This document shows positions 1 to 64,000 of a DNA stretch of 64,000 nt, in pieces. Each line of letters starts with the position of its first letter. The stretch's first letter is position 1. The translations under genes and the position numbers were made by a program. The DNA comes from a bacterium. GTDB lineage: Bacteria > UBP6 > UBA1177. The stretch is from assembly GCA_017645765.1 (NCBI GenBank), contig JAGCNV010000040.1, forward strand, positions 1 through 64,000. The letters are read 5' to 3'. The notes below the pieces were generated by a model. It saw only the letters and a list, made by a program, of their open reading frames with translations, ran no database searches and had not been told where the DNA came from.

Positions 1-110
1 AAATGGAACGAATGATCCTTGAATTTATTGAATATTATAACAACAGGCGAATTCAGAAAAAACTGAATTGGATGACACCTGTTGAATTTAGGTCTAAGAG
101 ATGTTATTAA
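1..110 (+). CDS. IS3-family transposase (OrfB), C-terminal end only
   Basis: The reading frame enters from outside the window and ends with TAA at 108-110. The visible 35 residues carry the hallmark end of IS3/IS150-type DDE integrases: YYNNRRIQKKL, followed by WMTPVEFR. In these enzymes this is the C-terminal helix just after the catalytic Glu. The catalytic residues themselves lie outside the window. The element is oriented left to right, so its right end must follow directly. Family assignment is strong from the motif; which IS it is cannot be told. Confidence 0.85.
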   Translation, partial: MERMILEFIEYYNNRRIQKKLNWMTPVEFRSKRCY

Positions 111-472
111 ACCGTGTCCAAAAAAATGGGGTCAGAACAGAGAGGGGTCGGGGTGAGGTCAGCAGCCGGCACAAACACGATCCTCTGATACATGTCACCC
201 ATCCGCGATCCCCTGATTTTTCCCGGCGTATGAGCAACAACCATCCTGAAATTCTCGAAAAACCTGCCGCAAAGTTCGTGACTCTCAAAAAACATCTGGG
301 AAGCGTTGCCGGTCTGGTTTCCCTCTTTATCAGTTGGCGAAATCATAAAAGCATCGCCGAAACGCCCGAAAGCAAACGTAACGCCTTTCTGAATCCAGTA
401 CTCCGCGTTCTTTTTCGCGCTCTCGACCAGCTCTTCATCCGTGTTGAATACCCTAATCCTCTTCGTCATCAC
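107..472 (-). CDS. Phage protein of unknown function with an IS-derived C-terminus
   Basis: No family is recognised. The 121-residue product starts MMTKRIRVFNTDEELVES behind AGAGG, ten bases after the Mor-like gene, so it belongs to the same early phage operon. Its last nine codons (SDPIFLDTV) lie inside the IS3 terminal repeat. The native 3' end has therefore been replaced by IS sequence and the protein is probably a truncated hybrid. The body is mixed alpha/beta with no signal peptide or membrane segment. Whether the product is still functional cannot be judged. Confidence 0.55.
   Translation of the reverse strand: MMTKRIRVFNTDEELVESAKKNAEYWIQKGVTFAFGRFGDAFMISPTDKEGNQTGNASQMFFESHELCGRFFENFRMVVAHTPGKIRGSRMGDMYQRIVFVPAADLTPTPLCSDPIFLDTV
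112..134 (+). repeat. Putative right terminal inverted repeat of the IS3-family element
   Basis: Directly after the transposase stop comes a stretch that, read from the outside inwards, begins TGACCCCATTTTTTTGGACA. IS3-family elements characteristically begin with TG and finish with CA and often have GACCCC-like tips. The CA at 133-134 is therefore the likely last base pair of the element. The partner repeat is outside the window, so the exact end is inferred. Confidence 0.6.
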
Positions 473-481
473 TACCTCTAA

Positions 482-790
482 CTAAAACAACCTCTCCTGC
501 ATATCGTCCGACACCTTTTCGTTCAGAATCTTGTTCACGAAAGTCTCGGACATCTCTACATCGTTCGCTATTTCCTTCGCGCTTTTATGCGGGTTCGCCA
601 GGATATACTTCTTGACGATCTTTTTCTGCCAGCAGTTCGGAGTATAGATGTGAAGACCGCCTCTCAGCTTGGACATTAATCTGATGGCAACGTCAATGCC
701 GCAGCTTTCTGCAATCAGCTTCATGTCTTTTGTCGGCATATCGTCCACCGTCATGTTTTCATTCACGAATTTGAGAAACTCTTCTTTCAT
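482..790 (-). CDS. mor: Mor-family transcription activator (Mu middle operon regulator)
   Basis: A 102-residue protein with the layout of Mu Mor/C activators. The N-terminal dimerisation half contains ESCGIDVAIRLMSKLRGG followed by a LHIYTPN strand. The C-terminal helix-turn-helix is around KSAKEIANDVEMSETFVNKIL. In Mu, Mor switches on middle transcription, leading to C and the late genes. Position fits: it is the last recognisable early gene before the IS interruption. It starts ATG after GGAGGG. The late genes it would activate are not in the window. Confidence 0.75.
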   Translation of the reverse strand: MKEEFLKFVNENMTVDDMPTKDMKLIAESCGIDVAIRLMSKLRGGLHIYTPNCWQKKIVKKYILANPHKSAKEIANDVEMSETFVNKILNEKVSDDMQERLF

Positions 791-885
791 GTTCCCTCCG
801 CAGGCACCTCAAGGAATCCCGCCGACCTCTCTGTTCCGTCAATTCCGAGCGATTCAATCGCCGGATCACGGTCGGCAGGAAACCT
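787..885 (-). pseudogene. Remnant of a phage gene 5' of mor (no start codon)
   Basis: Between the DUF3164 gene and mor, one frame stays open for 33 codons, from just after a TGA at 886-888 to a TGA (787-789) that overlaps the mor ATG as ATGA. The peptide reads as ordinary protein (DRDPAIESLGIDGTERSAG) but the stretch has no ATG, GTG or TTG. The stop/start overlap is typical of co-translated phage genes, so this is best read as the 3' end of a gene whose 5' part was deleted. The alternative is chance. Confidence 0.35.
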
Positions 886-893
886 TCAACCGT

Positions 894-1508
894 CTACAAA
901 GCCGCGAAATCAAGCGTGATGGTTTTCCATTCCCCGTGTTCGTCCTTCTCCTGGAAAAGGATGTATTCCTTCGTTCCGCTGGTCTGCATTGACTGTTTCA
1001 GAAGTTCCTGCGCCTTCTTGAAATCTGGATCGCTGATGGAATAACGGAGCAGCCTGAAAAGAAAACTGCGGTTGATCTCTCCTTCCTTATCTACCTCAAA
1101 AGCCTTCTGGACAAGCTCTGCAAGAACTTCGTCCGCTCCTTCCGTCCTTTTGATGATCCACTCGTCAAACTTTGCCTTCGCAAACTGAAGTTTTTCGTTA
1201 AAATCCATTCTCTCTTTTTTGGAAACACAGATCCTTTTTGTACCATCGTAATTGATGATCCTGATGTTTCCCTTCCATCCCGCGACCTTTGCTTTTTTTG
1301 CCTGTTTTTCGACGTAAGTTGCCACAACTTCCTGAGTCCAGTACTTGAAAGTTTCAAGTTTTGTCTTAGTCTCTGCAACATACTCGAAAACAGCGTCTAC
1401 AAGCTCTTCTTTCTTTTTGTCGGCAGGGCTGATACTGGTTTCAGGCTTCAGCGAACCTTCAGCGTCAACCCAGTAGACTTTGCCGTCAAGTTCTTTTGTT
1501 TTCGCCAT
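894..1508 (-). CDS. DUF3164 family protein of Mu-like phages
   Basis: A 204-residue protein starting MAKTKELDGKVYWVD behind AGGAGGAAAAG. It follows the DUF3164 pattern: an N-terminal segment, a long helical region (around 30-75), then WKGNIRIINYDGTKRICVSK, which introduces the most conserved block, and a helical tail. The family is carried in the early region of many Mu-like prophages between gemA-type genes and mor. Its molecular role is not established. Position and orientation agree with the surrounding early operon. Confidence 0.7.
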   Translation of the reverse strand: MAKTKELDGKVYWVDAEGSLKPETSISPADKKKEELVDAVFEYVAETKTKLETFKYWTQEVVATYVEKQAKKAKVAGWKGNIRIINYDGTKRICVSKKERMDFNEKLQFAKAKFDEWIIKRTEGADEVLAELVQKAFEVDKEGEINRSFLFRLLRYSISDPDFKKAQELLKQSMQTSGTKEYILFQEKDEHGEWKTITLDFAAL

Positions 1509-1517
1509 CTTTTCCTC

Positions 1518-2258
1518 CTACTTCTCGATAATTACGATACTTTTCTTCTCGGCGAGAACTCGCGTTCTGACATCTTTGAGCAGGTTCTCTTTTTTCATCT
1601 CGATCTGCTCGGTCAGATCTACCGATTCAAGCTCTATTGAAACACCGTTGTCCGTTACTTCCGTGAAAACATCGACCTTGACATCCGTCTTCGGATAGCC
1701 CTCGAAAATCGGGATCGTGAGAATGAAGCTCTCCAGGATCGTCTGCTGGCATTCCGCGACCAGACTGGCGTTGATGTTGCCTCTGCGGTCATTCTCATTT
1801 TTGAGCTGGATTTTGCGCGAGGCATTGAACTTTTCGATCGATTTGAGCAGTGTCGAATTGTCCTGATCCTTGAAATAGAGCCTGTTCTGCCTGACCAGTT
1901 TCGCAAAGCTTTCAAGTGAAAAGGGATTCTCAGTGTTGATTCTGAATCTGCTCAGAGCCGATCCCTGAATCAGGCTTCCCTTGACCGTGATTCCGCTGTC
2001 ATACTGCTCGCGTGTCACAAGCGTCGCCGTCCCTGCCGAATAGTTGATCTCAAGGTGCGCCTCCTGCTCCTCGAAAACCCTTTTCTTCGCAAAATCGACA
2101 ACAGATTCGAGCGTTCCCGAATAGGAGACACCTTTCTTTGTTTCGATTTTCGGAAGTTCGCCCGTGCGCAGAAACATTACCTTGCCGCCGCTTGTGACGC
2201 TCTCTTTCGTCATCTCTTCCAGAGTCACCTGGACCATCTTTTTCTCTTCTTCACACAT
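1518..2258 (-). CDS. Phage protein resembling DUF2303
   Basis: A 246-residue soluble protein (start ATG after AGGGGGACAAG). The order of elements suggests a DUF2303-like fold: a LESVVDFAKK helix near residue 50, a beta-rich middle (LEINYSAGTATLV), FSLESFAKLVRQN near 113, and a beta-rich C-terminal domain with the closing strand VSIELESVDLTEQ. This is resemblance by eye only. Such proteins occur in phage early regions and their role is not known. It lies in the early operon between the DUF3164 gene and a small coiled-coil gene, with 9 bp to the former. Confidence 0.45.
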   Translation of the reverse strand: MCEEEKKMVQVTLEEMTKESVTSGGKVMFLRTGELPKIETKKGVSYSGTLESVVDFAKKRVFEEQEAHLEINYSAGTATLVTREQYDSGITVKGSLIQGSALSRFRINTENPFSLESFAKLVRQNRLYFKDQDNSTLLKSIEKFNASRKIQLKNENDRRGNINASLVAECQQTILESFILTIPIFEGYPKTDVKVDVFTEVTDNGVSIELESVDLTEQIEMKKENLLKDVRTRVLAEKKSIVIIEK

Positions 2259-2267
2259 CTTGTCCCC

Positions 2268-2552
2268 CTAATTTGCCAGCCTGATTACATTTTCCTGCAT
2301 CTCGTCCTTGCGCAGTTTTCTTGTCTGGACGATCTCGTTTTTAATAAGTTTGATTTCCTCGTTTTTCCTGGCAACCATCTGTTTTTTCTCTTCTTCCGCG
2401 AAGGCGAGTTTCGCGCTGTTCTCGAAGTGCTGATCCTTCATTTTCGCGATCTCGTCCTCAGTGTAGAAGACCTTGACCGGCATTTTGTCCTTCACCGCGG
2501 CATACATCGCCGGATCAAAATCGACGAATCTTCTTTCATTGCCTTTTTTCAT
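2268..2552 (-). CDS. Small coiled-coil phage protein
   Basis: A 94-residue product, start ATG after GAGGAGAAAG, overlapping the end of gemA by 17 bases and so probably translationally coupled. Residues 45-85 are rich in Lys and Glu with a helical periodicity that suggests a coiled coil (FAEEEKKQMVARKNEEIKLI). No family is recognised. The tight packing in the early operon supports it as a real gene. Confidence 0.6.
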   Translation of the reverse strand: MKKGNERRFVDFDPAMYAAVKDKMPVKVFYTEDEIAKMKDQHFENSAKLAFAEEEKKQMVARKNEEIKLIKNEIVQTRKLRKDEMQENVIRLAN

Positions 2553-3024
2553 CTTTCTCCTCCATTTTTTTGAGAATTACTATTACCTTTGACGCTTCCG
2601 CCCTCGTGAGCGTTTCCAGCGTCTTTCCGAATTTGTTGTAAATAAAACTGTCCAGAGCGGCTCTCTTTGCCTCGCTTCCTTCAGCGCGTGAGACCCTTGA
2701 CCAGATCGCGGTGATCGCGTAAACCTGCGCCTTAGTCGGCTTCACTACCTTTGACTTCGTTGATTGCGCCGGATAATATCCGGCTTTTGCATCCGGCATA
2801 ACCCCGGCAGCCCTCATCATCTCCGAGATCAGCCTGTTTGCCTGTGAACAAGTCATCTCTTTTGAGCTTTTCACGTTGTATTTGCCCAGAACCATCCGGT
2901 AAAAATCATCATCCCAGCCGAGCTTGCCTTTCAGCGTGTGTATCTGCTTGATCTGCTCTTTCGTTACCGCTGACTTCGTTTGTTGCGCCGGATCGTATCC
3001 GGCATTTGCATCCCGTTTCGTCAT
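2536..3024 (-). CDS. gemA: GemA/Gp16-type regulatory protein (DUF1018) with repeat insertions
   Basis: The 162-residue product matches the GemA/Gp16 family: TKEQIKQIHTLKGKLGWDDD, then a short helix pair with MTCSQANRLISEM, then a second helical half. In Mu, GemA influences host gene expression and DNA supercoiling. The start MTKRDANAG (3024) is chosen because AGGAGG lies 4-5 bases ahead; an upstream ATG would leave no spacer. Two related insertions, DANAGYDPAQQTKSAV at the N-terminus and DAKAGYYPAQSTKSKV between the halves, are encoded by palindromic DNA and look like added repeats rather than parts of the fold. Confidence 0.75.
   Translation of the reverse strand: MTKRDANAGYDPAQQTKSAVTKEQIKQIHTLKGKLGWDDDFYRMVLGKYNVKSSKEMTCSQANRLISEMMRAAGVMPDAKAGYYPAQSTKSKVVKPTKAQVYAITAIWSRVSRAEGSEAKRAALDSFIYNKFGKTLETLTRAEASKVIVILKKMEEKDEKRQ
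2769..2785. repeat. Palindromic coding repeat, copy 1 (gemA, internal)
   Basis: Perfect inverted repeat GCCGGAT-AAT-ATCCGGC inside the gemA frame, encoding the GYYPA part of the linker between the two halves. It is followed on the coding strand by GCAATCAACGAAGTCA, a flank shared with copy 2 and partly with transposase gene copies. Confidence 0.75.
2987..3003. repeat. Palindromic coding repeat, copy 2 (gemA, N-terminus)
   Basis: GCCGGAT-CGT-ATCCGGC, again in frame (GYDPA). On the coding strand it is preceded by GGGATGCAAAT and followed by GCAACAAACGAAG. Both flanks recur in the transposase gene around 5830-5890. Confidence 0.75.
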
Positions 3025-3034
3025 TCCCATCCTC

Positions 3035-3925
3035 CTACACAATCAGCATCTCGCTCGCGCCCTCGATGACAGCCTTGTCGATCTCGCACTCATTGAGCTG
3101 TGCTATCATCCCGGCTCTCGCAATCAGCTTTGCAAGGCGGCGCGTATTGCCGTAACACTCTTTCTGAAACGCCTTTATTGCCGGATTTGAAACATCCTCG
3201 AAAACGCTTTCTACAAGCATTTCAGTATCTTCCGGTTTCAATGGTTCAAGTTTCGACGAAACTCCGACCCTCGAAAAAAGCTGAGCGTATTCGCCCTGTT
3301 TCCCTCTCAGGTTGTAGAGCAGTCTCGGCATTCCGACGAGCAGGATCCCGATGTTTGCCTTGTCGTGGATCCGTCTCAGCATCTCAAGTGCGCGGTAGGG
3401 CAGCTGCTCCGCCTCGTCGATAATGATAAGCCTTCCCGAATCCTTCAGCTTCTTCACGATTGCTTCGAGAAGCGCATGTACATTGCGGGCTTTCGTGTCG
3501 ATACCGATCTTCTGGCAGATCTCCTGAAAAAGGATCTTTCCGTTGTAGCCGCAGTCCGCCTCGATCAGAATGACACCCTGATGCGCCGCCGCATACTGCT
3601 TCACAGCCCTTGTTTTTCCCAGACCGGCATCACCGTAGCAAAGCCCGATGTCGCAGCACAGATGCGCCATCTTTGCAACATCGAAAACCCTCATTGCAAT
3701 CGAAGTCTTCTGAAACGGAATCTCGTTCGGCGCAATACTTGTCTTTTCCGTTTCGCGCTTCAGATAGTCCTCGACCGCCTTTTCGATTTTTTCGTTGTCG
3801 CCCGTGTAAACACCCTTTAACCACTGACTGAACGCAGCCGCAGAAATACCCAGCTCCTTAGCCACAGCATTTCCGCTCTTCTTCTTCCGCTTCATCCATT
3901 GTTGAAGCTTGTCTTTTGTTTCCAT
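3035..3925 (-). CDS. B: MuB-like AAA+ ATPase, transposition target selector
   Basis: A 296-residue protein. Residues 10-45 form a helix-turn-helix (GNAVAKELGISAAAFSQWLKG) as in MuB. The ATPase core has Walker A GDAGLGKT and Walker B LIIIDEAEQL, followed by RIHDKANIGILLVG as sensor region. MuB coats target DNA with ATP, stimulates the transposase and gives target immunity. The ATG at 3925 has GGAGG at the proper distance; an ATG two codons upstream would touch the ribosome site. It sits directly downstream of the transposase gene, as in Mu, with gemA next. Confidence 0.85.
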   Translation of the reverse strand: METKDKLQQWMKRKKKSGNAVAKELGISAAAFSQWLKGVYTGDNEKIEKAVEDYLKRETEKTSIAPNEIPFQKTSIAMRVFDVAKMAHLCCDIGLCYGDAGLGKTRAVKQYAAAHQGVILIEADCGYNGKILFQEICQKIGIDTKARNVHALLEAIVKKLKDSGRLIIIDEAEQLPYRALEMLRRIHDKANIGILLVGMPRLLYNLRGKQGEYAQLFSRVGVSSKLEPLKPEDTEMLVESVFEDVSNPAIKAFQKECYGNTRRLAKLIARAGMIAQLNECEIDKAVIEGASEMLIV

Positions 3926-4009
3926 TGCCATCCTCCAAAAATATTGCCGCTCCCTAAACACCTTAGACACCCTAAACACCCTAAATTCCCTAAGGCTTCC
4001 TGCGGCTCG

Positions 4010-6163
4010 TCACTTCTTGTCGCTTTCAAAAAGAACCAGTTTCAACTTCGGCTTTTTCAGCCCCTGATCACCGCTTGCTTCGTTCATTCCCGCCGAATTT
4101 GATTCGGCGAATCGGTCATCAAACCGCGGCAGATCCCATGTTCCCTCTCTCTCCATTTTTTCCGCTTCCAGAACGACCTCGTCCATCTTGCTCCGTGCAA
4201 GTTCGATGATCTGCTGCTCTTCAAGCGTCGTATCGCCGCCGTTCACCGCTTCGATTCCTTTGGCCAGGTATTCCACAAGCTGAGACGGACTCTCGTTGAC
4301 CTTAACCTCGATATAACCTTTAATAATTTTCTGTTCTTTTCTCTTCCTCGCCATCTCGTCGGCAAGCTGCTGCTTTGAAGTCTCGCTGACAGCAAGAGCC
4401 GGAACAGCCCTGTGGATCTGAGCCTTGCCCATGAAATCATCCTTCTCGTCGAAGACCCACGCTTCCTCGTAATGGTCGAGATCGCGCCTTAAATAAGCAA
4501 GGTCTCCTTTCCGTCCGATCATCCACTCCGCCCAGTAGGTGACACCTAATTTACTATCGGTAATACCGTTGCGTCCGATCCTGACAGGCGAGCTCGTTCT
4601 CGTGCAGAAAAGCCTCAGAGCCTCCGGCGTGACCATCCGTTTCTGCGGCTTCTCCGAGTTCCAGAGCTGCAGCGGACTCATGCCGTTGAGGTTCTTTCCC
4701 TGCGATTTCGCCTTGTTGATGCAGTTTTCGATATAATCCGTGAAAACCTGCTTGAAATCGCTGAATTTCATGATTTTGCCCTGCGCAATCTCCTCTTTCA
4801 GCTTTTCCGGGCGTTCAACTACATTGCCGCCCCTGTAACCCGGCATATTTTTTGAAAAATACTGCTTGTTAGTGTTGAATTTGCGCTCTATCGGCTTCGT
4901 CTGCGCATTGTATGGAATAGCGAAATGCGGCGTGATCCCGAGCAGGCTCAGCATCGTGTTCGCCTTTTTCTGCTCCGCATCGTCCAGCTTCACCTTCACA
5001 AACGATCTGCCGCCTGCAAAGTCTTTCGACCGGTAATCCTTGCCGTTGTCCAGGATGACCTCTTTCGGCAGGCCGTATTTCTCCGCAGCCCGCTTGAAAC
5101 TGATGAAAATATGGTCACTGAAAGGAGCCTCGCAGTGGATATCGTAACCCACGAAAAGCCCGCTCTTGAAATCAGTCCACGCCGTAATCCACGGGAAGCA
5201 CACCTTGCCGTTCCTCTCGTCGAAAACAGCGACATCGACCTGCGCATGGTCGCTCACCCAGACCTCGCCGCAGCGGATAGCCGAGTAATCGCGCTCAGCG
5301 TGACTTGCACAAGTCCTGTACCATTTAGAATGACCCTTACGCGCCCGGATCTGCGCCTGTTCCGGCGTTTCGTTGTCCAGCCTCCGCAAGAAAGCACTCT
5401 CGCTCGGAATCGTCTCAGGATCGATCCCTTTTCCCGCAGCATAACCGACAGTGTACAGCCAGCACGAATGCGCACTCGGGCCGCCTTCCTTTATATACCG
5501 CGCACGGAAAAACTCATAAAGCTCGTCACTTACGCTTGTTTTTCCCACCGACTTGCCCCATTCCGGGAGCAGACCACGCAAACCGTCCTTCTTATAGTCC
5601 GCCCTTGCTCTCATTATCGAACGATAAGAAGTGCGGTTTTTCGGGTTATTATTATTCCATTCCGCAATCCTGTCTTTAAGCCTCTGACCGTTAAATGCCG
5701 AAAATCTTTGAAGCATCTCTATCTTCTCAGCCGCTTTCGCTCTCGCCCACGAAGGCGCATCCGTGAACTCCTCCGCATCGACCGATGCTTCGTCCATTGC
5801 CGCCGAATTTGATTCGGTGAATCGGTTTGCCACATTTGCATCCCGGCTCTCTTCTCCGCCGCTCCTACCGCTGAGCTTCGTTTGTTGCGACCTCTGAGTT
5901 TCGTCCATTGCCGCCGAATTTGATTCGGCGATTTGCTTTTCTTCCGCGGCGTTTTCATCGGCATTCTCCGCGGCTTCAATTATTTTCTGCCACTTCCTCG
6001 GCAGATCCTCGAACCGGTATAACTTTTCCGGTCTGCCGTTGGCCGTCGTTTTCCCCGAAAGTGAAAAAAGACCTGCGTCGTTGAGTTGCTTCAGGTTATA
6101 ATCAAGCATCCTGGCCGATATTCCTAAAGAACTAAATTCAGATCTTGAAAATAAATTCTGCAT
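4010..6163 (-). CDS. A: MuA-like DDE transposase with in-frame repeat insertions
   Basis: Transposase for integration and replicative transposition of the prophage. From the chosen ATG (6163) it is 717 residues, near the 663 of MuA. An N-terminal winged-helix-like part (ARMLDYNLKQLNDAGLFSL, then GRPEKLYRF) is followed by a repeat-rich linker. The catalytic core has VWVSDHAQVDV (first Asp), VILDNGKDYR (second Asp) and KPIERKF (Glu), and a C-terminal barrel and tail follow. The frame is open further upstream, but that part overlaps a small membrane-protein gene, so the later start is preferred. ESNSAAMDE-type peptides occur three times, twice in the linker and once near the C-terminus, each encoded by the same palindrome. 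Confidence 0.85.
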   Translation of the reverse strand: MQNLFSRSEFSSLGISARMLDYNLKQLNDAGLFSLSGKTTANGRPEKLYRFEDLPRKWQKIIEAAENADENAAEEKQIAESNSAAMDETQRSQQTKLSGRSGGEESRDANVANRFTESNSAAMDEASVDAEEFTDAPSWARAKAAEKIEMLQRFSAFNGQRLKDRIAEWNNNNPKNRTSYRSIMRARADYKKDGLRGLLPEWGKSVGKTSVSDELYEFFRARYIKEGGPSAHSCWLYTVGYAAGKGIDPETIPSESAFLRRLDNETPEQAQIRARKGHSKWYRTCASHAERDYSAIRCGEVWVSDHAQVDVAVFDERNGKVCFPWITAWTDFKSGLFVGYDIHCEAPFSDHIFISFKRAAEKYGLPKEVILDNGKDYRSKDFAGGRSFVKVKLDDAEQKKANTMLSLLGITPHFAIPYNAQTKPIERKFNTNKQYFSKNMPGYRGGNVVERPEKLKEEIAQGKIMKFSDFKQVFTDYIENCINKAKSQGKNLNGMSPLQLWNSEKPQKRMVTPEALRLFCTRTSSPVRIGRNGITDSKLGVTYWAEWMIGRKGDLAYLRRDLDHYEEAWVFDEKDDFMGKAQIHRAVPALAVSETSKQQLADEMARKRKEQKIIKGYIEVKVNESPSQLVEYLAKGIEAVNGGDTTLEEQQIIELARSKMDEVVLEAEKMEREGTWDLPRFDDRFAESNSAGMNEASGDQGLKKPKLKLVLFESDKK
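4092..4108. repeat. Palindromic coding repeat, copy 3 (transposase C-terminus)
   Basis: GCCGAAT-TTG-ATTCGGC within the transposase frame, encoding the ESNSAGMNEA tail peptide. It shares its arm layout with the gemA copies (GCCGRAT/ATYCGGC). Confidence 0.75.
5802..5818. repeat. Palindromic coding repeat, copy 4 (transposase linker)
   Basis: GCCGAATTTGATTCGGT, one arm base changed, in frame as ESNSAAMDEA. On the coding strand it is preceded by GGGATGCAAATG, the same flank as in gemA copy 2. Confidence 0.75.
5913..5929. repeat. Palindromic coding repeat, copy 5 (transposase linker)
   Basis: GCCGAAT-TTG-ATTCGGC, in frame as ESNSAAMDE. It is followed on the coding strand by CGCAACAAACGAAG, the flank that follows the palindrome in gemA copy 2. 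Confidence 0.75.
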
Positions 6164-6183
6164 TATTCGTGAAATCCGTTCCG

Positions 6184-6384
6184 TTAATTTTGTGTCGGTT
6201 TCATCGGCACATTCTTGTCGGTCCACCAGCTTTCGCACCATTCCGGCGCATCCTCGAATCTTGTGTATCCGCAGGCGCGCTCGACATCCTTGTCGATATC
6301 TCTCACAACCATCCACACCATCATCATCGTCATCGCTGCAAGCGCGATAAAGCTGAGAACCTCTTTCCATGTTGTGTTTTTCAT
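6184..6384 (-). CDS. Small phage membrane protein
   Basis: A 66-residue product with one clear membrane segment (SFIALAAMTMMMVWMVV, residues 10-26) and a charged tail with two Cys and three Trp. ATG 6384 follows GGAGGG at good spacing, and the stop lies just before the transposase gene. No family is recognised. Its overlap with the extended transposase frame is the reason for starting the transposase later. Confidence 0.6.
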   Translation of the reverse strand: MKNTTWKEVLSFIALAAMTMMMVWMVVRDIDKDVERACGYTRFEDAPEWCESWWTDKNVPMKPTQN

Positions 6385-6405
6385 GCGATTCCCTCCATTT
6401 TCCGT

Positions 6406-6627
6406 TTATTGCGCGGCGATTTGATCGGCGCATATAATGTTTTGTTTCCACCACTCCGCGAAACGCCCCGTCTTGAACACTCCGCGTTCGATCGATCTTT
6501 TAATTGCTGAGCTCTCAACTCCCAGCTCATCCGCTATCTCTTTTTGCGTTCTCTGATTGCGGATTAGATAGGCCTTGAACAAAACCTCTCTCTCTTTCAC
6601 CGCTTTCGGTTTCTTTACTTTTTTCAT
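6406..6627 (-). CDS. Small helix-turn-helix protein, first early gene of the prophage
   Basis: A 73-residue protein that starts after AGGAGG. Residues 14-45 form a helix-turn-helix (TQKEIADELGVESSAIKRSI) followed by a short aromatic tail. It occupies the place of Mu ner, immediately downstream of the operator and divergent from the repressor gene, so it may act as an early-promoter regulator. Sequence similarity to Ner itself is not evident. It could equally be a DNA-binding accessory protein. Confidence 0.6.
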   Translation of the reverse strand: MKKVKKPKAVKEREVLFKAYLIRNQRTQKEIADELGVESSAIKRSIERGVFKTGRFAEWWKQNIICADQIAAQ

Positions 6628-6681
6628 CATTCCTCCTAAAATAACGCCGATGGCAATATTTTGCCGTCAAATTCTTGCTCT

Positions 6682-6702
6682 TTTATCTGAATTTCGGATA
6701 AA
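6682..6702. promoter_or_regulatory. Candidate repressor operator in the early control region
   Basis: TTTATC and GATAAA form an inverted repeat around TGAATTTCG in the divergent region between the repressor gene and the early genes. TTCGGATAAAAA occurs again at about 6723-6734, just before the repressor ATG. A repeated half-site in this place is what a phage operator would look like. No binding data can be inferred. Confidence 0.45.
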
Positions 6703-6736
6703 AAGCAACAAAAATATCGGAGGTTCGGATAAAAAA

Positions 6737-7093
6737 ATGAATAACCGCCTAAAATTGCTCAGAAAAAAATTAGATTTAACGCAGACAGAGTTTGCTAAAA
6801 CTCTTGGAATTTCGCAGAATTTCCTTTCTGCCATTGAACACGGCGAAAGTAAGATCTCCACCGAATTATGTTTATCTTTATCCAAGATAAATGTTAATCT
6901 TAATTGGTTGATAGCAGGTGAGGGTCAAATGTTTCGCACTGCTTCTCAAAATGACACTTTAATAAATGAAATTATATCTATTTTAAAAACTCTGCCTCAA
7001 GATCGGCAAGAATTCGTTTTAAAAGTTGCTCAAGATCAAAAAAACTTGTCTGATTTACTTGAAAAATGTAGGTTGGATTGTCAAAAAATGTAG
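6737..7093 (+). CDS. XRE-family prophage repressor
   Basis: A 118-residue protein with a textbook N-terminal Cro/CI helix-turn-helix: MNNRLKLLRKKLDLTQTEFA, then LGISQNFLSAIEHGESKIS, then LCLSLSKINVNLNWLIAGEG. The C-terminal half is helical and lacks a visible peptidase domain. The longer upstream frame is rejected because ATG 6737 has GGAGG ahead, though with a long 13-base spacing. It is divergent from the early operon, as the lysogeny repressor is in Mu, so it most likely silences the early promoter. The last codons overlap the first repeat of the array at 7066-7134. Confidence 0.8.
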   Translation: MNNRLKLLRKKLDLTQTEFAKTLGISQNFLSAIEHGESKISTELCLSLSKINVNLNWLIAGEGQMFRTASQNDTLINEIISILKTLPQDRQEFVLKVAQDQKNLSDLLEKCRLDCQKM

Positions 7094-7134
7094 GTTGGAT
7101 TGTAGTTTGGAACGTCGAAATGTAAGTTGGATTG
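7066..7134. repeat. Three direct repeats ATGTAGGTTGGATTG, helically phased
   Basis: Copies lie at 7066-7080, 7088-7102 and 7120-7134 (the last reads ATGTAAGTTGGATTG). Start-to-start spacings are 22 and 32 bases, near two and three turns of the helix. They lie between the repressor gene and the inferred left end of the prophage, where Mu-type transposases bind their end sites. They are therefore candidate transposase-binding sites. The first copy is inside the 3' end of the repressor frame. Confidence 0.6.
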
Positions 7135-7137
7135 CCA

Positions 7138-7498
7138 AACTGCGCGTCGCAAAAAGCGAAGCTCAAAAGTAGCATGAGTTTGCATTGAGTATCATTTTTA
7201 ATGATTTCGGTATCTTGTCTTGATTTTGAGCCCTTTTGAGGTTTCAGAGCGCACCACACCGCGACCACGGCAAAAACCCAGTGATTAGGCTGACTTGAAC
7301 CCTGTCGCGTTTCGTCTCTCTCCACGCTCTTTTTTTCGTGAAAAGAAATCCGAATGCAAACCAAATGCGAACTTTTTGCGAAATTTGTGCCAAAATGCGC
7401 GTCGGACAAAACCACCACCCAAACACCCGCAACACACCAAAACCATTGAACATTTCGCCCACACCAAAAAACCGCCGTTGTGCCAAACTACTCATTCA
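7138..7498. other. Terminal segment of the prophage (left end), non-coding
   Basis: No convincing gene: frames here are open but low in coding character. GCCAAA plus A/CTGCGCGTCG occurs at 7134 and about 7391, and GCCAAACTACTC occurs near 7482. The segment ends where the specificity gene resumes. CA at 7497-7498 fits the TG...CA tip of Mu-type elements read from the other strand. An alternative prophage end is CA at 7136-7137, just after the direct repeats. Confidence 0.4.
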
Positions 7499-7753
7499 TT
7501 TATAACAATAGTAAGGATTCGGCTGATAAAATGCCTTACCAAACATATCTACAGTAATAGTTCCCGGGTTCCACAATTTTGATTTTTTACTCTCAATAAA
7601 TGCGACAATTCCATTGTTGGTTTTTCCAGAAGAAATTAATGGAGTGTCTCCTTGAACAATATTTTTAGGTTGAATATCATCTTTTGAAAGAACAGTCGTA
7701 AATAATTCTCCAATCTTAAATTTTTTCCATCCATTAGTGTTAATTTTTCCCAT
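7496..7753 (-). pseudogene. Type I-like specificity subunit (BcgIB/HsdS type), cut off by the prophage
   Basis: Only 85 residues remain. It begins MGKINTNGWKKFKIGELF and contains the hallmark of a target-recognition domain start: DTPLISSGKTNNGIVAF, then GTITVDMFGKAFYQPNPYY. A complete S subunit has two such domains and several hundred residues. After NPYYCY the frame hits TGA at the presumed junction. The gene overlaps the end of the methylase/nuclease gene by 14 bases, the normal operon arrangement. The rest of the gene is expected beyond the prophage, left of the window. Confidence 0.75.
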
Positions 7754-9569
7754 TTTTGTCCCCAGCCTTGATTGATATATTTATACTGTCACAGACTTGG
7801 CTAATATCGCTTGAATACATCGTTGCTGACAACAAATTATCTTCAAATTTTTTTGCATCAATCCCCAGTTGAAACATGGTATAATCCATCGCTGTTTTTA
7901 TGAAATCTTCTTCAAATATCTCAAACGGTTTTTCCGGCATCTGATAGGAAAGATGTTCTGACGGCTTTATCCATTGAGCTGTTCCGTATTTATCATCACG
8001 AAGTTTTGATACACAATCTACCCAATAATTTTCTATTTCAGACCATTTGCCACGAACATCGTGCCTACCTTTATTCTTTACTGTTTGCAGTCCATCAGTT
8101 TCCATATAACAAGCAAAAATTTCATTGTCGCCTTGGGGAACACCTGCTTCAAATACAAAAATTGATGTCGTAACACCTACTCCGAAAAACAAGTCTTCTG
8201 GCATCTTGATTATTTTTGTAATCTTATGATTTTTAAGAATTCTCTTTATTTGTTTTGTAGTTGTCTTTTCCAATTTTTTGTCAGGAAGAATAAAACCACA
8301 AAGTGTGGATACCGGAACATTGTCCAAGACATTTTCAACTATATCCATACATCCATATTTCCTTTCGTACGGAGGATTCATAAGCACTTTTGTAATTTTT
8401 TGCTTTTTTATCCAATTTCCAGCTTCAGAGGTTCTTGTATCCAACTGTTCTATATTTGTTTTCCCATCCTTATGAATAAGCATGTTTGCACAAACCAGAG
8501 CATATATTTGTTTATCATATTCGATGCCATAAAGTTGCTTTTGCTTAATTTCTGTAGCCTTTGTTGTTTGAACTCCTCCAGCCTCTTGAATCATATTAGC
8601 CATAGCTTTTACAAGGAATCCACCTGATCCACATGTCGCATCCAAAACACGATCATTTTCATTTACATTTAGAATCTTATACATGAAATCAGTAATATGT
8701 TCTGGAGTAAAGACCTGTCCAGCTTCTGTTTTTTTCTTGTAACGATTGAATTCATTAAAAAAAATGGCCATCACATCTTCGCCGCGCCATGCGTCAGAAT
8801 TAAGACAATCAGAGATTTCCGCAACCCAGTCAATAAATGTTCCAATAAGATCTTTAACATGCTGCTGCCCTTTCTCATCTTCGCTTTGAACATCAAGATT
8901 CATTTTAATGCTGGAAAATACTTCGGTTAATATATCCAATTTTCTGTTTTGTTGTTTATCTTTAAAGAGTTCTTTGTTTAAACAATTCAAAATTCCATTA
9001 TGAAACTCTGAATAATCCATTCCTTTAACCATTGTGGCATTGTATCGTTTTGCAACCAGGGCGCAAGCTGTGAAAATCATTCTATGATATAGATCTTTAA
9101 TGCCAAAATCAAAATGCAAACTGTTATTTATTCTTGCAGTAAGTTCATAAATACGTTCCTTGTCAATTTTATCCGCTTTAAATAGAGCAAGATAGTATTC
9201 CAGATTCTGAAGTTTTTTTACAGTTTCTACCTCGTCATGATTTTTAAAAACACGAATTTCTTCTCCATTATAAAGAATTCCGACAACTTTTTTATATTGT
9301 TTTTCTATAATTCTGACATTCTTCAACACTTCTTCAACTTGTTTAGCACCAAGTGGGATAGAAGAGGCCTTTGTTTCAAGTACGATAGCCACATCAGCAT
9401 GATTATAAGGAAGGTACCAGCCATCAGGTTTATCTTTCACACCATTAAAACCAAGTTGGTTAAATGTTGTCAACTGACCGACACCGCAGTTAACACCTTC
9501 TTTGTTTTCAAATCCAAGAATTTTTTTGGCCAAATCTCTCACTTGATCTTCAGTCATTTGTTTTGCCAT
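7740..9569 (-). CDS. BcgI-like restriction endonuclease-adenine methyltransferase fusion (RM subunit)
   Basis: A 609-residue fusion. The N-terminal PD-(D/E)XK-like nuclease part shows KPDGWYLPYNHADVAIVLETK. Then comes a helical linker and an N6-adenine methyltransferase with motif I DATCGSGGF and motif IV NPPY. BcgI-type enzymes cut and methylate only with an S subunit, which here is truncated next door. The system should therefore be disabled unless a complete S protein exists elsewhere. ATG 9569 (MAKQMTEDQVRDLAKKI) follows AAGGAG. The gene is AT-rich relative to its surroundings, which suggests acquisition by transfer. Confidence 0.8.
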   Translation of the reverse strand: MAKQMTEDQVRDLAKKILGFENKEGVNCGVGQLTTFNQLGFNGVKDKPDGWYLPYNHADVAIVLETKASSIPLGAKQVEEVLKNVRIIEKQYKKVVGILYNGEEIRVFKNHDEVETVKKLQNLEYYLALFKADKIDKERIYELTARINNSLHFDFGIKDLYHRMIFTACALVAKRYNATMVKGMDYSEFHNGILNCLNKELFKDKQQNRKLDILTEVFSSIKMNLDVQSEDEKGQQHVKDLIGTFIDWVAEISDCLNSDAWRGEDVMAIFFNEFNRYKKKTEAGQVFTPEHITDFMYKILNVNENDRVLDATCGSGGFLVKAMANMIQEAGGVQTTKATEIKQKQLYGIEYDKQIYALVCANMLIHKDGKTNIEQLDTRTSEAGNWIKKQKITKVLMNPPYERKYGCMDIVENVLDNVPVSTLCGFILPDKKLEKTTTKQIKRILKNHKITKIIKMPEDLFFGVGVTTSIFVFEAGVPQGDNEIFACYMETDGLQTVKNKGRHDVRGKWSEIENYWVDCVSKLRDDKYGTAQWIKPSEHLSYQMPEKPFEIFEEDFIKTAMDYTMFQLGIDAKKFEDNLLSATMYSSDISQVCDSINISIKAGDKNGKN

Positions 9570-9652
9570 TTTGTTATATCTCCTTCGTTCTATCCCCAAA
9601 AACCGCCGCACTATAAAAAATCCCCGTTCTTATTTCAATAGCGTAAACATCT

Positions 9653-9731
9653 AATTTTATTAAATAATTTTAAAATTTAAATATTAGACAATGTTGAGTC
9701 GGAGAATGAGGAAATGCGAGTGGTGATTGCG
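9653..9731. repeat. ~75 bp dispersed repeat, copy 1
   Basis: An AT-rich lead (ATTTTAAAATTTAAATATTA) followed by the core GACAATGTTGAGTC-GGAGAATGAGGAAATGCGAG. Copies 2 and 3 are at 10901 and 11899. It lies in the 277 bp between the restriction gene and the ORF6N gene. Nothing else was recognised there except a small GTCG/CGAC inverted repeat near 9736. Confidence 0.7.
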
Positions 9732-9846
9732 TTGTGTCGCCACGAAAAGACGACAATTTTTAATTTAAAATCAAAATTTATTGATAAAAACTTAAATTAC
9801 AGTATAAGCATGTTGTTAAAAAATTGTTTCTTGGGGATGACTGTAT

Positions 9847-10869
9847 ATGGAAAATAATTTGCCGGAACATGAAAATTTTAGCTCGAAAAACGAGCTGGAG
9901 TTATTTGAGTCAATAGATAAAAACAAAGTGAAATCACAGATTTACGAGATTCGCGGAATACGTGTTATGTTAGACAGAGATATTGCTGCATATTTCGGTG
10001 TTACAACTGGAAATCTGAATAAAGCAATGAAACGAAACATTAAGAGATTTCCGCCAAAGTTCTGTTTTATGCTCACAAAAGAGGAATACCGGGAAATTCT
10101 AAGATTCCAAACTGGAATCTTAGAATTGGAACAAGGTAAATACTCAAAATATTTGCCTTATGTCTACACCGAACACGGACTTTCGATGCTGACATCCGTG
10201 CTGCACACGGACAGAGCGATTGAAGCAAGCATTTTGATAATGGAAGTTTTTGTCGAAGTCGCGCATTATGTCAGGCAAAACGCCCAGCTGATTCCGTATC
10301 AGGAGCTTAAACTTCTGCAAAGCAGACAGGATTTGCTGTCCGAAAAGATTCAAGGAATTGAAGATAGTATGGTTACAAAAACCGATGTTATTAAAATTAT
10401 TGAAGACTTCAGCAACAACGAAATAAAAAAGGATTTTCTCTTTTTAAATGGAAAAGTTGTCGAAGCTGATCTTGCTTATCAGCAGATTTATGCTGAAGCG
10501 AAAGAAACGATTTTTGTGATTGACAATTATATCGGCTTGAAAACGCTCGTTCTGCTGAAATCAGCGAAGAAAGATGTAAAAATCACTATATTTTCAGACA
10601 ATATCCATCATGGTCTGCACAAAAAGGAACTTGATGATTTTACTAAGGAATATCCGCACATTGTAATTTCTTTCAAAAAGACAGACGGTATTTTTCACGA
10701 CAGATACATCATGCTCGATTTTGATACCGAAAACGAAAAAATATACCACTGCGGCGCATCGTCGAAAGATGCCGGAAACAAAGTCTGTTCTATTTCTTCA
10801 ACAGCAGATCACAATATGTATAAACCGCTGATTGAAAATCTGTTGACTAATCCGAAACTTGTTTTATGA
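9847..10869 (+). CDS. ORF6N-domain protein with a C-terminal PLD-like domain
   Basis: A 340-residue protein. Residues 35-120 form an ORF6N DNA-binding domain of the kind shared by phage antirepressors: IRGIRVMLDRDIAAYFGV, then NIKRFPPKFCFMLTKEE, then YVYTEHGLSML. A helical connector follows. The C-terminal part (200-330) resembles a degenerate phospholipase D-like fold (TIFVIDNYIGLKTLVLLKSA, then FHDRYIMLDFD and GASSKDAGNKVCSI). Proteins of this layout are common in accessory islands, with a role that is not settled. It stands alone between two copies of the ~75 bp repeat, with no partner gene. Confidence 0.75.
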   Translation: MENNLPEHENFSSKNELELFESIDKNKVKSQIYEIRGIRVMLDRDIAAYFGVTTGNLNKAMKRNIKRFPPKFCFMLTKEEYREILRFQTGILELEQGKYSKYLPYVYTEHGLSMLTSVLHTDRAIEASILIMEVFVEVAHYVRQNAQLIPYQELKLLQSRQDLLSEKIQGIEDSMVTKTDVIKIIEDFSNNEIKKDFLFLNGKVVEADLAYQQIYAEAKETIFVIDNYIGLKTLVLLKSAKKDVKITIFSDNIHHGLHKKELDDFTKEYPHIVISFKKTDGIFHDRYIMLDFDTENEKIYHCGASSKDAGNKVCSISSTADHNMYKPLIENLLTNPKLVL

Positions 10870-10900
10870 GGAAAACACACCTGCGTCAAACTAACAGCCT

Positions 10901-10979
10901 GATTTTATTGAATGATTTTGAAATTTAGATATTAGGCAATGTTGAGTCTGAGAATGAGGAAATGCGAGTGGCGATTGCG
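10901..10979. repeat. ~75 bp dispersed repeat, copy 2
   Basis: Same AT-rich lead and same core as copy 1; GTTGAGTCTGAGAATGAGGA and AAATGCGAGTGG are unchanged apart from single bases. It separates the ORF6N gene from the HigBA pair. The remaining gap to 11059 shows no feature. Confidence 0.7.
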
Positions 10980-11058
10980 GAAAAACTTATTTTGTTGAGC
11001 GGATTTTTACGAATTGATTTCGGTTGTGTTTAACTACGTTTATATTTTGCGGAAAAAA

Positions 11059-11346
11059 TCAGTTGTTCTGCGGAAGGAATTCGATCTTGAGCTTCATTCC
11101 CATTCCGGTGGCGAGCCGCTGCAGTGTCCGAAGTGACGGGTTGGCGTTACCTTTTTCTATTCTGCTGATGTCACCTTGTGCGATGCCGGTGCGTTCTGAA
11201 AGTTCCTTTTGGGTTAGTCCCGATTGTTTGCGGGCATCGATAATCGCCTGAATCACGGCATGTTCCGGCTGAAGAAGCTCGTATTCCACCTTGAAATCGG
11301 GATTTTTCAGCTGTTCTTTGAGAAAATCGTTAAATTTTTCGCCCAT
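11059..11346 (-). CDS. higA: HigA-type antitoxin (XRE family)
   Basis: A 95-residue protein with a helix-turn-helix at 38-70 (ARKQSGLTQKELSERTG, then QGDISRIEKGNANPSL). HigA proteins bind and neutralise the HigB mRNA interferase and repress their own promoter. It overlaps the end of the toxin gene by 17 bases in the toxin-first order typical of higBA. The acidic N-terminal extension (FLKEQLKNPDFKVEYEL) is a usual toxin-binding segment in this family. Confidence 0.8.
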   Translation of the reverse strand: MGEKFNDFLKEQLKNPDFKVEYELLQPEHAVIQAIIDARKQSGLTQKELSERTGIAQGDISRIEKGNANPSLRTLQRLATGMGMKLKIEFLPQNN

Positions 11347-11701
11347 CTTTATCTCCGTTTCTACGCAAATAATCAGCTCTGTATTTTTTCGCTCTTTCTA
11401 TTTCAGCAGCAGGAGTTTTCTGTGTTTTTTTGATAAAACCGTGCGTCAGAACAATCCGTCTGTCAACATAAAAGAAATAGAAAACACGCATTGCATTTGT
11501 TTCAGCCTGGGCTCTCAGCTCAAAAATCCCGTCCGACAAATATTTGGAATACGGCTCTCTCAAATCGTATCCGTTATCCTGCAATATCGAGATCATGTCC
11601 GCCATTTTTGCCCTCATTTTGACACCCAGAGAAAGAAGAAAATCTTTTGCCGGCTTATCCCCGTTCTCTTTCTCATAAAATTCCACTTCAAAATTTGTCA
11701 C
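11330..11701 (-). CDS. higB: HigB/RelE-type toxin (Gp49-like)
   Basis: A 123-residue protein of the phage-derived Gp49-like/HigB family: VEFYEKENGDKPAKDFL, then EPYSKYLSDGIFELRAQ, then RVFYFFYVDRRIVLTHGFIKKTQKTP and a basic tail. Such toxins cleave ribosome-bound mRNA. The start is GTG (11701) with GGAG seven bases ahead. A strong promoter lies immediately upstream. Confidence 0.8.
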   Translation of the reverse strand: MTNFEVEFYEKENGDKPAKDFLLSLGVKMRAKMADMISILQDNGYDLREPYSKYLSDGIFELRAQAETNAMRVFYFFYVDRRIVLTHGFIKKTQKTPAAEIERAKKYRADYLRRNGDKDGRKI

Positions 11702-11719
11702 TGAACCACTCCAAAAAAT

Positions 11720-11748
11720 ATTTTATGTGATTTATCCTATTTTGTCAA
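11720..11748 (-). promoter_or_regulatory. Promoter of higBA
   Basis: On the minus strand TTGACA (11743-11748), 17 bases, TAAAAT (11720-11725): an almost consensus vegetative promoter about 20 bases before the toxin start. HigA autorepression would act here. Confidence 0.7.
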
Positions 11749-11898
11749 CCTCGATTTTTGTAAAAAATTCTACAACAATGCAGGAAATGGTAACCACCGG
11801 TTTGCCTATTCGATTGCATGAGTTGTCGTAACCATCGTTTTCTCCTCAAAAAAACAAAAACTCGAATATAATAATAAATATTTTTAAAAATTAAAGAA
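11749..11898. other. Intergenic stretch with a 9-codon orphan leader
   Basis: On the minus strand GAGGAGAAAACG precedes ATG at 11835, which opens a frame MVTTTHAIE and stops at 11806. A good ribosome site on so short a frame suggests a leader peptide or the start of a deleted gene. The rest is AT-rich with no recognised gene. Confidence 0.3.
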
Positions 11899-11972
11899 AA
11901 ATTTATCAATTTTAAAATTTAAATATTAGACAATATTGAGTCTGAGAATAATGAAATGCGAGCGGTGTTTAC
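11899..11972. repeat. ~75 bp dispersed repeat, copy 3
   Basis: The core AATATTGAGTCTGAGAATAA and TGAAATGCGAGCGG is slightly more diverged than copies 1 and 2. It closes the HigBA cassette and runs into the last codons of the flavodoxin gene. Confidence 0.65.
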
Positions 11973-12721
11973 ATTGCGCCATCCGGCGAAGAGGCGATTT
12001 TTTTCACCCATTCAATGACTTTGGGAAGTGCTGTCTTGACCTCATCGTCATATACCGAAAGCGTCAGAGGGCTTACCTTTGCCGAGGTCCATTTCGGGGT
12101 ATCCTTGATCGCGTTTCCGAAACCGCTGCCGCCGTGCGTTACCAGAGAATAAAGGGTCTTGCCTTCAAGTTTATTTTCAGTCAGGAATTTCTGCACAGGA
12201 ACGGGAAGCGTCCAGTGCCAGAGCGGATAAACCAGAATGACCGTATCGTAACCGGAAAGATCCGGTGCAGTGCCTTCAAGTTCAACAGGCTTTTCTCCCT
12301 GAAACTCTTTGGTGGCTTCGATAACGGTGTCAACATAGCTTGAAGGGTATTTGTTTTTTGTCTTTATCGCGTAGAGCGGATAACCAGTGGCATTTGCAAT
12401 CATTTTCGACAAAAGTTCGCTGTTCCCCGCAAGTTTTCCGCCGTCATTCATTAAAGAGGCGCTGGATACCGCATCGACATCCTTTGCAAAATCGGTGTTT
12501 CCGACTCTGGTAAAATAAACGATGATCCCTTTCTTCCCTTTCATGTCGATCTGTTCAGTACGAGTCGCCTGTTCACGGTCGATATTCACCGTCCGGAAGT
12601 GCCTTCTGATGTAGGAAACTCCGAAAAGCGCAAAAAGCACGACCGCAAGCACCAGAACCGCTGAAATCACCGAATAACGCACTTTGTGCGCAGAAATTTC
12701 ATTCCGCAATTTTGAGAACAT
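11969..12721 (-). CDS. Membrane-anchored flavodoxin-like protein
   Basis: A 250-residue protein. ATG 12721 is chosen for the AAGGAG seven bases upstream. Residues 14-36 are a membrane anchor (YSVISAVLVLAVVLFALFG). A flavodoxin-like fold follows: IIVYFTRVGNTDFAK is the FMN phosphate loop, YDTVILVYPLWHWTLP the second cofactor loop and YSLVTHGGSGFGN the third. The domain should face the periplasm, which is unusual for an FMN electron carrier. It is the last gene of a run with a cupin lipoprotein and an exported carboxymuconolactone decarboxylase-like protein. Confidence 0.75.
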   Translation of the reverse strand: MFSKLRNEISAHKVRYSVISAVLVLAVVLFALFGVSYIRRHFRTVNIDREQATRTEQIDMKGKKGIIVYFTRVGNTDFAKDVDAVSSASLMNDGGKLAGNSELLSKMIANATGYPLYAIKTKNKYPSSYVDTVIEATKEFQGEKPVELEGTAPDLSGYDTVILVYPLWHWTLPVPVQKFLTENKLEGKTLYSLVTHGGSGFGNAIKDTPKWTSAKVSPLTLSVYDDEVKTALPKVIEWVKKIASSPDGAM

Positions 12722-12746
12722 AAGTTTCTCCTTTGTTCCGATTTCC

Positions 12747-13292
12747 TTATTTGATTTTGCTGTATTCTTCGTCACTTACCGGCTCAAGCCACTCCGAACC
12801 GGCTCCTTCGCAGGTGTTTACCGTTATCGAAAGGTGCGAAAACCAGCTGTCTGCCGCCGCACCGTGCCAGTGCTTGACCTCAGGCGGAATGCGGATGACG
12901 TCACCTTCGTTGATTGCTTGCGGCTCTTTGCCTTCGAACTGGATCCACCCTTTTCCGCCGACTCCGACAAGTATCTGCGACGAACAGTGATGAATGTGCC
13001 AGTTGTTGCGGCAGCCGGGCTCGAAAGTGACATTTGCTATCGAAGCGTCTTCGCTGTTGAGAGGCGCGAGCCAGCTGTTTCCGATAAAATATTTTGCGTA
13101 AGCAGTGTTCGGTTCGCCGACTGCGAACATAGATTTTTCAGCGTAATCATTGATGTTTTCAGCCTGAACTTTTGTGTTCGTTTTCTCTTTCATCGTGTTT
13201 TCTCCTGTTTTTTGGGTTGATGCGCACGCCGTCATGCAGATAAATGCTGCGGCAAGAAGGAATGCAATTGTTTTTTCTGAAAAATTTCTCAT
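12747..13292 (-). CDS. Cupin-domain lipoprotein
   Basis: A 181-residue protein with a lipoprotein signal (AAAFICMTAC lipobox). It carries a single cupin barrel with the metal-binding motifs NNWHIHHCSSQ and IPPEVKHWHGA, whose His residues would hold a metal ion. Similar cupins accompany carboxymuconolactone decarboxylase-like proteins. It overlaps the neighbouring gene by 4 bases, a sign of translational coupling. Substrate unknown. Confidence 0.75.
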   Translation of the reverse strand: MRNFSEKTIAFLLAAAFICMTACASTQKTGENTMKEKTNTKVQAENINDYAEKSMFAVGEPNTAYAKYFIGNSWLAPLNSEDASIANVTFEPGCRNNWHIHHCSSQILVGVGGKGWIQFEGKEPQAINEGDVIRIPPEVKHWHGAAADSWFSHLSITVNTCEGAGSEWLEPVSDEEYSKIK

Positions 13293-13648
13293 TTTTTATC
13301 TCCTAAAGTTTCGTTTACAGCCGCAATGATATTAAGCGTCCTCGGATAGCCGATATACGGCATGATCTGAGACGCGACCGGAGTTACACCGCTGTCAAGC
13401 GACTCAGCAAGCATTTCCGGATAAAAATCGACTGCGCCGCGTCCGAGCATAGCGGCTAAGATTGCGATATGCCTCGTTTTTTCGTCAAGCCTGACACCAT
13501 TTTCATTTACGACTTCATTCTGCGAAAAAGCGGCGAAAAACTGAGCAAATTCGGGGTCTGTTTTTTTCAACTCGTCCAGATAAGACCCTGCGGAAACAGT
13601 TGTTGTCAAAATCGCACTCATAAATATCACTCCTAAAAATTTTCTCAT
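13289..13648 (-). CDS. Exported carboxymuconolactone decarboxylase-like protein
   Basis: A 119-residue protein with a signal peptide (MRKFLGVIFMSAILTTTVSAG) and a helical core like the CMD/AhpD fold: LDEKTRHIAILAAMLGRGA, then YPEMLAESLDSGVTP, then YIGYPRTLNIIAAVNETLG. No CxxC is present, so it is not an AhpD-type peroxidase. Members without Cys are usually of unknown activity and often paired with cupins, as here. Start after GGAGG. Confidence 0.65.
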   Translation of the reverse strand: MRKFLGVIFMSAILTTTVSAGSYLDELKKTDPEFAQFFAAFSQNEVVNENGVRLDEKTRHIAILAAMLGRGAVDFYPEMLAESLDSGVTPVASQIMPYIGYPRTLNIIAAVNETLGDKK

Positions 13649-13680
13649 AAAACCTCCGAATTAAAAAATGAACATTATTT

Positions 13681-13693
13681 TGACATCGTGTCA
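13681..13693. promoter_or_regulatory. Operator palindrome TGACATCGTGTCA (site 1)
   Basis: Member of the recurrent TGACA-N3-TGTCA family. It lies between an aldo/keto reductase stop and the CMD-like gene start, about 33 bases before the latter. Confidence 0.6.
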
Positions 13694-13702
13694 GGTTTTT
13701 TA

Positions 13703-14716
13703 TCATTTCTTTGCTGTTATTCTGTCGAAATTCTTGTCGCCGCTTTCTTCACTGAGTGCACCCGTTATTTTGTGCGGTTTGTAGGCACTTTCGAGTGTCT
13801 TTGCATCATCTTCCGAGAGTTTCAGATCAACTGCCCTGACTGCATCATCAAAATGCGCCATGCTTGTTGCACCGACGATCGGAGCTGCCACTCCCTTCGT
13901 GAAATGCCATGCGAGCGCGATCTCAGTCATAGAAACTCCGTATTTTTCAGCCATATCAGCCACTTTTGCGATGATTTCAAGGTTATTTTCCATTTCGGAA
14001 TCGTATTTGTCGCGGATAACTTTATCTGTTTGAGAACGTCTGCTTCCCGACTCCCAGCCTTTATGCGCAAGATGTCCGCCGGCAAGAGGGCTGTACGGAA
14101 TAAGCGAAACCCCGTACTGTCTGCAAACGGGAATCAGTTCACGTTCATCCTCGCGGTAAAGAAGATTGTAGTGATTCTGCATAGTTGAGAATTTCGTCCA
14201 GCCGTTTTTCTCCGCCGCGATCTGCATATTATGGAACTGATAGCCGTACATAGCACTCGCGCCGATAGCCCTTACCTTCCCGGCTTTTACGAGACTGTCA
14301 AGAGTTTCCATCGTCTCTTCGACCGGAGTCGAATAATCGAAGCGGTGAATCTGGTAGAGGTCAAGGTAGTCCGTGCCGAGCCGTGAGAGCGTCCCGTCGA
14401 TTTCGCGCAGAACAGCCGCTTTTGAGAGCCTGCCCTCATTAAAATAGACTTTTGACGCGAGCACTACCTTGTCACGCCCGATTCCGAGATTTTTCAGCGA
14501 TTTTCCGATGTATTCTTCGCTCGTGCCGAAGCTGTAGCAGTTTGCAGTGTCAATAAAATTCACACCGAGACTGTAGGCATGTTCGATCATTTTCTGTGTG
14601 TCAGCCTGATTCAGAGTCCACTGGTGGAACCTCTCAGACGCTTCTCCGAAACTCATTCCGCCGACGCAGATGCGCGACACCTTGATCCCCGTGTTTCCTA
14701 ATTCCGTGTATTGCAT
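13703..14716 (-). CDS. Aldo/keto reductase
   Basis: A 337-residue NAD(P)H-dependent carbonyl reductase of the TIM-barrel AKR superfamily. The catalytic tetrad is visible: Asp and Tyr in NFIDTANCYSFG, Lys in VVLASKVYF and His in LYQIHRFD. The opening MQYTELGNTGIKVSRICVGG is typical of the family branch with no fixed substrate. Start after AAGGAGG. It is followed by the operator-bearing gap ahead of the CMD/cupin/flavodoxin genes. Confidence 0.85.
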   Translation of the reverse strand: MQYTELGNTGIKVSRICVGGMSFGEASERFHQWTLNQADTQKMIEHAYSLGVNFIDTANCYSFGTSEEYIGKSLKNLGIGRDKVVLASKVYFNEGRLSKAAVLREIDGTLSRLGTDYLDLYQIHRFDYSTPVEETMETLDSLVKAGKVRAIGASAMYGYQFHNMQIAAEKNGWTKFSTMQNHYNLLYREDERELIPVCRQYGVSLIPYSPLAGGHLAHKGWESGSRRSQTDKVIRDKYDSEMENNLEIIAKVADMAEKYGVSMTEIALAWHFTKGVAAPIVGATSMAHFDDAVRAVDLKLSEDDAKTLESAYKPHKITGALSEESGDKNFDRITAKK

Positions 14717-14755
14717 AAAATCCTCCTTAAACCGTTGTTTTCCAAGCCGTGTCAG

Positions 14756-15376
14756 CTAAAACCCTATCTCTTTCAGCCACTGCGAAACTTTTTTCTCAGC
14801 TTCGGCGCGTTCTTTCTGCGCAGTATGACCGTATATCGCGAGACCTTTCAGTGCTTTGGAGCCTTTCGCCGCGTTTTTGACGTTGTTTTCGGTTCCGCCG
14901 ATCCCGCTTCCCTCGTGGGTGCAGAATGGAACAACATTTTTGTCTGCAAAATCGTAGCTTTCCAGAAATGTGTAAACAGGCATCGGCATATCGCCCCACC
15001 AGTTAGGATAGCCGATGAAGACCGTGTCGTACTGCGCGAATTTCGCAACTTTTCCGACGATTTCAGGTCTCGCCTTCTTCTGTTTTTCATCTTTCGCATA
15101 CTCCGTCAGCGCGGTATAGCCTTTCGGATAATTGTCTTTCGCGACTTTGATTTCAAAAAGGTCTCCGCCTGTTTTCGCCGCTATCATTTTTGCAATAATT
15201 GCCGTATTTCCCTCGGTAATATTGCCTACCGAATACTGCTCGCCCGTTCTTGAAAAATATGCAACGAGAACTTTCGGTTTCGCCGGAGTTTTTGCCGGAG
15301 CCGCCTCAGCCGCACCGAGCATTCCGTTTGCCGCGAACAATGTTGAAACAATAGCAACAAAAGATTTGAATTTCAT
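14756..15376 (-). CDS. Exported flavodoxin-like protein
   Basis: A 206-residue protein. The signal peptide MKFKSFVAIVSTLFAANG ends near AEAAPAKTPAKPK. The flavodoxin fold then begins with KVLVAYFSRTG, followed by DTVFIGYPNWWGDMPMP and VPFCTHEGSGIGG. ATG 15376 is chosen over an in-frame TTG because GGAGG lies ahead. It is probably periplasmic. The partner reductase is not evident; the FMN reductase gene just upstream lacks a signal peptide. Confidence 0.75.
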   Translation of the reverse strand: MKFKSFVAIVSTLFAANGMLGAAEAAPAKTPAKPKVLVAYFSRTGEQYSVGNITEGNTAIIAKMIAAKTGGDLFEIKVAKDNYPKGYTALTEYAKDEKQKKARPEIVGKVAKFAQYDTVFIGYPNWWGDMPMPVYTFLESYDFADKNVVPFCTHEGSGIGGTENNVKNAAKGSKALKGLAIYGHTAQKERAEAEKKVSQWLKEIGF

Positions 15377-15410
15377 AACAGCCTCCAAATAAAAAAAATG
15401 AACATTATTT

Positions 15411-15423
15411 TGACACCGTGCCG
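15411..15423. promoter_or_regulatory. Operator palindrome, degenerate (site 2)
   Basis: TGACACCGTGCCG, one arm altered, 35 bases before the exported flavodoxin. The preceding AACATTATTT is identical to that of site 1, so the two gaps share ancestry. Confidence 0.5.
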
Positions 15424-15425
15424 GC

Positions 15426-15962
15426 TTATACCTTAAGCCCTGTTTCGTAGGCTTCTTTCAGTGCAGGGCTGTTTTTGATTTCACCGATCTGGTAGACACC
15501 TGTCGCATAGATGACACCTTTTTCGACCGCGCCTTCGACACAGTCAGCGTATCCGCGGAAACACTCGATCGTGCGTTCCTGCGACTTACGGTCTTCATCT
15601 GCCGATGTGGCAATGTAGTAAAATTCTTTGTTTTTGACCTCGAGCCAGCGGGCTACAGTCCTGTCGATCACGGTCTTGAGCTGAGCATCGATCGAATAGA
15701 AATATACAGGGCTTGCGAGCACGATTACATCGGCATCGATCATTTTCTGAAGGATTTCAGCCATATCATCCTTGATTGCACACACACCGCCAGATTTCTG
15801 ACAGTAGTAACATCCTGTGCAGTAGCCGATTTTCTTCTCGCTGACGCGGATTTTCTCAACTTCGTGACCTGCATCCTTAGCCCCGCGCATGAACTCGTCG
15901 CAGAGAGTATCAGAGTTGCCGCCTTTGCGCGGACTGCCTGAAAGGATCAATACTTTTTTCAT
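15426..15962 (-). CDS. NAD(P)H-dependent FMN reductase / flavodoxin family (iron-sulfur type)
   Basis: A 178-residue cytoplasmic flavoprotein: KKVLILSGSPRKGGNSDTL is the FMN loop, GYCTGCYYCQKSGGVC a Cys cluster and VIVLASPVYFYSIDAQLK the second loop. Proteins of this set reduce quinones, nitro compounds or metal centres using NAD(P)H. The Cys cluster suggests an iron-sulfur-flavoprotein relative. Start after AGGAGG. It lies in the same run of redox genes. Confidence 0.8.
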   Translation of the reverse strand: MKKVLILSGSPRKGGNSDTLCDEFMRGAKDAGHEVEKIRVSEKKIGYCTGCYYCQKSGGVCAIKDDMAEILQKMIDADVIVLASPVYFYSIDAQLKTVIDRTVARWLEVKNKEFYYIATSADEDRKSQERTIECFRGYADCVEGAVEKGVIYATGVYQIGEIKNSPALKEAYETGLKV

Positions 15963-16074
15963 GTTTTCCTCCTGTTTACGGTTATTGTTTTTCTCATTAT
16001 GCAGAGACTAGAAAAATCAGCATAAAAACGAGTCTTTTCATTAAATCCTCCTGAAGTTTCCTGTTTTGTTCCGC

Positions 16075-16917
16075 TTACGCCTCCTCGAATGACGGTTTCC
16101 ACAGCGCGAACTGCACGAGCTGCTCTTCCGTGCGGTGATAGTAGCGTTCGTTTTTGTCAAGCTGCGCGATCTGAGCCATTTCGCCGGCCGTCAGAGTGAA
16201 ATCGAGAATGTCGATGTTATCCTTGATATGAGCTGCATTTCTGCTGCCGGGAATAACAACGAATCCCATCTGTGTGTGCCAGCGCAGAATAACCTGAGCC
16301 GGAGTTTTTCCGTACTTTCTGCCGAGTTCAGCGAAAACAGGTTCTTCGATAAGCGACCTGTCACCGTGACCGAGCGGATACCAGCTCATCAGCTTTATTC
16401 CGTATTTATCCAAAGTTACACGAAGGTCTTTCTGCGTGAAATAAGGATGAGCTTCGACCTGGATGAACTGCGGGACGATCTCCCATTTTTTCTCAAGTTC
16501 ATCTATGTATCTGCCTTCAAAATTGGAAATTCCTATCGATTTCGCCTTTCCTTCACGGTAAGCCCTTTCAAGCTGGCGGTAACCTGTGAGCCAGTTTCCT
16601 GCCGGCTGGTGAATAAAGAGCAGATCTACATAATCCGTGCCCAAACGCTCCAAAGTCTCGTCAACGGCATTCGGATTTCCGAATTCGCTCGGCCAGAGTT
16701 TTGTCGAAAGAAAGACATCTTTTCTCGCGACTCCGCTTGCTTTTATGCCGCGTCCGCAACCCCTTTCATTCTGGTATGCGTTTGCCGTATCGACAAGCGA
16801 ATATCCCGTTTTTAAAGCTTCGCGCACACTGTTTTCGGCCTCCTCGGGCGAAAGCATGTAAGTTCCGATACCGATCACCGGACATTCCAGATTGTTGTTA
16901 AGTCTGATTTTTTCCAT
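16075..16917 (-). CDS. Aldo/keto reductase (2,5-diketo-gluconate reductase type)
   Basis: A 280-residue AKR. The Asp/Tyr pair is in LVDTANAYQNE, Lys in FLSTKLW and His in LLFIHQP; the cofactor segment is VVIPGSRNAAHIKDNIDI. It belongs to the branch with the DkgA/YvgN proteins, which reduce small keto compounds and aldehydes. Start after GGAGGG. The promoter just upstream is loaded with three copies of the operator palindrome. Confidence 0.85.
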   Translation of the reverse strand: MEKIRLNNNLECPVIGIGTYMLSPEEAENSVREALKTGYSLVDTANAYQNERGCGRGIKASGVARKDVFLSTKLWPSEFGNPNAVDETLERLGTDYVDLLFIHQPAGNWLTGYRQLERAYREGKAKSIGISNFEGRYIDELEKKWEIVPQFIQVEAHPYFTQKDLRVTLDKYGIKLMSWYPLGHGDRSLIEEPVFAELGRKYGKTPAQVILRWHTQMGFVVIPGSRNAAHIKDNIDILDFTLTAGEMAQIAQLDKNERYYHRTEEQLVQFALWKPSFEEA

Positions 16918-16948
16918 CGGATCCCTCCACTAAAAAGATCGTTTATCA

Positions 16949-17011
16949 TGACACCGTGTCAGGATAAACAAAAATGACACCGTGTCAATTTTTTATTTTG
17001 ACATCGTGTCA
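16949..17011 (-). promoter_or_regulatory. Promoter with three operator palindromes for the aldo/keto reductase
   Basis: Palindromes at 16949-16961, 16975-16987 and 16999-17011 (TGACACCGTGTCA twice, TGACATCGTGTCA once) are spaced 26 and 24 bases apart. On the minus strand TTGACA (16983-16988) lies in the middle one, then 16 bases, then TATCCT (16961-16966), which abuts the first. A protein bound to these sites would cover both core elements. Confidence 0.7.
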
Positions 17012-17057
17012 GTTATTTAGCAGAACATCGCAAGAGCTTATTGAGACAGTGCAAGTT

Positions 17058-18161
17058 TTACGGTTTTCGGAACTCGATCCCTTCGAGATAAGTCACTTCG
17101 CCCATTTGCGGCATAAGTACCTGTTTGCCGCTTTCTTCCGCAGCGCGGCGGGCATTCTCAAGCGGTTCAGCGTAAGGATGTCTGCTCAGGCAGAAACGGG
17201 AATGATGAACTGTCATATAACGGGCAGCACCAAGCTCAATCATCTCTTTTCCCAAGAATTCCGGCATAGTATGGATGAAAGCCCAGTCTTTGTTATACTG
17301 ACCGTTCTCAAGAATCGCGAGGTCAATATCCTGAAATTTTTCGCCGATCTCCGCGAAGTGCGGGCCATAACCGCTGTCGCCGCCGATCCATACAGTACGC
17401 TTCGGAGTTTTGAACACGAACGAAGCCCAGAGCGTCTTGTTCTGGTGCAGATCTCTGCCGGAAAAATGCCGTGCAGGAGTTGCAGTCACACTAAAACCGC
17501 TGCCAAAGTCCGCCGATTCCCGCCAGTCGAGTTCCACTAGTTTTTCAACTGGATATTTCCAGTATTCAAAATGTTCGCCCACACCGAGAGCCGTCACGAC
17601 ACGCTTCACGCGGGGTTCGAGCTCTGTAACGGCCTGATAATCAAGATGATCCCAGTGGTCGTGAGTGATCACTAAAAAATCGATATCCGGCATATCGGCA
17701 GGTTTATAGACATCGGTCCCTTTGAACATTTTGTTCACGAAACTCACGGGAGAGGCTTTGTAAAAAATCGGATCTACGAGGATTGTCTTTCCAGACAGAT
17801 TCATCAGATACGACGAATGGCCGAACCACACGATCCAGTCACGGTCACGCGGCAGTTTTTTCAAATCGGTTCTGACAACATCCATTGCTTTATCGGGGGC
17901 AGTAAGACTCTTGTCACCGAACAGAAAATCTCTCCAAACGTCAAAAATATTTTTGTCGCCCGTCATCGTGACAGTTTTGACTTCGTTCACGAATTGTTTT
18001 CCGTCATAATGAGGAGACCGCATGATCCGCTCGAGGCGTTTTCCCTGCGGAATACGACCGAAACTCGCCTGATTCAAAAACAAAGTCCCTGCAATTCCGA
18101 CAACAAGCAGAACCGGAAGAACTATCGAAATAGTCATTATCAGCTTTCTCTTAGTTTTCAT
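17058..18161 (-). CDS. MBL-fold metal-dependent hydrolase (UlaG/NAPE-PLD-like), membrane anchored
   Basis: A 367-residue protein. Residues 8-30 are a hydrophobic anchor or signal (MTISIVLPVLLVVGIAGTLF). The metallo-beta-lactamase domain shows WFGHSSYLM, TILVDPIF, the metal motif THDHWDHLD, PARHFSGRD and GGDSGYGPHF. This order matches the L-ascorbate-6-phosphate lactonase/NAPE-PLD branch. Substrate unknown. The translation start has a poor ribosome site. The promoter carries three operators like those before the neighbouring aldo/keto reductase. Confidence 0.8.
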   Translation of the reverse strand: MKTKRKLIMTISIVLPVLLVVGIAGTLFLNQASFGRIPQGKRLERIMRSPHYDGKQFVNEVKTVTMTGDKNIFDVWRDFLFGDKSLTAPDKAMDVVRTDLKKLPRDRDWIVWFGHSSYLMNLSGKTILVDPIFYKASPVSFVNKMFKGTDVYKPADMPDIDFLVITHDHWDHLDYQAVTELEPRVKRVVTALGVGEHFEYWKYPVEKLVELDWRESADFGSGFSVTATPARHFSGRDLHQNKTLWASFVFKTPKRTVWIGGDSGYGPHFAEIGEKFQDIDLAILENGQYNKDWAFIHTMPEFLGKEMIELGAARYMTVHHSRFCLSRHPYAEPLENARRAAEESGKQVLMPQMGEVTYLEGIEFRKP

Positions 18162-18195
18162 ATTTTTCAGTTAAAAAATAAAAACGAACTTATTC

Positions 18196-18259
18196 CGACA
18201 TCATGTCAGGATAAACAAAAAATGACACTGTGTCAATTTTTTATTTTGACATCGTGTCA
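18196..18259 (-). promoter_or_regulatory. Promoter with three operator palindromes for the MBL hydrolase
   Basis: Palindromes at 18196-18208 (CGACATCATGTCA), 18223-18235 and 18247-18259. On the minus strand TTGACA (18231-18236), 17 bases, TATCCT (18208-18213). Layout and spacings (27, 24) nearly repeat those at 16949-17011, so one promoter module was copied. Confidence 0.7.
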
Positions 18260-18346
18260 GGTTTTCGCCTGAGCACAAAAACTTGCCTTTCAACCGTACC
18301 TCTCTAAAATATCGCGTTTTGTTGTTGATTCGTTCGAAGGTCAAAC

Positions 18347-18646
18347 ATGGTCGCTTCCGAAATAAATACTTTGACAAACAACATTCTTCCGATTGCTGAA
18401 AAATACGGCGTGACGCGGATCAAGCTTTTCGGTTCAAGAGCACGCGGCGACAACAAACCGCAAAGCGACTACGATTTTCTGATAAGCAAAGGGGCTATTC
18501 AAACTTTGCTGCAATATGCCGCTTTCGTAGCTGAACTCGAAGAGCTTCTCGGAGCTCATGTCGATGTCATTACCGACACTTCCGATGATGAATACTTGAT
18601 AAACACTGCTGAAACCGAGGGGATCGAAATCTATGGAAACAAATAA
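18347..18646 (+). CDS. mntA: MntA-type nucleotidyltransferase antitoxin
   Basis: A 99-residue minimal nucleotidyltransferase. GSRARGDNKPQSDYDF gives the GSX10DXD active-site motif, with the third acidic residue in VDVIT. In characterised pairs MntA neutralises HepT by adding AMP to a Tyr of the toxin. It overlaps the following hepT-like gene by 14 bases in the usual order. Confidence 0.8.
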   Translation: MVASEINTLTNNILPIAEKYGVTRIKLFGSRARGDNKPQSDYDFLISKGAIQTLLQYAAFVAELEELLGAHVDVITDTSDDEYLINTAETEGIEIYGNK

Positions 18647-18998
18647 CCGGGATCAGCAGATTATCCGGAAAATCATCAAATACTGCAACGAAATTGCTCA
18701 GACTCACGAGAGTTTCGGTAACAAAAAAGAGCTTTTTTTCGATAAAAGCACCGGTTTTATCTACCGGAATTCGATAGCAATGCCGATTTTACAGATAGGC
18801 GAACTCGTGAAAAGCCTTTCCGACGAATTCAAATCGGCTCACAGCACTATTCCGTGGCGCGACATCGCAAGAATGCGGGATTATTTTGCTCACCGTTACG
18901 GCGCAATGGATTACGACATGACTTGGAACACATCACTCGAAGATGTGCCGATGCTGAAAAGCTATCTTGAGAAACTTGAAGTAAAGAAGGCGCAGTGA
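18633..18998 (+). CDS. hepT: HepT-like ribonuclease toxin (DUF86)
   Basis: A 121-residue helical HEPN protein. The active-site motif RX4HXY is present as RDYFAHRY near residue 90, and GELVKSLSDEFK sits in the preceding helix. HepT proteins are ribonucleases held inactive by their MntA partner. The two genes form a toxin-antitoxin pair inserted between an operator-bearing gap and a lipoprotein gene. The following 107 bases to the next gene show nothing notable. Confidence 0.8.
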   Translation: METNNRDQQIIRKIIKYCNEIAQTHESFGNKKELFFDKSTGFIYRNSIAMPILQIGELVKSLSDEFKSAHSTIPWRDIARMRDYFAHRYGAMDYDMTWNTSLEDVPMLKSYLEKLEVKKAQ

Positions 18999-19105
18999 TG
19001 GCAACACAACACAACTAATTAAAAAGCGTACAGCCGCTTTTCAAAAGTCAAGTATTTTCTTCAATAATTTTGCAATTTTATCAACTTTTTTTTAAGGAGA
19101 AAACA

Positions 19106-19933
19106 ATGAAGAAGTTTTGTGTTTTAGCAGCAATTTCTGCGGCAATGTTTCTGATGATTTCATGCGGCGGCAGTTCCGACGGCGAGTCGTGCTACACGGA
19201 CGACAGCAACGACTGCAACGGTAAAACAGTAAAGATCTGCGGCAGCGGCAGCAGCTCGTATTATGAAGTTGACGGCAAAAAGTTTGCCTGCGATGCATCA
19301 GGCTGTGAAAATGCTGCCCGCGAACTCACAAAATACTGCGACAGTGCTTCAAACAACACACCGGCAGAGCCCGATGATCCGACAAATCCCGAAAACAACA
19401 ATCCTGCAGAATCAGGTGATACCGAAAGCAAAATTCCGGAATGTGACCCGACAACAGCCCATACTTACGGCTATCCTTCGTGCAAAGAATCGGGACTTCT
19501 CTGGTCTCTCCAAGCAAATGATGCCATGGATTGGGATGAAGCGGTTTCATACTGCGACAATCTGAACGCAAGCGGCTTTGACGACTGGCGCCTGCCCACA
19601 ATCAGTGAACTTAGAAAACTTATCCAAAACTGTTCCGAAACAGTTTCCGGCGGCTTGTGCGGAGTAAGCGACGACTGCCTTTCCGACGAGTGCTGGTCCG
19701 AAGCTATGTGCGTCTACTGCCCTGATGTTGACAGCCCCGACTTTGATCAGGAAAATAGGAGTCCTTTGAACGACTTTTACAGCATTCTTGGCGACGACAT
19801 GGCTGCTTTCTGGTCTTCGTCATCGAACGGCAAGGATGATGAAAGATGGGTCGCAGATTTCAGGAATGCCAGCATCTATACTTCCGTAACAACTACAGGC
19901 AAATCTGTCCGCTGCGTCAGAAGCGCGGAATAA
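19106..19933 (+). CDS. DUF1566 (Lcl-type) lipoprotein
   Basis: A 275-residue surface or periplasmic lipoprotein. Signal and lipobox: FLMISC. A Cys-rich head (CYTDDSNDCNGKTVKICG), an acidic Pro/Asn linker (120-135) and a DUF1566 domain follow: GLLWSLQANDAMDWDEAVSYC, FDDWRLPTISELR, AAFWSSSS and closing VRCVRS. Function of the domain is unknown; it has a C-type-lectin-like fold. The start at 19106 has AAGGAG ahead. A second DUF1566 protein of different build is at 28739. Confidence 0.75.
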   Translation: MKKFCVLAAISAAMFLMISCGGSSDGESCYTDDSNDCNGKTVKICGSGSSSYYEVDGKKFACDASGCENAARELTKYCDSASNNTPAEPDDPTNPENNNPAESGDTESKIPECDPTTAHTYGYPSCKESGLLWSLQANDAMDWDEAVSYCDNLNASGFDDWRLPTISELRKLIQNCSETVSGGLCGVSDDCLSDECWSEAMCVYCPDVDSPDFDQENRSPLNDFYSILGDDMAAFWSSSSNGKDDERWVADFRNASIYTSVTTTGKSVRCVRSAE

Positions 19934-19981
19934 GAACTAAAATCCACGATTAAAATTTTTCATAGAAATTCATTTTTATCC

Positions 19982-19993
19982 TGACAAGTGTCA
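19982..19993. promoter_or_regulatory. Palindrome TGACA-AG-TGTCA in a convergent gap
   Basis: CCTGACAAGTGTCAGG is a perfect-arm palindrome followed by TTTTA. It lies between the converging DUF1566 and DUF134 genes. It could be a weak bidirectional terminator hairpin, or a short-spacer variant of the operator family. The 2-base spacer matches the site upstream of the DUF134 gene. Confidence 0.4.
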
Positions 19994-20025
19994 GGTTTTA
20001 TCGTTTGTAATGATAGCCTGAACCA

Positions 20026-20751
20026 TCAGCAGCGGTGACTTCCGCAGCCGTGTTCTCCGCAGTTTCCTTCGTGATGGTCGTGGTGTTCATGGTGAGTGCA
20101 GTGAGAATCGGGATCGTATTCAAGTTTTCCCGCAGCAAGAGCTTTAGCAGCCTCGTCGGCAGATCCTTTTACACCGGGATAGAGAGCGATCCCTGCTTCC
20201 TCCAGAGCCATTCTCGCGCCGCCGCCTATTCCGCCGCAGATGAGAGCATCGACCTGAGCCGCTTTCAAAAAACCGGCAAGTGCGCCGTGACCGCTTCCGT
20301 TCGTAGGAACGATCTGTTCCCTGACGACAGCACCGTTTTCGACATCGTAGAATTTGAAGTTTTCAGTGTGTCCGAAATGCTGAAAAACATCGCCGTTTTC
20401 ATAAGTTACCGCAATTCTTCTGTGTTCCATCTTTTTCTCCATAATGTTGTCAGGCAGTTTCACGGGAGCAAATTCACAACATCCGCCGACGATCAGAAGG
20501 CGTTTACCCCGGACAAGAGCATCGGCAACTTTGCGCCGTGCACTTTCATAAATCGCAGTGACCGTAGTCCTGGCGACATTCATCTTCAAAGCGCACGCTT
20601 CCTGCGTAAGCCCTTCATCATCCAGAAGACGCATAGCCTCGAATTCATCCACCGTCATGAAAACACTTTCCGCCGTTTCGACATCATCCGGGGAAAAGCT
20701 CCTGAAAAGCGGTAATTTCTCAATTCTGCGGCATCTTGCGGGTCTTGCCAT
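20026..20751 (-). CDS. DUF134 DNA-binding domain fused to a NifX/NifB-type domain with a His/Cys tail
   Basis: A 241-residue protein. Residues 1-100 are DUF134, with RPARCRRIEKLPLFRSF, MTVDEFEAMRLLDDEGLTQ and a sigma-region-4-like helix-turn-helix VARTTVTAIYESARRK. Residues 110-215 are the dinitrogenase iron-molybdenum cofactor family: VFQHFGHTENFKFY, ALICGGIGGGARMALEEAGI. The last 25 residues are mostly His, Cys and acidic, apt for metal. It may be a metal- or cluster-responsive regulator. A palindrome sits 32 bases before its start, so autoregulation is possible. Confidence 0.75.
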   Translation of the reverse strand: MARPARCRRIEKLPLFRSFSPDDVETAESVFMTVDEFEAMRLLDDEGLTQEACALKMNVARTTVTAIYESARRKVADALVRGKRLLIVGGCCEFAPVKLPDNIMEKKMEHRRIAVTYENGDVFQHFGHTENFKFYDVENGAVVREQIVPTNGSGHGALAGFLKAAQVDALICGGIGGGARMALEEAGIALYPGVKGSADEAAKALAAGKLEYDPDSHCTHHEHHDHHEGNCGEHGCGSHRC

Positions 20752-20782
20752 CGTGAACCTCCCGCAAAAAAGTAGTTAGTTT

Positions 20783-20796
20783 TTGACATATGTCAA
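20783..20796. promoter_or_regulatory. Palindrome TTGACATATGTCAA before the DUF134 gene
   Basis: Perfect 14-base palindrome, 32 bases upstream of the start codon. It shares the TGACA/TGTCA arms with the redox operators but has a 2-base spacer. Confidence 0.5.
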
Positions 20797-20868
20797 TAAA
20801 ATATTTTTTTGCCGTGTTCAGACATCAATCCTGTTCCGGCATAAAAATTTCAAGGAATAAACTTATCT

Positions 20869-20919
20869 TGACACAGTGTCAGTTTTTTATTTTGACATCG
20901 TGTCAGTTTTCTATAAAAT
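20869..20919 (+). promoter_or_regulatory. Promoter with two operator palindromes for the flavodoxin at 20986
   Basis: TGACACAGTGTCA (20869-20881) and TGACATCGTGTCA (20893-20905) are 24 bases apart. On the plus strand TTGACA (20892-20897) overlaps the second, then 16 bases, then TAAAAT (20914-20919). The operator therefore covers the -35 element. Confidence 0.65.
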
Positions 20920-20985
20920 ACGGCGTTCAGGAATGCTTTTGAGCATTGCCGGAGAGTGAAATCAAACCGTTTTTTGGAGGATCGA

Positions 20986-21597
20986 ATGAAAAAAGTTATT
21001 GTGATGTTAGTCGTCGCACTGCTTGCGGCTGTTCTCTTCGCTCAGGGAAAGTCCGAAGCGAAAAAACCGGCTGCGGAAAGTGCAAAAAAGAGTACAGTTC
21101 AACAAAATGAAGGAGGAAAGAAGATGCCGAAGAAATTAGTCGCCTATTTCAGTGCGAGCGGAACGACTGCAAGAGCTGCGAAAGAGCTCGCGGAAGCCGC
21201 AAAAGCCGACCTTTATGAAATCAGGCCTGAGACAAAATACACGAGCAACGATCTCGACTGGAGAGACAAATCATCGCGCTCCAGCGTTGAGATGGCCGAC
21301 AAGAAAAGCCGCCCGAAACTTGCCGACAAAAATGCAAAAATCGCAGATTACGACGTGATTTTCATCGGTTTCCCGATCTGGTGGTATGTCGCGCCGCACA
21401 TCATCAACACCTTCCTCGAAGCTTACGATTTCAGCGGCAAGAAGGTCGTAGTTTTCGCAACGAGCGGCGGCAGCGGTTTCGGAAACACCGTGAAAGAACT
21501 TCAGCCGAGCGCACCGAAAGCGACTATCATCGAAGGAAAACTCTTTAACGGAAAAATCGACAAAGCCGAACTCGCTAAATGGGCGGAAAAATTCTAA
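20986..21597 (+). CDS. Exported flavodoxin-like protein with an internal ribosome site
   Basis: A 203-residue protein. The first 20 residues are a signal peptide (MKKVIVMLVVALLAAVLFAQ), then a Lys/Ala linker to about residue 46. Flavodoxin fold: KLVAYFSASGTTARAAKELA, VIFIGFPIWWYVAP, VVVFATSGGSGFGN. ATG 20986 follows GGAGG. Inside the linker the coding sequence reads AATGAAGGAGGAAAGAAG then ATG (MPKKLVAYFS), a perfect ribosome site before a cytosolic-flavodoxin start. The gene may make both an exported and a cytosolic form, or the leader may be a later addition. Confidence 0.75.
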   Translation: MKKVIVMLVVALLAAVLFAQGKSEAKKPAAESAKKSTVQQNEGGKKMPKKLVAYFSASGTTARAAKELAEAAKADLYEIRPETKYTSNDLDWRDKSSRSSVEMADKKSRPKLADKNAKIADYDVIFIGFPIWWYVAPHIINTFLEAYDFSGKKVVVFATSGGSGFGNTVKELQPSAPKATIIEGKLFNGKIDKAELAKWAEKF

Positions 21598-21679
21598 AGA
21601 TCTGCAAAAACTTGTCATCTCACCCGAAAGACCTAAAATGCCGCGTTTTTTCGGTGTTTTTAGGGAGAAAAAGCCAACA

Positions 21680-22159
21680 ATGAAAGACATCATCATAAGA
21701 GCGAACTGCGAGTCAGACCTTTACAACCACTACAGCGGGAATCCGTAACTCAGCACGGATCTGCGTGAATACATCGAACTCAAGCAGCGCAGGATCAGTC
21801 AGCATCAGGATATGCGGATAATCATCGTCACGAAGCAGCCTGTCGACGAAGAACGCATGAAACAGGCATTCGCGGACTGGAATAACGAGGAGTGGCAGCT
21901 GCTGAAACGCGAAGCCAGAATAAATATTACGCGCCAACTCTGGATGTTCATTCTCGGAGCCTTGTTCATAGCAGTCAGCGTCAGCATCGAAAAATTCGTC
22001 GATAAAGTCGCTTTCACGATTCTTTCTACGATAGGCGCATTCGCAATGTGGGAAATGGCAGGCGTCTGGATCATCCAGAATCCGAGATTAAGACAGAGAA
22101 GAAGGATGCTGCGCCAGCTCCGCGACAGGTGCACGATAGAATTTCACTGCAAAGAATAA
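21680..22159 (+). pseudogene. Two-segment membrane protein gene with an in-frame TAA
   Basis: ATG 21680 opens MKDIIIRANCESDLYNHYSG; after 22 codons a TAA (21746-21748) interrupts. The same frame continues LSTDLREYIELKQRRIS and then the downstream open part. That part includes DMRIIIVTKQPVDEERMKQA, two membrane segments (MFILGALFIAVSVSI; ILSTIGAFAMWEMAGVWII) and a basic tail. Restoring the codon gives 159-160 residues. A start at 21812 (MRIIIVTKQ) would omit a segment that reads as native protein. Either a recent nonsense mutation or a start-shifted shorter protein. Family not named. Confidence 0.6.
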
Positions 22160-22162
22160 TTA

Positions 22163-22222
22163 AACCGTGTCAGAATAAATAAAAATGACACTGCGCCAAT
22201 TTTTTATTTTGACATCGTGTCA
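22163..22222. promoter_or_regulatory. Orphan copy of the promoter-operator module
   Basis: Degenerate relatives of the sites at 16949 and 18196: a half-site at 22163-22171, TGACACTGCGCCA at 22186-22198 and intact TGACATCGTGTCA at 22210-22222, with the same 24-base step. In its ancestral direction it points left, to the end of a plus-strand gene, so it is probably a relic. The intact site lies about 93 bases before the lipoprotein start at 22315 and could still act there. Confidence 0.45.
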
Positions 22223-22314
22223 TTTAAAAAAATCCTTGAGTTTTTTTTCCCAGACCTTATAATTCTCTGATTTTTTTGTGAATTTAGAAGTCGAACAACA
22301 CAATGGAGATTAAG

Positions 22315-23937
22315 ATGAAAAAACTTTTCCTTGTTTGTGTTCTTTTTTCAGCTATCGTCTTCGCAGGCTGTACGAGTGACGAAGAGGAAGATTTCGGCGG
22401 ACTCAATCAGGAATGCTACTCGAACGGAGCCTGCGATCCTGGTCTGCTCTGCGACACGAACAACAACACTTGTATTGAAGATCCAAACAGCAGCATGCAC
22501 AACGATGCAGATCAAGCAGACACGACATCGGACAACGGCAATACGACCAATGGTAATGATAACGATATCGCAGACTCAGGCGACACCGTTTCCGACAATG
22601 ACAACACGCCGGTAGCTTCATGCGTTCCCAAAGAATCAGGATGTCTTCCAGCAATGGAAAGTGAAAAAGACGCAAACCTCTGCGACGGCATGGACAACGA
22701 CTGTGACGGCATGATCGATGAAGGTTGCACCTGCACAGCCGGTGAGACACAGTCGTGTTTCTCAGGAGATCCGAGCAAGAGAAGAGTCGGAATATGCCGT
22801 GACGGAATCCAGACCTGCGTTGTTGACCCAAGCACGAATATCGGAATCTGGAATGTATGTAAGGGAGAAATAAAACCGAAAAACGCCGAAACCTGCAACA
22901 ATGCCGACGACACCTGTGACGGCTGCGTTGACCATCTTCTAACCTGCAAACCGCCCATAGACTGTTCTTACGACATCGGCGAAGCAAGACCCTTTGAAGA
23001 CAAGCTGATCGACGGCAACCAGATTTACGATACAGGTCATCAGTTTAACGATGCTGAAACGGCAACATGGGAATGGACTATTGAAAAAGGTGTATGCGAC
23101 ACAGTTCTCGGAACAACGAGTTTCACAACTAAAGGTGCGAAAAATCTTTCAGAACTGCTTGACGGTCAAGGAAATGCAACAAACGAAATCAAAGGTGTAG
23201 GACTTTCTCAGATCAAACTCAGATTCCAGCTTTCCGGAAGCCACGTCATTCACCTTAAAGTAACTCGTGCGAACGGTGAAGTGTACGAGTGCGAATGGAT
23301 CCTGAAAGTCTCTGCCGACGGTCTCAGAATCGAACTCTGCTGGGATACCAACAATCTGGTCGATATCGATCTCCACATGGGTAAAAACGGTGTTACGACA
23401 AGCTGGGATCCGTTCCAGTATACCGCCTGCACTCCAGACAACTGCCGCGGCGATCCTTTTGGAACAGCAAGCAATCACTCAGAGGCCAACTGGAGTCTGA
23501 GCGGATGGTTTTACGACAGGACAGCAAACTACAATGCAAACGGAGTATGGTGTGACGGAAACAACAAACTTCCCAACCCGCGTTACGATCTCGATAATTT
23601 GGGAGAAGGACCCTATCCGGAAAACATCAACCTCGACAACCCGAACGACGGCGACACTTTCAGAATAGCCGCGACTTATGCATACGGAGGTCAAGACAAT
23701 ATACTTTCCCATCCGGTCCTGAACATCTACTGCGGCGGCACGCTCAAGGCGGTTTACGGTCTTGATCCTCAGGTTCAGAATTTTCAAACAAGAAGGGATT
23801 TCTGGAAAGCTGTTGAAATCAGGTGGGTCGGCGACTATTCAAGCGACGAGTGCGTACTTACTCCGAGATGGGATGACAATATCGGTTATGTCGTCAACCA
23901 CAACAGTTGGGATTTTCCGGCATACGATAACTGGTAA
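22315..23937 (+). CDS. Large lipoprotein with MopE-like Cys/Asp motifs
   Basis: A 540-residue lipoprotein (lipobox IVFAGC). The head is Cys-rich (CYSNGACDPGLLCDTNNNTC) with an Asn/Asp linker. Near residue 125 is the putative metal-binding motif CDGMDNDCDGMIDEGC, with a second degenerate copy CNNADDTCDGCVDH near 198. This is the Ca-binding type seen in MopE and many myxobacterial surface proteins. The C-terminal 300 residues form beta-rich domains (IDLHMGKNGVTTSWDPFQY; AATYAYGGQDNILSHPVLNIYCGG). Probably an outer-surface protein of unknown partner. Start by GGAG eight bases ahead. Confidence 0.75.
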   Translation: MKKLFLVCVLFSAIVFAGCTSDEEEDFGGLNQECYSNGACDPGLLCDTNNNTCIEDPNSSMHNDADQADTTSDNGNTTNGNDNDIADSGDTVSDNDNTPVASCVPKESGCLPAMESEKDANLCDGMDNDCDGMIDEGCTCTAGETQSCFSGDPSKRRVGICRDGIQTCVVDPSTNIGIWNVCKGEIKPKNAETCNNADDTCDGCVDHLLTCKPPIDCSYDIGEARPFEDKLIDGNQIYDTGHQFNDAETATWEWTIEKGVCDTVLGTTSFTTKGAKNLSELLDGQGNATNEIKGVGLSQIKLRFQLSGSHVIHLKVTRANGEVYECEWILKVSADGLRIELCWDTNNLVDIDLHMGKNGVTTSWDPFQYTACTPDNCRGDPFGTASNHSEANWSLSGWFYDRTANYNANGVWCDGNNKLPNPRYDLDNLGEGPYPENINLDNPNDGDTFRIAATYAYGGQDNILSHPVLNIYCGGTLKAVYGLDPQVQNFQTRRDFWKAVEIRWVGDYSSDECVLTPRWDDNIGYVVNHNSWDFPAYDNW

Positions 23938-23938
23938 A

Positions 23939-24562
23939 CTAAAACTTTCTTGCCACAACGCAGATATAGTCCTTTTCGATAATCTCATCTATTGAAATTT
24001 CAGTAAAACCAACTGATTCAAGCACAGTTTTGATTTCGTCTCCCGTATGGATCTTAAGTCCTGGAATCTGTTTTTCCCACTCGAAATTTTCAGGAATGCG
24101 GCCGGCGGCTTCGTTCACGATCATGAATGTTCCGCCTGATTTAAGGCAGCGGAAAACTTCCTTGAAAGAGTCCTCAAGCTGCCAGTAGTAGATGGTTTCG
24201 AACGCAGTGACAACATCAAATTTAGCATCTTCAAAAGGAAGTTCCCGCACATCGGCGCAGAAAACCTGACATCTCCCGCTTTTGACCTCGATTTTATTGG
24301 TCTTTTTCGTTTCGGCGACCGCGACTTTTGAAAAATCAACACCGAAAACTTTGCCGTTTGCCATAGCAAGAAGGCGTTTTATATTCGCTCCGCCGCCGCA
24401 TCCGCAGTCGAGACAATCGGCATTTTCAGCCATTTTCAAATGCGGAAATCCCCAGTCGGCAAGGACTGCGTGACGCTCTCCGTTGAGCTTTCTCACCATG
24501 ATTTTTCCCAAAATTCCGACAGGTTTTGCCGCCATATTCTTGAACTTTTTATATAGCCACAT
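23939..24562 (-). CDS. Class I SAM-dependent methyltransferase
   Basis: A 207-residue enzyme with the Rossmann methyltransferase motifs: motif I LDCGCGGGANIKRLL, the acidic residue in VFGVDFSKVAV, motif II ADVRELPFEDAKFDVV and post-motif LKSGGTFMIVNEAAG. It resembles the Methyltransf_11 group; substrate unknown. Start after AAGGAG. Converges with the lipoprotein gene and is divergent from the histidine kinase. Confidence 0.8.
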   Translation of the reverse strand: MWLYKKFKNMAAKPVGILGKIMVRKLNGERHAVLADWGFPHLKMAENADCLDCGCGGGANIKRLLAMANGKVFGVDFSKVAVAETKKTNKIEVKSGRCQVFCADVRELPFEDAKFDVVTAFETIYYWQLEDSFKEVFRCLKSGGTFMIVNEAAGRIPENFEWEKQIPGLKIHTGDEIKTVLESVGFTEISIDEIIEKDYICVVARKF

Positions 24563-24711
24563 CGAAGACTCCTTTCTTTCAAATTCTTCTCAAAAAAACG
24601 CCGAATTATAGCCGAAAAACGGATATTCTGTCAAAAACAAGCCTCCTATATTGAAACATCTGAATTTTTATTGTATCATCCTGCGGTTTTTTTAACTATA
24701 AAAGGTGTGAT

Positions 24712-26673
24712 ATGACATATTCGATCATAGGAATTTTAGCAGCAATCATACTGGTGATCACGAACCGGGATGTGTTTCTGACCAGGAAGGACGCTATTGC
24801 AGGCACCCGGAACACTTACTGCTGGTTTCTTCTGGCTGTGCTCAGCTACTATGTCACCGATGCGCTGTGGGGTGTCTTCGACGAATACCGGATGACAAAG
24901 ATCCAGTTCGCCGATACGACCCTTTATTTCGTCGCAATGGCCGCTGCTGTGCTTCTGTGGACGCAGTACGTAGTCGATTATCTTGAAAGAGGAAATATTT
25001 TTGACAAGATACTGCGGTATACCGGATGGGCGTTTTTCGTATTCGAGATCATTGTGATAACGCTCAATATTTTTCATCCTGTCATGTTCTGGTTCGATGA
25101 AAACGGCGTTTACCACGCGGAAAGTATAAGACACGTCACTCTCGCAATCCAGATCCTGATGTTTCTGCTCACATCGGCCTATACGCTTCATGTCACTCTC
25201 AGAACCGAGGGAAAAATGCGGCGGAGGAACCTTACCATCGGTCTTTTCGGAATCGCCATGATCGTTCTGATAGCATTCCAGATCATCTATCCGCTGTGGC
25301 CTTTCTACGCGATGGGATATATGGTCGGAACATGCCTGCTCCACACTTTTGTCGTTGAGGACGAAAAGGAGGAATACCGCAGAAAGCTTGAAAAATCGCT
25401 GCTTCGCGAACAGGCGCAGAAAGACGAGCTCGCTGAAAGCAAAAAGGCTCTGGTGGCTGCACTGGCAGAGGCGGAACGCGCCAACAAGGCGAAGACGGTA
25501 TTTCTATCCAACATGAGCCATGAAATCCGCACCCCCATGAACGCGATCATAGGCCTGAACACTATCGCCGCCAGCGATCCGACGGCAAGCAGTGAAGTGA
25601 AAAAGCATCTTGAAAAGATCGGGGTTTCCGCCCGCCATCTGCTTGAAATCATCAATGATATCCTCGATATGAGCCGTATAGAATCAGGACGGATGGCACT
25701 CAAGACCGAACCGTTCACCTTCTCCAGGGCAATAGATCAGGTAAACAGCATAATCGGCGGGCAGTGCAAAGACAAAGGGCTTGCATACAAGTGCACTCTC
25801 AACAGCAAGTTTGACGAGTGCTACATCGGCGATACCATGAAACTCAAGCAGATATTGATCAACATTCTGGGAAATGCCGTCAAATTCACCCCTGAGGGCG
25901 GGTCTGTGAACTTCGAAGTCACCGAAGCTTCGCGTTCTGACGGTAAAGTCGTGCTGAAGTTCGTTGCCAGTGATACCGGAATAGGGATAAGCAAAGAGTT
26001 TCTGCCTCATATTTTCGACACTTTCAGCCAGGAAAATTCTTCTGCGGCCGGCAGTTACGGAAGCACCGGTCTCGGCATGGCGATCACAAAAAGCATTGTC
26101 GAGCTGATGAACGGAACTATCTCCGTGGAAAGCGAAAAAGGGAAAGGAACTACTTTCACCGTAACAGTCACACTTGAAGAATCTGCCGCAAAGAACTCTG
26201 AAACAGCGGGCGGAGAAGAGGCGCAGAGCGGCTGCGGGAAAAAATACGGCACTGCCGGAATCGATCTGACCGGATGCCGCATACTTTTGGCCGAAGACGT
26301 ACCGGTAAATGCCGAAATCGTGAAAATGATTCTTGGAATGCGCAAAATCGAAGTCGATACAGCGGAAAACGGAAAAATCGCGGCTGAAATGTTCGCATCG
26401 CACGATCCGGGATACTATGCAGCCATTCTGATGGATATGCGTATGCCTGTGATGGACGGGCTTGAATCTACAAGAGTGATCCGCTCCATGGAACGCTCCG
26501 ATGCAGGAACTATTCCGATCATCGCTCTGACCGCCAACGCATTCGACGACGATGTCCAGCGCAGCCTTCAGGCAGGACTCAACGCGCATCTGAGCAAACC
26601 GATAGAACCTGCGGCTCTCTTCAGAACACTTGAAGAACTTGTCAAACTACCGGATTCAGAAAGAAATTCCTGA
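24712..26673 (+). CDS. Hybrid sensor histidine kinase with a receiver domain
   Basis: A 653-residue protein. The N-terminal 215 residues hold about seven membrane helices, then a coiled coil. HisKA follows (FLSNMSHEIRTPMNAIIG, phospho-His). The HATPase core has LGNAVKFTPEGG (N box), SDTGIGI (G1) and GSTGLGMAI (G2). The C-terminal receiver has ILLAEDVPVN, phospho-Asp in AILMDMRMPVMDG, ALTAN and the Lys of LSKPIEP. No separate output domain; a phosphotransfer partner must exist elsewhere, and the stand-alone Hpt protein at 34305 is a candidate. No neighbouring response regulator. Confidence 0.85.
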   Translation: MTYSIIGILAAIILVITNRDVFLTRKDAIAGTRNTYCWFLLAVLSYYVTDALWGVFDEYRMTKIQFADTTLYFVAMAAAVLLWTQYVVDYLERGNIFDKILRYTGWAFFVFEIIVITLNIFHPVMFWFDENGVYHAESIRHVTLAIQILMFLLTSAYTLHVTLRTEGKMRRRNLTIGLFGIAMIVLIAFQIIYPLWPFYAMGYMVGTCLLHTFVVEDEKEEYRRKLEKSLLREQAQKDELAESKKALVAALAEAERANKAKTVFLSNMSHEIRTPMNAIIGLNTIAASDPTASSEVKKHLEKIGVSARHLLEIINDILDMSRIESGRMALKTEPFTFSRAIDQVNSIIGGQCKDKGLAYKCTLNSKFDECYIGDTMKLKQILINILGNAVKFTPEGGSVNFEVTEASRSDGKVVLKFVASDTGIGISKEFLPHIFDTFSQENSSAAGSYGSTGLGMAITKSIVELMNGTISVESEKGKGTTFTVTVTLEESAAKNSETAGGEEAQSGCGKKYGTAGIDLTGCRILLAEDVPVNAEIVKMILGMRKIEVDTAENGKIAAEMFASHDPGYYAAILMDMRMPVMDGLESTRVIRSMERSDAGTIPIIALTANAFDDDVQRSLQAGLNAHLSKPIEPAALFRTLEELVKLPDSERNS

Positions 26674-26692
26674 GCTTTTTCAGTATAAAAAC

Positions 26693-27103
26693 TTATTTTG
26701 CTTTGTCAGAATCGATATCGCTGAATGCGCAGCCCACAGCTAAAATCGCGTTTTTGATGCAGTCGGGGCAGCTGCAAAGGTAGTGAGTTCCGTCGATTCC
26801 CTTCAGATCCTTGCAGATCGTCGCACCGCAAAGTTCTTTGAATTTATCGACGATGATCCTTGAATATTTGAGCGTTCCCTGCCCTTCGGAAAGTATTCCT
26901 GCGACCATGATCGCTCCGACAAGAGCACCGCAGGTCCCTTCCATGTTCCCCATTCCTCCGACAAATCCGGATGTCAGTATGGCAAGCTCATTCTCGCCTA
27001 TCTTTACGATGTCGCTGAATGCCGCCAGTACCGATCTCGTGCAGTTGTAACGGCCTTCCGCCTTGTATGCCGCACCTTTTTCAGCTCTTTCCTGAATACT
27101 CAT
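26693..27103 (-). CDS. C_GCAxxG_C_C family protein
   Basis: A 136-residue protein of the family named after its Cys pattern: NCTRSVLAAFSD, GTCGALVGAI (the GCAxxG-like motif), then C residues in LCGATICKDL and YLCSCPDC. Such proteins are thought to hold a redox or metal centre; the activity is not established. Start ATG after GGAGGA. Last gene of the minus-strand run that starts with the DUF3990 module. Confidence 0.8.
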   Translation of the reverse strand: MSIQERAEKGAAYKAEGRYNCTRSVLAAFSDIVKIGENELAILTSGFVGGMGNMEGTCGALVGAIMVAGILSEGQGTLKYSRIIVDKFKELCGATICKDLKGIDGTHYLCSCPDCIKNAILAVGCAFSDIDSDKAK

Positions 27104-27219
27104 TTGTCTCCTCCGTTTTTAAGTTTCATTTTTATCTCTTTCCGCACTTTTTCCAGTTCTCCGCTCGTGAGAATCGGTATGAGTGCATTTATCTCATCTA
27201 TCGGTTTGTCCCACCTCAA
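27100..27219 (-). CDS. Possible 39-residue small ORF between the XRE and C_GCAxxG genes
   Basis: The frame opens with TTG (27217-27219), overlapping the TGA of the XRE gene, runs WDKPIDEINALIPILTSGEL and further helical residues, and ends in a TGA overlapping the next ATG. The composition looks like real protein but there is no ribosome site. It could be translated by coupling or be the 3' relic of a gene. Confidence 0.3.
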   Translation of the reverse strand: MRWDKPIDEINALIPILTSGELEKVRKEIKMKLKNGGDK

Positions 27220-27866
27220 CTAGCCGGATTTTCAAGCAGGTCTTCCATTTTGCAGCCCAGCGCGACGGAAAGTTTGTAAAGAGTCTGCGCCTGAGCTTTG
27301 TCGATATCATTCACTCTCTGTTCGTAAAGCTGGATCGAGTGCAGCTGAACGCCTGATGCAGCCGCAAGTTCGGACTGGGAAAACTGTCTGTTTTCACGGA
27401 TATTCTTTAAATTTGTACTGACGGAACGTTCCGAAATTTTCTTATCCATCGCCTCGATGAAAGCTGTAATATCCATTTCGTGGTAGACTTTGTACATCTT
27501 TACGATTTCAGAAAGCGGAACTTTGCTGAAAACCGCTTTAAAAGTTTTTGCCGAATACCATTGATACTGCGCCAAAGCCCAGCCGGCCCAGTATTCCGGA
27601 GAACGGCTCTGCGAAAACTCCGGCTCAGGAAGTTCTCGGCCCGGATCGACTTTTTCCACAATTGAGCGAACCAGTTCTATCCCCGATTTCCCTGCGACGA
27701 TCGAAGGATTTCCAGAGCCGAACTTGTCGCTTTCGCCGGATATTACGAAAATATCGGCAAAACCGTCGGGTTTCATTCCGCAGACATTCACCGCATAATC
27801 GCAAGCCACAGCAAGAGACGTCGCAGCATACTCCAAATAATCTTCACTGTATGCGCGGATCACCAT
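27216..27866 (-). CDS. DUF3791-like domain fused to an XRE regulator
   Basis: A 216-residue protein. The C-terminal 65 residues are a clear XRE helix-turn-helix: NLKNIRENRQFSQSELAAAS, then HSIQLYEQRVNDIDKAQ and KLSVALGCKMEDLLENP. The N-terminal 140 residues include SPEYWAGWALAQYQWYSAKTF and SEIVKMYKVYHEMDITAFIE, and look like the partner domain normally found beside DUF3990 proteins. It overlaps the DUF3990 gene by 23 bases. By analogy with other XRE/DUF3990 pairs it is probably the antitoxin and autorepressor; two operators sit before the operon. Confidence 0.65.
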   Translation of the reverse strand: MVIRAYSEDYLEYAATSLAVACDYAVNVCGMKPDGFADIFVISGESDKFGSGNPSIVAGKSGIELVRSIVEKVDPGRELPEPEFSQSRSPEYWAGWALAQYQWYSAKTFKAVFSKVPLSEIVKMYKVYHEMDITAFIEAMDKKISERSVSTNLKNIRENRQFSQSELAAASGVQLHSIQLYEQRVNDIDKAQAQTLYKLSVALGCKMEDLLENPAS

Positions 27867-28515
27867 TTTTCATTCCCTCTCGGATAATATCCATAACAAA
27901 AATACTTTTAGATATCACGGCACGGCGGATTTCTTCTCTATAGGCCGCTCTCGCATCGGCGTCACGCGCCGTATATTTCGGGAAATATGTTTCACAACTG
28001 ACCGCTTCGGCTCCGGTAAAAATCAGCTGAGCGAACGCCTTTTCCGAAACAAGAACATACTGAATGCCGAGTTTTCCCAGGTGCATAGCCTTTTCCAGAC
28101 TTGCAAGCGGCAGAGTATTGTTGATGAAATCCCTGGCAAAAGAAAAATAGGAATCGTCAGCGCGGTAGCCAGTAACAACATCAAAAGGAGCCGTATCAAC
28201 TGCAAAGTTGTTCACGATATACTCTTTCGCCGCAGCTGCGATCTCGTTTTCCAGCGAAAAAGTCCTGTTGCGCAGCAGAACGGCTATCCAGTTCAGGACT
28301 GAGTAGCGCTCATCCTGCAAATCAAGCACTTTAAGGCCGCTTTTTTTCAGCCTGTATTTGTTGACAAAACCGTTGCTGTTTTCTCTGCATGCCCACTCTT
28401 TCGCGACTTCGATTTCCTTTGTGCAGTAGAATCCCTGACCGTAGTCATTGTGTTTTTTCCCTGCCGCAAGAGTCGGTTTTTCAATGATTTTCGTTGATCC
28501 GTGATATAGAATCAT
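27844..28515 (-). CDS. DUF3990 protein, candidate ADP-ribosyltransferase-like toxin
   Basis: A 223-residue protein. The opening ILYHGSTKIIEKPTL and then GQGFYCTKEIEVAKEWA are typical of DUF3990, whose members show an ADP-ribosyltransferase-like fold (HGT...GxGFYxT). SVLNWIAVLLRNRTF and FDVVTGYRADDSYFSFARDF follow. ATG 28515 is chosen because GGAGG is seven bases ahead; a TTG two codons upstream is less likely. First gene of a two-gene module with a strong operator-bearing promoter. Confidence 0.75.
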   Translation of the reverse strand: MILYHGSTKIIEKPTLAAGKKHNDYGQGFYCTKEIEVAKEWACRENSNGFVNKYRLKKSGLKVLDLQDERYSVLNWIAVLLRNRTFSLENEIAAAAKEYIVNNFAVDTAPFDVVTGYRADDSYFSFARDFINNTLPLASLEKAMHLGKLGIQYVLVSEKAFAQLIFTGAEAVSCETYFPKYTARDADARAAYREEIRRAVISKSIFVMDIIREGMKNGDPRIQ

Positions 28516-28533
28516 GCTCAAGCCTCCGATTTT

Positions 28534-28586
28534 GTATCACCACAATGATACAGTTTTTTATATCATCACAATGATACTTTTGTCAA
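28534..28586 (-). promoter_or_regulatory. Promoter and twin operators of the DUF3990/XRE module
   Basis: On the minus strand TTGACA (28581-28586), 18 bases, TATAAA (28557-28562). Two copies of the inverted repeat TATCA-N6-TGATA lie at 28534-28551 (GTATCACCACAATGATAC) and 28560-28577, spaced 26 bases. One covers the spacer, the other the start region: a classic autorepression layout. Confidence 0.75.
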
Positions 28587-28600
28587 GAGCTTTTTATAAT

Positions 28601-28646
28601 TTGGCAATTTGGCGGATTTTTGCTTGGCAAATTGGCGCACTATCAA
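28601..28646. repeat. 23 bp tandem repeats, locus 1 (2 units)
   Basis: TTGGCAATTTGGCGGATTTT-TGC followed by TTGGCAAATTGGCGCACTAT-CAA. Same unit as at 29736 and 31108. The remaining gap to 28739 has no recognisable gene. Confidence 0.7.
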
Positions 28647-28738
28647 ATTATGGCACAATAAAAATTTAGTGTCAGCCTCTCTGAAACCGGCGGGCAAAAG
28701 TGCTCGCTTACGCTGCGCTAAAAATGCGGTCACTGGCT

Positions 28739-29662
28739 CTACCTCACACAACGAACATAGTATGTATTTGTCTTATTGTAGTCATTCACGTATCCGTAGT
28801 CGAAATCCACGCACCATGCGCCGGACAGAATAAATAGAAAAGTAGTGAAAGAGGAAGACCAAAACCAACAACAAGCATGGTTTTTATCTATTCCGCAAAT
28901 ATCCTTGATTTTATAAATCTTTAAAAGTTCATCTTTTGTCGGAACTCTCCAATCATCAAATCCGCCTTTCCTCAAATTTTTGGCATACTGCATAGCATCA
29001 TTCCAATTCATATTGTACGAAGAACAGACTTTTTCGATCATGCGGATATTGCCTATCGGCACTTTCAATTCAATATAGTCGCCTCTATCAATAAAGCCTT
29101 TAGCCTCCAATTCTCTTCTCTCTTGTTCTATTTTCTCTTGCTCTATTCTCTCCTGTTGTTCTCTTATTTTTTCTTGTTCTCTCTCTTGTTCTATTCTCTC
29201 TTGTTGTTTTCTTATTTTTTCTTGCTCTCTCTCTTGTTCTATTCTCATTGTTTCTCCAAGAGTCATTTTTCCGCATTTCGGGCAAAACTTCATTCCTGCA
29301 TCAAGAAACTCTCCGCAACATTTTTCACGCTTCGCGCCACAATTATGACAGAAAAGGGAATCGTCCAAAAGTGATGCTCCGCATTTTGCACATTTTTTTG
29401 TTACAGGTTGTGGCGGAACATAGGTTGATGATCTCGGTGCAGAATTTCGTTTTGTTCGTTCTTCGTCTTGCTTTTTGCGTAATTCCGCTTCTTTTATTCT
29501 CATAATTTTCTGCTGATCATCCAAAGCCTGCAATTTAAGATAATAATCTTCTGCTTCCAAACTTTGCTCGTATGAAAAACGCCTAGAAGAAGAACCATTA
29601 TCACGAGCCACATGATAATAAAAACCGTAATCTTCATCCTCACCTTTATATATGTATGCCAT
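28739..29662 (-). CDS. Zinc-ribbon, coiled-coil and DUF1566 protein
   Basis: A 307-residue cytoplasmic protein without signal peptide. Two zinc ribbons: CAKCGASLLDDSLFCHNCGA (90-110) and CCGEFLDAGMKFCPKCGK. Residues 140-185 are near-perfect heptad-like repeats of EQEREQEKIRKQQERI, a long coiled coil. Then a DUF1566 domain: MNWNDAMQYAKNLRKGGFDDW, RVPTKDELLKI, CCWFWSSSF, ending YYVRCVR. DUF1566 is mostly found in exported proteins, so a cytosolic form attached to a coiled coil is odd. Start after AGGAG. Function unknown. Confidence 0.7.
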   Translation of the reverse strand: MAYIYKGEDEDYGFYYHVARDNGSSSRRFSYEQSLEAEDYYLKLQALDDQQKIMRIKEAELRKKQDEERTKRNSAPRSSTYVPPQPVTKKCAKCGASLLDDSLFCHNCGAKREKCCGEFLDAGMKFCPKCGKMTLGETMRIEQEREQEKIRKQQERIEQEREQEKIREQQERIEQEKIEQERRELEAKGFIDRGDYIELKVPIGNIRMIEKVCSSYNMNWNDAMQYAKNLRKGGFDDWRVPTKDELLKIYKIKDICGIDKNHACCWFWSSSFTTFLFILSGAWCVDFDYGYVNDYNKTNTYYVRCVR

Positions 29663-29735
29663 TTTTCGCTCCTAAAAAAGACTCCAAAAACACAATATTA
29701 TATGGATTTATTAAAAAGAGTTCAATTATTTCTAT

Positions 29736-29781
29736 TTGGCAAATTGGCGGATTTTCGCTTGGCAATTTGGCGGATTTATTC
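29736..29781. repeat. 23 bp tandem repeats, locus 2 (2 units)
   Basis: TTGGCAAATTGGCGGATTTT-CGC and TTGGCAATTTGGCGGATTTA. The second unit runs over the stop codon of the ATPase gene (29776-29778). Confidence 0.7.
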
Positions 29782-31050
29782 TCCAAGACAACCGATCGGC
29801 ACAATATACACGCCGTCGTTCCTGCGATAAGCATAATCACCGACAGCGGTAAGAACCATCATAAAAGACGGAACTTTCATTTTTTCGGTATTTATCAGCG
29901 AAGAGAGCTTTTTCAGCGTCGCGGCACCGTGTTCTATCGCTGTTTCGCCGCCAAGTTTGATTTCAACCAATCCGAAGGAACCGTTGCGTAAATGCACGAC
30001 AGCGTCACATTCAAGCCCGTTTTTATCCCTGTAATGGCGGACTTCTCCGTCAAGCGCATCGGCAAAAACCCTGAGATCTCTCACGCACATAGTTTCAAAA
30101 AGCAGTCCTAAGGTATTAAGATCGTTAATCAAATCATCAGGACCAAGACCGAGAGCTGCGACAGCGATCGAAGGGTCTACAAAATAACGCGTTTCCGAAC
30201 TGCGGATCGCCGTTTTCGATCTTAAATTGGGATTCCACGCAGGCATATCCTCGACAACAAATATTTTTTTCAAAGCGTTTATGTAAGAATTGACCGTGGT
30301 ATCTGAAAAATCGGAAGCCTCGTTTGTCTGCAAATCGTCACAAATAGCTTTGACCGTGATCTGTGAACCGAGATTTCTGGCAAGCGAACGCATCAGACGC
30401 CTTACTCTGTCAGGATTTTTTGAAATACCGTCAGCCCTTGAAATATCGGAACGCACGACAGCATCAAAATAATCGAACGCCTGAGAAAGAGCTGTTTCAT
30501 TATCCATTTCACACGCTTTAGGCCAGCCGCCGCGGCATATCAGGAAAGCTATATCCTTCAAATCCAGCTTGTTGACTCCCGATATCTGCTCTGGAGTTTC
30601 AAAAAGTTGTTTTATACTTACGCTTCCGTTTGATTCACCTGATTCAAAAAGGCTCATCGGTCTCATCAAAAGCCACGAAAAACGTCCTGTTCCGCTGTGA
30701 TAAATTTCATCGCTGCTTACCGGAACAGCAGAGCCTGTAAGAATGAACTGCCCGAAACCGTCTCGATGATCGACTTCAAAACGCACCGCATCCCACAACT
30801 GCGGAGCAACCTGCCATTCATCTATAAGCCGCGGAACATCACCTTGAAGCAATATTCCGGGATTTATTTCGGCAACCTGAAGATTCTGCTTGAATTTCGC
30901 CGGATCCGACATGTAAAGAATGCTGCCTGCAACCTGCTCCGCCGTCGTAGTTTTTCCGCACCATTTTGCACCTTCAACCAGAACAGCACCTTTGCCTTTT
31001 AACTTTTTCACCAAAAGCGAATCAACCACTCTGTGTTTATACTTTTTCAT
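29776..31050 (-). CDS. AAA-14/DUF4143 ATPase
   Basis: A 424-residue protein: Walker A VEGAKWCGKTTT, Walker B-like PRLIDEWQVAP, sensor ILTGSAVP, arginine-rich RRLMRSLARNLGSQ, winged-helix DTTVNSYINALKKIFVVED and the DUF4143 nuclease-like end (HYRDKNGLECDAVVHL, VEIKLGG). This large family is common in accessory DNA; proposed roles in DNA handling or defence are unproven. ATG 31050 follows GGAGGG. Stand-alone, flanked on both sides by the 23 bp repeats. Confidence 0.8.
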   Translation of the reverse strand: MKKYKHRVVDSLLVKKLKGKGAVLVEGAKWCGKTTTAEQVAGSILYMSDPAKFKQNLQVAEINPGILLQGDVPRLIDEWQVAPQLWDAVRFEVDHRDGFGQFILTGSAVPVSSDEIYHSGTGRFSWLLMRPMSLFESGESNGSVSIKQLFETPEQISGVNKLDLKDIAFLICRGGWPKACEMDNETALSQAFDYFDAVVRSDISRADGISKNPDRVRRLMRSLARNLGSQITVKAICDDLQTNEASDFSDTTVNSYINALKKIFVVEDMPAWNPNLRSKTAIRSSETRYFVDPSIAVAALGLGPDDLINDLNTLGLLFETMCVRDLRVFADALDGEVRHYRDKNGLECDAVVHLRNGSFGLVEIKLGGETAIEHGAATLKKLSSLINTEKMKVPSFMMVLTAVGDYAYRRNDGVYIVPIGCLGE

Positions 31051-31107
31051 TCTACCCTCCAAAAACACAAAAAGAGCATACTGAAAAATTCACTGAAATC
31101 AAGCAAT

Positions 31108-31199
31108 TTGGCAGATTGGCGGATTTTTGCTTGGCAATTTGGCGTATTTTCGTTTGGAAAATTGGCGGATTTTTGCTTGGCAAATTGGCATATTTCCGG
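31108..31199. repeat. 23 bp tandem repeats, locus 3 (4 units)
   Basis: Four head-to-tail units of exactly 23 bp (31108, 31131, 31154, 31177), consensus TTGGCAAATTGGCGGATTTT-TGC. No spacers, so not a CRISPR array. Confidence 0.8.
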
Positions 31200-31222
31200 A
31201 TCAGAATTTTCCGAAATAAGGG

Positions 31223-32488
31223 CTAAAATCCACCCATTCCTATCGTTGCGGAAAACTTGATCTCGTTCTGCATCAGATTGTGCGAAATACCGACCGCAAC
31301 CGCAGGGAACGCCAGTTTTTTCAGATACATTTTCAATCCGGTCGAATAGCCGAAATTCATTACGAAACTGCCGTCGGAATCCTCTCCGGCGAACTGTTCC
31401 AAAAGTCCGTAAGCCGAAAACATCACGAATTTCGTGTTCAGGATACCGACTTCTAGACCTAAATCGGCTCCGCCCATCTTGGTGCCGTGAAATTTGTCGG
31501 GCATGATCGTCGTTCCGACAACCATCTGCGAAGGTCTCAGCGTGACCGGAAGGTTGTTCGACCAGAAAAGTGCATACTGGGTAAGCACTCTGAGGCGCGT
31601 AACCGGCAGCGGATGCTGTATGGAAAGCTGCAAACCAATGGATTCCGCACAGCTTCCCGAGGTCAGAACAGTCACACCGCCGTCTATGCTGAACGACTTC
31701 ACCGACATGAACCATTCGTTGAGCGAAGGGAAACTAATGTCCCAGCCCACTCCAGGCGTAAATGCGTGAAAAGATTTGATTTTTTCTTTATATTCCGAGT
31801 ACTTTTTCTTAACCCCTGCATTTGTGTAGTTGTAGCGCAGACCGGCATTTATCTTCGAATGAGCCGTGATTTTATCGCTAACTGCGGCATAAACCGAACC
31901 GCTCATTGCGTTGTATTCGAATATTTTTTCGCCCGAAAGATTCTTTTCCTCGTTGTCGCGCCGGGTGAAAGAGGCTCCGACCGTAAAACCGGGGTGTTTT
32001 ATGTCGCGTGAAGGTCTGCTGTAGGCCATAAGAGCGAGCTGTATATTTTTAGAAAAAACTCCGCCCACGACATAGTTGTCTCTGATCCCGAACGCATTCA
32101 TATCCATCACGAAAGCCCCGCCCATAAAGCCCGTCGAGCTTGAATACATGAAAAAAGGGACCGGAATGAACGACCATTTTTCCTTAACTTTTATGAAAAG
32201 CACAGAGGCGCCGTTTTCATCTTTCTGAAGAGAAACTTCGGTTTCGGAAAAGAGCTCCAGCTCCTCAAGAGTGACCTTGACTTCATGCAGATCAATGCGG
32301 CTTTCGGACATTCCGACATACTTCCCGAGCACCGCAAACATATAGGATTCCTTTGTCCTTTCCAAACCTTCAAACTTCAGCGCCGACACAAGTGTTTTAT
32401 CCTTAACATCTTGATTTTCTTCAGCAAAAACACAGAAGCACGAAAAAAGCGGAATGAGCAGAAAAAAGAAAAACAGATATCTTATCAT
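31223..32488 (-). CDS. Omp85-like outer-membrane protein with one POTRA-like domain
   Basis: A 421-residue protein with a signal peptide (LFFFFLLIPLFSCFCVFA). Residues 35-105 look like a single POTRA domain (LVSALKFEGLERTKESYMFAVLGKYVG, LEELELFSETEVSL). The rest is beta-strand-rich, ending in a Phe (SATIGMGGF) as outer-membrane barrels do. It is shorter than BamA, more like the patatin- or TamA-type small Omp85 proteins. Role unknown; could transport or insert a partner. Upstream is a 12 bp minisatellite. Confidence 0.7.
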   Translation of the reverse strand: MIRYLFFFFLLIPLFSCFCVFAEENQDVKDKTLVSALKFEGLERTKESYMFAVLGKYVGMSESRIDLHEVKVTLEELELFSETEVSLQKDENGASVLFIKVKEKWSFIPVPFFMYSSSTGFMGGAFVMDMNAFGIRDNYVVGGVFSKNIQLALMAYSRPSRDIKHPGFTVGASFTRRDNEEKNLSGEKIFEYNAMSGSVYAAVSDKITAHSKINAGLRYNYTNAGVKKKYSEYKEKIKSFHAFTPGVGWDISFPSLNEWFMSVKSFSIDGGVTVLTSGSCAESIGLQLSIQHPLPVTRLRVLTQYALFWSNNLPVTLRPSQMVVGTTIMPDKFHGTKMGGADLGLEVGILNTKFVMFSAYGLLEQFAGEDSDGSFVMNFGYSTGLKMYLKKLAFPAVAVGISHNLMQNEIKFSATIGMGGF

Positions 32489-32585
32489 TTATTCATTTAT
32501 CTTATCATTTATCTTATCATTTATCTTATCATTTATCCTATCATTTTTGCCATTTATCTTATCAGTTCATTCGTTTATCTTATCA
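32478..32585. repeat. 12 bp minisatellite before the Omp85-like gene
   Basis: About seven to nine imperfect copies of ATTTATCTTATC, with perfect runs in the middle. They fill the gap between the fRMsr gene and the Omp85-like gene and extend over the latter's first codons. Copy number could vary by slippage and shift the promoter or leader length. Confidence 0.7.
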
Positions 32586-32587
32586 AA

Positions 32588-33040
32588 TCACCACACTAAT
32601 TTTTCTTCCAGAAGCCGCACTAATTTTTCAAGTCCTGCTTTGTCAGTAGCGGAGAAGCGGTTTGTCAAGGGACTATCGATATCGAGAACGGCGACGAGTT
32701 TGCCATTTGAATGGATCGGAACGACGATTTCTGAGTTCGACGCGCTGTCGCATGCGATATGACCCGGAAATTCGTGGACATCTGGAACAAGAACGGTTTC
32801 ATCTTTCAGAAGCACCGTTCCGCAGACACCTTTGCCCGGCTGAATGTGGATGCAGGCAGGCTTTCCCTGAAACGGTCCGACCGTGAGAACACTGTTTCTC
32901 ACGAGGTAAAATCCCGCCCAGTTCAAGTCTTTCAGACTCGTCATTATGAGTGAAGAAATGTTGCTGAGTGCCGCAATGCACCACGGCTCGCTCTCAAGCA
33001 GCTCAGTTGCCTGTTTCAGAAGAATGTCGTAGTTGGTCAT
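32588..33040 (-). CDS. msrC: Free methionine-(R)-sulfoxide reductase (GAF domain)
   Basis: A 150-residue single GAF domain of the fRMsr type: LNWAGFYLV, then LTVGPFQGKPACIHIQPGKG, VCGTVL, and HIACDSASNSEIVVPI. The three Cys (PACIHI, GVCGT, IACDS) match the conserved redox Cys. The enzyme reduces free methionine-R-sulfoxide with thioredoxin. Eight bases after the MFS gene, it closes the operon that begins with the EAL response regulator. Confidence 0.85.
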   Translation of the reverse strand: MTNYDILLKQATELLESEPWCIAALSNISSLIMTSLKDLNWAGFYLVRNSVLTVGPFQGKPACIHIQPGKGVCGTVLLKDETVLVPDVHEFPGHIACDSASNSEIVVPIHSNGKLVAVLDIDSPLTNRFSATDKAGLEKLVRLLEEKLVW

Positions 33041-33048
33041 TATGCCTC

Positions 33049-34251
33049 CTATGCTTTTTCAACTTCTTTTTTAGTTTTTATCGTTGCCGCATACGCGCTG
33101 TTGATGAGACCAAGTATCGCAGAAAGGATGAAAAGGGTCTCAATTCCGAGCGTATGCCAGATCCATCCGCCGAAAAGGGCGATAAGGATGCTTATCAGGT
33201 GGTTTACCGAAACGCCGGTCGAAATCGTTGCGCGGGTCTCTTCAGGCGAATCGGAAAGATCTTTGACATAGACATTCGAAGCCATCGAAGCGAGTGAAAT
33301 CACCGAATCAAGAATGTAGTTCACGCAGCACACGACAAAAGCGATGTCTCTCGGGAAAATGTGGTGGGCAAATCCGTAGAAAAAGCAGACTATGACAAGG
33401 ATCAAAGTATCCATGATCATTATGATTTTATATCCGAAACGGTCGATCATCCTTCCCACAAGCGGAGAAGCGGCAAAACAGCAGACTGCCGAAATCGCGA
33501 AAAGGAGGCTTATTATCATCGCGTCGGCACCGTAGAAAAGAACGAGGACATAAGGACCGAAAGTAAAGAATATCTGCTTTCTCGCACCGTAGAAAACTTC
33601 GATCATGTAGTATTTCGAGAACTTGCGGCGGAAGTAGAATCTCCGTTTTGCCCTGTCGGTCTCGCTGCTTCCCGTCATGCGCAGAGAAAAAATGAAACCG
33701 AGGAGAAGGATAGAACTGCTCACGATGAAGACCGGCTTGAAAAGTGCCGTGCTTTTGCCGGCAAAGAGACATACCGCAAAAATTATGACATACCCCGCGA
33801 GCATTCCCATCTGATGCACCGCGTTCTGCATTCCGAGGGCGATCCCGCCGCGCCCCTCCTTCGCATATTCAAGTGTCAGCGTGTTGCGCATCCCGAGCTG
33901 GACGTGCTCGCCCAAAGAATAGATGAACATCGCGAGGATGACGAGGAAACGCACCGGCGGAACGACTGACTGCATCGCCATGCCGCAGACCATGATGACA
34001 GCGCCGAATTTATATATTTTTTCAGCCGAAAAAGTGTAAAAAACGGCAAGAAAAAAAATGAGCAGAAAACCCGGAAGTTCGCGGAAAAACTCAGAGACGC
34101 CTTTGTCGAACTCGCTCATTCCGACGACCTGCGCCAGATAGTTGTCAAGCACACCTTTATACAAACCGAAAGCGAGCGCGAATGTCACCATCGACACGAA
34201 AAACGCCATGTATTTTGAATCCTGCCTGAAAACTTCCTTGAAACCGCCCAT
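33049..34251 (-). CDS. MFS transporter
   Basis: A 400-residue membrane protein with about twelve hydrophobic helices (for example YMAFFVSMVTFALAFGLYKG at the start, RFLVILAMFIYSLGEHVQLG, MIIMDTLILVIVCFFYGF). The loop VGRMIDRFGYKI is the MFS signature between helices 8 and 9 or its duplicate. Substrate cannot be inferred. Start after GGAGCG. Third in the operon. Confidence 0.8.
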   Translation of the reverse strand: MGGFKEVFRQDSKYMAFFVSMVTFALAFGLYKGVLDNYLAQVVGMSEFDKGVSEFFRELPGFLLIFFLAVFYTFSAEKIYKFGAVIMVCGMAMQSVVPPVRFLVILAMFIYSLGEHVQLGMRNTLTLEYAKEGRGGIALGMQNAVHQMGMLAGYVIIFAVCLFAGKSTALFKPVFIVSSSILLLGFIFSLRMTGSSETDRAKRRFYFRRKFSKYYMIEVFYGARKQIFFTFGPYVLVLFYGADAMIISLLFAISAVCCFAASPLVGRMIDRFGYKIIMIMDTLILVIVCFFYGFAHHIFPRDIAFVVCCVNYILDSVISLASMASNVYVKDLSDSPEETRATISTGVSVNHLISILIALFGGWIWHTLGIETLFILSAILGLINSAYAATIKTKKEVEKA

Positions 34252-34304
34252 GACCGCTCCGAAAACTAAGAAAAACGGCGCAGAGATACTTTTGCAGAAT
34301 TTTT

Positions 34305-34646
34305 TTATTCAGCCAACTCTTCGAGTCTTTTTTTCTGTTTTTTTGCTTCTTCGAGAAGTGCGGAATAGTCAGTGTCGGTGCGGCTGCGGAGAAGTTCCGT
34401 CATTTCGCTGAGCGGTTTGTAGATCGGGGTGAGCGAGATGTTTCCGTACATTCCTTTGAGTGCGTGTGCCACTTCAAACGCGGTGTCGAGATCTTTTTTC
34501 ACAAGCGCCGCTTCAAGCGCGTTCAGCTGTTCGTCCGGAACAGCCATATTCACGAGTTTAAGGTAAAAATCGTTAAGTCCCATGCAGCGCGCAACGCCTT
34601 CTTCGACATTTGCGCCGAAATCTTTAAGTTTTTCGATTGTCAGCAT
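34305..34646 (-). CDS. Stand-alone Hpt phosphotransfer protein
   Basis: A 113-residue four-helix protein; phospho-His in AHALKGMYGNI at about residue 61. It starts inside the end of the EAL response-regulator gene (7-base overlap) after GGGGAG. It could pass phosphate from a hybrid kinase, such as the one at 24712, to the adjacent receiver. Confidence 0.8.
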   Translation of the reverse strand: MLTIEKLKDFGANVEEGVARCMGLNDFYLKLVNMAVPDEQLNALEAALVKKDLDTAFEVAHALKGMYGNISLTPIYKPLSEMTELLRSRTDTDYSALLEEAKKQKKRLEELAE

Positions 34647-36349
34647 CTCTTTCTCCCCTCTTTTTCTATCATTTCGGAAAATTGATCAACCGGAAGCGGC
34701 TTCGAGAAATAGTAGCCCTGGATTATGTCGCAGCCGTTTTCCTTCAAAAGCCTGTACTGTTCCTCTGTTTCGACTCCTTCCGCGATAACGGGAACATTCA
34801 GGAACGACGCGATCTCGATCATAAGCTGGACCATACGCAGATCCTTTGCGTTTTCGCAGATGCGGCGGACAAATTTCATATCGAGTTTCAGCGCGTCAAT
34901 CGGCAGGGCGGCAAGCATGTTGAGCGAGGAATATCCCGAACCGAAGTCGTCCATTTCGAGTTTGAAGCCGCGCGATCTCAGCGAATTGGCAATTTCGATT
35001 ATGCGGTCAGAACTCTCGGTATATGCGGATTCAGTTATTTCAAGCAGCATATCGCCTGTCTGAAGCGAGTTGTCACGCACCAGATCAACCATATTCTGCT
35101 CATAATCCGGAGCAAGCAGATCAATACGCGAAACATTGACCGAAACAGGAACCGTCACGCCGAATGCGACTTTCCATGACTTTATCTGACGTGCGACTTC
35201 GCGCCATATATAGTTGTCAAGCCTGTTGATAAGACCGTTTTCCTCGAAAAGCGGGATAAACAGACCGGGGCTTATCATGCCGAGCTCGGGATGGTTCCAT
35301 CTGACGAGGGCTTCGGCACTGCAAAGACGCGGCTCGTCACCTTTTATGTTGAATTTAGGCTGATAGACGACTTTGAACTGTTTTTCGGCAAGCGCAGCCT
35401 CAACCTCGTGAATGAGTTTCTCCGCGAAGAGCTCCTTCTCATGCAGGTTTGAGTCATAAATCGCATAGTGTTCCGAAGCACTTTTGCGAAGCAGGTTGCA
35501 CGCGATATTCGCTTTGTCGAAACGCTCTTCCATGCTGACAGAAAAATCGACATTCTGGTAAACGCCCATACGCAGATTGATTTTCCCTTCTCCGGCAATA
35601 TCAGCCGCGGCATCACTTATACTTTCGAGGAAATCCTCGTGGGAATCGCAGTGCGGCAGATAAACGAAGAAAAGATCAGATCCACCGCGCCCGGCAAGAC
35701 CTTCGCTCTGAAAAGCGAAATACTTTATCTCATCGGCGAGAGCGCACAGAAGTTTGTCTCCGAAACTTCTTCCTCTGAGTTCGTTGACGAGGTGAAAACG
35801 CGAAACGTTGACAGCAATAGCATCCATCTCTCTTCCCGGTATGTAAACATCGCTTTTGGCGCAGTACTGAAAGAAGAAATCCTTGTTGTAAAGCCCTGTC
35901 AGGCGGTCTGTTTCAGTCGCGAGAATTATGTCGCTATCCTCGGCAAGCTCGATTGAACGCTGGACACGCGCCATGATGACTTCCGGCATATTGTAAGGTT
36001 TCGGAATGAAATCGGCGGCGCCGAGCTGAAGGCTCTCGACTTCGGCGTCTTTTTCAGACGTGAGAACGATGATCGGAATTTTTCTCAGCTTCGGATCGGC
36101 TTGCATTGCTTTGAGAACTTCGTATCCGTTGACTTCCGGCATCAGAAGATCAAGAAGAACAAGCGAGATCCTTCCCGGGATCCTCCTGACGATATCGATC
36201 GCCTTTCTGCCGTTTTCCGCATAGATGACATCGTATTTCTGCTGAAGTATCATGCCCAGAAGTTCGCGGTTTATAAGCTCGTCGTCAACAACGAGGACAG
36301 TCCGCTTCAGCTTGTGTAATCCTTCTTTTATATTCTGCTGTTCGTCCAT
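34640..36349 (-). CDS. Response regulator with degenerate GGDEF and intact EAL domains
   Basis: A 569-residue protein. The receiver (1-125) has VLVVDDELIN, phospho-Asp in LVLLDLLMPEVNGYE and the Lys of FIPKPYN. The GGDEF-like domain (150-300) has GRGGSDLF instead of GGDEF, so no diguanylate cyclase activity is expected. The EAL domain has AEALVRW, LLEITESAYTES, MDDFGSGYSS, LKLDMKFVRR and AEGVETEEQ, all the metal and catalytic residues. It is therefore a likely c-di-GMP phosphodiesterase switched by phosphorylation. ATG 36349 follows GGAGGTGAAA. Confidence 0.85.
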   Translation of the reverse strand: MDEQQNIKEGLHKLKRTVLVVDDELINRELLGMILQQKYDVIYAENGRKAIDIVRRIPGRISLVLLDLLMPEVNGYEVLKAMQADPKLRKIPIIVLTSEKDAEVESLQLGAADFIPKPYNMPEVIMARVQRSIELAEDSDIILATETDRLTGLYNKDFFFQYCAKSDVYIPGREMDAIAVNVSRFHLVNELRGRSFGDKLLCALADEIKYFAFQSEGLAGRGGSDLFFVYLPHCDSHEDFLESISDAAADIAGEGKINLRMGVYQNVDFSVSMEERFDKANIACNLLRKSASEHYAIYDSNLHEKELFAEKLIHEVEAALAEKQFKVVYQPKFNIKGDEPRLCSAEALVRWNHPELGMISPGLFIPLFEENGLINRLDNYIWREVARQIKSWKVAFGVTVPVSVNVSRIDLLAPDYEQNMVDLVRDNSLQTGDMLLEITESAYTESSDRIIEIANSLRSRGFKLEMDDFGSGYSSLNMLAALPIDALKLDMKFVRRICENAKDLRMVQLMIEIASFLNVPVIAEGVETEEQYRLLKENGCDIIQGYYFSKPLPVDQFSEMIEKEGRKRC

Positions 36350-36391
36350 TTTCACCTCCGGGGAAAAGCAAAAAAACAATGGGAAAATAGT

Positions 36392-36424
36392 GTTTTGCCA
36401 AAATTTTGTCAATTTTGGCAAAAC
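36392..36424 (-). promoter_or_regulatory. 14 bp inverted repeat over the promoter of the EAL regulator
   Basis: GTTTTGCCAAAATT and AATTTTGGCAAAAC enclose TTGTC. On the minus strand TTGACA lies in the centre (36406-36411), 17 bases later TATTTT (36383-36388). The perfect 14 bp arms centred on the -35 element look like a strong operator. As a hairpin without a T-run it is not a terminator. Confidence 0.6.
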
Positions 36425-36426
36425 CA

Positions 36427-36458
36427 ACGTGACGACGTAACGACGTAACGGCGTGACG
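36427..36458. repeat. Four tandem 8 bp units ACGTRACG
   Basis: ACGTGACG, ACGTAACG, ACGTAACG, GCGTGACG, head to tail, directly beside the 14 bp inverted repeat in the divergent gap. Related ACGT-containing inverted repeats are at 40719-40819. Confidence 0.65.
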
Positions 36459-36463
36459 ATAAT

Positions 36464-36498
36464 TTGAAATTCTTGAGGTTCCCGTGTAACATCACGGG
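36464..36498 (+). promoter_or_regulatory. Promoter of the sirtuin gene inside an inverted repeat
   Basis: TTGAAA (36464-36469), 17 bases, TAACAT (36487-36492). The -10 element is the loop of CCCGTG (36481-36486) / CACGGG (36493-36498), followed by ATTTTT. More likely an operator than a terminator because transcription would start within the right arm. Confidence 0.5.
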
Positions 36499-36525
36499 AT
36501 TTTTGACTGCGAGCGGAGGGATAAA

Positions 36526-37269
36526 ATGGACGAAAAAATCAAAAAATTAAGAGACTTCATCGAAGAATCAGACAACATCGTCTTTTTCGGCGGCGCCGGC
36601 GTTTCGACCGAAAGCGGCGTTCCCGATTTCAGAAGCAAGGACGGCTTATACAACCAGCACGATGTCCAGTTCGAGAAATACCGCCCTGAATATCTTTTGA
36701 GCCACAGCTGCTTAGAGGACCACCCTGACGTATTTTTCGAGTTCTACAGGCAAAAAATGGACGCGAGAGGGGTAAAACCGAACGCGGCGCATATCTTCCT
36801 CGCCGAACTTGAGAAGCGCGGCAAACTCAAAGCTGTCGTCACACAGAATATCGACGGACTTCACCAGAAAGCGGGAAGCACAAACGTCTATGAGATCCAC
36901 GGCACGACAACGCGCAACTACTGCTCGAAATGCGGCAAAAAGTATCCCGCCGACTATATTTTTGAATCGAAAGAGCAGATTCCCCGCTGCGAATGCGGAG
37001 GGATCGTCCGCTGCGATGTCACCCTTTACGAAGAACAGCTTCCTGCAGAGGCTGTAACAAAGGCAATAGCGGCAATTTCCTCGGCTGACATGCTCATTAT
37101 CGGCGGAACTTCGCTTTCGGTCTACCCAGCGGCGTCTTACGTCGGATATTTCCGCGGAAAGCACCTTGTCATCATCAACAAAGAACATTTGATTTACAAA
37201 CTTGATCCAGTCAACGATCTGGAAATCAACGAACCTATCGGAAAAGTTTTTTCTGCAGTTGCGGAATAG
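36526..37269 (+). CDS. cobB: SIR2-family NAD-dependent protein deacylase
   Basis: A 247-residue sirtuin. NAD pocket: FFGGAGVSTESGVPDFRS; QNIDGLHQKAGS; catalytic His in YEIHGTTTRNYC. The zinc Cys are in CSKCGKKY and CECGG; later GGTSLSVYPAASYV and VIINKE. It removes acyl groups from protein lysines at the cost of NAD. Start after GGAGGG. Convergent with the Smr gene, which ends two bases away. Confidence 0.9.
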   Translation: MDEKIKKLRDFIEESDNIVFFGGAGVSTESGVPDFRSKDGLYNQHDVQFEKYRPEYLLSHSCLEDHPDVFFEFYRQKMDARGVKPNAAHIFLAELEKRGKLKAVVTQNIDGLHQKAGSTNVYEIHGTTTRNYCSKCGKKYPADYIFESKEQIPRCECGGIVRCDVTLYEEQLPAEAVTKAIAAISSADMLIIGGTSLSVYPAASYVGYFRGKHLVIINKEHLIYKLDPVNDLEINEPIGKVFSAVAE

Positions 37270-37270
37270 T

Positions 37271-37741
37271 TTACGCCGTCACATCGACCTGTCCCGACTC
37301 TTCGACGCTTTTTTTATCCCACTCGATTTTCGAGCAGCACCCTTCCCTTTTGAGCTGTCTCAAAAGGATGTCTATCGCGTTTCTGAGAACGGGTGAAGTT
37401 TTGGAATGAAGCCCTTTGCCGGTGACAATCCTGATTTTGTAGATCCTGCCGCTTTTCATGGCGCGGACATTGGTTTCGACCACTTTTTCGGCCTCGTCCT
37501 GATTGAGTCCGTGAAGATCTATCTCGAATTCGGGAAGAACATTTTCGCTGCGCGGCCTGAAAAGCTCTTTCTGCTCCTCTGCGCTTGATTCCTTCTCGCG
37601 TTTGTGGATCTCGAAATCGATGTCGGAGTATTCTTCGAGAAGGTCTGCAAAACTCTCTTTTTCAGTCTCTTTTTTCTCAGTTTTGCCGGAAAAAAGTTCG
37701 GCAAAATTCATTGAATTATTATTCTGGAATTTTTTGCCCAT
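37271..37741 (-). CDS. Smr-domain protein
   Basis: A 156-residue protein: a charged, probably flexible N-terminal half and a C-terminal Smr domain with the DLHG motif (FEIDLHGLNQDEAEKVV) and RIVTGKGLHSKTSPVL. Smr domains bind or nick nucleic acids (as in MutS2); many stand-alone ones act in RNA surveillance. Its ATG overlaps the NAD kinase TGA by one base. Last gene of the kinase/Hsp33/NadK operon. Confidence 0.8.
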   Translation of the reverse strand: MGKKFQNNNSMNFAELFSGKTEKKETEKESFADLLEEYSDIDFEIHKREKESSAEEQKELFRPRSENVLPEFEIDLHGLNQDEAEKVVETNVRAMKSGRIYKIRIVTGKGLHSKTSPVLRNAIDILLRQLKREGCCSKIEWDKKSVEESGQVDVTA

Positions 37742-38574
37742 CACAACCTCTTGCCCAGATGGAGCCTTTCTGAAAGTATGTCGAAGAAACTTCTTTCGGG
37801 ATTCGAGACGACGCTTAGATCTCGCCCGTTCCTGCGGATAAGGACGACATCGTTTTCGCAGACCTGGACCGAATTTTTGCCGTCGCAGGTCAAAAATCCG
37901 AGAACACACTCCTTCAAAGTGACTTTGACCGAGCCTGACGCCGGAAGCACTATCGGCCTGTGCGTGAGAGCATGCGGAGCGACAGCGTTGATGACGAAAG
38001 ACTCGTCCGCAGGATAGATTATCGGACCGTTGCACGAAAGGTTGTAAGCCGTAGAACCGGTCGGAGTCGCCGCGATAAGCCCGTCACACTTGTACTGCGG
38101 CATCTCTTCACCGTTGTATTCGATTCCGAAACAGAGCATGGGTGAAGCGTTTATGTCACGGATTATCGTCACTTCGTTGAGAGCCGTGAAAGCCGCCGTT
38201 TCCGCGCCGTTTCTGAGGAGTCTGACATCCATCATCATGCGGTGCTTGACATCAAAATCGCCTTTGAGGAGATTCGTTATCATCTTTTCTTCGCCCGGAT
38301 TTATCTCGGCAAGGAATCCGAGCTGCCCGACATTGATCCCGGCGATCGGGATATCGCGCTCGAAAGCCATCGAAGCGCCTGCGAGGAATGTTCCGTCGCC
38401 GCCGACCGTCACAATGAGGTCGGAACCCTCGATCTCATCGATATTTTCGACGATTTTTACACCAAGTTCCCTGCTCTTTTCAGTAATGAAAGCGCGTGTT
38501 TCCTGCTGTTCGGCGATTTTTCTGCCGTCGTTTCTGAAAAAAAGGAAAACTTTTGAAATTTTATTTGATGTCAT
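37741..38574 (-). CDS. nadK: NAD kinase
   Basis: A 277-residue enzyme that phosphorylates NAD to NADP. The GGDG motif is in LIVTVGGDGTFLAGA, followed by PIAGINVGQLGFLAEI, the NE/short motif ALNEVTI, CDGLIAATPTGSTAYNLSCNGPI and PIVLPASGSVKV. Complete and of normal length. It overlaps the Hsp33-like gene by 14 bases and the Smr gene by one, so all are co-translated. Confidence 0.9.
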   Translation of the reverse strand: MTSNKISKVFLFFRNDGRKIAEQQETRAFITEKSRELGVKIVENIDEIEGSDLIVTVGGDGTFLAGASMAFERDIPIAGINVGQLGFLAEINPGEEKMITNLLKGDFDVKHRMMMDVRLLRNGAETAAFTALNEVTIIRDINASPMLCFGIEYNGEEMPQYKCDGLIAATPTGSTAYNLSCNGPIIYPADESFVINAVAPHALTHRPIVLPASGSVKVTLKECVLGFLTCDGKNSVQVCENDVVLIRRNGRDLSVVSNPERSFFDILSERLHLGKRL

Positions 38575-39280
38575 GTTTTTTTATCCCGTATTTAAAGCCG
38601 CAACGAGGACATTCGACATTGAGAACAGGCTCGTTCTCGAAAAGAAAATCGATATCCTTTTTAGGCATCCGTTTGAAAATTCCGGCTATTTTTTCTTTCG
38701 TGCAGCCGCATCTGAAAGCAAGGCTCACGTTTTCTTCCGAAGCATCTTCAATAAAAGCAAGCGATTCGGAATTGTTTTTTATCCCGAAAATCTCGCCGTC
38801 CTCGTAAACTTCAAGATATTCCTGCGACTGGTCGGCAAAAAATCTCTTAAAAAGCTCGTCCAAAATCCTGTCAGACGGAACATTTTCAGCGCAGTCAACC
38901 ATCGTTACGCTCTCCATTCCCGAAATATCGGAAACCATCTGTACCGACATGCGCGGATTTTTCTCGTAAGGCGAGGGCTCCCACGAATGTGTTTTCGCGA
39001 CAAAAGTGCCGTTTTCGGAATCGACGCAGCAGAAAAGCCTCCGTTTCTGCAAAGGCATTGAGACATTCCATGCAAAACTCCACCCGTGCGGCATAAAAGG
39101 AAGGTAAGAGATCGCGAACGAAATCAGTTTTCTAAGATTCGGAAAGCACTCTTTCGGAACAGCCTCTATCGGATTCTGGACATAAAAATCGAGGTAAAGC
39201 CCCATAAAATCGACGGAATTGAGCTCTGAAAAGGCAGTTTCGCCGTTTTTCAGAGAAATTTTAACTGTTGCTGAAGACAT
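38561..39280 (-). CDS. Hsp33-like protein with a divergent N-terminal domain
   Basis: A 239-residue protein. The C-terminal zinc centre is that of Hsp33: CxC in FRCGCTKEKI and CxxC in CPRCGFKYG, spaced as in the redox-switched chaperone, where oxidation of these Cys exposes the binding surface. The N-terminal 180 residues keep the broad plan (MVSDISGMESVTMVDCAENVPSD; YLEVYEDGEIFG) but little of the usual sequence. Either a distant Hsp33 or a specialised relative. Between the kinase (2-base gap) and NAD kinase genes. Confidence 0.65.
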   Translation of the reverse strand: MSSATVKISLKNGETAFSELNSVDFMGLYLDFYVQNPIEAVPKECFPNLRKLISFAISYLPFMPHGWSFAWNVSMPLQKRRLFCCVDSENGTFVAKTHSWEPSPYEKNPRMSVQMVSDISGMESVTMVDCAENVPSDRILDELFKRFFADQSQEYLEVYEDGEIFGIKNNSESLAFIEDASEENVSLAFRCGCTKEKIAGIFKRMPKKDIDFLFENEPVLNVECPRCGFKYGIKKHDIK

Positions 39281-39282
39281 TT

Positions 39283-40680
39283 TTACCTTTCTTTGAGCTG
39301 CATATTGATCTGACGGTGTTCTGAACTCGGCGTAAATTCAAGAGTACCTATCATATTGTCCTTTATGAAATCGATTATATATTTCTTGCCATGTTCAAGC
39401 TGAAGCGATGCGGGTGTCACCTTGCCGGTATCCTCGCCGTCAACAAAGATCTGCGCGCCGCCAGGAGATGAAAAAATCGTGACCTCCTCGACCTTGACAT
39501 CCGGATCAATGAAGAGAAACTTCAGAATCAGCACAATGATTGCTAGAGCTGCGACTATTCCGGAGACTAGACCTAATCTTGAGAAGAAAGCTTTCTTTTT
39601 TTCGCGTTTTTTTTCAGCCTCTTCCTTCTGGCGCGCAGCCTCTTCGGTTTTCTTTTTTTCTTCGAGGTCAAGATCTTCCAACTCACCTATATTATTAAAC
39701 AATTCATCCATAAGATATTCGGTTTGAGCCTGTTCGATGATCTTTGTCATTTTTATATAGTGGGCAGGGAAAAGTTTTTTCACGAACGCCGGAAGCATCT
39801 CGCTGTTCGGGTCGAATTCAAGCGAATTGTAGACTAGCTGCAGATCTTCACGCATATCCATAGCTGATGCGTAACGCCTGTTCGGGTTCTTTTCAAGCGC
39901 CTTCATGACTATTTTGGCAAGCTTCGGATCTATGTCAGGCATCAGTTCGTTTATCGGCTCGATTTCGTCGTTCAGAATCGAATTCATGATCGCCATATCG
40001 CTGTCCAGCTGCTTATAGAGCGTCTGCCCAGTCAGCATTTCGTAAAGGATTATTCCGACTGAAAATATGTCGCTGCGCCTGTCGACCGCCTTTCCGCTGC
40101 ACTGTTCCGGTGAAAGATATGCATAAGTTCCCTGTATTCCAGCGGAATCCTTGAATTTCTTTGTGTAATTAGCATTTGCGATGCCGAAATCGACGACTTT
40201 TATCTTTCCTTCGTAGGAAATCAGAATGTTGTTCGGATTCATGTCGAGGTGAACTATATTCAGGAAGTTGCCGTTTCTGTCCTGAGCGTTGTGGGCGTGG
40301 TCAAGACCGCACAGAACCGCAGAAATTATCTCAATTGTGAGATTGAGCGGCATAATCTGATCTCTTTCGGCAACTTTTGAAAGAATAGTTCCCAAATTCT
40401 GTCCGAAAACATACTCCATCGCGATGAAATACTGATCGTCAAACTTTCCGAAATCGTAGATTTTAACGATATTTTCGTGGCTTATATTGCAGATTATACG
40501 CGCTTCGGCAAGAAACATCTTGACAAGCATCGGATTGTTTCCGTACTGTTTCAGCACCTTTTTGATTGCGATTGGCATCGAATTGACAGGCGAATTCACG
40601 TGCTTGGCAAGAAAAATCTCAGCCATTCCGCCCGTCGCGATCTTTGAAAGCAACTGATAGTTATCGAATCTCTCAAGCAT
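39283..40680 (-). CDS. Ser/Thr protein kinase with a PEGA-type C-terminal domain
   Basis: A 465-residue membrane protein. Kinase domain 1-270: Gly loop LSKIATGGMAEIFLA, Lys in AIKKV, catalytic loop VHLDMNPNNIL (HLD in place of the common HRD), DFGIAN, and SPEQ. A charged coiled coil follows (340-370), then a membrane segment (LGLVSGIVAALAIIVLILKF), and outside the membrane a PEGA domain (FSSPGGAQIFVDGEDTGKVT). HLD variants are usually active. First gene of its operon; it could phosphorylate the Hsp33-like or other partners. Such kinases are abundant in myxobacteria. Confidence 0.85.
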   Translation of the reverse strand: MLERFDNYQLLSKIATGGMAEIFLAKHVNSPVNSMPIAIKKVLKQYGNNPMLVKMFLAEARIICNISHENIVKIYDFGKFDDQYFIAMEYVFGQNLGTILSKVAERDQIMPLNLTIEIISAVLCGLDHAHNAQDRNGNFLNIVHLDMNPNNILISYEGKIKVVDFGIANANYTKKFKDSAGIQGTYAYLSPEQCSGKAVDRRSDIFSVGIILYEMLTGQTLYKQLDSDMAIMNSILNDEIEPINELMPDIDPKLAKIVMKALEKNPNRRYASAMDMREDLQLVYNSLEFDPNSEMLPAFVKKLFPAHYIKMTKIIEQAQTEYLMDELFNNIGELEDLDLEEKKKTEEAARQKEEAEKKREKKKAFFSRLGLVSGIVAALAIIVLILKFLFIDPDVKVEEVTIFSSPGGAQIFVDGEDTGKVTPASLQLEHGKKYIIDFIKDNMIGTLEFTPSSEHRQINMQLKER

Positions 40681-40718
40681 GCAGAAACCTCCTTTCGACG
40701 CGGTGCTGCGCGCGCTTT

Positions 40719-40819
40719 CGACGTCACATGGTCACGTCGTTCGTAGTAGCGACGTTTCCTGAAACGTCTCAAAAAAGAACTGTGGCTGACCTCAAAAGAG
40801 ACGTATCAGGTTACGTCTC
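40719..40819. repeat. Cluster of three ACGT inverted repeats
   Basis: CGACGT...ACGTCG (40719-40739), GACGTTTC-CT-GAAACGTC (40751-40768) and GAGACGTA-N6-TACGTCTC (40798-40819), separated by a dozen to thirty bases. They fill most of the 197 bp before the kinase operon, after the OmpH gene stop. They could be REP-like elements, or RNA hairpins ending the long operon to the right. Confidence 0.6.
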
Positions 40820-40877
40820 TACAATAAAATCGGGATATTATACTAATTTTTTTTGAAATTGCGAGAAGAAAAGCCGA

Positions 40878-41372
40878 CTACTTGTTGATTTCGGCAATAA
40901 CGTCCTTTGTGATATCGAATTTGTCGTTGTAGTAAAGCGTCTGCTCTGCCGGAATGACCATGTCGTAACTTTTTGTAATAGCTATTTTCATAACGATCTT
41001 GCGAACTTTAGCAAGAAACTCTTCTTGAGCCGCAGCATCTTTTTCCGCGAGTTCCTTTTCTTTCTGTGAAGCCATTTTCTGAAGTTCAAGGGCTTTCTTC
41101 TGATACTCTTCAAGCATCATAGCCTGAGCTTCTTCTGTCGCCATTTTCGCTTCTCTTTTGATTTTTTCCTGAAGTTTTATGACTTCCGCCTCTTTAGCCT
41201 TGAGTTCGTCCTGACTTTTCTTCAGCAAAGCTTCGACTTTCTTTCTCTCTTTCTCGACTTCCTTCGATTCAGACCATACCTTTTTGACATCTACGAATGC
41301 GATTTTCTGAGCGTAGACAGGGGTGATCATCAACAAAACGAATAAAACTGCAAAAATCCTGAATTTCGTCAT
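40878..41372 (-). CDS. OmpH/Skp-like periplasmic chaperone
   Basis: A 164-residue protein with a signal peptide (FAVLFVLLMITPVYA). KIAFVDVKKVWSES opens the mature part; a long charged coiled coil (50-120) forms the Skp 'tentacle'; KIAITKSYDMVIPAEQTLYYN closes the fold. Skp holds unfolded outer-membrane proteins on their way to the Bam complex. Last gene of the long minus-strand block, ten bases after the RlpA gene. Confidence 0.85.
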   Translation of the reverse strand: MTKFRIFAVLFVLLMITPVYAQKIAFVDVKKVWSESKEVEKERKKVEALLKKSQDELKAKEAEVIKLQEKIKREAKMATEEAQAMMLEEYQKKALELQKMASQKEKELAEKDAAAQEEFLAKVRKIVMKIAITKSYDMVIPAEQTLYYNDKFDITKDVIAEINK

Positions 41373-41381
41373 AATTTCCTC

Positions 41382-42128
41382 CTATTCTTCAATTGTAACT
41401 ATTTCGGCATCTTTCCATGAAAAACGCTCTATATCGGCCTTTGCCTCCTCTTTCGAAGTGTATCTGCCGTATCTGACTTCAAATTTCCCGTCACTGGTAA
41501 AAATATAAGTATCTTCTTTTATTCCGCTCTGATAGGTTTTCGCCGCATCGATATTGCCGAATGCTGCGAGCGTGATTGCATAAAAGGTCTCTTTTTTCGC
41601 CTCTTTCGGCGCTTCTGCTTCAGGCTCTTTTTCTTCTTTGACAGGTTCCGTTTTTTCTTCTTCGGTCCTCTTTTCAGGTTCAGCAGCAGGAGCAGCTTTA
41701 GGTGCACTTTCAGCCAGGCCTACGACTTTGATTTTCGCCCTGATTTTTCCTTTTGCCGCATTATCTATTGCATCGAAAGCCTTTTTCGTAATGTCAATCT
41801 GCTCTTTCCCCGGTATGTCGGTGACAGTAACTTCGACTTTTTTCTTCGTGTCGAGAGACTGAACTTCAAGCACGGTTCCAAACGGGAAACCCTTGGCTGC
41901 ACACGTCATCGCATCGTTCGAAAAAGGCTCGCCGTTCGCCATATTTCTGCCGTTGTATTCGTCACCGTAAAAAGTGACGTAGTAATAATAAGTATCACCT
42001 CTTGAAACCGGATGTTTTACCACACGCGGAGATTCACAGCCGGTTGAAAGAAGGCAGAAAAAAACTGAGCAGAGCACTAAAAACAGGCTAAGAATGTTTT
42101 TTCTTCTTTTTAGTTTTTCCATCTTCAT
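41382..42128 (-). CDS. RlpA-like lipoprotein with a SPOR domain
   Basis: A 248-residue lipoprotein (CLLSTGC lipobox). Residues 45-125 form the double-psi beta barrel of RlpA (YYVTFYGDEYNGRNMANGEP, FPFGTVLEVQSLD, VTVTDIPGKEQIDIT). A Glu/Pro/Ala linker follows, then a SPOR peptidoglycan-binding domain (ITLAAFGNIDAAKTYQ, RYGRYTSKEEA). RlpA proteins trim or bind septal glycan. The start is set at 42128, inside the Wzc-like gene's tail, because longer starts give no signal peptide position. The catalytic state is uncertain. Confidence 0.75.
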   Translation of the reverse strand: MKMEKLKRRKNILSLFLVLCSVFFCLLSTGCESPRVVKHPVSRGDTYYYYVTFYGDEYNGRNMANGEPFSNDAMTCAAKGFPFGTVLEVQSLDTKKKVEVTVTDIPGKEQIDITKKAFDAIDNAAKGKIRAKIKVVGLAESAPKAAPAAEPEKRTEEEKTEPVKEEKEPEAEAPKEAKKETFYAITLAAFGNIDAAKTYQSGIKEDTYIFTSDGKFEVRYGRYTSKEEAKADIERFSWKDAEIVTIEE

Positions 42129-44277
42129 CGGACGTATAGTAGTAATAATTCGATTTGTAGTATGACGAGTGATAGTAGGAATAGCCGTAATATGACTTAA
42201 ACTTCTTTTCCTGCTTAAAATCGATGTTGTTGACGACAACGCCGAGACGAACGATGCCGGGTTTCGAAATATTCGCAATTACAGACTTGAATACATCGCG
42301 CGGAGTCTCGCTTATGTTGACGGCAAGAATAAGTCCGTCGGTAAGAGGCGCGATCGTTGCTGCATCGCTTACCGGACTGAGAGGCGGAGTATCGATAATG
42401 ACGACATCGTAAATCTCAGAGAAATCCTTCAGAATATCGGCAAAACGGGCACTTTCAAGAAGTTCGGCGGGGTTCGGCGGAATAATGCCGGCCGTAACCA
42501 CATCAAGTCCTTCGTAAACGTTTTTATTGATGACATCATCCATCGAATGTTCACCGACGATCAAAGTCGAAAGGCCCTTTTCGTTCTTAAGCCCGAAAAC
42601 TTTATGGACTCTCGGTTTTCTCATATCGGCATCAATAAGAAGCACCTTCTTGCCGGCAACTGAATAACTTGCTGCAAGGTTTGAAGAAACGATCGTTTTA
42701 CCTTCATGCGGAACCGAACTTGTAACAAGCATTACTCTGAGTTTCGAATCGGGATTGCTCAGCTTGATATTGGTTCTGAGAGACCTGAAAGCCTCAACTG
42801 CGAGGTTTTTGCCGCTTTTATCCTCAAAAGCGATCTCTTTGAACTGAGAGGTTTCGATCTGCTGGAACTTCGGAATAATGCCGAGAAGCGACTTCCCTGA
42901 AATCGTTTCGAGCTCCTTGAAACTCTTGAATTTGGTATCGAAAAATTCGACGAGGAAAACCGCGAGAGATGCTAAAACAAGCGCGATCGCAAAACCTGCA
43001 AGAAGGATTATCTGCTTTTTCGGTTTCACCGGGATCTTAGAAACAAGCGCACGGTCAATCATACGGATGTTGTTGTTTTTGAGAAGCGCGCTGAGATCGG
43101 CCTCTTTCGACCTTTCGAGAACTATGTCGTAAAGTTTTTTGTTTGTTTCGACTTCACGGCGCAGCTTGCTGTAGTTAATATCGAGCTTGTTAAGATTTAT
43201 CGCCTCAGTCTGAGATTCGGAAAGCATCTTGCGGTTCTTTTTCATCTCGTTGTCGAGCATTTTCAACTCGAGATTGTAACTGTTTATTACCCCTTCGATC
43301 TCACTTTTGAAAGTCTTTTCGATATTTTCCTTGTCGGCAAGCAGAGTAACGACTTTCGGATGTTTCTCGCCATAAACCTGCTCGGACTCGTTTATCTTCG
43401 AAACGACTTCCAAATATTTCAACTTTAGATTAGCTATAAGAGGGTTTTCCTTACTGATTCCCTTAAAAATACCTTCTTCGGGCTTTTCGATGTCAAGATG
43501 CGCATACTCCTCAATTTTCGCTGCAAGAGAATTTCTCTTTATCTCCTGATCGGTCAGAGTGTTTGTCAGCTTGATTATGCGGTTAGAAAGAAGTTCCTGC
43601 TTCGCCTCGAAAGTCGTAGCAAGAACATTGTTGCTCTGCTTAAACTCGAAAAGCATCATCTCCGAATTTTCGAGGTTCTGCTTGAGGCTGACACTCTGAT
43701 CCATGAGCCAGCGAGCCGCGTCCTTCGTCTCGAAATACTTCTTTTCGAGGTTAAATTCGATGTAGGATGAAGCAACCGCATTCGCCAAAAAAGCAGCTTT
43801 ATCAGGATCTTTGTCTTCGACCGACACACGCACAATATTGCTGTTTTTCTGCGGCATGACATCGATTTTTTTCAGAAGAACCTCAACCGGATCAATATCC
43901 TTAAGAGAGTCAGGTTCTATTTTCTCCAGATCAAAACCCAAATACTCCAGAATATTATCCCCCGGTACCATTTCTAGCACTTTCTGCGCAACGGCACGGC
44001 TCTGGATAATTTCATACTGAGTGGCATAGTAATCCCTATTTGCGTAGTAACTACCCTGATTTCCGCTCTGGATGATCTCCATGTTACCGCCAAGAACATT
44101 CGCCGCTTTAGGCTCAATTTCAATAGTTACAGTTGATGAATAAATTTTCTCCATGCGGTACAGCTGCGCAACAGTAAAAGTCATCACGATCAGGATTATA
44201 GCGATAAACAGATAAATATGCCTCTTCAACAAGGCAAGGATTTCCATTAAATCTATTTCGCGTTCCTGTTCATTCAT
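42088..44277 (-). CDS. Wzc-type chain-length regulator and tyrosine kinase
   Basis: A 729-residue inner-membrane protein. Wzz domain with two membrane helices (LFIAIILIVMTFTVAQLY near 20; IILLAGFAIALVLASLAVFL near 425), a coiled-coil periplasmic middle and a BY-kinase domain: Walker A SSVPHEGKTIVSSNL, Walker A' LLIDADMRKPRVHK, Walker B VVIIDTPPL. The tail is a Tyr cluster (YYGYSYYHSSYYKSNYYYYT) for autophosphorylation. Drives capsule/EPS polymerisation and export with the Wza partner encoded just upstream (start/stop overlap TGATG). Confidence 0.9.
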   Translation of the reverse strand: MNEQEREIDLMEILALLKRHIYLFIAIILIVMTFTVAQLYRMEKIYSSTVTIEIEPKAANVLGGNMEIIQSGNQGSYYANRDYYATQYEIIQSRAVAQKVLEMVPGDNILEYLGFDLEKIEPDSLKDIDPVEVLLKKIDVMPQKNSNIVRVSVEDKDPDKAAFLANAVASSYIEFNLEKKYFETKDAARWLMDQSVSLKQNLENSEMMLFEFKQSNNVLATTFEAKQELLSNRIIKLTNTLTDQEIKRNSLAAKIEEYAHLDIEKPEEGIFKGISKENPLIANLKLKYLEVVSKINESEQVYGEKHPKVVTLLADKENIEKTFKSEIEGVINSYNLELKMLDNEMKKNRKMLSESQTEAINLNKLDINYSKLRREVETNKKLYDIVLERSKEADLSALLKNNNIRMIDRALVSKIPVKPKKQIILLAGFAIALVLASLAVFLVEFFDTKFKSFKELETISGKSLLGIIPKFQQIETSQFKEIAFEDKSGKNLAVEAFRSLRTNIKLSNPDSKLRVMLVTSSVPHEGKTIVSSNLAASYSVAGKKVLLIDADMRKPRVHKVFGLKNEKGLSTLIVGEHSMDDVINKNVYEGLDVVTAGIIPPNPAELLESARFADILKDFSEIYDVVIIDTPPLSPVSDAATIAPLTDGLILAVNISETPRDVFKSVIANISKPGIVRLGVVVNNIDFKQEKKFKSYYGYSYYHSSYYKSNYYYYTSDEDGKTKKKKKHS

Positions 44278-44915
44278 CAGAAGAATCTCTCTCCGACAAA
44301 AACAATATCCCCGGCATCAAGATAAAAATTTTCCTTCGCGCCGTTAACTATTGATTTTATATCAACAACAAAACGATTTTCCCTGCCGTTTCCACCCTTT
44401 CTTGTCACGACAACATTTGAAAGGTCTGCCAGATTGGTGAATCCGCCGGCAAGGCTTATCGCCTCAATGACGCTCATCCGCCTTCTTATCGGAAAACTAC
44501 CGGCTTTTTTGACCTGTCCCAAAACGAAAATACGCTTGCTTACGAACTCTTCAACCGAAACCGCGACATTAGGATCTTTAAGATACCCCTCTTTCAATTT
44601 TGACGAAATCTTCATCGCAAGGGTAAAAATATTAAGCCCGTCGACCTTGATTTCACCTATGAAAGGAAAAGTAATATAACCTTCCGGACTTACCTGATAA
44701 ACACCGGAAAGTTCCTTTTCATTGTAAACCTGGATTTTAATCTTGTCGCCGGCACCGATGAAAGAAAGATGATCCTCCTCTTCTTCCACAACAACTTCAT
44801 CAGAAGTCTGGGAACTCATTTGTCTGTCGGCATTGTTTTCTCCGACTTTTATTGTGCAGGATACAAAAAGCGCAAGACTAAAAAAAAATAACAGCTTTGG
44901 GAGAAGTCTGTTCAT
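44277..44915 (-). CDS. Wza-type polysaccharide export lipoprotein
   Basis: A 212-residue lipoprotein (LALFVSC). PES domain: IGAGDKIKIQVYNEKELSG, SPEGYITFPFIGEI; SLBB: KRIFVLGQVKKAGSFPI, SVIEAISLAGGFTNLAD. It is the short form lacking the C-terminal outer-membrane helix of E. coli Wza, so the outer-membrane channel may be the barrel encoded by the preceding gene. Confidence 0.85.
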   Translation of the reverse strand: MNRLLPKLLFFFSLALFVSCTIKVGENNADRQMSSQTSDEVVVEEEEDHLSFIGAGDKIKIQVYNEKELSGVYQVSPEGYITFPFIGEIKVDGLNIFTLAMKISSKLKEGYLKDPNVAVSVEEFVSKRIFVLGQVKKAGSFPIRRRMSVIEAISLAGGFTNLADLSNVVVTRKGGNGRENRFVVDIKSIVNGAKENFYLDAGDIVFVGERFF

Positions 44916-44920
44916 AAGAA

Positions 44921-46336
44921 TTAGTAATCCAGAACGATTGAAAGCATTACTCTATGATCAATGTAGTCATAATGAGACGAAACCGTTCTTGTATAATTCT
45001 GAGCAGCGTCCGCTGCGTGATTGAAATTCGTTGTCGAAGTTCTGACGTAATCGGTATCTTTGTATTCAAGATCATAACCGAGCTTGAGACCGAACCACGG
45101 GAAAATAGCATAAGAAAGCGCAGGAGCAAATTTTACAAGGTGATCTCTGCGTTTTCCTTTCGGCATAATAATCGTGTACGTAAAATCCTCGTCAGTTCTC
45201 TCATAAGAATATGAATCGTCGTTCTCGGTCATAGTGTATCCCTCTCTGTTCTTGAACTCTATATTCTTGCCATACATAAGGTAAGAATAACTGAAATTCA
45301 TCGAAGCAAGGAAATGCTTTGCAAACTTCTGTTTAAAGTTCAAGTAAACTTTATGCGTCGAATTATACTGGAAATAAGCGGAAGGACGCATTGTTTTGAG
45401 GTAACCGAGAGCAAGACCGGTATCCTGATATTTGAAAATCAATTCTGCATTCATATTGTAGTCATGCTGAACACTGCTGCTGACATTTGCAGAATAACCG
45501 GCTGCAAGTTTAGCAGAAATATAAGGGGTGAACTGACTCATTATACCAAGGAAAAGGTTTATCGGAACCGCTCTGGCATCACTACGGATTCTTGATTCAT
45601 AGTAATCCTGATATCTTAGCGAAAAAGAAGCAAAAGCCATCGTTTTCGGGAGGAATTTCCATCTTCCGAAAAGGTCAAGAAAGGGAGAAATGTAGTTGTA
45701 ATCTTTATAAGCGGTACTATCTTTTGACTGTTCAAGATAGTTGATGTCGAAACCGAGCTTGATTTTTCCGTAAAAGACATCTTCAACACTCTTGAATGCT
45801 ACACCAAGCACAAAAGAATCGAAAAGGTTTCTGTTCTTTCCGGAAAGTTCCTGTCCGTCGGGAGTAGAAGATCTCGAAAGAGAGTTTTTGAAATCGAAAA
45901 TTATAAGACCGTCTTTGTTGAACTCACCCAAAAGATCCGATCTGATGTCAAGTTCGGAAAGCTTTTTCGATGTTTTCTTGTCTTCAAGACCAAGATAGTG
46001 GTTATAGTCGAAAAGCAACGAAAAACCGACGGTTTTCTTATCATCATCAAGTTTGATACGGAGAGACGGACTGTAGTGGAGAATCATATCCGAAATGATC
46101 TCTGTTTTCTGCTCAGCACCATCGTTTTCTCTCGTGTCAGTTGTAACAGAATCTTCCGAAGCTTTCGTAATGTTGGACTCGAATTCCGGATTGATTGCGA
46201 TACCGACATTCAAAACCGTATCTTTTGTTATTTTGAAACCTTTTTCCGGAGCATCTTCCGCGAATACGGAGACAGGAAAAAACATAGCAAGCAGTACAAA
46301 ACAAACTGCCAAAACAAAATTTCTGTTAGTTGTCAT
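44921..46336 (-). CDS. Outer-membrane beta-barrel, probable exopolysaccharide channel partner
   Basis: A 471-residue protein with a signal peptide (FVLAVCFVLLAMFFPVSVFA). The rest is a chain of amphipathic strands with aromatic girdles (VGFSLLFDYNHYLGLE, MAFASFSLRYQDYYESR, HRVMLSIVLDY at the end), as in 16-18-strand barrels of EPS loci. It lies five bases before the Wza-type gene, so it may provide the missing outer-membrane pore. Family not firmly named. Confidence 0.7.
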   Translation of the reverse strand: MTTNRNFVLAVCFVLLAMFFPVSVFAEDAPEKGFKITKDTVLNVGIAINPEFESNITKASEDSVTTDTRENDGAEQKTEIISDMILHYSPSLRIKLDDDKKTVGFSLLFDYNHYLGLEDKKTSKKLSELDIRSDLLGEFNKDGLIIFDFKNSLSRSSTPDGQELSGKNRNLFDSFVLGVAFKSVEDVFYGKIKLGFDINYLEQSKDSTAYKDYNYISPFLDLFGRWKFLPKTMAFASFSLRYQDYYESRIRSDARAVPINLFLGIMSQFTPYISAKLAAGYSANVSSSVQHDYNMNAELIFKYQDTGLALGYLKTMRPSAYFQYNSTHKVYLNFKQKFAKHFLASMNFSYSYLMYGKNIEFKNREGYTMTENDDSYSYERTDEDFTYTIIMPKGKRRDHLVKFAPALSYAIFPWFGLKLGYDLEYKDTDYVRTSTTNFNHAADAAQNYTRTVSSHYDYIDHRVMLSIVLDY

Positions 46337-46362
46337 CTTACGTTACCCAAAACAATCATTGA

Positions 46363-47019
46363 TTACATAGTTGGACTCTCAGTATCCTGAGCAGGTTCTT
46401 CTTCAGGCACAGCCTGAGAAGCATCTTCCGGCGTTTCTGTAACAGTCGCAGCAATTTCTTCACTTGCAGAACCGTCATTCGTAGTCTGAATAACACCGCT
46501 CGCATCAACACCGGCTGCATCCGCAGAATCTGAACCTTCCATAGCACCGCGGTTAATTTCGGTAACCATATCGTTACCCATATTAAGAGTCATAGCACTG
46601 GAAAGAGAAGCTTTAACATTGACATTCTGTTGTTCAGTTTTGGTTTGCGCCGTCTGATTGGAACGCTCGCATGATTTTGCAGCGGTCAATGCTTTTTCTG
46701 CCGATTCAGCCATTCCGTTCAAAATTACAAGCTGACCCTGAGCTTCAGCAAGTTTGCCGGCAGCAGCCAAAGCCACAATCTTCGAAGCTATGCCTGATGC
46801 ACTTGAAACCAAACCTTTAACTTCTCCGAGATGACCGGCAACACATGATTTCCATTTCTGATCCTTTGCCGCTGAAGCATCTGCGTTTTCCTTATTCAAC
46901 TCCGCCTCAACATCAGCAATTTTACTAGCCTTTGCCTGAGCATCATCTTTAATATCTGCATAAAGTGCAGAAGCCAAAAGCAAAGAGACAAACAATAAAA
47001 AAATCTTTGAAAAAGACAT
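46363..47019 (-). CDS. Exported Ala-rich protein of unknown function
   Basis: A 218-residue protein with a signal peptide (IFLLFVSLLLASALYA). The mature part is helical and Ala/Lys/Glu-rich (KDDAQAKASKIADVEAELNK), with two Cys (SCVAGHLGEV; AKSCERSN) and an acidic, disordered C-terminal third. It lies between the AgmX-like gene (21 bp) and the EPS barrel gene (26 bp). No family recognised. Confidence 0.6.
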   Translation of the reverse strand: MSFSKIFLLFVSLLLASALYADIKDDAQAKASKIADVEAELNKENADASAAKDQKWKSCVAGHLGEVKGLVSSASGIASKIVALAAAGKLAEAQGQLVILNGMAESAEKALTAAKSCERSNQTAQTKTEQQNVNVKASLSSAMTLNMGNDMVTEINRGAMEGSDSADAAGVDASGVIQTTNDGSASEEIAATVTETPEDASQAVPEEEPAQDTESPTM

Positions 47020-47040
47020 TTTACACCTCTATACCAAATA

Positions 47041-48435
47041 TTAATTACTAAACATAAACGGGAAAGTAACGCTTGCAGGACCACCTTCCGGTTTCGGGAA
47101 ACGCAGTCTGCTGATAACTCCTTTGATGCACTTTACAGTTTCAGCATCTTTGAGAGTATCTTCCGCGATATCGATACTTTCAACACGTCCTTTTTCGTTT
47201 ATCAAAATAGTAACAGATACCTTACCTTTCAAAGTCGGATTTGCAAGCAACGCCTTGTCGTAGCAACGTTTTACAGCCGCACTGCTGCCTCTAATTGTTT
47301 TAGCTACACTTGCGGAATCAACAGCACCGTCAACTTCAGTTTTGCCGACCGAAGCCTTGCCGACAACAGCTTTTTCAGCTCTTCCTTTAACTGCGACAGC
47401 GCCTTCAGATTTCTCGACTTTGAGATCGTCTATCTTTGCCGTTTCGACAGCACCAGCATCACCTTTTCTACTGCGCTGCGAAGAACTCGTGGCGACACCG
47501 ATCTGTTTTACACCTGAAAGAGCCGAGTCTATATCTCTGTCTTTGCCGCCGTCACCGAGGACATCTGTAATAAATCCACCGGTACCGCCTTCACCAACTG
47601 AACCGATCATTCTCAAAAGACCTTTGCCGGCAACTTTCTTCTGCATTTCAGCCACACGGACAGATTCTTCACGCTGAATTGTTGAAGCATCTCTCGGTTT
47701 TTCCACTTTTTTAGGAGCTGCTTCCTGTGGTTCAGCCTTTTTAGCTTTTGCAGCAGTCGCAGTAGCATTCGGATCGATTTCCTTTTCTTCTTTCGGATTC
47801 TTATCCTCTATTTCTTTTTCCTCTATGACTTCATCTTTCGCATCATCAAGTTCCGGAGCAATAAGTTTTGCAAAACGGTTCGGAACATCAACAAGTTCCG
47901 TAGGCTCCGGTTTCGGAACATTCATAAGATAAATTGCAAAGAAGAAATAGCCGAAAACCATTATGATCAGCTCTATCGAAACGAAAGGCCAATCAAAATG
48001 CTGAGTCCAAGAACCTCTAATCGACTTCGGCAGTCTCAATTTCGGAGGTTTCGGCGAAGGAACTACGAATTGAAACAGTACTATTGCATTCCCGATAAGA
48101 ATTTTTCCGCGATAATCTTCGGAAATAGGAAGGACATAGTCATCACCGCGTCTCTTCAGCGTTCCACTTTTAATCAGATCTTCAATTTCCTTCGGCTCGC
48201 CTTTAAGGAAAATCTTACCAGTCATCTTCTGCGTAAGAACAAGCTCATAGCGACCTGACCTGAAATAAAACATCGGGAACTTGCCGGACAAAAAAGACGA
48301 AGGCACAACAAAATGCGCTTTTTCCGAGTCACCTATAAAAACCGTCTCTGCTTTTCTGAATACCTGTTCATCAAGGATTCGACCGTTCTGAATAACGCCG
48401 ACCCTCAATATCTTCTCTGATATCCCCTGGGGCAT
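47041..48435 (-). CDS. FHA-like/AgmX-PglI protein of module A (GltG/GltJ type)
   Basis: A 464-residue single-pass membrane protein. The cytosolic N-terminal 125 residues look FHA-like (EQVFRKAETVFIGDSEKAHF). One membrane helix (VSIELIIMVFGYFFFAIYLM), a charged periplasmic region and a C-terminal TonB-like AgmX domain follow: SSAAVKRCYDKALLANPTLKG, KVSVTILINEKGRVESIDI, CIKGVISRLRFPKPEGG. In Myxococcus such proteins couple a TolQR-like motor to outer parts of the gliding machine. The paralogue is at 60542. A terminator-like hairpin stands before the gene. Confidence 0.8.
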   Translation of the reverse strand: MPQGISEKILRVGVIQNGRILDEQVFRKAETVFIGDSEKAHFVVPSSFLSGKFPMFYFRSGRYELVLTQKMTGKIFLKGEPKEIEDLIKSGTLKRRGDDYVLPISEDYRGKILIGNAIVLFQFVVPSPKPPKLRLPKSIRGSWTQHFDWPFVSIELIIMVFGYFFFAIYLMNVPKPEPTELVDVPNRFAKLIAPELDDAKDEVIEEKEIEDKNPKEEKEIDPNATATAAKAKKAEPQEAAPKKVEKPRDASTIQREESVRVAEMQKKVAGKGLLRMIGSVGEGGTGGFITDVLGDGGKDRDIDSALSGVKQIGVATSSSQRSRKGDAGAVETAKIDDLKVEKSEGAVAVKGRAEKAVVGKASVGKTEVDGAVDSASVAKTIRGSSAAVKRCYDKALLANPTLKGKVSVTILINEKGRVESIDIAEDTLKDAETVKCIKGVISRLRFPKPEGGPASVTFPFMFSN

Positions 48436-48470
48436 AACAACCTCGTAAAATGCAATAATAATCTTTCAAA

Positions 48471-48501
48471 AAACAGTGACCGGCAACTTAATGCCGGCCA
48501 C
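48471..48501 (-). terminator. Intrinsic terminator or attenuator between exbD and the AgmX-like gene
   Basis: On the minus strand GTGGCCGGCA-TTAAGT-TGCCGGTCAC, a ten-pair stem with one G-T pair, followed by TGTTTTTT. It sits 11 bases after the ExbD stop and 36 before the next start, so it would set motor genes above the downstream AgmX/EPS genes. Confidence 0.75.
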
Positions 48502-48511
48502 CTTAAACATA

Positions 48512-49087
48512 CTAACCGGCAGCAGAAATCGTAGCGAACTTAAAGTTCGAGAATTCTGCCTGACCAGCTGTATACATAACTTCTGTCAACAAACGATACG
48601 GAGTTTCCTTATCCATAACGATTGTAGCGACACCATCAAACTTAACGGTCGGGTTGATTGCTTCAAGCCTTCTTTTCTTTTCAACAGCTTCAACAAGAGC
48701 CTTATTCAAAGGAATGATGAAATAAGCATCTTCGCCGCCGCGTTTCTGAGAAGCTTCAACTTTTCCGTCTTTTACAACCGAAACAGGCTCGTTGTCAACA
48801 ACGATTGAAGACTTGGCAACCGTAATTGTAACAGTCGCCGCAGGCTGCAAGAGTGAAGTTGACTTCGGAATATCCAAGTCTGGTCCTGGAGTAATGTTGA
48901 TAGGATCTGTTGCATAGCTCTTAAGCAGGAAAACGAGCATGATCGTAAGAATATCCATCAACGAGTTGATGTTTAATTTCTGTCCGCCAGCGCTTTCTCT
49001 TCCTGTTTTAGATTTTCTCCTGCTCATCAGGATTTCTTCTTCATAATTGTCCGGGAGGTATTCGTAAGTTTTGTTTTCTTCTGCCAT
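48512..49087 (-). CDS. ExbD/TolR-type protein 2 (with motor Asp)
   Basis: A 191-residue protein with one membrane helix, LNINSLMDILTIMLVFLLKSY, containing the conserved Asp that carries protons in TolR/ExbD/MotB-type motors. The periplasmic domain (VTITVAKSSIVVDNEPV, then TVKFDGVATIVMDKETPYRLL) is of normal ExbD type. Together with the ExbB at 49675 it forms the energised stator. Ten-base gap to the other ExbD gene. Confidence 0.85.
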   Translation of the reverse strand: MAEENKTYEYLPDNYEEEILMSRRKSKTGRESAGGQKLNINSLMDILTIMLVFLLKSYATDPINITPGPDLDIPKSTSLLQPAATVTITVAKSSIVVDNEPVSVVKDGKVEASQKRGGEDAYFIIPLNKALVEAVEKKRRLEAINPTVKFDGVATIVMDKETPYRLLTEVMYTAGQAEFSNFKFATISAAG

Positions 49088-49097
49088 AATACCCTCC

Positions 49098-49646
49098 TTA
49101 TGCTATGCCTGCGCTAAGTACGACGTTCGGGAAAAGAGTTTTCTTCTTTTCGCCGTCCTTTTTCTCGCGGGTAGCGTCCATTATTTTCATAATGTATTTG
49201 TACTTAGTGTTCGGCTCAGCCGTAATAATAATATTTTCTTCAGCCGGATTTGCATCTTTCAAATCCGAAATGATCTCTACAAGTTTATCAATATCATAAA
49301 CTTTTGCATCGACCATTCTGCCTTCCGCATCTTCTTCTTGTCCGTCAATTTTAAGAATTGTAGGACCCAACGGATCGTCTTTGTTTTCAATAACCTGATC
49401 TCTTACAAAAACAGTGATGCCTCTGTCAGTGAGAGCAACTGTCAGTTTAAGAGGTTTATCATCCGGTCTGTCTGCCGGCGGATTTGCCTCGGAAGAAGGA
49501 CCGATCTGCGGTGTAGCAACGTTGACAACGGCTATTTTTACAGACTCCATTGAGGTCAACAACAACGGTATAAGAATAAGAATGAGGTTCATTGCAGCCG
49601 TCATATCGAGATCCTGAGTGGATCCTTCTGAACGTCTCTTACCCAT
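49098..49646 (-). CDS. ExbD/TolR-type protein 1 (Asn in place of the motor Asp)
   Basis: A 182-residue protein. The membrane helix MTAAMNLILILIPLLLTSME has Asn where the Asp of its partner sits. The periplasmic domain is of ExbD type (LTVALTDRGITVFVRDQVI, NPAEENIIITAEPNTKYKYIMKIMD). It probably pairs with the other ExbD to make an asymmetric stator, as in machines with one TolQ and two TolR proteins such as AglRQS. Confidence 0.85.
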   Translation of the reverse strand: MGKRRSEGSTQDLDMTAAMNLILILIPLLLTSMESVKIAVVNVATPQIGPSSEANPPADRPDDKPLKLTVALTDRGITVFVRDQVIENKDDPLGPTILKIDGQEEDAEGRMVDAKVYDIDKLVEIISDLKDANPAEENIIITAEPNTKYKYIMKIMDATREKKDGEKKKTLFPNVVLSAGIA

Positions 49647-49674
49647 TTTTTATTCCTCCAAATGTGTCTGTTTA

Positions 49675-50316
49675 CTACTCAGCCGTTCCTTTTTCTCTGT
49701 TAACAAGCAGGTTTGAAAGTTTTACAGAGTAAAGATCAAGGTCGTTGAGTATTTTTCCTGCAAGACCATTGAGAACAAGGTGAATGATCGTTCCAGGAAT
49801 AGCGATCATAAGACCCCAACCGGTGGTGTTCATAGCGATAGCGATACCGCTTGCAAGCATTGCCGATTTCTGCTCAGGAGCAGCGTGAGCAACTGCGTCG
49901 AATGCATCAATAAGTCCGAAAATCGTTCCAAGAAGTCCGAACATTGTAGCGGTACTCGAAATAGCGAACATGCTGGGAAGGAGTTTCGAAATTTTCGGTG
50001 TTACTTCAAGAGTAGCCTCTTCCATTGCGTTCTGGATTTCAAGCTCGCCTCTGTTAGCTCTGGAAAGACCAGCTTTCATAACTTTTGCAAGTGCTGCATC
50101 GCCTGCTGCGTCGCAAAGTTTGATAGCTTTGTCAACATTGTTTGCCATAACAAGTTTCTGGATCTGTTTCATCAAATTTGCGCCGTTTGTGTTGAATTTT
50201 ACAAGAAGGAAAATGCATTTGTAAATTGCAACACCGAGAACGTAAAGACCGCAAACAGCGATGAAGTGCATGAACGTTCCGCCTGAACGATAAAACTCAG
50301 CAAACCAAGTAATCAT
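49675..50316 (-). CDS. MotA/TolQ/ExbB proton channel protein
   Basis: A 213-residue inner-membrane protein with three helices: FIAVCGLYVLGVAIYKCIFLL near the start, and the signature pair SMFAISSTATMFGLLGTIFGLIDAF and ASGIAIAMNTTGWGLMIAIPG, with the conserved Thr residues that face the ExbD Asp. The middle cytosolic loop is of TolQ length. First gene of the motor trio, 28 bases before exbD 1. Confidence 0.9.
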   Translation of the reverse strand: MITWFAEFYRSGGTFMHFIAVCGLYVLGVAIYKCIFLLVKFNTNGANLMKQIQKLVMANNVDKAIKLCDAAGDAALAKVMKAGLSRANRGELEIQNAMEEATLEVTPKISKLLPSMFAISSTATMFGLLGTIFGLIDAFDAVAHAAPEQKSAMLASGIAIAMNTTGWGLMIAIPGTIIHLVLNGLAGKILNDLDLYSVKLSNLLVNREKGTAE

Positions 50317-50349
50317 AGTAGATCCTCCTAAAAAAATAAAAATAATATA

Positions 50350-50568
50350 CTAGAAAGCATCGTCTACACAGACGGCTTTCTCCACCTCTTCCAAAAAACT
50401 AACATTCAGATCCAGCGAACGGTACGAAAACTTAGCCCTTGACAAAAACGTCATGACTTCGGGTTTCTGTATGGTTCCTTCGATCTGAATCTCTTCTATA
50501 ACAATTGTTTTCGCTTCAACATTAAACGAAAAAAGCAATGAAGCAATAAGCGCACAAATAAAAAGCAT
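50350..50568 (-). CDS. Small exported 'KP' protein of module A
   Basis: A 72-residue protein: signal MLFICALIASLLFSFNVEA, then TIVIEEIQIEGTIQKPEVMT and FLSRAKFSYRSLDLNVSFLEE. Its paralogue at 61995 has the same plan (EGQIKKPSGSFLMDRSKTKF). A short exported protein next to AgmX/TolQR genes recurs in myxobacteria-like genomes. The role is unknown; a periplasmic strut or adaptor is plausible. ATG 50568 is chosen because the longer frame puts a basic stretch before the signal. Confidence 0.65.
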   Translation of the reverse strand: MLFICALIASLLFSFNVEAKTIVIEEIQIEGTIQKPEVMTFLSRAKFSYRSLDLNVSFLEEVEKAVCVDDAF

Positions 50569-50702
50569 CACAAAATTACCCTTTATAAGAACAAAGTTGG
50601 CGGGAATATATACGAACAAATTTTTTAAAGCAAATTTTTTGGCAAAAGCGTTGCAAAAAATACGCAACAATCTGATTATACTACCATTTTTAAACATCGC
50701 TT

Positions 50703-52487
50703 TTATTGTTTCGCCTCGTTATTTTCTTCCGTTCCGGTATTCGTTTCACCGTTTTCCTGTTCCGGAGCCGCTTCTGCTTCAGTTTCTGTTTTCTGTTCCG
50801 GTGCTGCTTCCTCCGAAGCTTCTGCATTGTCAGCCGCATCTTCAGGTTTCTGCTCAGGAGCTGCTTCCGCAGGTGCTTCGGCAGTAGCCTCAGCCGGTGC
50901 AGCCGCTTCCTGATTCTCAGGCTGTTCAGGTGCTTTCGGAGTCAACTCTTCAAGTTTCGCCTTTGCCGAAAGACTTAACGTGTCATTTTCGTCTACGACC
51001 GGATATTCTTCAAGGAACTTGCTCCAAGCCTCTGCCGTATTGGCTTCTTCAGCCTGTTTGAAAGCCGCTTCCTTGTGCTCCTTGAAAAGTCTCGCCTCTT
51101 CTTCCTGCGCCTGTTTTCTCTTCTCGGCCTTAGCCTTTGCCGCAAGCGCGAACTCAAGTTTCTTCTTTTCAGTTTTTGCTTCTTTTATGTAGCCGTCAAC
51201 AAGCGCTTTCTGCTCCTTGAAGTTTTTGCTTTTCGCAATCAGCTTCATATAGTCGTTGAAATACTTCACCGCAGTGTCGAAACGCGCCGGATTTTTGTCG
51301 CCTGCGACATCGGCATCGAGGTAAAGCAGTGCCTTGTTGAAGATCACGCTGTTGCGGAGCGATCCCTGAAGATCATTCCTCGCTTCCAGTTCATCAAGAA
51401 GAACTGCTGCGTTTTTGTAATCCTCAAGACCTTTGTAAGCCAGTGCGAGATTCAACTTTGCCGTCCAGAAATCGTCTTTGATCTTCAAAGCCGCTTCAAG
51501 CTGATCCTTCGCCGTGGAATAATCCTCGATCTTCATCGCAAGGATAGCGAGAATGTTCCGCACTTCCGGCTGGTCGGGGTTCGTTTTTACCGATTTCATA
51601 AGATGAGTAGTCGCACCTTTCGAATCACCGGTTCTGTAAAGCAGAAAACCGTAAAGCCTCTGAAGCCTGAAGTTTTCGGGATCCCACTTTTCAGCCGTCT
51701 CAAGAGCCGATTCGGCAAGTTCGTACATCTTTTTGCTGAAGTATGAAGTAGCCAGCGAAATGACCGCCTCGGAATTCTGTTCGTCTTCCTTCAGAACCAT
51801 TTTCGCATATTTTTCAGCTTCGTTATTGCGTCCCAGCTGGAGATTGAGCCACGCCATGAAGTTGTATTTTTCGACAACGTCAGCGTTCTTTTCGGCAAGC
51901 TGAGTGAGATAGCCTTCTTTTTCCTTGATCTGATCCGGCATATAGAGCAGAGCAAGATTGTAGAGCGGTTTCGTGAAAGCGTTGTCAGCAAGATAAGCTT
52001 TTTCGTACCACGCAGCAGCATCTTCCCTGTTTTTCATACGCTCGAAGCAGACAGCCGTATTGAAGGCGATCTGTGCGTTTCTCTGATCTTTGCTGAAAGC
52101 GGCCTGCCAGAATTTGACAGCCTTTTCGCAGCCGCCGTCAGAGTAAGCGCGAAGCCCTTCCTCAAAATCAGCCGTAGCCGGTCCGACATATTTATTACCG
52201 TCGTAATTCGGATTTTTTTCCTCTTCCGGTGCACTGCTGCCGGCTTCAGCGGTTGTTTCCGCACTTTCCACAACAACAGCTTCAGATGCAGATTCAGGCT
52301 GTTTTTCGGAAACATCCGAGGTTTCCTGTGAGGATTCCGATGCCGTTTCCGATGCCGTTCGTTCGCTGACTGTATCGTAACTTCCTTCCGGTTTTTCAGA
52401 ATCATAAGAAGAAGCCGTTGATGCCGTTCCGCACGAAATGAAAGAGAGAAGTGCCAGCAATATAAATATTTTATTCAGCTTTTTCAT
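50703..52487 (-). CDS. TPR lipoprotein of module A
   Basis: A 594-residue lipoprotein (LLALLSFISC). An acidic Ser/Glu linker is followed by about eight TPR units, for example NAQIAFNTAVCFERMKNRED and NFRLQRLYGFLLYRTGDSKG, then a coiled coil (380-430) and an Ala/Glu/Pro-rich tail of low complexity. TPR lipoproteins anchor partners at the periplasmic side of the outer membrane. Paralogue at 62324. It overlaps the giant TPR gene's end by 17 bases. Confidence 0.8.
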   Translation of the reverse strand: MKKLNKIFILLALLSFISCGTASTASSYDSEKPEGSYDTVSERTASETASESSQETSDVSEKQPESASEAVVVESAETTAEAGSSAPEEEKNPNYDGNKYVGPATADFEEGLRAYSDGGCEKAVKFWQAAFSKDQRNAQIAFNTAVCFERMKNREDAAAWYEKAYLADNAFTKPLYNLALLYMPDQIKEKEGYLTQLAEKNADVVEKYNFMAWLNLQLGRNNEAEKYAKMVLKEDEQNSEAVISLATSYFSKKMYELAESALETAEKWDPENFRLQRLYGFLLYRTGDSKGATTHLMKSVKTNPDQPEVRNILAILAMKIEDYSTAKDQLEAALKIKDDFWTAKLNLALAYKGLEDYKNAAVLLDELEARNDLQGSLRNSVIFNKALLYLDADVAGDKNPARFDTAVKYFNDYMKLIAKSKNFKEQKALVDGYIKEAKTEKKKLEFALAAKAKAEKRKQAQEEEARLFKEHKEAAFKQAEEANTAEAWSKFLEEYPVVDENDTLSLSAKAKLEELTPKAPEQPENQEAAAPAEATAEAPAEAAPEQKPEDAADNAEASEEAAPEQKTETEAEAAPEQENGETNTGTEENNEAKQ

Positions 52488-55400
52488 CTTTCACCTCTTC
52501 AGACGTTTCATTCTTCTGTTCGGAAGTCCCTTCAGCGGCAGCTCCGAGACCAGCCTTTTTGTAAACTTTCTTTTCCGCCTTATCAAGCGAAACGACCGGT
52601 GCGAAACCGGAATCGACCGCATTTTCCTCGGCGAATATCGGAGTTTTGCCGACTTTGTATTCAGCCGGGCGCATAACCGCGAGCTTTTCGGTTATAAGCT
52701 GCGTCCACTGGTTGAAAACTTTGAGTTCACGAGCTTTCTCCAAAGCCTTCGAATAGTAGGTTACCGCCTGTTCCTCGATTGGCTCGGCCTGTTGTTTGAG
52801 CATATCTGTGTAGATTTCCTCTTCTTCCTCGGTGAGTCCTGCCGGCGGCTCCGCATCGAACAGAGCGTCTGAGAAACTCTGGTAAAGGAAACCGATTCTG
52901 TACATTCCGGCCATCATCCACTCGTAAACCTGGAATTTCAGAACTTCGTTGTATTTTCCTTCGAGCTCCTTCATCGCAGCAACTTTTTTCTTGAGATTTT
53001 CCTCAAGCTGTTTGTCGTTCTTTCCGATGATCTTGAGCTTCAGATAAGCGTTGAACTCATCTTCGAGAAGTTTGAACTTAGCCTCGGCAGCATAGAGCAT
53101 CGACTCGTCGGTCGTAACCTTCTTCGCAGCGATGTAGGCAAGTATCTTTTCGTAAGAAGCCTTCGCCATTTTCTGGTTGTTGAGCTTCTCTTCGTAGATC
53201 TTCGCGATCTGGTAACGCGCCCTTGCGACAAGGTGGATTACTGAAAGATCGTTCTCGAACGTGGAAATGAAACTTTCGTAATTTTTGATCGCACCTTTCC
53301 AGTCTTCAGCCTTCTGATACATTCTGCCGACATCGTAAAGAGCCTCTTTTCCTTCCGGTTTGGACTTTTCTTCGGTGTAGTAAAGTCTGTAGTAAGTAGC
53401 AGCCTCTTTATACTTCTGAAGTTTTTCAAGAAGGAACGCAGCGTTGAAGACAGCGTTCGATTTTTCCTTGTATCTCGGATATTTGTCGTAGAGCTGTTTG
53501 TAAGCCTTGACAGCCTTTTCGTGGTCATAGCTCATTTCAGCGTTGTACGCAACAAGATAAAGCGACTGCGGTGCAAGTTCGGAATGAGGATATTCGGTGT
53601 AGATTCTTTCGTGCAGATGCAGAGCCGATTCGAACATTGTCGCCCTCGAATAGTTGACGGCAGCGTTGTAAATCGCTTTGTCGGCATCTTTGTTGCCCGG
53701 ATTCTCCTCGACCATTCTCAGATATTCCTCGGCAGCTTCTGCGTGTTTGCCCTCTTCTTCAAGCTGCTGGGCATGCTTGAAAAGAGCGCTTGCACGGTAT
53801 GTCGAGAACTCTTCCTTCGCCTTTCTGCCGGTTTTAGCCTTTGTAGCAAACCTTTCGGCAAAAACTTTCGACCATTTCGCGACATTCACCCAGTCTTTTT
53901 TAGCCGTGTAGTAAGCTATTATGTCTTTCGACGCCATAACTGCCGGCTCAGTCTCCGGAAACTCGCTGATGATGCGGAGATAGCGCGGCTCGGCATCGCT
54001 GTAGAGATCGTGATCGTAGTAGATCCTCGCAACGTTGTAGGCAACGACCGGCTTGTCCTCAACCTCTTTCGCAAGTTTCAGGTACATATCACTCGAGAAA
54101 ACGAGTTTCTGCTCAAGTTCGCTGAGAGGTTTGCCTGCCTTTTCGGAAGCCGGAATGTTCTTCTCGTCGGATTCCTCCCAGATACTGTTGTAGCAGTAGA
54201 AAACCTGGAACGCCGCGTCGTCTCTGTATTTATCCTGATTTTTGTCATCTCTGACACGCTCATAGACAACGACCGAAGCCTTGATGTCTCCTGAATAGAA
54301 GAGAGTATCAGCAAGGCTGTATGTTATGTCGTAGGTTTCCGAAGTGTACGGGAAATCCTTGAGGTATGCAGAATAGAAGTTCGCAGCCTTGCGGTATTCG
54401 GCAGCAGCTCCGTCAGCATCGCCGTTTTCCTTCAGCGCCTGAGCCTGTTTGTGGTGGAAAACCGCCGTATCAAGAAGCGCGACCTTCGCAAGTTCAGCCG
54501 CAGCACGGACCGCCGCAGGATTTCCGCGGTTTACACGCGCCCATTCGCTCGAAGCGTTATATTTCTCGGCAAAAATCTCTGTCTCAGCCGCAGCCTTGTC
54601 GAATTCACGCGCTTTGTTGCAGAGCTGGATAAGGGAATTATGCAGTATCGGTGCTCTTTCGTAGTAAGGATAACGCCCGATTATGTAGCGGTAAACCTTT
54701 TCAGCTTCCGCGTATTTGTTGTTTTCGTCGAAGTAACCGCCAAGCTGTTCGAAAACGTCGATTTCAAACGACTCTGCCTTGATTCCGGAGAAGTAGGCAA
54801 TCGCCTTGTCTGCGCTGCCCCACTCGTCGTCGGCAAAACTGATGGCAATGTACTGGATAGCCTCTTTTCTGAGGTTCTGCCCTTTGTCGGCACCGCGCGC
54901 CTTCATTTCGTCAGAGTAGAAAAGAAGCTGCGTAAATGTCTTGACAGCATCCTCGAGACGGAACTGTCTGTAGTATGTCCACGCCAGCTTGTAAAGAATC
55001 TGATCATAGAAGTTGCTGTCGGGGAATTTTTTACCTTCAAGATACTGTTCCTCAGCTTTTTTGAGGTCGTTTTCAGCGAAGTAGTAGTCACCCAGACGAA
55101 GCCTGAGTTCGACGTAATTTTCGCCGGCAAGACCTTTTTCAAGCAGGGTAAGCCAAACCTGGACAGCCTTGTCGCCCTGACCCGATTCGGAGTAGCAGTA
55201 ACCAAGCAGATAGTAAACCGAACCGATATATTCGAAATCGGGGAACCGGCGTATCATTTCGTTGTAGAGCCCTATCGAATCGGAGAAATCGATTTCCGGA
55301 AGTTCCGGCTCGGCTGAAATTTCACCTCTGTCGAATTTTTCGAGTTCAGCTTCGTATCCTTCGGTTTTCTCGTTGTAGACGATCATCGAACGTTCGTAGT

Positions 55401-55809
55401 AAAGCTCTGCGAGCCTGTACATCGCATTCGGAGTATATTTAGGATTGTCGGGATACTTTCTGATGAACTGCTCGAAAAGAGTTATGGCATCCTTTCTGGC
55501 CTGAGTCTCCCTGAGTTCCTGCTCGGATATCGCTTCGGAATATTTCGACTCGACGAATTTTCTTTTTTCCGCAACTTCCCTGAGAACGAGCTGCTGGAAT
55601 TCCTTCTGGTATTCCCTTACGCGCCCTTCAAAACGGACTACTTCCCTTGCGAAAGCCTCGCTGTTGAAAAGCTCGTCGTCAATGATCACGTCATCCGGAG
55701 AAGAAGCAGACTTTTCCGCTTCGGCGTTCTGCGTTTCAGCCGGCTTTTCGTCCGCAAAAACAGGCACAGCCGCAAACAACGCAAATAGAAAAATCAGAAA
55801 ATATCTCAT
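52471..55809 (-). CDS. Giant periplasmic TPR protein of module A
   Basis: A 1112-residue protein with a signal peptide (FLIFLFALFAAVPVFA). Nearly all of it is TPR or TPR-like helices (NPKYTPNAMYRLAELYYERS; FEYIGSVYYLLGYCYSESGQ; SNAVFNAAFLLEKLQKYKEA). The C-terminal part (LTEEEEEIYTDMLKQQAEP, EQAVTYYSKALEKARELKVF) matches the end of the partial protein at 63493. It probably forms a scaffold spanning the periplasm. Its start overlaps the stop of the next upstream gene by 4 bases (ATGA). Confidence 0.8.
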   Translation of the reverse strand: MRYFLIFLFALFAAVPVFADEKPAETQNAEAEKSASSPDDVIIDDELFNSEAFAREVVRFEGRVREYQKEFQQLVLREVAEKRKFVESKYSEAISEQELRETQARKDAITLFEQFIRKYPDNPKYTPNAMYRLAELYYERSMIVYNEKTEGYEAELEKFDRGEISAEPELPEIDFSDSIGLYNEMIRRFPDFEYIGSVYYLLGYCYSESGQGDKAVQVWLTLLEKGLAGENYVELRLRLGDYYFAENDLKKAEEQYLEGKKFPDSNFYDQILYKLAWTYYRQFRLEDAVKTFTQLLFYSDEMKARGADKGQNLRKEAIQYIAISFADDEWGSADKAIAYFSGIKAESFEIDVFEQLGGYFDENNKYAEAEKVYRYIIGRYPYYERAPILHNSLIQLCNKAREFDKAAAETEIFAEKYNASSEWARVNRGNPAAVRAAAELAKVALLDTAVFHHKQAQALKENGDADGAAAEYRKAANFYSAYLKDFPYTSETYDITYSLADTLFYSGDIKASVVVYERVRDDKNQDKYRDDAAFQVFYCYNSIWEESDEKNIPASEKAGKPLSELEQKLVFSSDMYLKLAKEVEDKPVVAYNVARIYYDHDLYSDAEPRYLRIISEFPETEPAVMASKDIIAYYTAKKDWVNVAKWSKVFAERFATKAKTGRKAKEEFSTYRASALFKHAQQLEEEGKHAEAAEEYLRMVEENPGNKDADKAIYNAAVNYSRATMFESALHLHERIYTEYPHSELAPQSLYLVAYNAEMSYDHEKAVKAYKQLYDKYPRYKEKSNAVFNAAFLLEKLQKYKEAATYYRLYYTEEKSKPEGKEALYDVGRMYQKAEDWKGAIKNYESFISTFENDLSVIHLVARARYQIAKIYEEKLNNQKMAKASYEKILAYIAAKKVTTDESMLYAAEAKFKLLEDEFNAYLKLKIIGKNDKQLEENLKKKVAAMKELEGKYNEVLKFQVYEWMMAGMYRIGFLYQSFSDALFDAEPPAGLTEEEEEIYTDMLKQQAEPIEEQAVTYYSKALEKARELKVFNQWTQLITEKLAVMRPAEYKVGKTPIFAEENAVDSGFAPVVSLDKAEKKVYKKAGLGAAAEGTSEQKNETSEEVKDEKAE

Positions 55810-58097
55810 TGTTCACCGTCTAAATTAAATTGGAGTTGCTGTATTTCGGTAGCTTTCTTGGTTTTGAGACGCATGATTTCGGAAGTAGATTCCTCCTTCT
55901 TCTCCCATGCGACATCTATCAGCCCGAGATCGCCCTGAAGTACAAGGTCTGCAAAAATATTGCGTGCGGTATTCATATTCGAATAAATCGCGAGGACTGC
56001 CATTTCCTCGACTTCGCGTTTTGCCCTCAGAAGCTCGCTCTTGTAAGCCTCTACATTGCTTTTTTCCTGCTCGTATGAAGTGCCGAGTTCTGCAATAATT
56101 CCCTTCATGGAGTCGTTAAGCCTGTTGTAGAAATCTGCGAGTTTGGCATCAAGTCTGTCGGCCTCTTCGATAAGAGCCTCGACTTCAGGAGCCTCTCTTC
56201 TGTCAGAGGAACTTCCTATAATGCTCTGCTGCCGCGCCACTATCCCGTTAAAAGAATCCCTTATCTCGTTTTCAGCTTCGATCAGTGTTCCGCCGAGAAC
56301 GAGACCGTTTTTCTCATCGTCTATTTCGGACTGGCAGGCATCGCTTTCAGCCGAAAGAGCGTTGAACTTTTCGCGTTCCTGACCGATCTGGTCGAGAAGC
56401 TCTTTATCGTTGTCGTTTTCTTTCTCGGAATTCCTTTCTTCCGAATACGAAGCGATCAGAAGGTCAAGTCTTTCGGCAAGAGACTCGAGCTGCATCGAAA
56501 CAAGGTGCATCCTCTCGTCAAGTTTCACGACTTTGTCACCGTATTCCTCGGCACGCTCTCTGATTCTTTCGTGAGCAACCGAAACCGTGTTGTCTATTTC
56601 AAGAAGTTTACGCTTTTCAGAATCAAGTTTTTCGAATTCGCCGCGCTGTTCCTCAGTAAGACCCGTGCCAGCGAAACCGTTTCTCGCCATAACGAGTGAA
56701 TTTTTTACAACAGCGATTTTATTTCTGAGCGTCATGACACCCTTCGCCGCGACTTTAAGAGGCGGGAAAAGAGCAGCGGAATTTTTGTTGCCAGCCATAG
56801 TCACGATCTTTTTTTCAAGATCTTCAATGCGCTTCAGTTCTTCTTCCAACTCGATGATGGTGTCATTCAGAGCAACCGTTTCCGAAAATTTCTTACTATC
56901 CTGAAGTATCGATCTGACCGCAGGAGAATAAGGAAGAAGAAAATCGGAGACCTTGCCTGACCTTCCGCTTGCAAGAAAAGCCTTCCCGTCGATCGAGAAA
57001 AGCTCGTCCTGATATTTGGTGTACTTCGAAACTATCGAATTGAAAAGCACCAGAGCCTCGCCGAACCTTCCCATTTTGACGAGAAGCGTTCCTTCGAGAA
57101 TTTCCGCCTGACTCGCGATTCTGGAATACGGAGCTACATTCTTGACGATACGCAGAGTATCGACCGCATTTTCGAACTGATCACGCTTAATGAAAGTCCA
57201 GCTCAACTCATAGTAAGCCTGCGGGAAAGAGCGCGAATCAAATGCTGTCGGCAGGTAGTAGTTGGAAGCCGTTTCCTGATCGTCAAGCTCGAAAGCTATT
57301 CTTGCGACTGCAAGTCCGGCCAACTCGCGTATATTTCTGAAATCGTGGTATCCGGCACCTTCGGGAAGAGAAAGAATCTCTTCATAAAAAGTGCGGGCCT
57401 CTTCCAGTTTTTTGTCACGGAGTGCCGTAACACCGAGGAAATAGCGGGACTGCGGATAAAACTCTGATTCTTTATTTACTGAAGAAAAAAGCTTTACCGC
57501 TTCTTCGGTTTTTCCCGCAAAGAAAAGCAATTTGGCGAAATAGTAAAGAAGTTCCTGATCGGCATAAATATTGTTGCCGCCTTGTACGAACTGGTCGTAG
57601 TACTTTTCAGCCGCCGCGTATTCACCCAGAGAATAGCTCATAAAAATAAGTCTTTTAAGAGCCTTCGCTTTTAAATCTGCATTGCCGTAAGAAGCGAGAA
57701 GCGTCTCGTAATAGCGGGTCGCGGAAATATAATTTTTCTGCATGAACAGCGATTCGCCGAGCTTGTATAGAGCCTCGTATTTTAAAGCGTCACTGTCTGG
57801 AACCGACACCGTCACCGAATAAAAAATACCGGCAGAAGTTGCGTAATCGCCTTTTCCGAAGAAAAAATCACCTTTTTTCATCTTTTTGGAAGGCGACAAC
57901 CTGTAATCAGCATCGGAAATATTTAGAGAAAGATATCTTTTTAAGTTGTTCTCGAATTCGGCATCGATCTCTTTCAGAGAGGCTTGCGCCTGATCAAGAC
58001 CGCTGTCCGCGACGGCAGGAACTTCCTCAGACTCCGCCGCCAATACCGCCGGAAAACAGAGAAACAAGAGAAAAAGAACTTTAAGCTCTCTGATCAT
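55806..58097 (-). CDS. Periplasmic TPR/coiled-coil protein of module A
   Basis: A 763-residue protein with a signal peptide (LKVLFLLFLCFPAVLAA). The N-terminal 400 residues are TPR units (KKGDFFFGKGDYATSAGIFY, QSRYFLGVTALRDKKLEEAR). The rest is coiled coil (IIELEEELKRIEDLEKKIV, REVEEMAVLAIYSNM). Complete frame with the stop fused to the next start. Likely a long periplasmic rod partner of the giant TPR protein. Confidence 0.75.
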   Translation of the reverse strand: MIRELKVLFLLFLCFPAVLAAESEEVPAVADSGLDQAQASLKEIDAEFENNLKRYLSLNISDADYRLSPSKKMKKGDFFFGKGDYATSAGIFYSVTVSVPDSDALKYEALYKLGESLFMQKNYISATRYYETLLASYGNADLKAKALKRLIFMSYSLGEYAAAEKYYDQFVQGGNNIYADQELLYYFAKLLFFAGKTEEAVKLFSSVNKESEFYPQSRYFLGVTALRDKKLEEARTFYEEILSLPEGAGYHDFRNIRELAGLAVARIAFELDDQETASNYYLPTAFDSRSFPQAYYELSWTFIKRDQFENAVDTLRIVKNVAPYSRIASQAEILEGTLLVKMGRFGEALVLFNSIVSKYTKYQDELFSIDGKAFLASGRSGKVSDFLLPYSPAVRSILQDSKKFSETVALNDTIIELEEELKRIEDLEKKIVTMAGNKNSAALFPPLKVAAKGVMTLRNKIAVVKNSLVMARNGFAGTGLTEEQRGEFEKLDSEKRKLLEIDNTVSVAHERIRERAEEYGDKVVKLDERMHLVSMQLESLAERLDLLIASYSEERNSEKENDNDKELLDQIGQEREKFNALSAESDACQSEIDDEKNGLVLGGTLIEAENEIRDSFNGIVARQQSIIGSSSDRREAPEVEALIEEADRLDAKLADFYNRLNDSMKGIIAELGTSYEQEKSNVEAYKSELLRAKREVEEMAVLAIYSNMNTARNIFADLVLQGDLGLIDVAWEKKEESTSEIMRLKTKKATEIQQLQFNLDGEQ

Positions 58098-58099
58098 AA

Positions 58100-58981
58100 T
58101 TACTCCTTTTGAGCTGAATCCCTGTTTTCAAACGTGTTTTTGTTGACTTTCAACTCAACACCGATCCTGTTTTCGAAGCTGTACATTCCGCCTTTATCGA
58201 AAGCAGAAGCTTCGATTTCCACAATATCACCCTCTTCAAGCGTGAAAGACTGATCGGCTGTAATTTTGATAGCATAATCTTTCAGATACGAAAATACTCC
58301 GTAGCCCTGACCTATATAAACGAAATAAACTGAAATACGGTGAGGTCCGGGAACGACAGCAGCATCGTAAACCTGAATTTCCTTCTCCACAAGTTCTTCA
58401 GGAAGGTCGACCTTTTTGAAAATAGGTTTGTCATCAAAGTAGTAGACCGCTGAAACAAGCTTGAAAAGAGAATCCACCTCGTTGTTGTGGATTATCGTGA
58501 CTGTCGAACCGCCGACAGTTCCTCCGAGAACGGTTTCCTGAAGGATTGCAAGTCTCTGTTTGGATTTGAATATCTTGTCCTTCAAACTGTCGATTTTTTC
58601 CTCAAGAGCCCTGAGTTTCATGTTGTAACCATGTTCATCTTCAGCGGTTGGAGCCTGGTTTTGATCCGGTTCCTTTACTTCAGACTCCTTTGCAGGCTCC
58701 TCAGTTTTCGGTTCTTCAGCGGCAGGCTGTTCAGCAGCTTCAGCAGCAGGCTGTTCGGCAGCTTCAGCGGTTGGCTGTTCGGCAGCTTCAGCCGGCGCAG
58801 CTTCTTGTGCGGGTTCTGCAGCAGGTGCAGCTTCCTGAGCCTCTTCCGCAGGCGCTTCGGTCTGTGCTTCAGCAACTGCTTCGGAAGAATTGTTGTTTTG
58901 ATCCTGAGCCGGAGTCTGCTGCTCCTCAGCTCCTAAAAAAGAAAAAACCAAAAAAGATACGATCATTAAAAAAACTTTCAT
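58100..58981 (-). CDS. Exported Ala/Glu/Pro-rich protein with a beta-rich C-terminal domain
   Basis: A 293-residue protein: signal MKVFLMIVSFLVFSFLGA, then about 95 residues of low complexity with tandem AEAAEQPAAEAAEQPAAE, a coiled coil (ALEEKIDSLKDKIFKSKQRL) and a beta domain (HRISVYFVYIGQGYGVFSYL, FTLEEGDIVEIEAS). ATG 58981 follows GGAG. First gene of module A. The low-complexity stretch may cross the peptidoglycan, as in TonB. Confidence 0.65.
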   Translation of the reverse strand: MKVFLMIVSFLVFSFLGAEEQQTPAQDQNNNSSEAVAEAQTEAPAEEAQEAAPAAEPAQEAAPAEAAEQPTAEAAEQPAAEAAEQPAAEEPKTEEPAKESEVKEPDQNQAPTAEDEHGYNMKLRALEEKIDSLKDKIFKSKQRLAILQETVLGGTVGGSTVTIIHNNEVDSLFKLVSAVYYFDDKPIFKKVDLPEELVEKEIQVYDAAVVPGPHRISVYFVYIGQGYGVFSYLKDYAIKITADQSFTLEEGDIVEIEASAFDKGGMYSFENRIGVELKVNKNTFENRDSAQKE

Positions 58982-59058
58982 TTCAAACTCCGCAAAAAAA
59001 ATCCAGTCGCCAATAATAGGCAATTATTAAAAAAAGGCAAACTTTATACCAAAATAAA

Positions 59059-59859
59059 TCAAATATGGGAGACGTTACCGACTTTATATCCGAGGAAAAG
59101 CTCTGCCGTGGCTTTGAAAGAATTCGGATCGTCAGTAACAAAAAACCTGTCATTTTCGACACTTCCACAATTCAGCATACCGTTTTCGGACAAAATTCCG
59201 GCAAGTTTTTTTGCCGTATAAAAAGCTGTGTCAAGAATTTCAACTTTTCCACAAAAATAATCGGAAATAACATTTCTAAGCATCGGATAGTGTGTGCATC
59301 CGAGAACAAGAGCATCGGGCGGATTCTTTTTCATTTCGGAAAGATACATCTCGATCGCCATCTCAGTAATCTCACCCTTGAAAAGCCCTTCTTCCACCAG
59401 ATGAACGAACAGCGGACACGCTTTAGCCGAAATATCCAGGTCCTTGTTGCCACGGATAAGAGCCTTCTGATAAGCCCCTGACAAAATGGTCGTATTTGTT
59501 CCGATTATTCCTATCCGCTTCAGTTCAGGCCGGGTCAGCAAATATTCAACAACCGGTTCTATAACGCCTATGATGTTGAAATTCGGGAAACGCTCCTGAA
59601 GGAAAGAAAGAGCAGCTGCCGAAGCAGTATTGCATGCAACGACTATCGCCTTGACGCCGAGAGCCATAAGAAGATTGACATTAGCAAGCGAATAGTGCTT
59701 TACGACATCGACAGACTTGCTTCCGTAGGGAACACGCGCCGTATCGCCGAGATAAAAAACACTTTCATCGGGTAGAACTTTCTTTACCTGATCAAAAACA
59801 GTAAGACCGCCGACACCGCTGTCAAAGATACCTACAGGATTTTTGTTGAAGGAAAACAC
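59059..59859 (-). CDS. murI: Glutamate racemase
   Basis: A 266-residue enzyme making D-glutamate for peptidoglycan. Cofactor-free racemase motifs: PVGIFDSGVGGLTV, YLGDTARVPYG, the first catalytic Cys in VVACNTASA and the second in VLGCTHYPML. Complete and of normal length. It sits between the two modules and separates them. It is followed by 77 bp before module A's first gene. Confidence 0.9.
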   Translation of the reverse strand: MFSFNKNPVGIFDSGVGGLTVFDQVKKVLPDESVFYLGDTARVPYGSKSVDVVKHYSLANVNLLMALGVKAIVVACNTASAAALSFLQERFPNFNIIGVIEPVVEYLLTRPELKRIGIIGTNTTILSGAYQKALIRGNKDLDISAKACPLFVHLVEEGLFKGEITEMAIEMYLSEMKKNPPDALVLGCTHYPMLRNVISDYFCGKVEILDTAFYTAKKLAGILSENGMLNCGSVENDRFFVTDDPNSFKATAELFLGYKVGNVSHI

Positions 59860-59864
59860 AGCAC

Positions 59865-60530
59865 TTAGAAGAACGTGTACTTCATGAAAGGAGTGACAAT
59901 GATATTCATACCGTCGAAATCAACGACATAGTTGAACTCAACGGAAGCACCTATCGAAAAATGACGGGCAAAAGTATAACGCTCAAAAATCAAGCCGCCG
60001 CCGACAGCGATATTACCGTTGTTGGTTGCGCTTTTGCCTTGCTCTTTATCAAGCGCATTTTTACCTGATTTATAGGTTTTCGCCAAAGCATAGTAGTCAA
60101 AGTTTACAAGAACACCGAATTCCCATCTCGGATCAATCATCCAGGTAACATCTAAATCGAGACCGACTGTGAGAGGGCTGTAATCTTCAACCCACGGAGA
60201 ATCCTTGTGATTTGCCTCAAGGTTGGCATCGTTTTCCTTTGCATTGAACTGAAGCATACCAAGGGAAAGCGCGATTCCGATGTTTACTTTATCCTGAACA
60301 GGAATGTCATAACCGAAATTAAGCCTCAAAGTCGAACCGAGAGGACTTCCGGCATTGTCTCCGCCAGCCTTACCGACATAACCTACGATACCACCGGAAA
60401 ACTGAAGATGGAGACCTCTGAGGATCGGATCCAGATCGTTACCGGAAACATCGCCCGTAGCTTCTTCGGATTCAGCCAAAAGCGAAAAACTGACCAAAAG
60501 TGCCATAAGCAACACAAACAACTTTTTCAT
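59865..60530 (-). CDS. Small outer-membrane barrel of module B
   Basis: A 221-residue protein with a signal peptide (LFVLLMALLVSFSLLAES) and alternating strands: LRLNFGYDIPVQDKVNIGIA, LTVGLDLDVTWMID, SIGASVEFNYVVDF, ending in FMKYTFF. About eight strands. It recalls the small OM barrels that accompany AgmX genes in gliding clusters. Five bases before murI's start and 11 after the AgmX stop. Confidence 0.7.
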   Translation of the reverse strand: MKKLFVLLMALLVSFSLLAESEEATGDVSGNDLDPILRGLHLQFSGGIVGYVGKAGGDNAGSPLGSTLRLNFGYDIPVQDKVNIGIALSLGMLQFNAKENDANLEANHKDSPWVEDYSPLTVGLDLDVTWMIDPRWEFGVLVNFDYYALAKTYKSGKNALDKEQGKSATNNGNIAVGGGLIFERYTFARHFSIGASVEFNYVVDFDGMNIIVTPFMKYTFF

Positions 60531-60541
60531 GTTTTTCCCCC

Positions 60542-61951
60542 TTAGCTTTCTGAGTTCTTAAATACGAACGGGTAGTTTACGATAACGATACCGCCACCCT
60601 TAGGAGCAGGGAAACGAATCTTTTTGATCTGATCAGCTACACAGCTTTCAACAGTTGCGTTGCCCATCGTGGTTCTCTGGACTTTGGAGCTGCTGACTGC
60701 ACCTGTTGCAGAAATGATGAAGTTGATAACGATTCTTCCGAAAAGTTTCGGATCCTTGTTAAGTTCCTTCTCATAGCACCATCTGATCTTCGCAAGGTTT
60801 CTTCTGATGTATGCATCAATGACAGATCTGTCAAGAGCACCCATGATGACTGCCTGACCGCCGCCTGCGGAAATATCCGAACGACCTTTTCTGCCGATCT
60901 GACCAGCTGCCATACCGTATTTTCCGCCGGCACCGCCGCCGCCACGTCCTCTTGTTCCGAGACCGCCGATTCCGAGAGCGTTACCGCCGCCGCCTGTACC
61001 GAAACCTCTTGTTCCGAGACCGCCTGAACCGAACTGGTCAACACCTGCAAGACCGGTTACTGAACCGAGGGTCTTTTCCATGCCGGCACCAAGACCGCCG
61101 CCGCCGAATACTCTGTCGAAGCTTGCTGCACCGGATGAAAGAGCACCCATAATACCGGAGCTCTGAGCAACCTTAGCATCAAGACCTCTTCTTGCAGAAC
61201 CCTGTGCGTTTGCAACACGGCTTTTCTTATCGCCGACTCTACCCTCTTCACCGAGAGACTTTCTCTGAGAAGTAGCTTCGACAAGACCTTCTTTCGGCTT
61301 TTCGAGTTTGACTTTCTTTTCTTCCTCGATCTCTTCGACCTTTATCTCTTCTTCTTTCGTCTCAACAATCAGTTTTGCAAACCTGTTGTCAAGCTCAAAA
61401 ATATCGACTTCGATAGGCGGAGTTTCAACAATCATATTGAAAACAAAACCACCGATAATGAAGATGAGAAGCAGAATTATCGCAAACGCGAAATCAAACT
61501 GCAGTGCACCGCCTTTGTACTTTTCCGCAGGAGATTTCAAAGCACAGACCGAAATCTTGCCGAAATCTGCAACGAGAAGCGTCGTATCATCGATATCGAC
61601 ACTCGTGTGACCTTCAGCAATGTACTTTTCCAGATCGGTCTTCTCTGTTCCTTTGTAAAGAGTTCCTTTGAATCCGTTTTTGAGACTTACGGAAAAATTC
61701 TTGCCGGAAACGGAAGCAAAATCGAACATATTGTCGGACAAAAACGCTTCGTCCACAATACAATCCGCACCGTTTTCAGTTCCCAATGTGAATTTTTTGT
61801 CAACTTTTTGCAAATCGAGCAGGACTTTGTTGTCATAAACAACTCTGATTTCCGGCTCCAATTTTCCTTTGGCTCCCTCGTTTACCGGTACACCCGGAAT
61901 AGGAGACAAATCGTAAAGCAATCTTTTTCTCATTTTTGATTTCTCAGGCAT
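60542..61951 (-). CDS. FHA-like/AgmX-PglI protein of module B
   Basis: A 469-residue protein of the same build as the one at 47041. FHA-like N-terminal part (KKFTLGTENGADCIVDEAF), membrane helix (AFAIILLLIFIIGGFVFNMI), a region very rich in Gly (GFGTGGGGNALGIGGLGTRG) and an AgmX domain (VIDAYIRRNLAKIRWCYEKE, GRIVINFIISATGAVSSSKV, CVADQIKKIRFPAP). After the membrane helix the sequence IFELDNRFAKLI recurs as VDVPNRFAKLI in the paralogue. Start after GAGG. Confidence 0.8.
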   Translation of the reverse strand: MPEKSKMRKRLLYDLSPIPGVPVNEGAKGKLEPEIRVVYDNKVLLDLQKVDKKFTLGTENGADCIVDEAFLSDNMFDFASVSGKNFSVSLKNGFKGTLYKGTEKTDLEKYIAEGHTSVDIDDTTLLVADFGKISVCALKSPAEKYKGGALQFDFAFAIILLLIFIIGGFVFNMIVETPPIEVDIFELDNRFAKLIVETKEEEIKVEEIEEEKKVKLEKPKEGLVEATSQRKSLGEEGRVGDKKSRVANAQGSARRGLDAKVAQSSGIMGALSSGAASFDRVFGGGGLGAGMEKTLGSVTGLAGVDQFGSGGLGTRGFGTGGGGNALGIGGLGTRGRGGGGAGGKYGMAAGQIGRKGRSDISAGGGQAVIMGALDRSVIDAYIRRNLAKIRWCYEKELNKDPKLFGRIVINFIISATGAVSSSKVQRTTMGNATVESCVADQIKKIRFPAPKGGGIVIVNYPFVFKNSES

Positions 61952-61994
61952 AGTCTCGGCCTCATATAATGGTTAACATCAACATAACAATACT

Positions 61995-62255
61995 CTAATT
62001 AAGCAGATCCACGGATTTTACCAATTCTTTGTTGAAATCCTGTTTAAGATTGATCAAAGAATCAAATTTGGTTTTGGATCTATCCATAAGGAACGAACCC
62101 GAAGGCTTCTTGATCTGACCTTCAAGCATGACATCTTCAAAATCGATGACTGTTTTTTCACGGTATTTGATAAGTCGTCCCTCTTCATCGGTTTCCTGTG
62201 CAAGCAGGAATGAGAAAGAAAGCAACAAAAACAAAACAGCGACCAACTTTTTCAT
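61995..62255 (-). CDS. Small exported 'KP' protein of module B
   Basis: An 86-residue protein: signal LVAVLFLLLSFSFLLAQ, then YREKTVIDFEDVMLEGQIKK and PSGSFLMDRSKTKFDSLINL. Paralogue of the protein at 50350, with EGxIxKP and the FLxxRxKxxxxSL frame kept. Position between the TPR lipoprotein and AgmX genes is also kept, except that the motor genes are absent here. Confidence 0.65.
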   Translation of the reverse strand: MKKLVAVLFLLLSFSFLLAQETDEEGRLIKYREKTVIDFEDVMLEGQIKKPSGSFLMDRSKTKFDSLINLKQDFNKELVKSVDLLN

Positions 62256-62323
62256 AGCAACGACCTCCGTATTAAAATCAACACCCTAGTGTAGCCATTA
62301 AGCTCGAAATATCAAATTTTCTC

Positions 62324-63490
62324 CTACTCGGTTTTTTCAACCGGTCTGATGTTTACTTTATCGCTCAGATACTGGTTGACAATGTGGTCAGCCGGTAAAC
62401 TGCCGCCGGTAATCGAAATATACTTTCTGAAATTTCTCTTTGCCTCGACCTGCTTGTTCATGTGATCGTTGTAAAGAACAGCAAGATTGAAAGTCGCAAT
62501 AGCATTGTTAGGATCTTTCTGAAGGACTGCAAGATACTCTTTTTCAGCATCTTCAAATCTTCCGAGACCTCTCAAAGCCATTGCAAGACCGATTCTTGCA
62601 TTCAAATTGTCGGGATCCTGAGAAAGAACGACTGAAAATCTTTCGTAAGCAGTCTCAGCATCGCCGTATTTCATAGCGATCGAACCGACATTAAAGTTAG
62701 CGCTTTTGTTCTTCGGATCGTTAGCAATAGCGCGGGTGAAGTAAAGCATTGCAAGCGAGTCATCGTTCTGTGACGAATAAAGAACACCGCGGTTGTTTGC
62801 GATACCGGCATCATCAGGCTTCAAATTGTAAGAGTTCGTCGTTACCATCGAAGCAAGACCGGCATCATTCTTTTTGAAGTAAATCATGCCAAGGTTCTTG
62901 AGAGCATCTACATCAGCCTGATCCTGAATGAGAATCTGTCTAACAGACTGAATCGCTTTGATGTAGTCGCCTTTTAAAAGATAAAAACCTGCAACAGCCG
63001 AAAGAACGCCTTTGTCCTTGTCATTCTCTTTTTCAAGGAACTTCTCGCAAACTTCTATTGCGCGGTTGTACTCAAGTTTGTTAGCATAAATAGCCGCCTT
63101 GTTGATGACCGGAAGAGAATATTTCGGGTCAAGTTCAAGAGCTTTGTTATAATTTTTTACAGCATTCTGGTCATCGCCCTTGCGCTGATATGCCAGACCA
63201 AGATTGTAGTAAAGTATCGGAGCCGTCGGGAAAGCTTCTATTGCGAGCTCGAAATTTTTGATCGCCGCATCGAAGTTTGCTTTGCCGTCTTTGACCTCGA
63301 GAGCTTTTACACCCTCTTCAGTGTAATATTTAGCCCAATCTTCCGGTTCTTTCGGTTTTGTTTTGACGACAGGCGCTTCTGACTTCTTAGCCTGTGCAGG
63401 TTTTTCTTCCTGAGCTTTCTCCGGAGCCGTTCCGCAGGAAGCCAAAATCAAGGAAAATACCAACAAGAAAGATAATACTATTTTTTTCAT
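62324..63490 (-). CDS. TPR lipoprotein of module B
   Basis: A 388-residue lipoprotein (FSLILASC). A short Lys/Glu/Pro linker is followed by nine or so TPR units, for example APILYYNLGLAYQRKGDDQN, NAVKNYNKALELDPKYSLPV, NARIGLAMALRGLGRFEDAE. It lacks the low-complexity tail of the paralogue at 50703. Two bases after the preceding TPR gene. Confidence 0.8.
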   Translation of the reverse strand: MKKIVLSFLLVFSLILASCGTAPEKAQEEKPAQAKKSEAPVVKTKPKEPEDWAKYYTEEGVKALEVKDGKANFDAAIKNFELAIEAFPTAPILYYNLGLAYQRKGDDQNAVKNYNKALELDPKYSLPVINKAAIYANKLEYNRAIEVCEKFLEKENDKDKGVLSAVAGFYLLKGDYIKAIQSVRQILIQDQADVDALKNLGMIYFKKNDAGLASMVTTNSYNLKPDDAGIANNRGVLYSSQNDDSLAMLYFTRAIANDPKNKSANFNVGSIAMKYGDAETAYERFSVVLSQDPDNLNARIGLAMALRGLGRFEDAEKEYLAVLQKDPNNAIATFNLAVLYNDHMNKQVEAKRNFRKYISITGGSLPADHIVNQYLSDKVNIRPVEKTE

Positions 63491-63492
63491 GA

Positions 63493-64000
63493 TTATTCTC
63501 CCTGTTCCTCGTTGTTTTCAACACTTTCAGTTGCCGGTTGTTCAGCTTCCTCCGCTTTAGGTGCTGCTGCCGGTGCTTCCGCTTTAGGAGCAGTCTCTGC
63601 TGCCGGCGCTTCCGCAGCTACCGGTGCAGCTTTCGGCTGACTGGCTTTATTTCTGAGTTTAGCTCTTTCTTCATCAGAAATTTTCGGGAATTTGTAATCG
63701 GTATCGATCTTTCCGATCAAAGACGATGTTTCGATCATGTCGGAAGCCGGAACGATCTCGTTTTCATCGTAATATTTTCCGCCGGTAACTTCCTGGAAGA
63801 AACGAAGCTCGTATTTAGCCTTTGCAACCCACTCGTTGTAAACCGAGCTTTCGTAACCTTTCTTCATAGCCGTTTCGAAGTAGGTAACAGCGTTTTTCTG
63901 AGCACCAAATGCCTTTTCATCAAGGTAGTTCTTATACTCGGAAATCTGAGCTTCGCTAAGCCACGGAGCGATCGGAGCATTGAACATCTGGTCGGTCAGG
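63493..64000 (-). CDS. C-terminal part of a giant TPR protein, module B (partial)
   Basis: The frame runs in from beyond the window's right edge (LTDQMFNAPIAPWL). It ends with an Ala/Glu/Pro-rich tail (VAAEAPAAETAPKAEAPAAA). The LSEAQISEYKNYLDEKAF / NAVTYFETAMKKGYESSVY segment matches the end of the module A giant TPR protein (EEEEEIYTDMLKQQAEP / VTYYSKALEKARELKVF). The start and the rest of module B must be outside. Confidence 0.75.
   Translation of the reverse strand, partial: LTDQMFNAPIAPWLSEAQISEYKNYLDEKAFGAQKNAVTYFETAMKKGYESSVYNEWVAKAKYELRFFQEVTGGKYYDENEIVPASDMIETSSLIGKIDTDYKFPKISDEERAKLRNKASQPKAAPVAAEAPAAETAPKAEAPAAAPKAEEAEQPATESVENNEEQGE

Follow-up and report, generated by a model that had tools for sequence, protein, structure and literature searches.

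Introduction

Type IIB restriction-modification systems such as BcgI and BsaXI consist of an RM subunit, in which nuclease and methyltransferase are fused, and a specificity subunit (S) encoded by an overlapping or adjacent gene. The A subunit of BcgI alone neither methylates nor cleaves DNA (PMC1892151). BsaXI has been reconstituted from RM plus S; a half S made of TRD1-CR1 was active with a new specificity, and deletion of CR1 plus 15 domain residues from S abolished expression (PMC9159934).

Transposable phages of the Mu and B3 kind carry at their left end, in order, transposase end sites, a divergent repressor, a Ner-like protein, MuA, MuB, GemA, and a late activator. Their different copies have unrelated flanks, their tips are TG-CA, and a complete genome with late genes measures 34-39 kb. 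Transposable prophages with TA-TA ends have been reported in Leptospira (WETA1 and others), where a Mu/B3-type transposase is accompanied by TA at both phage ends and a 6-bp duplication, and their occurrence in other bacteria was left for investigation by the authors (PMC8705779).

Here we describe a locus in which the left end of a Mu/B3-like phage with a TATA tip interrupts the S gene of a BcgI-like system. The window under study comprises the first 64 kb of C49 (JAGCNV010000040.1), one of the 109 contigs of a 99%-complete assembly.

Results

An intact RM gene is followed by a truncated S gene

The RM gene occupies positions 7740 to 9566 on the minus strand. Its reading frame is intact from the ATG at 9566 and encodes 608 aa with an N6 methyltransferase and a predicted N-terminal nuclease region (PADLOC type IIG, 2.6e-40). 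The invariant N-terminal E-x-K as well as the GSG and NPP motifs are kept, which bears out the preliminary description of this gene as intact, and the protein is 76-81% identical to homologues in rumen Firmicutes assemblies (L016-L018). The best fold matches of the structure model (mean pLDDT 79.6) were Type I M subunits, and BsaXI, BpuSI, and DrdV were also matched. As in BcgI, nuclease and N6 methyltransferase thus appear to be fused in one polypeptide, the nuclease being predicted, whereas the RM protein of BsaXI is longer (916 aa).

The S gene starts within the 3′ end of the RM gene, as it does in relatives. Its remaining host-coded part spans 7505 to 7753 (minus strand) and comprises 83 codons, the last of which is Cys83, as judged by a Methylase_S match, alignments with S homologues, and an S profile. 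The corresponding ORF (7496-7753, minus strand) has 85 aa, and its product is recognized as a specificity domain by both Pfam (Methylase_S, 34.9 bits; cut-off 22) and PADLOC (Specificity_II, 5.5e-12). When the whole genome was searched with a profile built from 11 intact S proteins, this stump alone matched (3.5e-26), over the part of the profile that represents the second domain. The RM gene is likewise the only match in its own genome at E below 1e-20, so that one S fragment and one RM gene are all that the genome holds of this family.

S homologues near the RM genes of relatives share at most 51% identity with the stump, and their BLAST alignments end at residues 81-83. The S proteins of the relatives have 328-376 aa or are one-domain forms of 144-252 aa; at two loci (L071 and L072), a crude ORF search returned only fragments of S. 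A separate S subunit with two recognition domains, as in BcgI and BsaXI, is present in relatives, about half of which have a one-domain S, whereas in this genome S is destroyed: the stump, judged against its homologues, is without about half its recognition domain and all of the conserved helical region. Many of the RM-gene relatives (L025, L038, L039, L047-L055, and others) are followed by a one-domain S of about 144-226 aa, and half-size S subunits seem normal in this RM family.

The S gene is cut by the left end of a Mu-like phage

The homology of S stops at Cys83 (7507-7505) and that of the phage starts at 7504, so the junction can be read directly and is the cut by a Mu-like phage end that the preliminary description had proposed. 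That description placed the cut after 85 residues; this is indeed the length of the ORF, but only 83 residues are encoded by the host. The first nine phage bases (7496-7504, minus strand) read as Tyr84-Lys85-stop in the S frame and form TATAAATGA, the terminus common to related phages.

The noncoding, attL-like left end extends over 7132-7504 (minus strand) with its 5′-TATA tip at 7504. Between about 7132 and 7504 the window is nearly identical to loci L084 and L095, beyond which the flanks diverge, and we therefore regard this segment as phage DNA. An end at 7137 with unrelated DNA in between, a possibility that had been raised against this insertion, does not apply, because the whole segment is phage-end DNA shared with other phages. 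Three candidate transposase sites resembling GTGCCAAA(A/C)TGCGCG were located in it by a motif scan (7480-7494, 7387-7401, and 7132-7146). MuA of the phages in L084 (a viral contig, G029), L095 (G014), and L096 (G027), the latter two from the same genus, is 88-91% identical to that of the window.

TATAA opens all four left ends compared (those of the window, L084, L095, and L096), and the sequence before it differs in each. The flanks also differ among the window, G029 (two flanks), G014, G027, and G028, as found with insertion at many unrelated sites. In the G029 viral contig (L084 and L098), each of the two ends borders a different, unrelated host gene, which is what DNA from a phage population with many insertion sites would show. 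In a phylum search, the sequence of the right G029 flank (GCAATAC...) occurred in 13 genomes, in none of which it is preceded by TATA; that of the left flank (...TTTCTCGG) belonged to another gene, found in three genomes without TATA after it. Host homologues of both flanks diverge from the phage contig exactly at TATA, and TATA is thus best read as the phage terminus. Moreover, the left ends (TATAAATGAATGAGTAGTTTGGCAC) align in register with the right ends read inward, TATAACGCCGCGCGCAGTTTGGCAC in G028 and TATACCCCCCCGCGCAATTTGGCAC in G029. On these comparisons, the best reading is that the phage starts at 7504 directly after the last host codon; the CA at 7497-7498, which had been suggested as a Mu-type tip, is not the end, the real tip being the TATA that starts at 7504.

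The remnant carries an early region in Mu order

Next to the left end lies a repressor-like HTH protein (6737-7093, plus strand; HTH_3, 1.4e-11; PHROG transcriptional regulators), divergent from the transposase. The genes that follow are all on the minus strand. A small DNA-binding protein in the Ner position (6406-6630) was assigned from weak PHROG DNA-binding matches and its position, and next comes a MuA-like DDE transposase with an uncertain start codon (4010-6454; HTH_Tnp_Mu_2; phrog_310 transposase, 5.9e-85), which by sequence resembles TnsB among solved structures (PDB, 2.5e-17). A MuB-like ATPase (3035-3979; phrog_296 DNA transposition protein, 1.8e-87; AAA_22), a GemA homologue (2536-3042; Pfam GemA, 7e-16), a DUF3164 phage protein (894-1508; Pfam, 2.6e-46), and a late-activator-like protein in the Mor/C position (482-790; phrog_836, 7e-07; 92% identical in L084 by tblastn) complete the series. 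The early genes are thus in Mu order, and a MuA-like transposase and a MuB-like ATPase adjoin the left end. The last phage gene (107-472) is cut by an insertion sequence (IS), and its homologous ORF in L101 (G014) continues normally. Unlike Mu and B3, the contig has only the early region, about 7.4 kb.

The contig stops in an IS3-family element

At positions 1-139 (plus strand), the contig stops in the 3′ end of an IS3-family element that is present in many copies (98% match to L098, 5210-5348); seven other contig ends are alike. Many contig breaks in this assembly are copies of this one element, with overlaps of ~139 bp; of such contig ends, eight carry its 5′ end and eight its 3′ end. As window base 1 is also the first base of C49, the contig holds nothing farther left. 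The preliminary description had supposed a whole prophage whose right end, target duplication, and S remainder would lie to the left; instead, a left-end remnant of 7.4 kb reaches the IS end at the contig start, and none of the three was found in the assembly. Searches of the 99%-complete genome turned up neither phage late DNA, nor the phage right-end motif, nor (by profile) the S remainder, and phage late genes are missing from all eight contig ends that carry the IS 5′ end. Two other S-like genes were considered as the missing remainder and rejected: that on contig C25 is a Type I-like fragment without a match to the S profile, and that on C33 is part of a Type I locus that has an M gene of its own.

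Synteny with two other genomes, G018 and G023, bears on what once lay to the left. In these, the region homologous to the end of contig C94 is located about 12.5 and 17 kb, respectively, to the left of the region homologous to the window from 11.9-12.0 kb on. C94 terminates in an IS 5′ end about 70 bases past the end of this homology. The intervening host genes of G018 (larC and others, named from reading the translations) have only short repeat matches in the present genome. The IS is flanked by GCT on C94 and GAG on C49, without a 3-bp duplication, as would be expected after a deletion, although the wrong ends may also have been paired. Pairing of IS ends by such duplications was tried as well; three pairs fit, and C49 had no match. 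Adjacency in the order C94, IS, C49 together with an IS-linked deletion is the simplest account that the synteny suggests.

Related phages have TA-TA ends

TATA is present at four left and two right ends, in place of the TG-CA termini of Mu-like phages. Both TA end types are found in the related phages of G028 and G029, and the window retains the left end only. As the two right ends share the terminus in register, the lineage has TA-TA rather than TG-CA ends. No related copy has both ends at one site, and a target duplication (5 or 6 bp in Mu-like phages) is therefore not visible in them.

Most hits of a 15-base end-motif scan over viral contigs were due to chance, but four were TG-tipped right ends. 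In these, which belong to other phages (L189, L204, L226, and L234), the TTTGGCAC site is as far from the tip as in the present lineage, and the tips are canonical TGTA.

Compared with the Leptospira prophages, the present copy is a remnant in a different bacterial lineage. Since the phylum-wide search around the window's organism took in only 28 genomes, we infer that this organism appears to lie outside the phylum of Leptospira.

Repeats and a candidate defence gene adjoin the locus

In the window, an ORF6N gene and a toxin-antitoxin-like pair are set apart by three copies (9659-9761, 10907-11009, and 11901-12003) of a repeat about 75-103 bp long. This repeat also occurs between other genes in G022, in G023, and on another contig of the same assembly (C89), as if such repeats bound exchangeable cassettes. 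The ORF6N-domain protein (9847-10869) strongly matches a PADLOC candidate defence family (PDC-S05, 3.8e-96), and in G022 its homologue, with the same neighbour, adjoins a Type III-like RM system. Contigs G022:C25 and G023:C2 (L160, L163, and L167) represent one chromosomal spot. Because the gene sets there differ among relatives and include Type III-like restriction genes in both G022 and G023 (named from reading the translations), this spot is suggested to be a defence hotspot.

Discussion

Our analysis very probably captures the history of the locus as follows. A phage of the Mu/B3 kind landed directly after codon 83 in the S gene of a BcgI-like system (RM plus S), whose S protein now ends two residues on, at the stop codon within the phage tip. 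Later, an IS3-family element within the prophage probably gave rise to a deletion in which the late region and right end of the phage were lost together with the remainder of S and some conserved host genes; what stayed was the 7.4 kb early-region remnant and an RM subunit that would be inactive without S.

One could place the phage boundary differently and take TATA as a preferred host target, with the phage starting just after it or at the TG (7498) with normal TG-CA tips. Every junction seen does have TATA, and the G029 flanks joined on GGTATA gave an open frame. That frame is a product of chance, however, because the flanks come from unrelated host genes; GGTATA was accordingly dropped as a target duplication, and the same flank data ruled out a strict TATA target preference. 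Homologues of these genes are without TATA at that position, left and right ends come into register with TATA counted as phage, four other right ends have TGTA there, and the G027 left end has TT, not TG, at the aligned position, which together make TATA as a target improbable. A different objection concerns what is absent. Fragmented assemblies easily lose prophage contigs, and as this one is broken at IS copies and C49 ends in a multicopy IS, the prophage could be whole and the S remainder present on a missing contig between two IS copies. We hold this to be possible but doubtful: the late genes, right end, and S remainder are without trace in a 99%-complete assembly, the lost piece would also have to contain the absent host genes (larC and others), and synteny sets C94, with its IS end, beside C49.

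A stump that serves as a half-size S and gives RM a new palindromic specificity is very unlikely. The family has many one-domain S proteins, and the half S of BsaXI was active (PMC9159934), but the natural half S proteins here have at least 144 aa and mostly carry the conserved helical motif, whereas the stump ends inside the domain; the BsaXI deletion that abolished expression (PMC9159934) argues in the same direction. Hardly any probability attaches to another S protein acting in trans. S-like genes do exist on contigs C7, C10, C25, and C33, but none matches the family S profile even at E 10; the gene on C25 is a Type I-like fragment, and the one on C33 lies with a Type I M gene of its own.

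The best reading is instead that loss of S silences the RM protein, which would neither cut nor methylate. This reading follows BcgI, in which the RM subunit alone does neither (PMC1892151), as the preliminary description had claimed for BcgI-type enzymes, and it takes into account that the stump is without about half its domain and all of the conserved region. Of the two outcomes foreseen there for the restriction barrier, loss is thus favored, and a changed specificity is unlikely for the same structural reasons. BcgI-type enzymes cut on both sides of a bipartite site. Among the papers listed by a literature search, none described a Mu-like prophage inserted in the S gene of a Type IIB system. 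As an insertional inactivation the effect is of an ordinary type; the phage ends are less so, and modestly interesting.

The loss of S should be harmless to the cell because cutting and methylation fail together. A single phage insertion, here resolved to the base, can thus remove a Type IIB barrier without killing its host. The phage ends speak to a question that was left open in print (PMC8705779), namely whether transposable phages of the TA-TA type are confined to Leptospira. A Mu/B3-like TA-TA lineage probably exists outside Leptospira, apparently in another phylum, which would mean that the terminal-base rule has been relaxed more widely or more than once. Natural TA- and TG-tipped ends with equal site spacing provide material with which the needs of the transposase may be tested directly.
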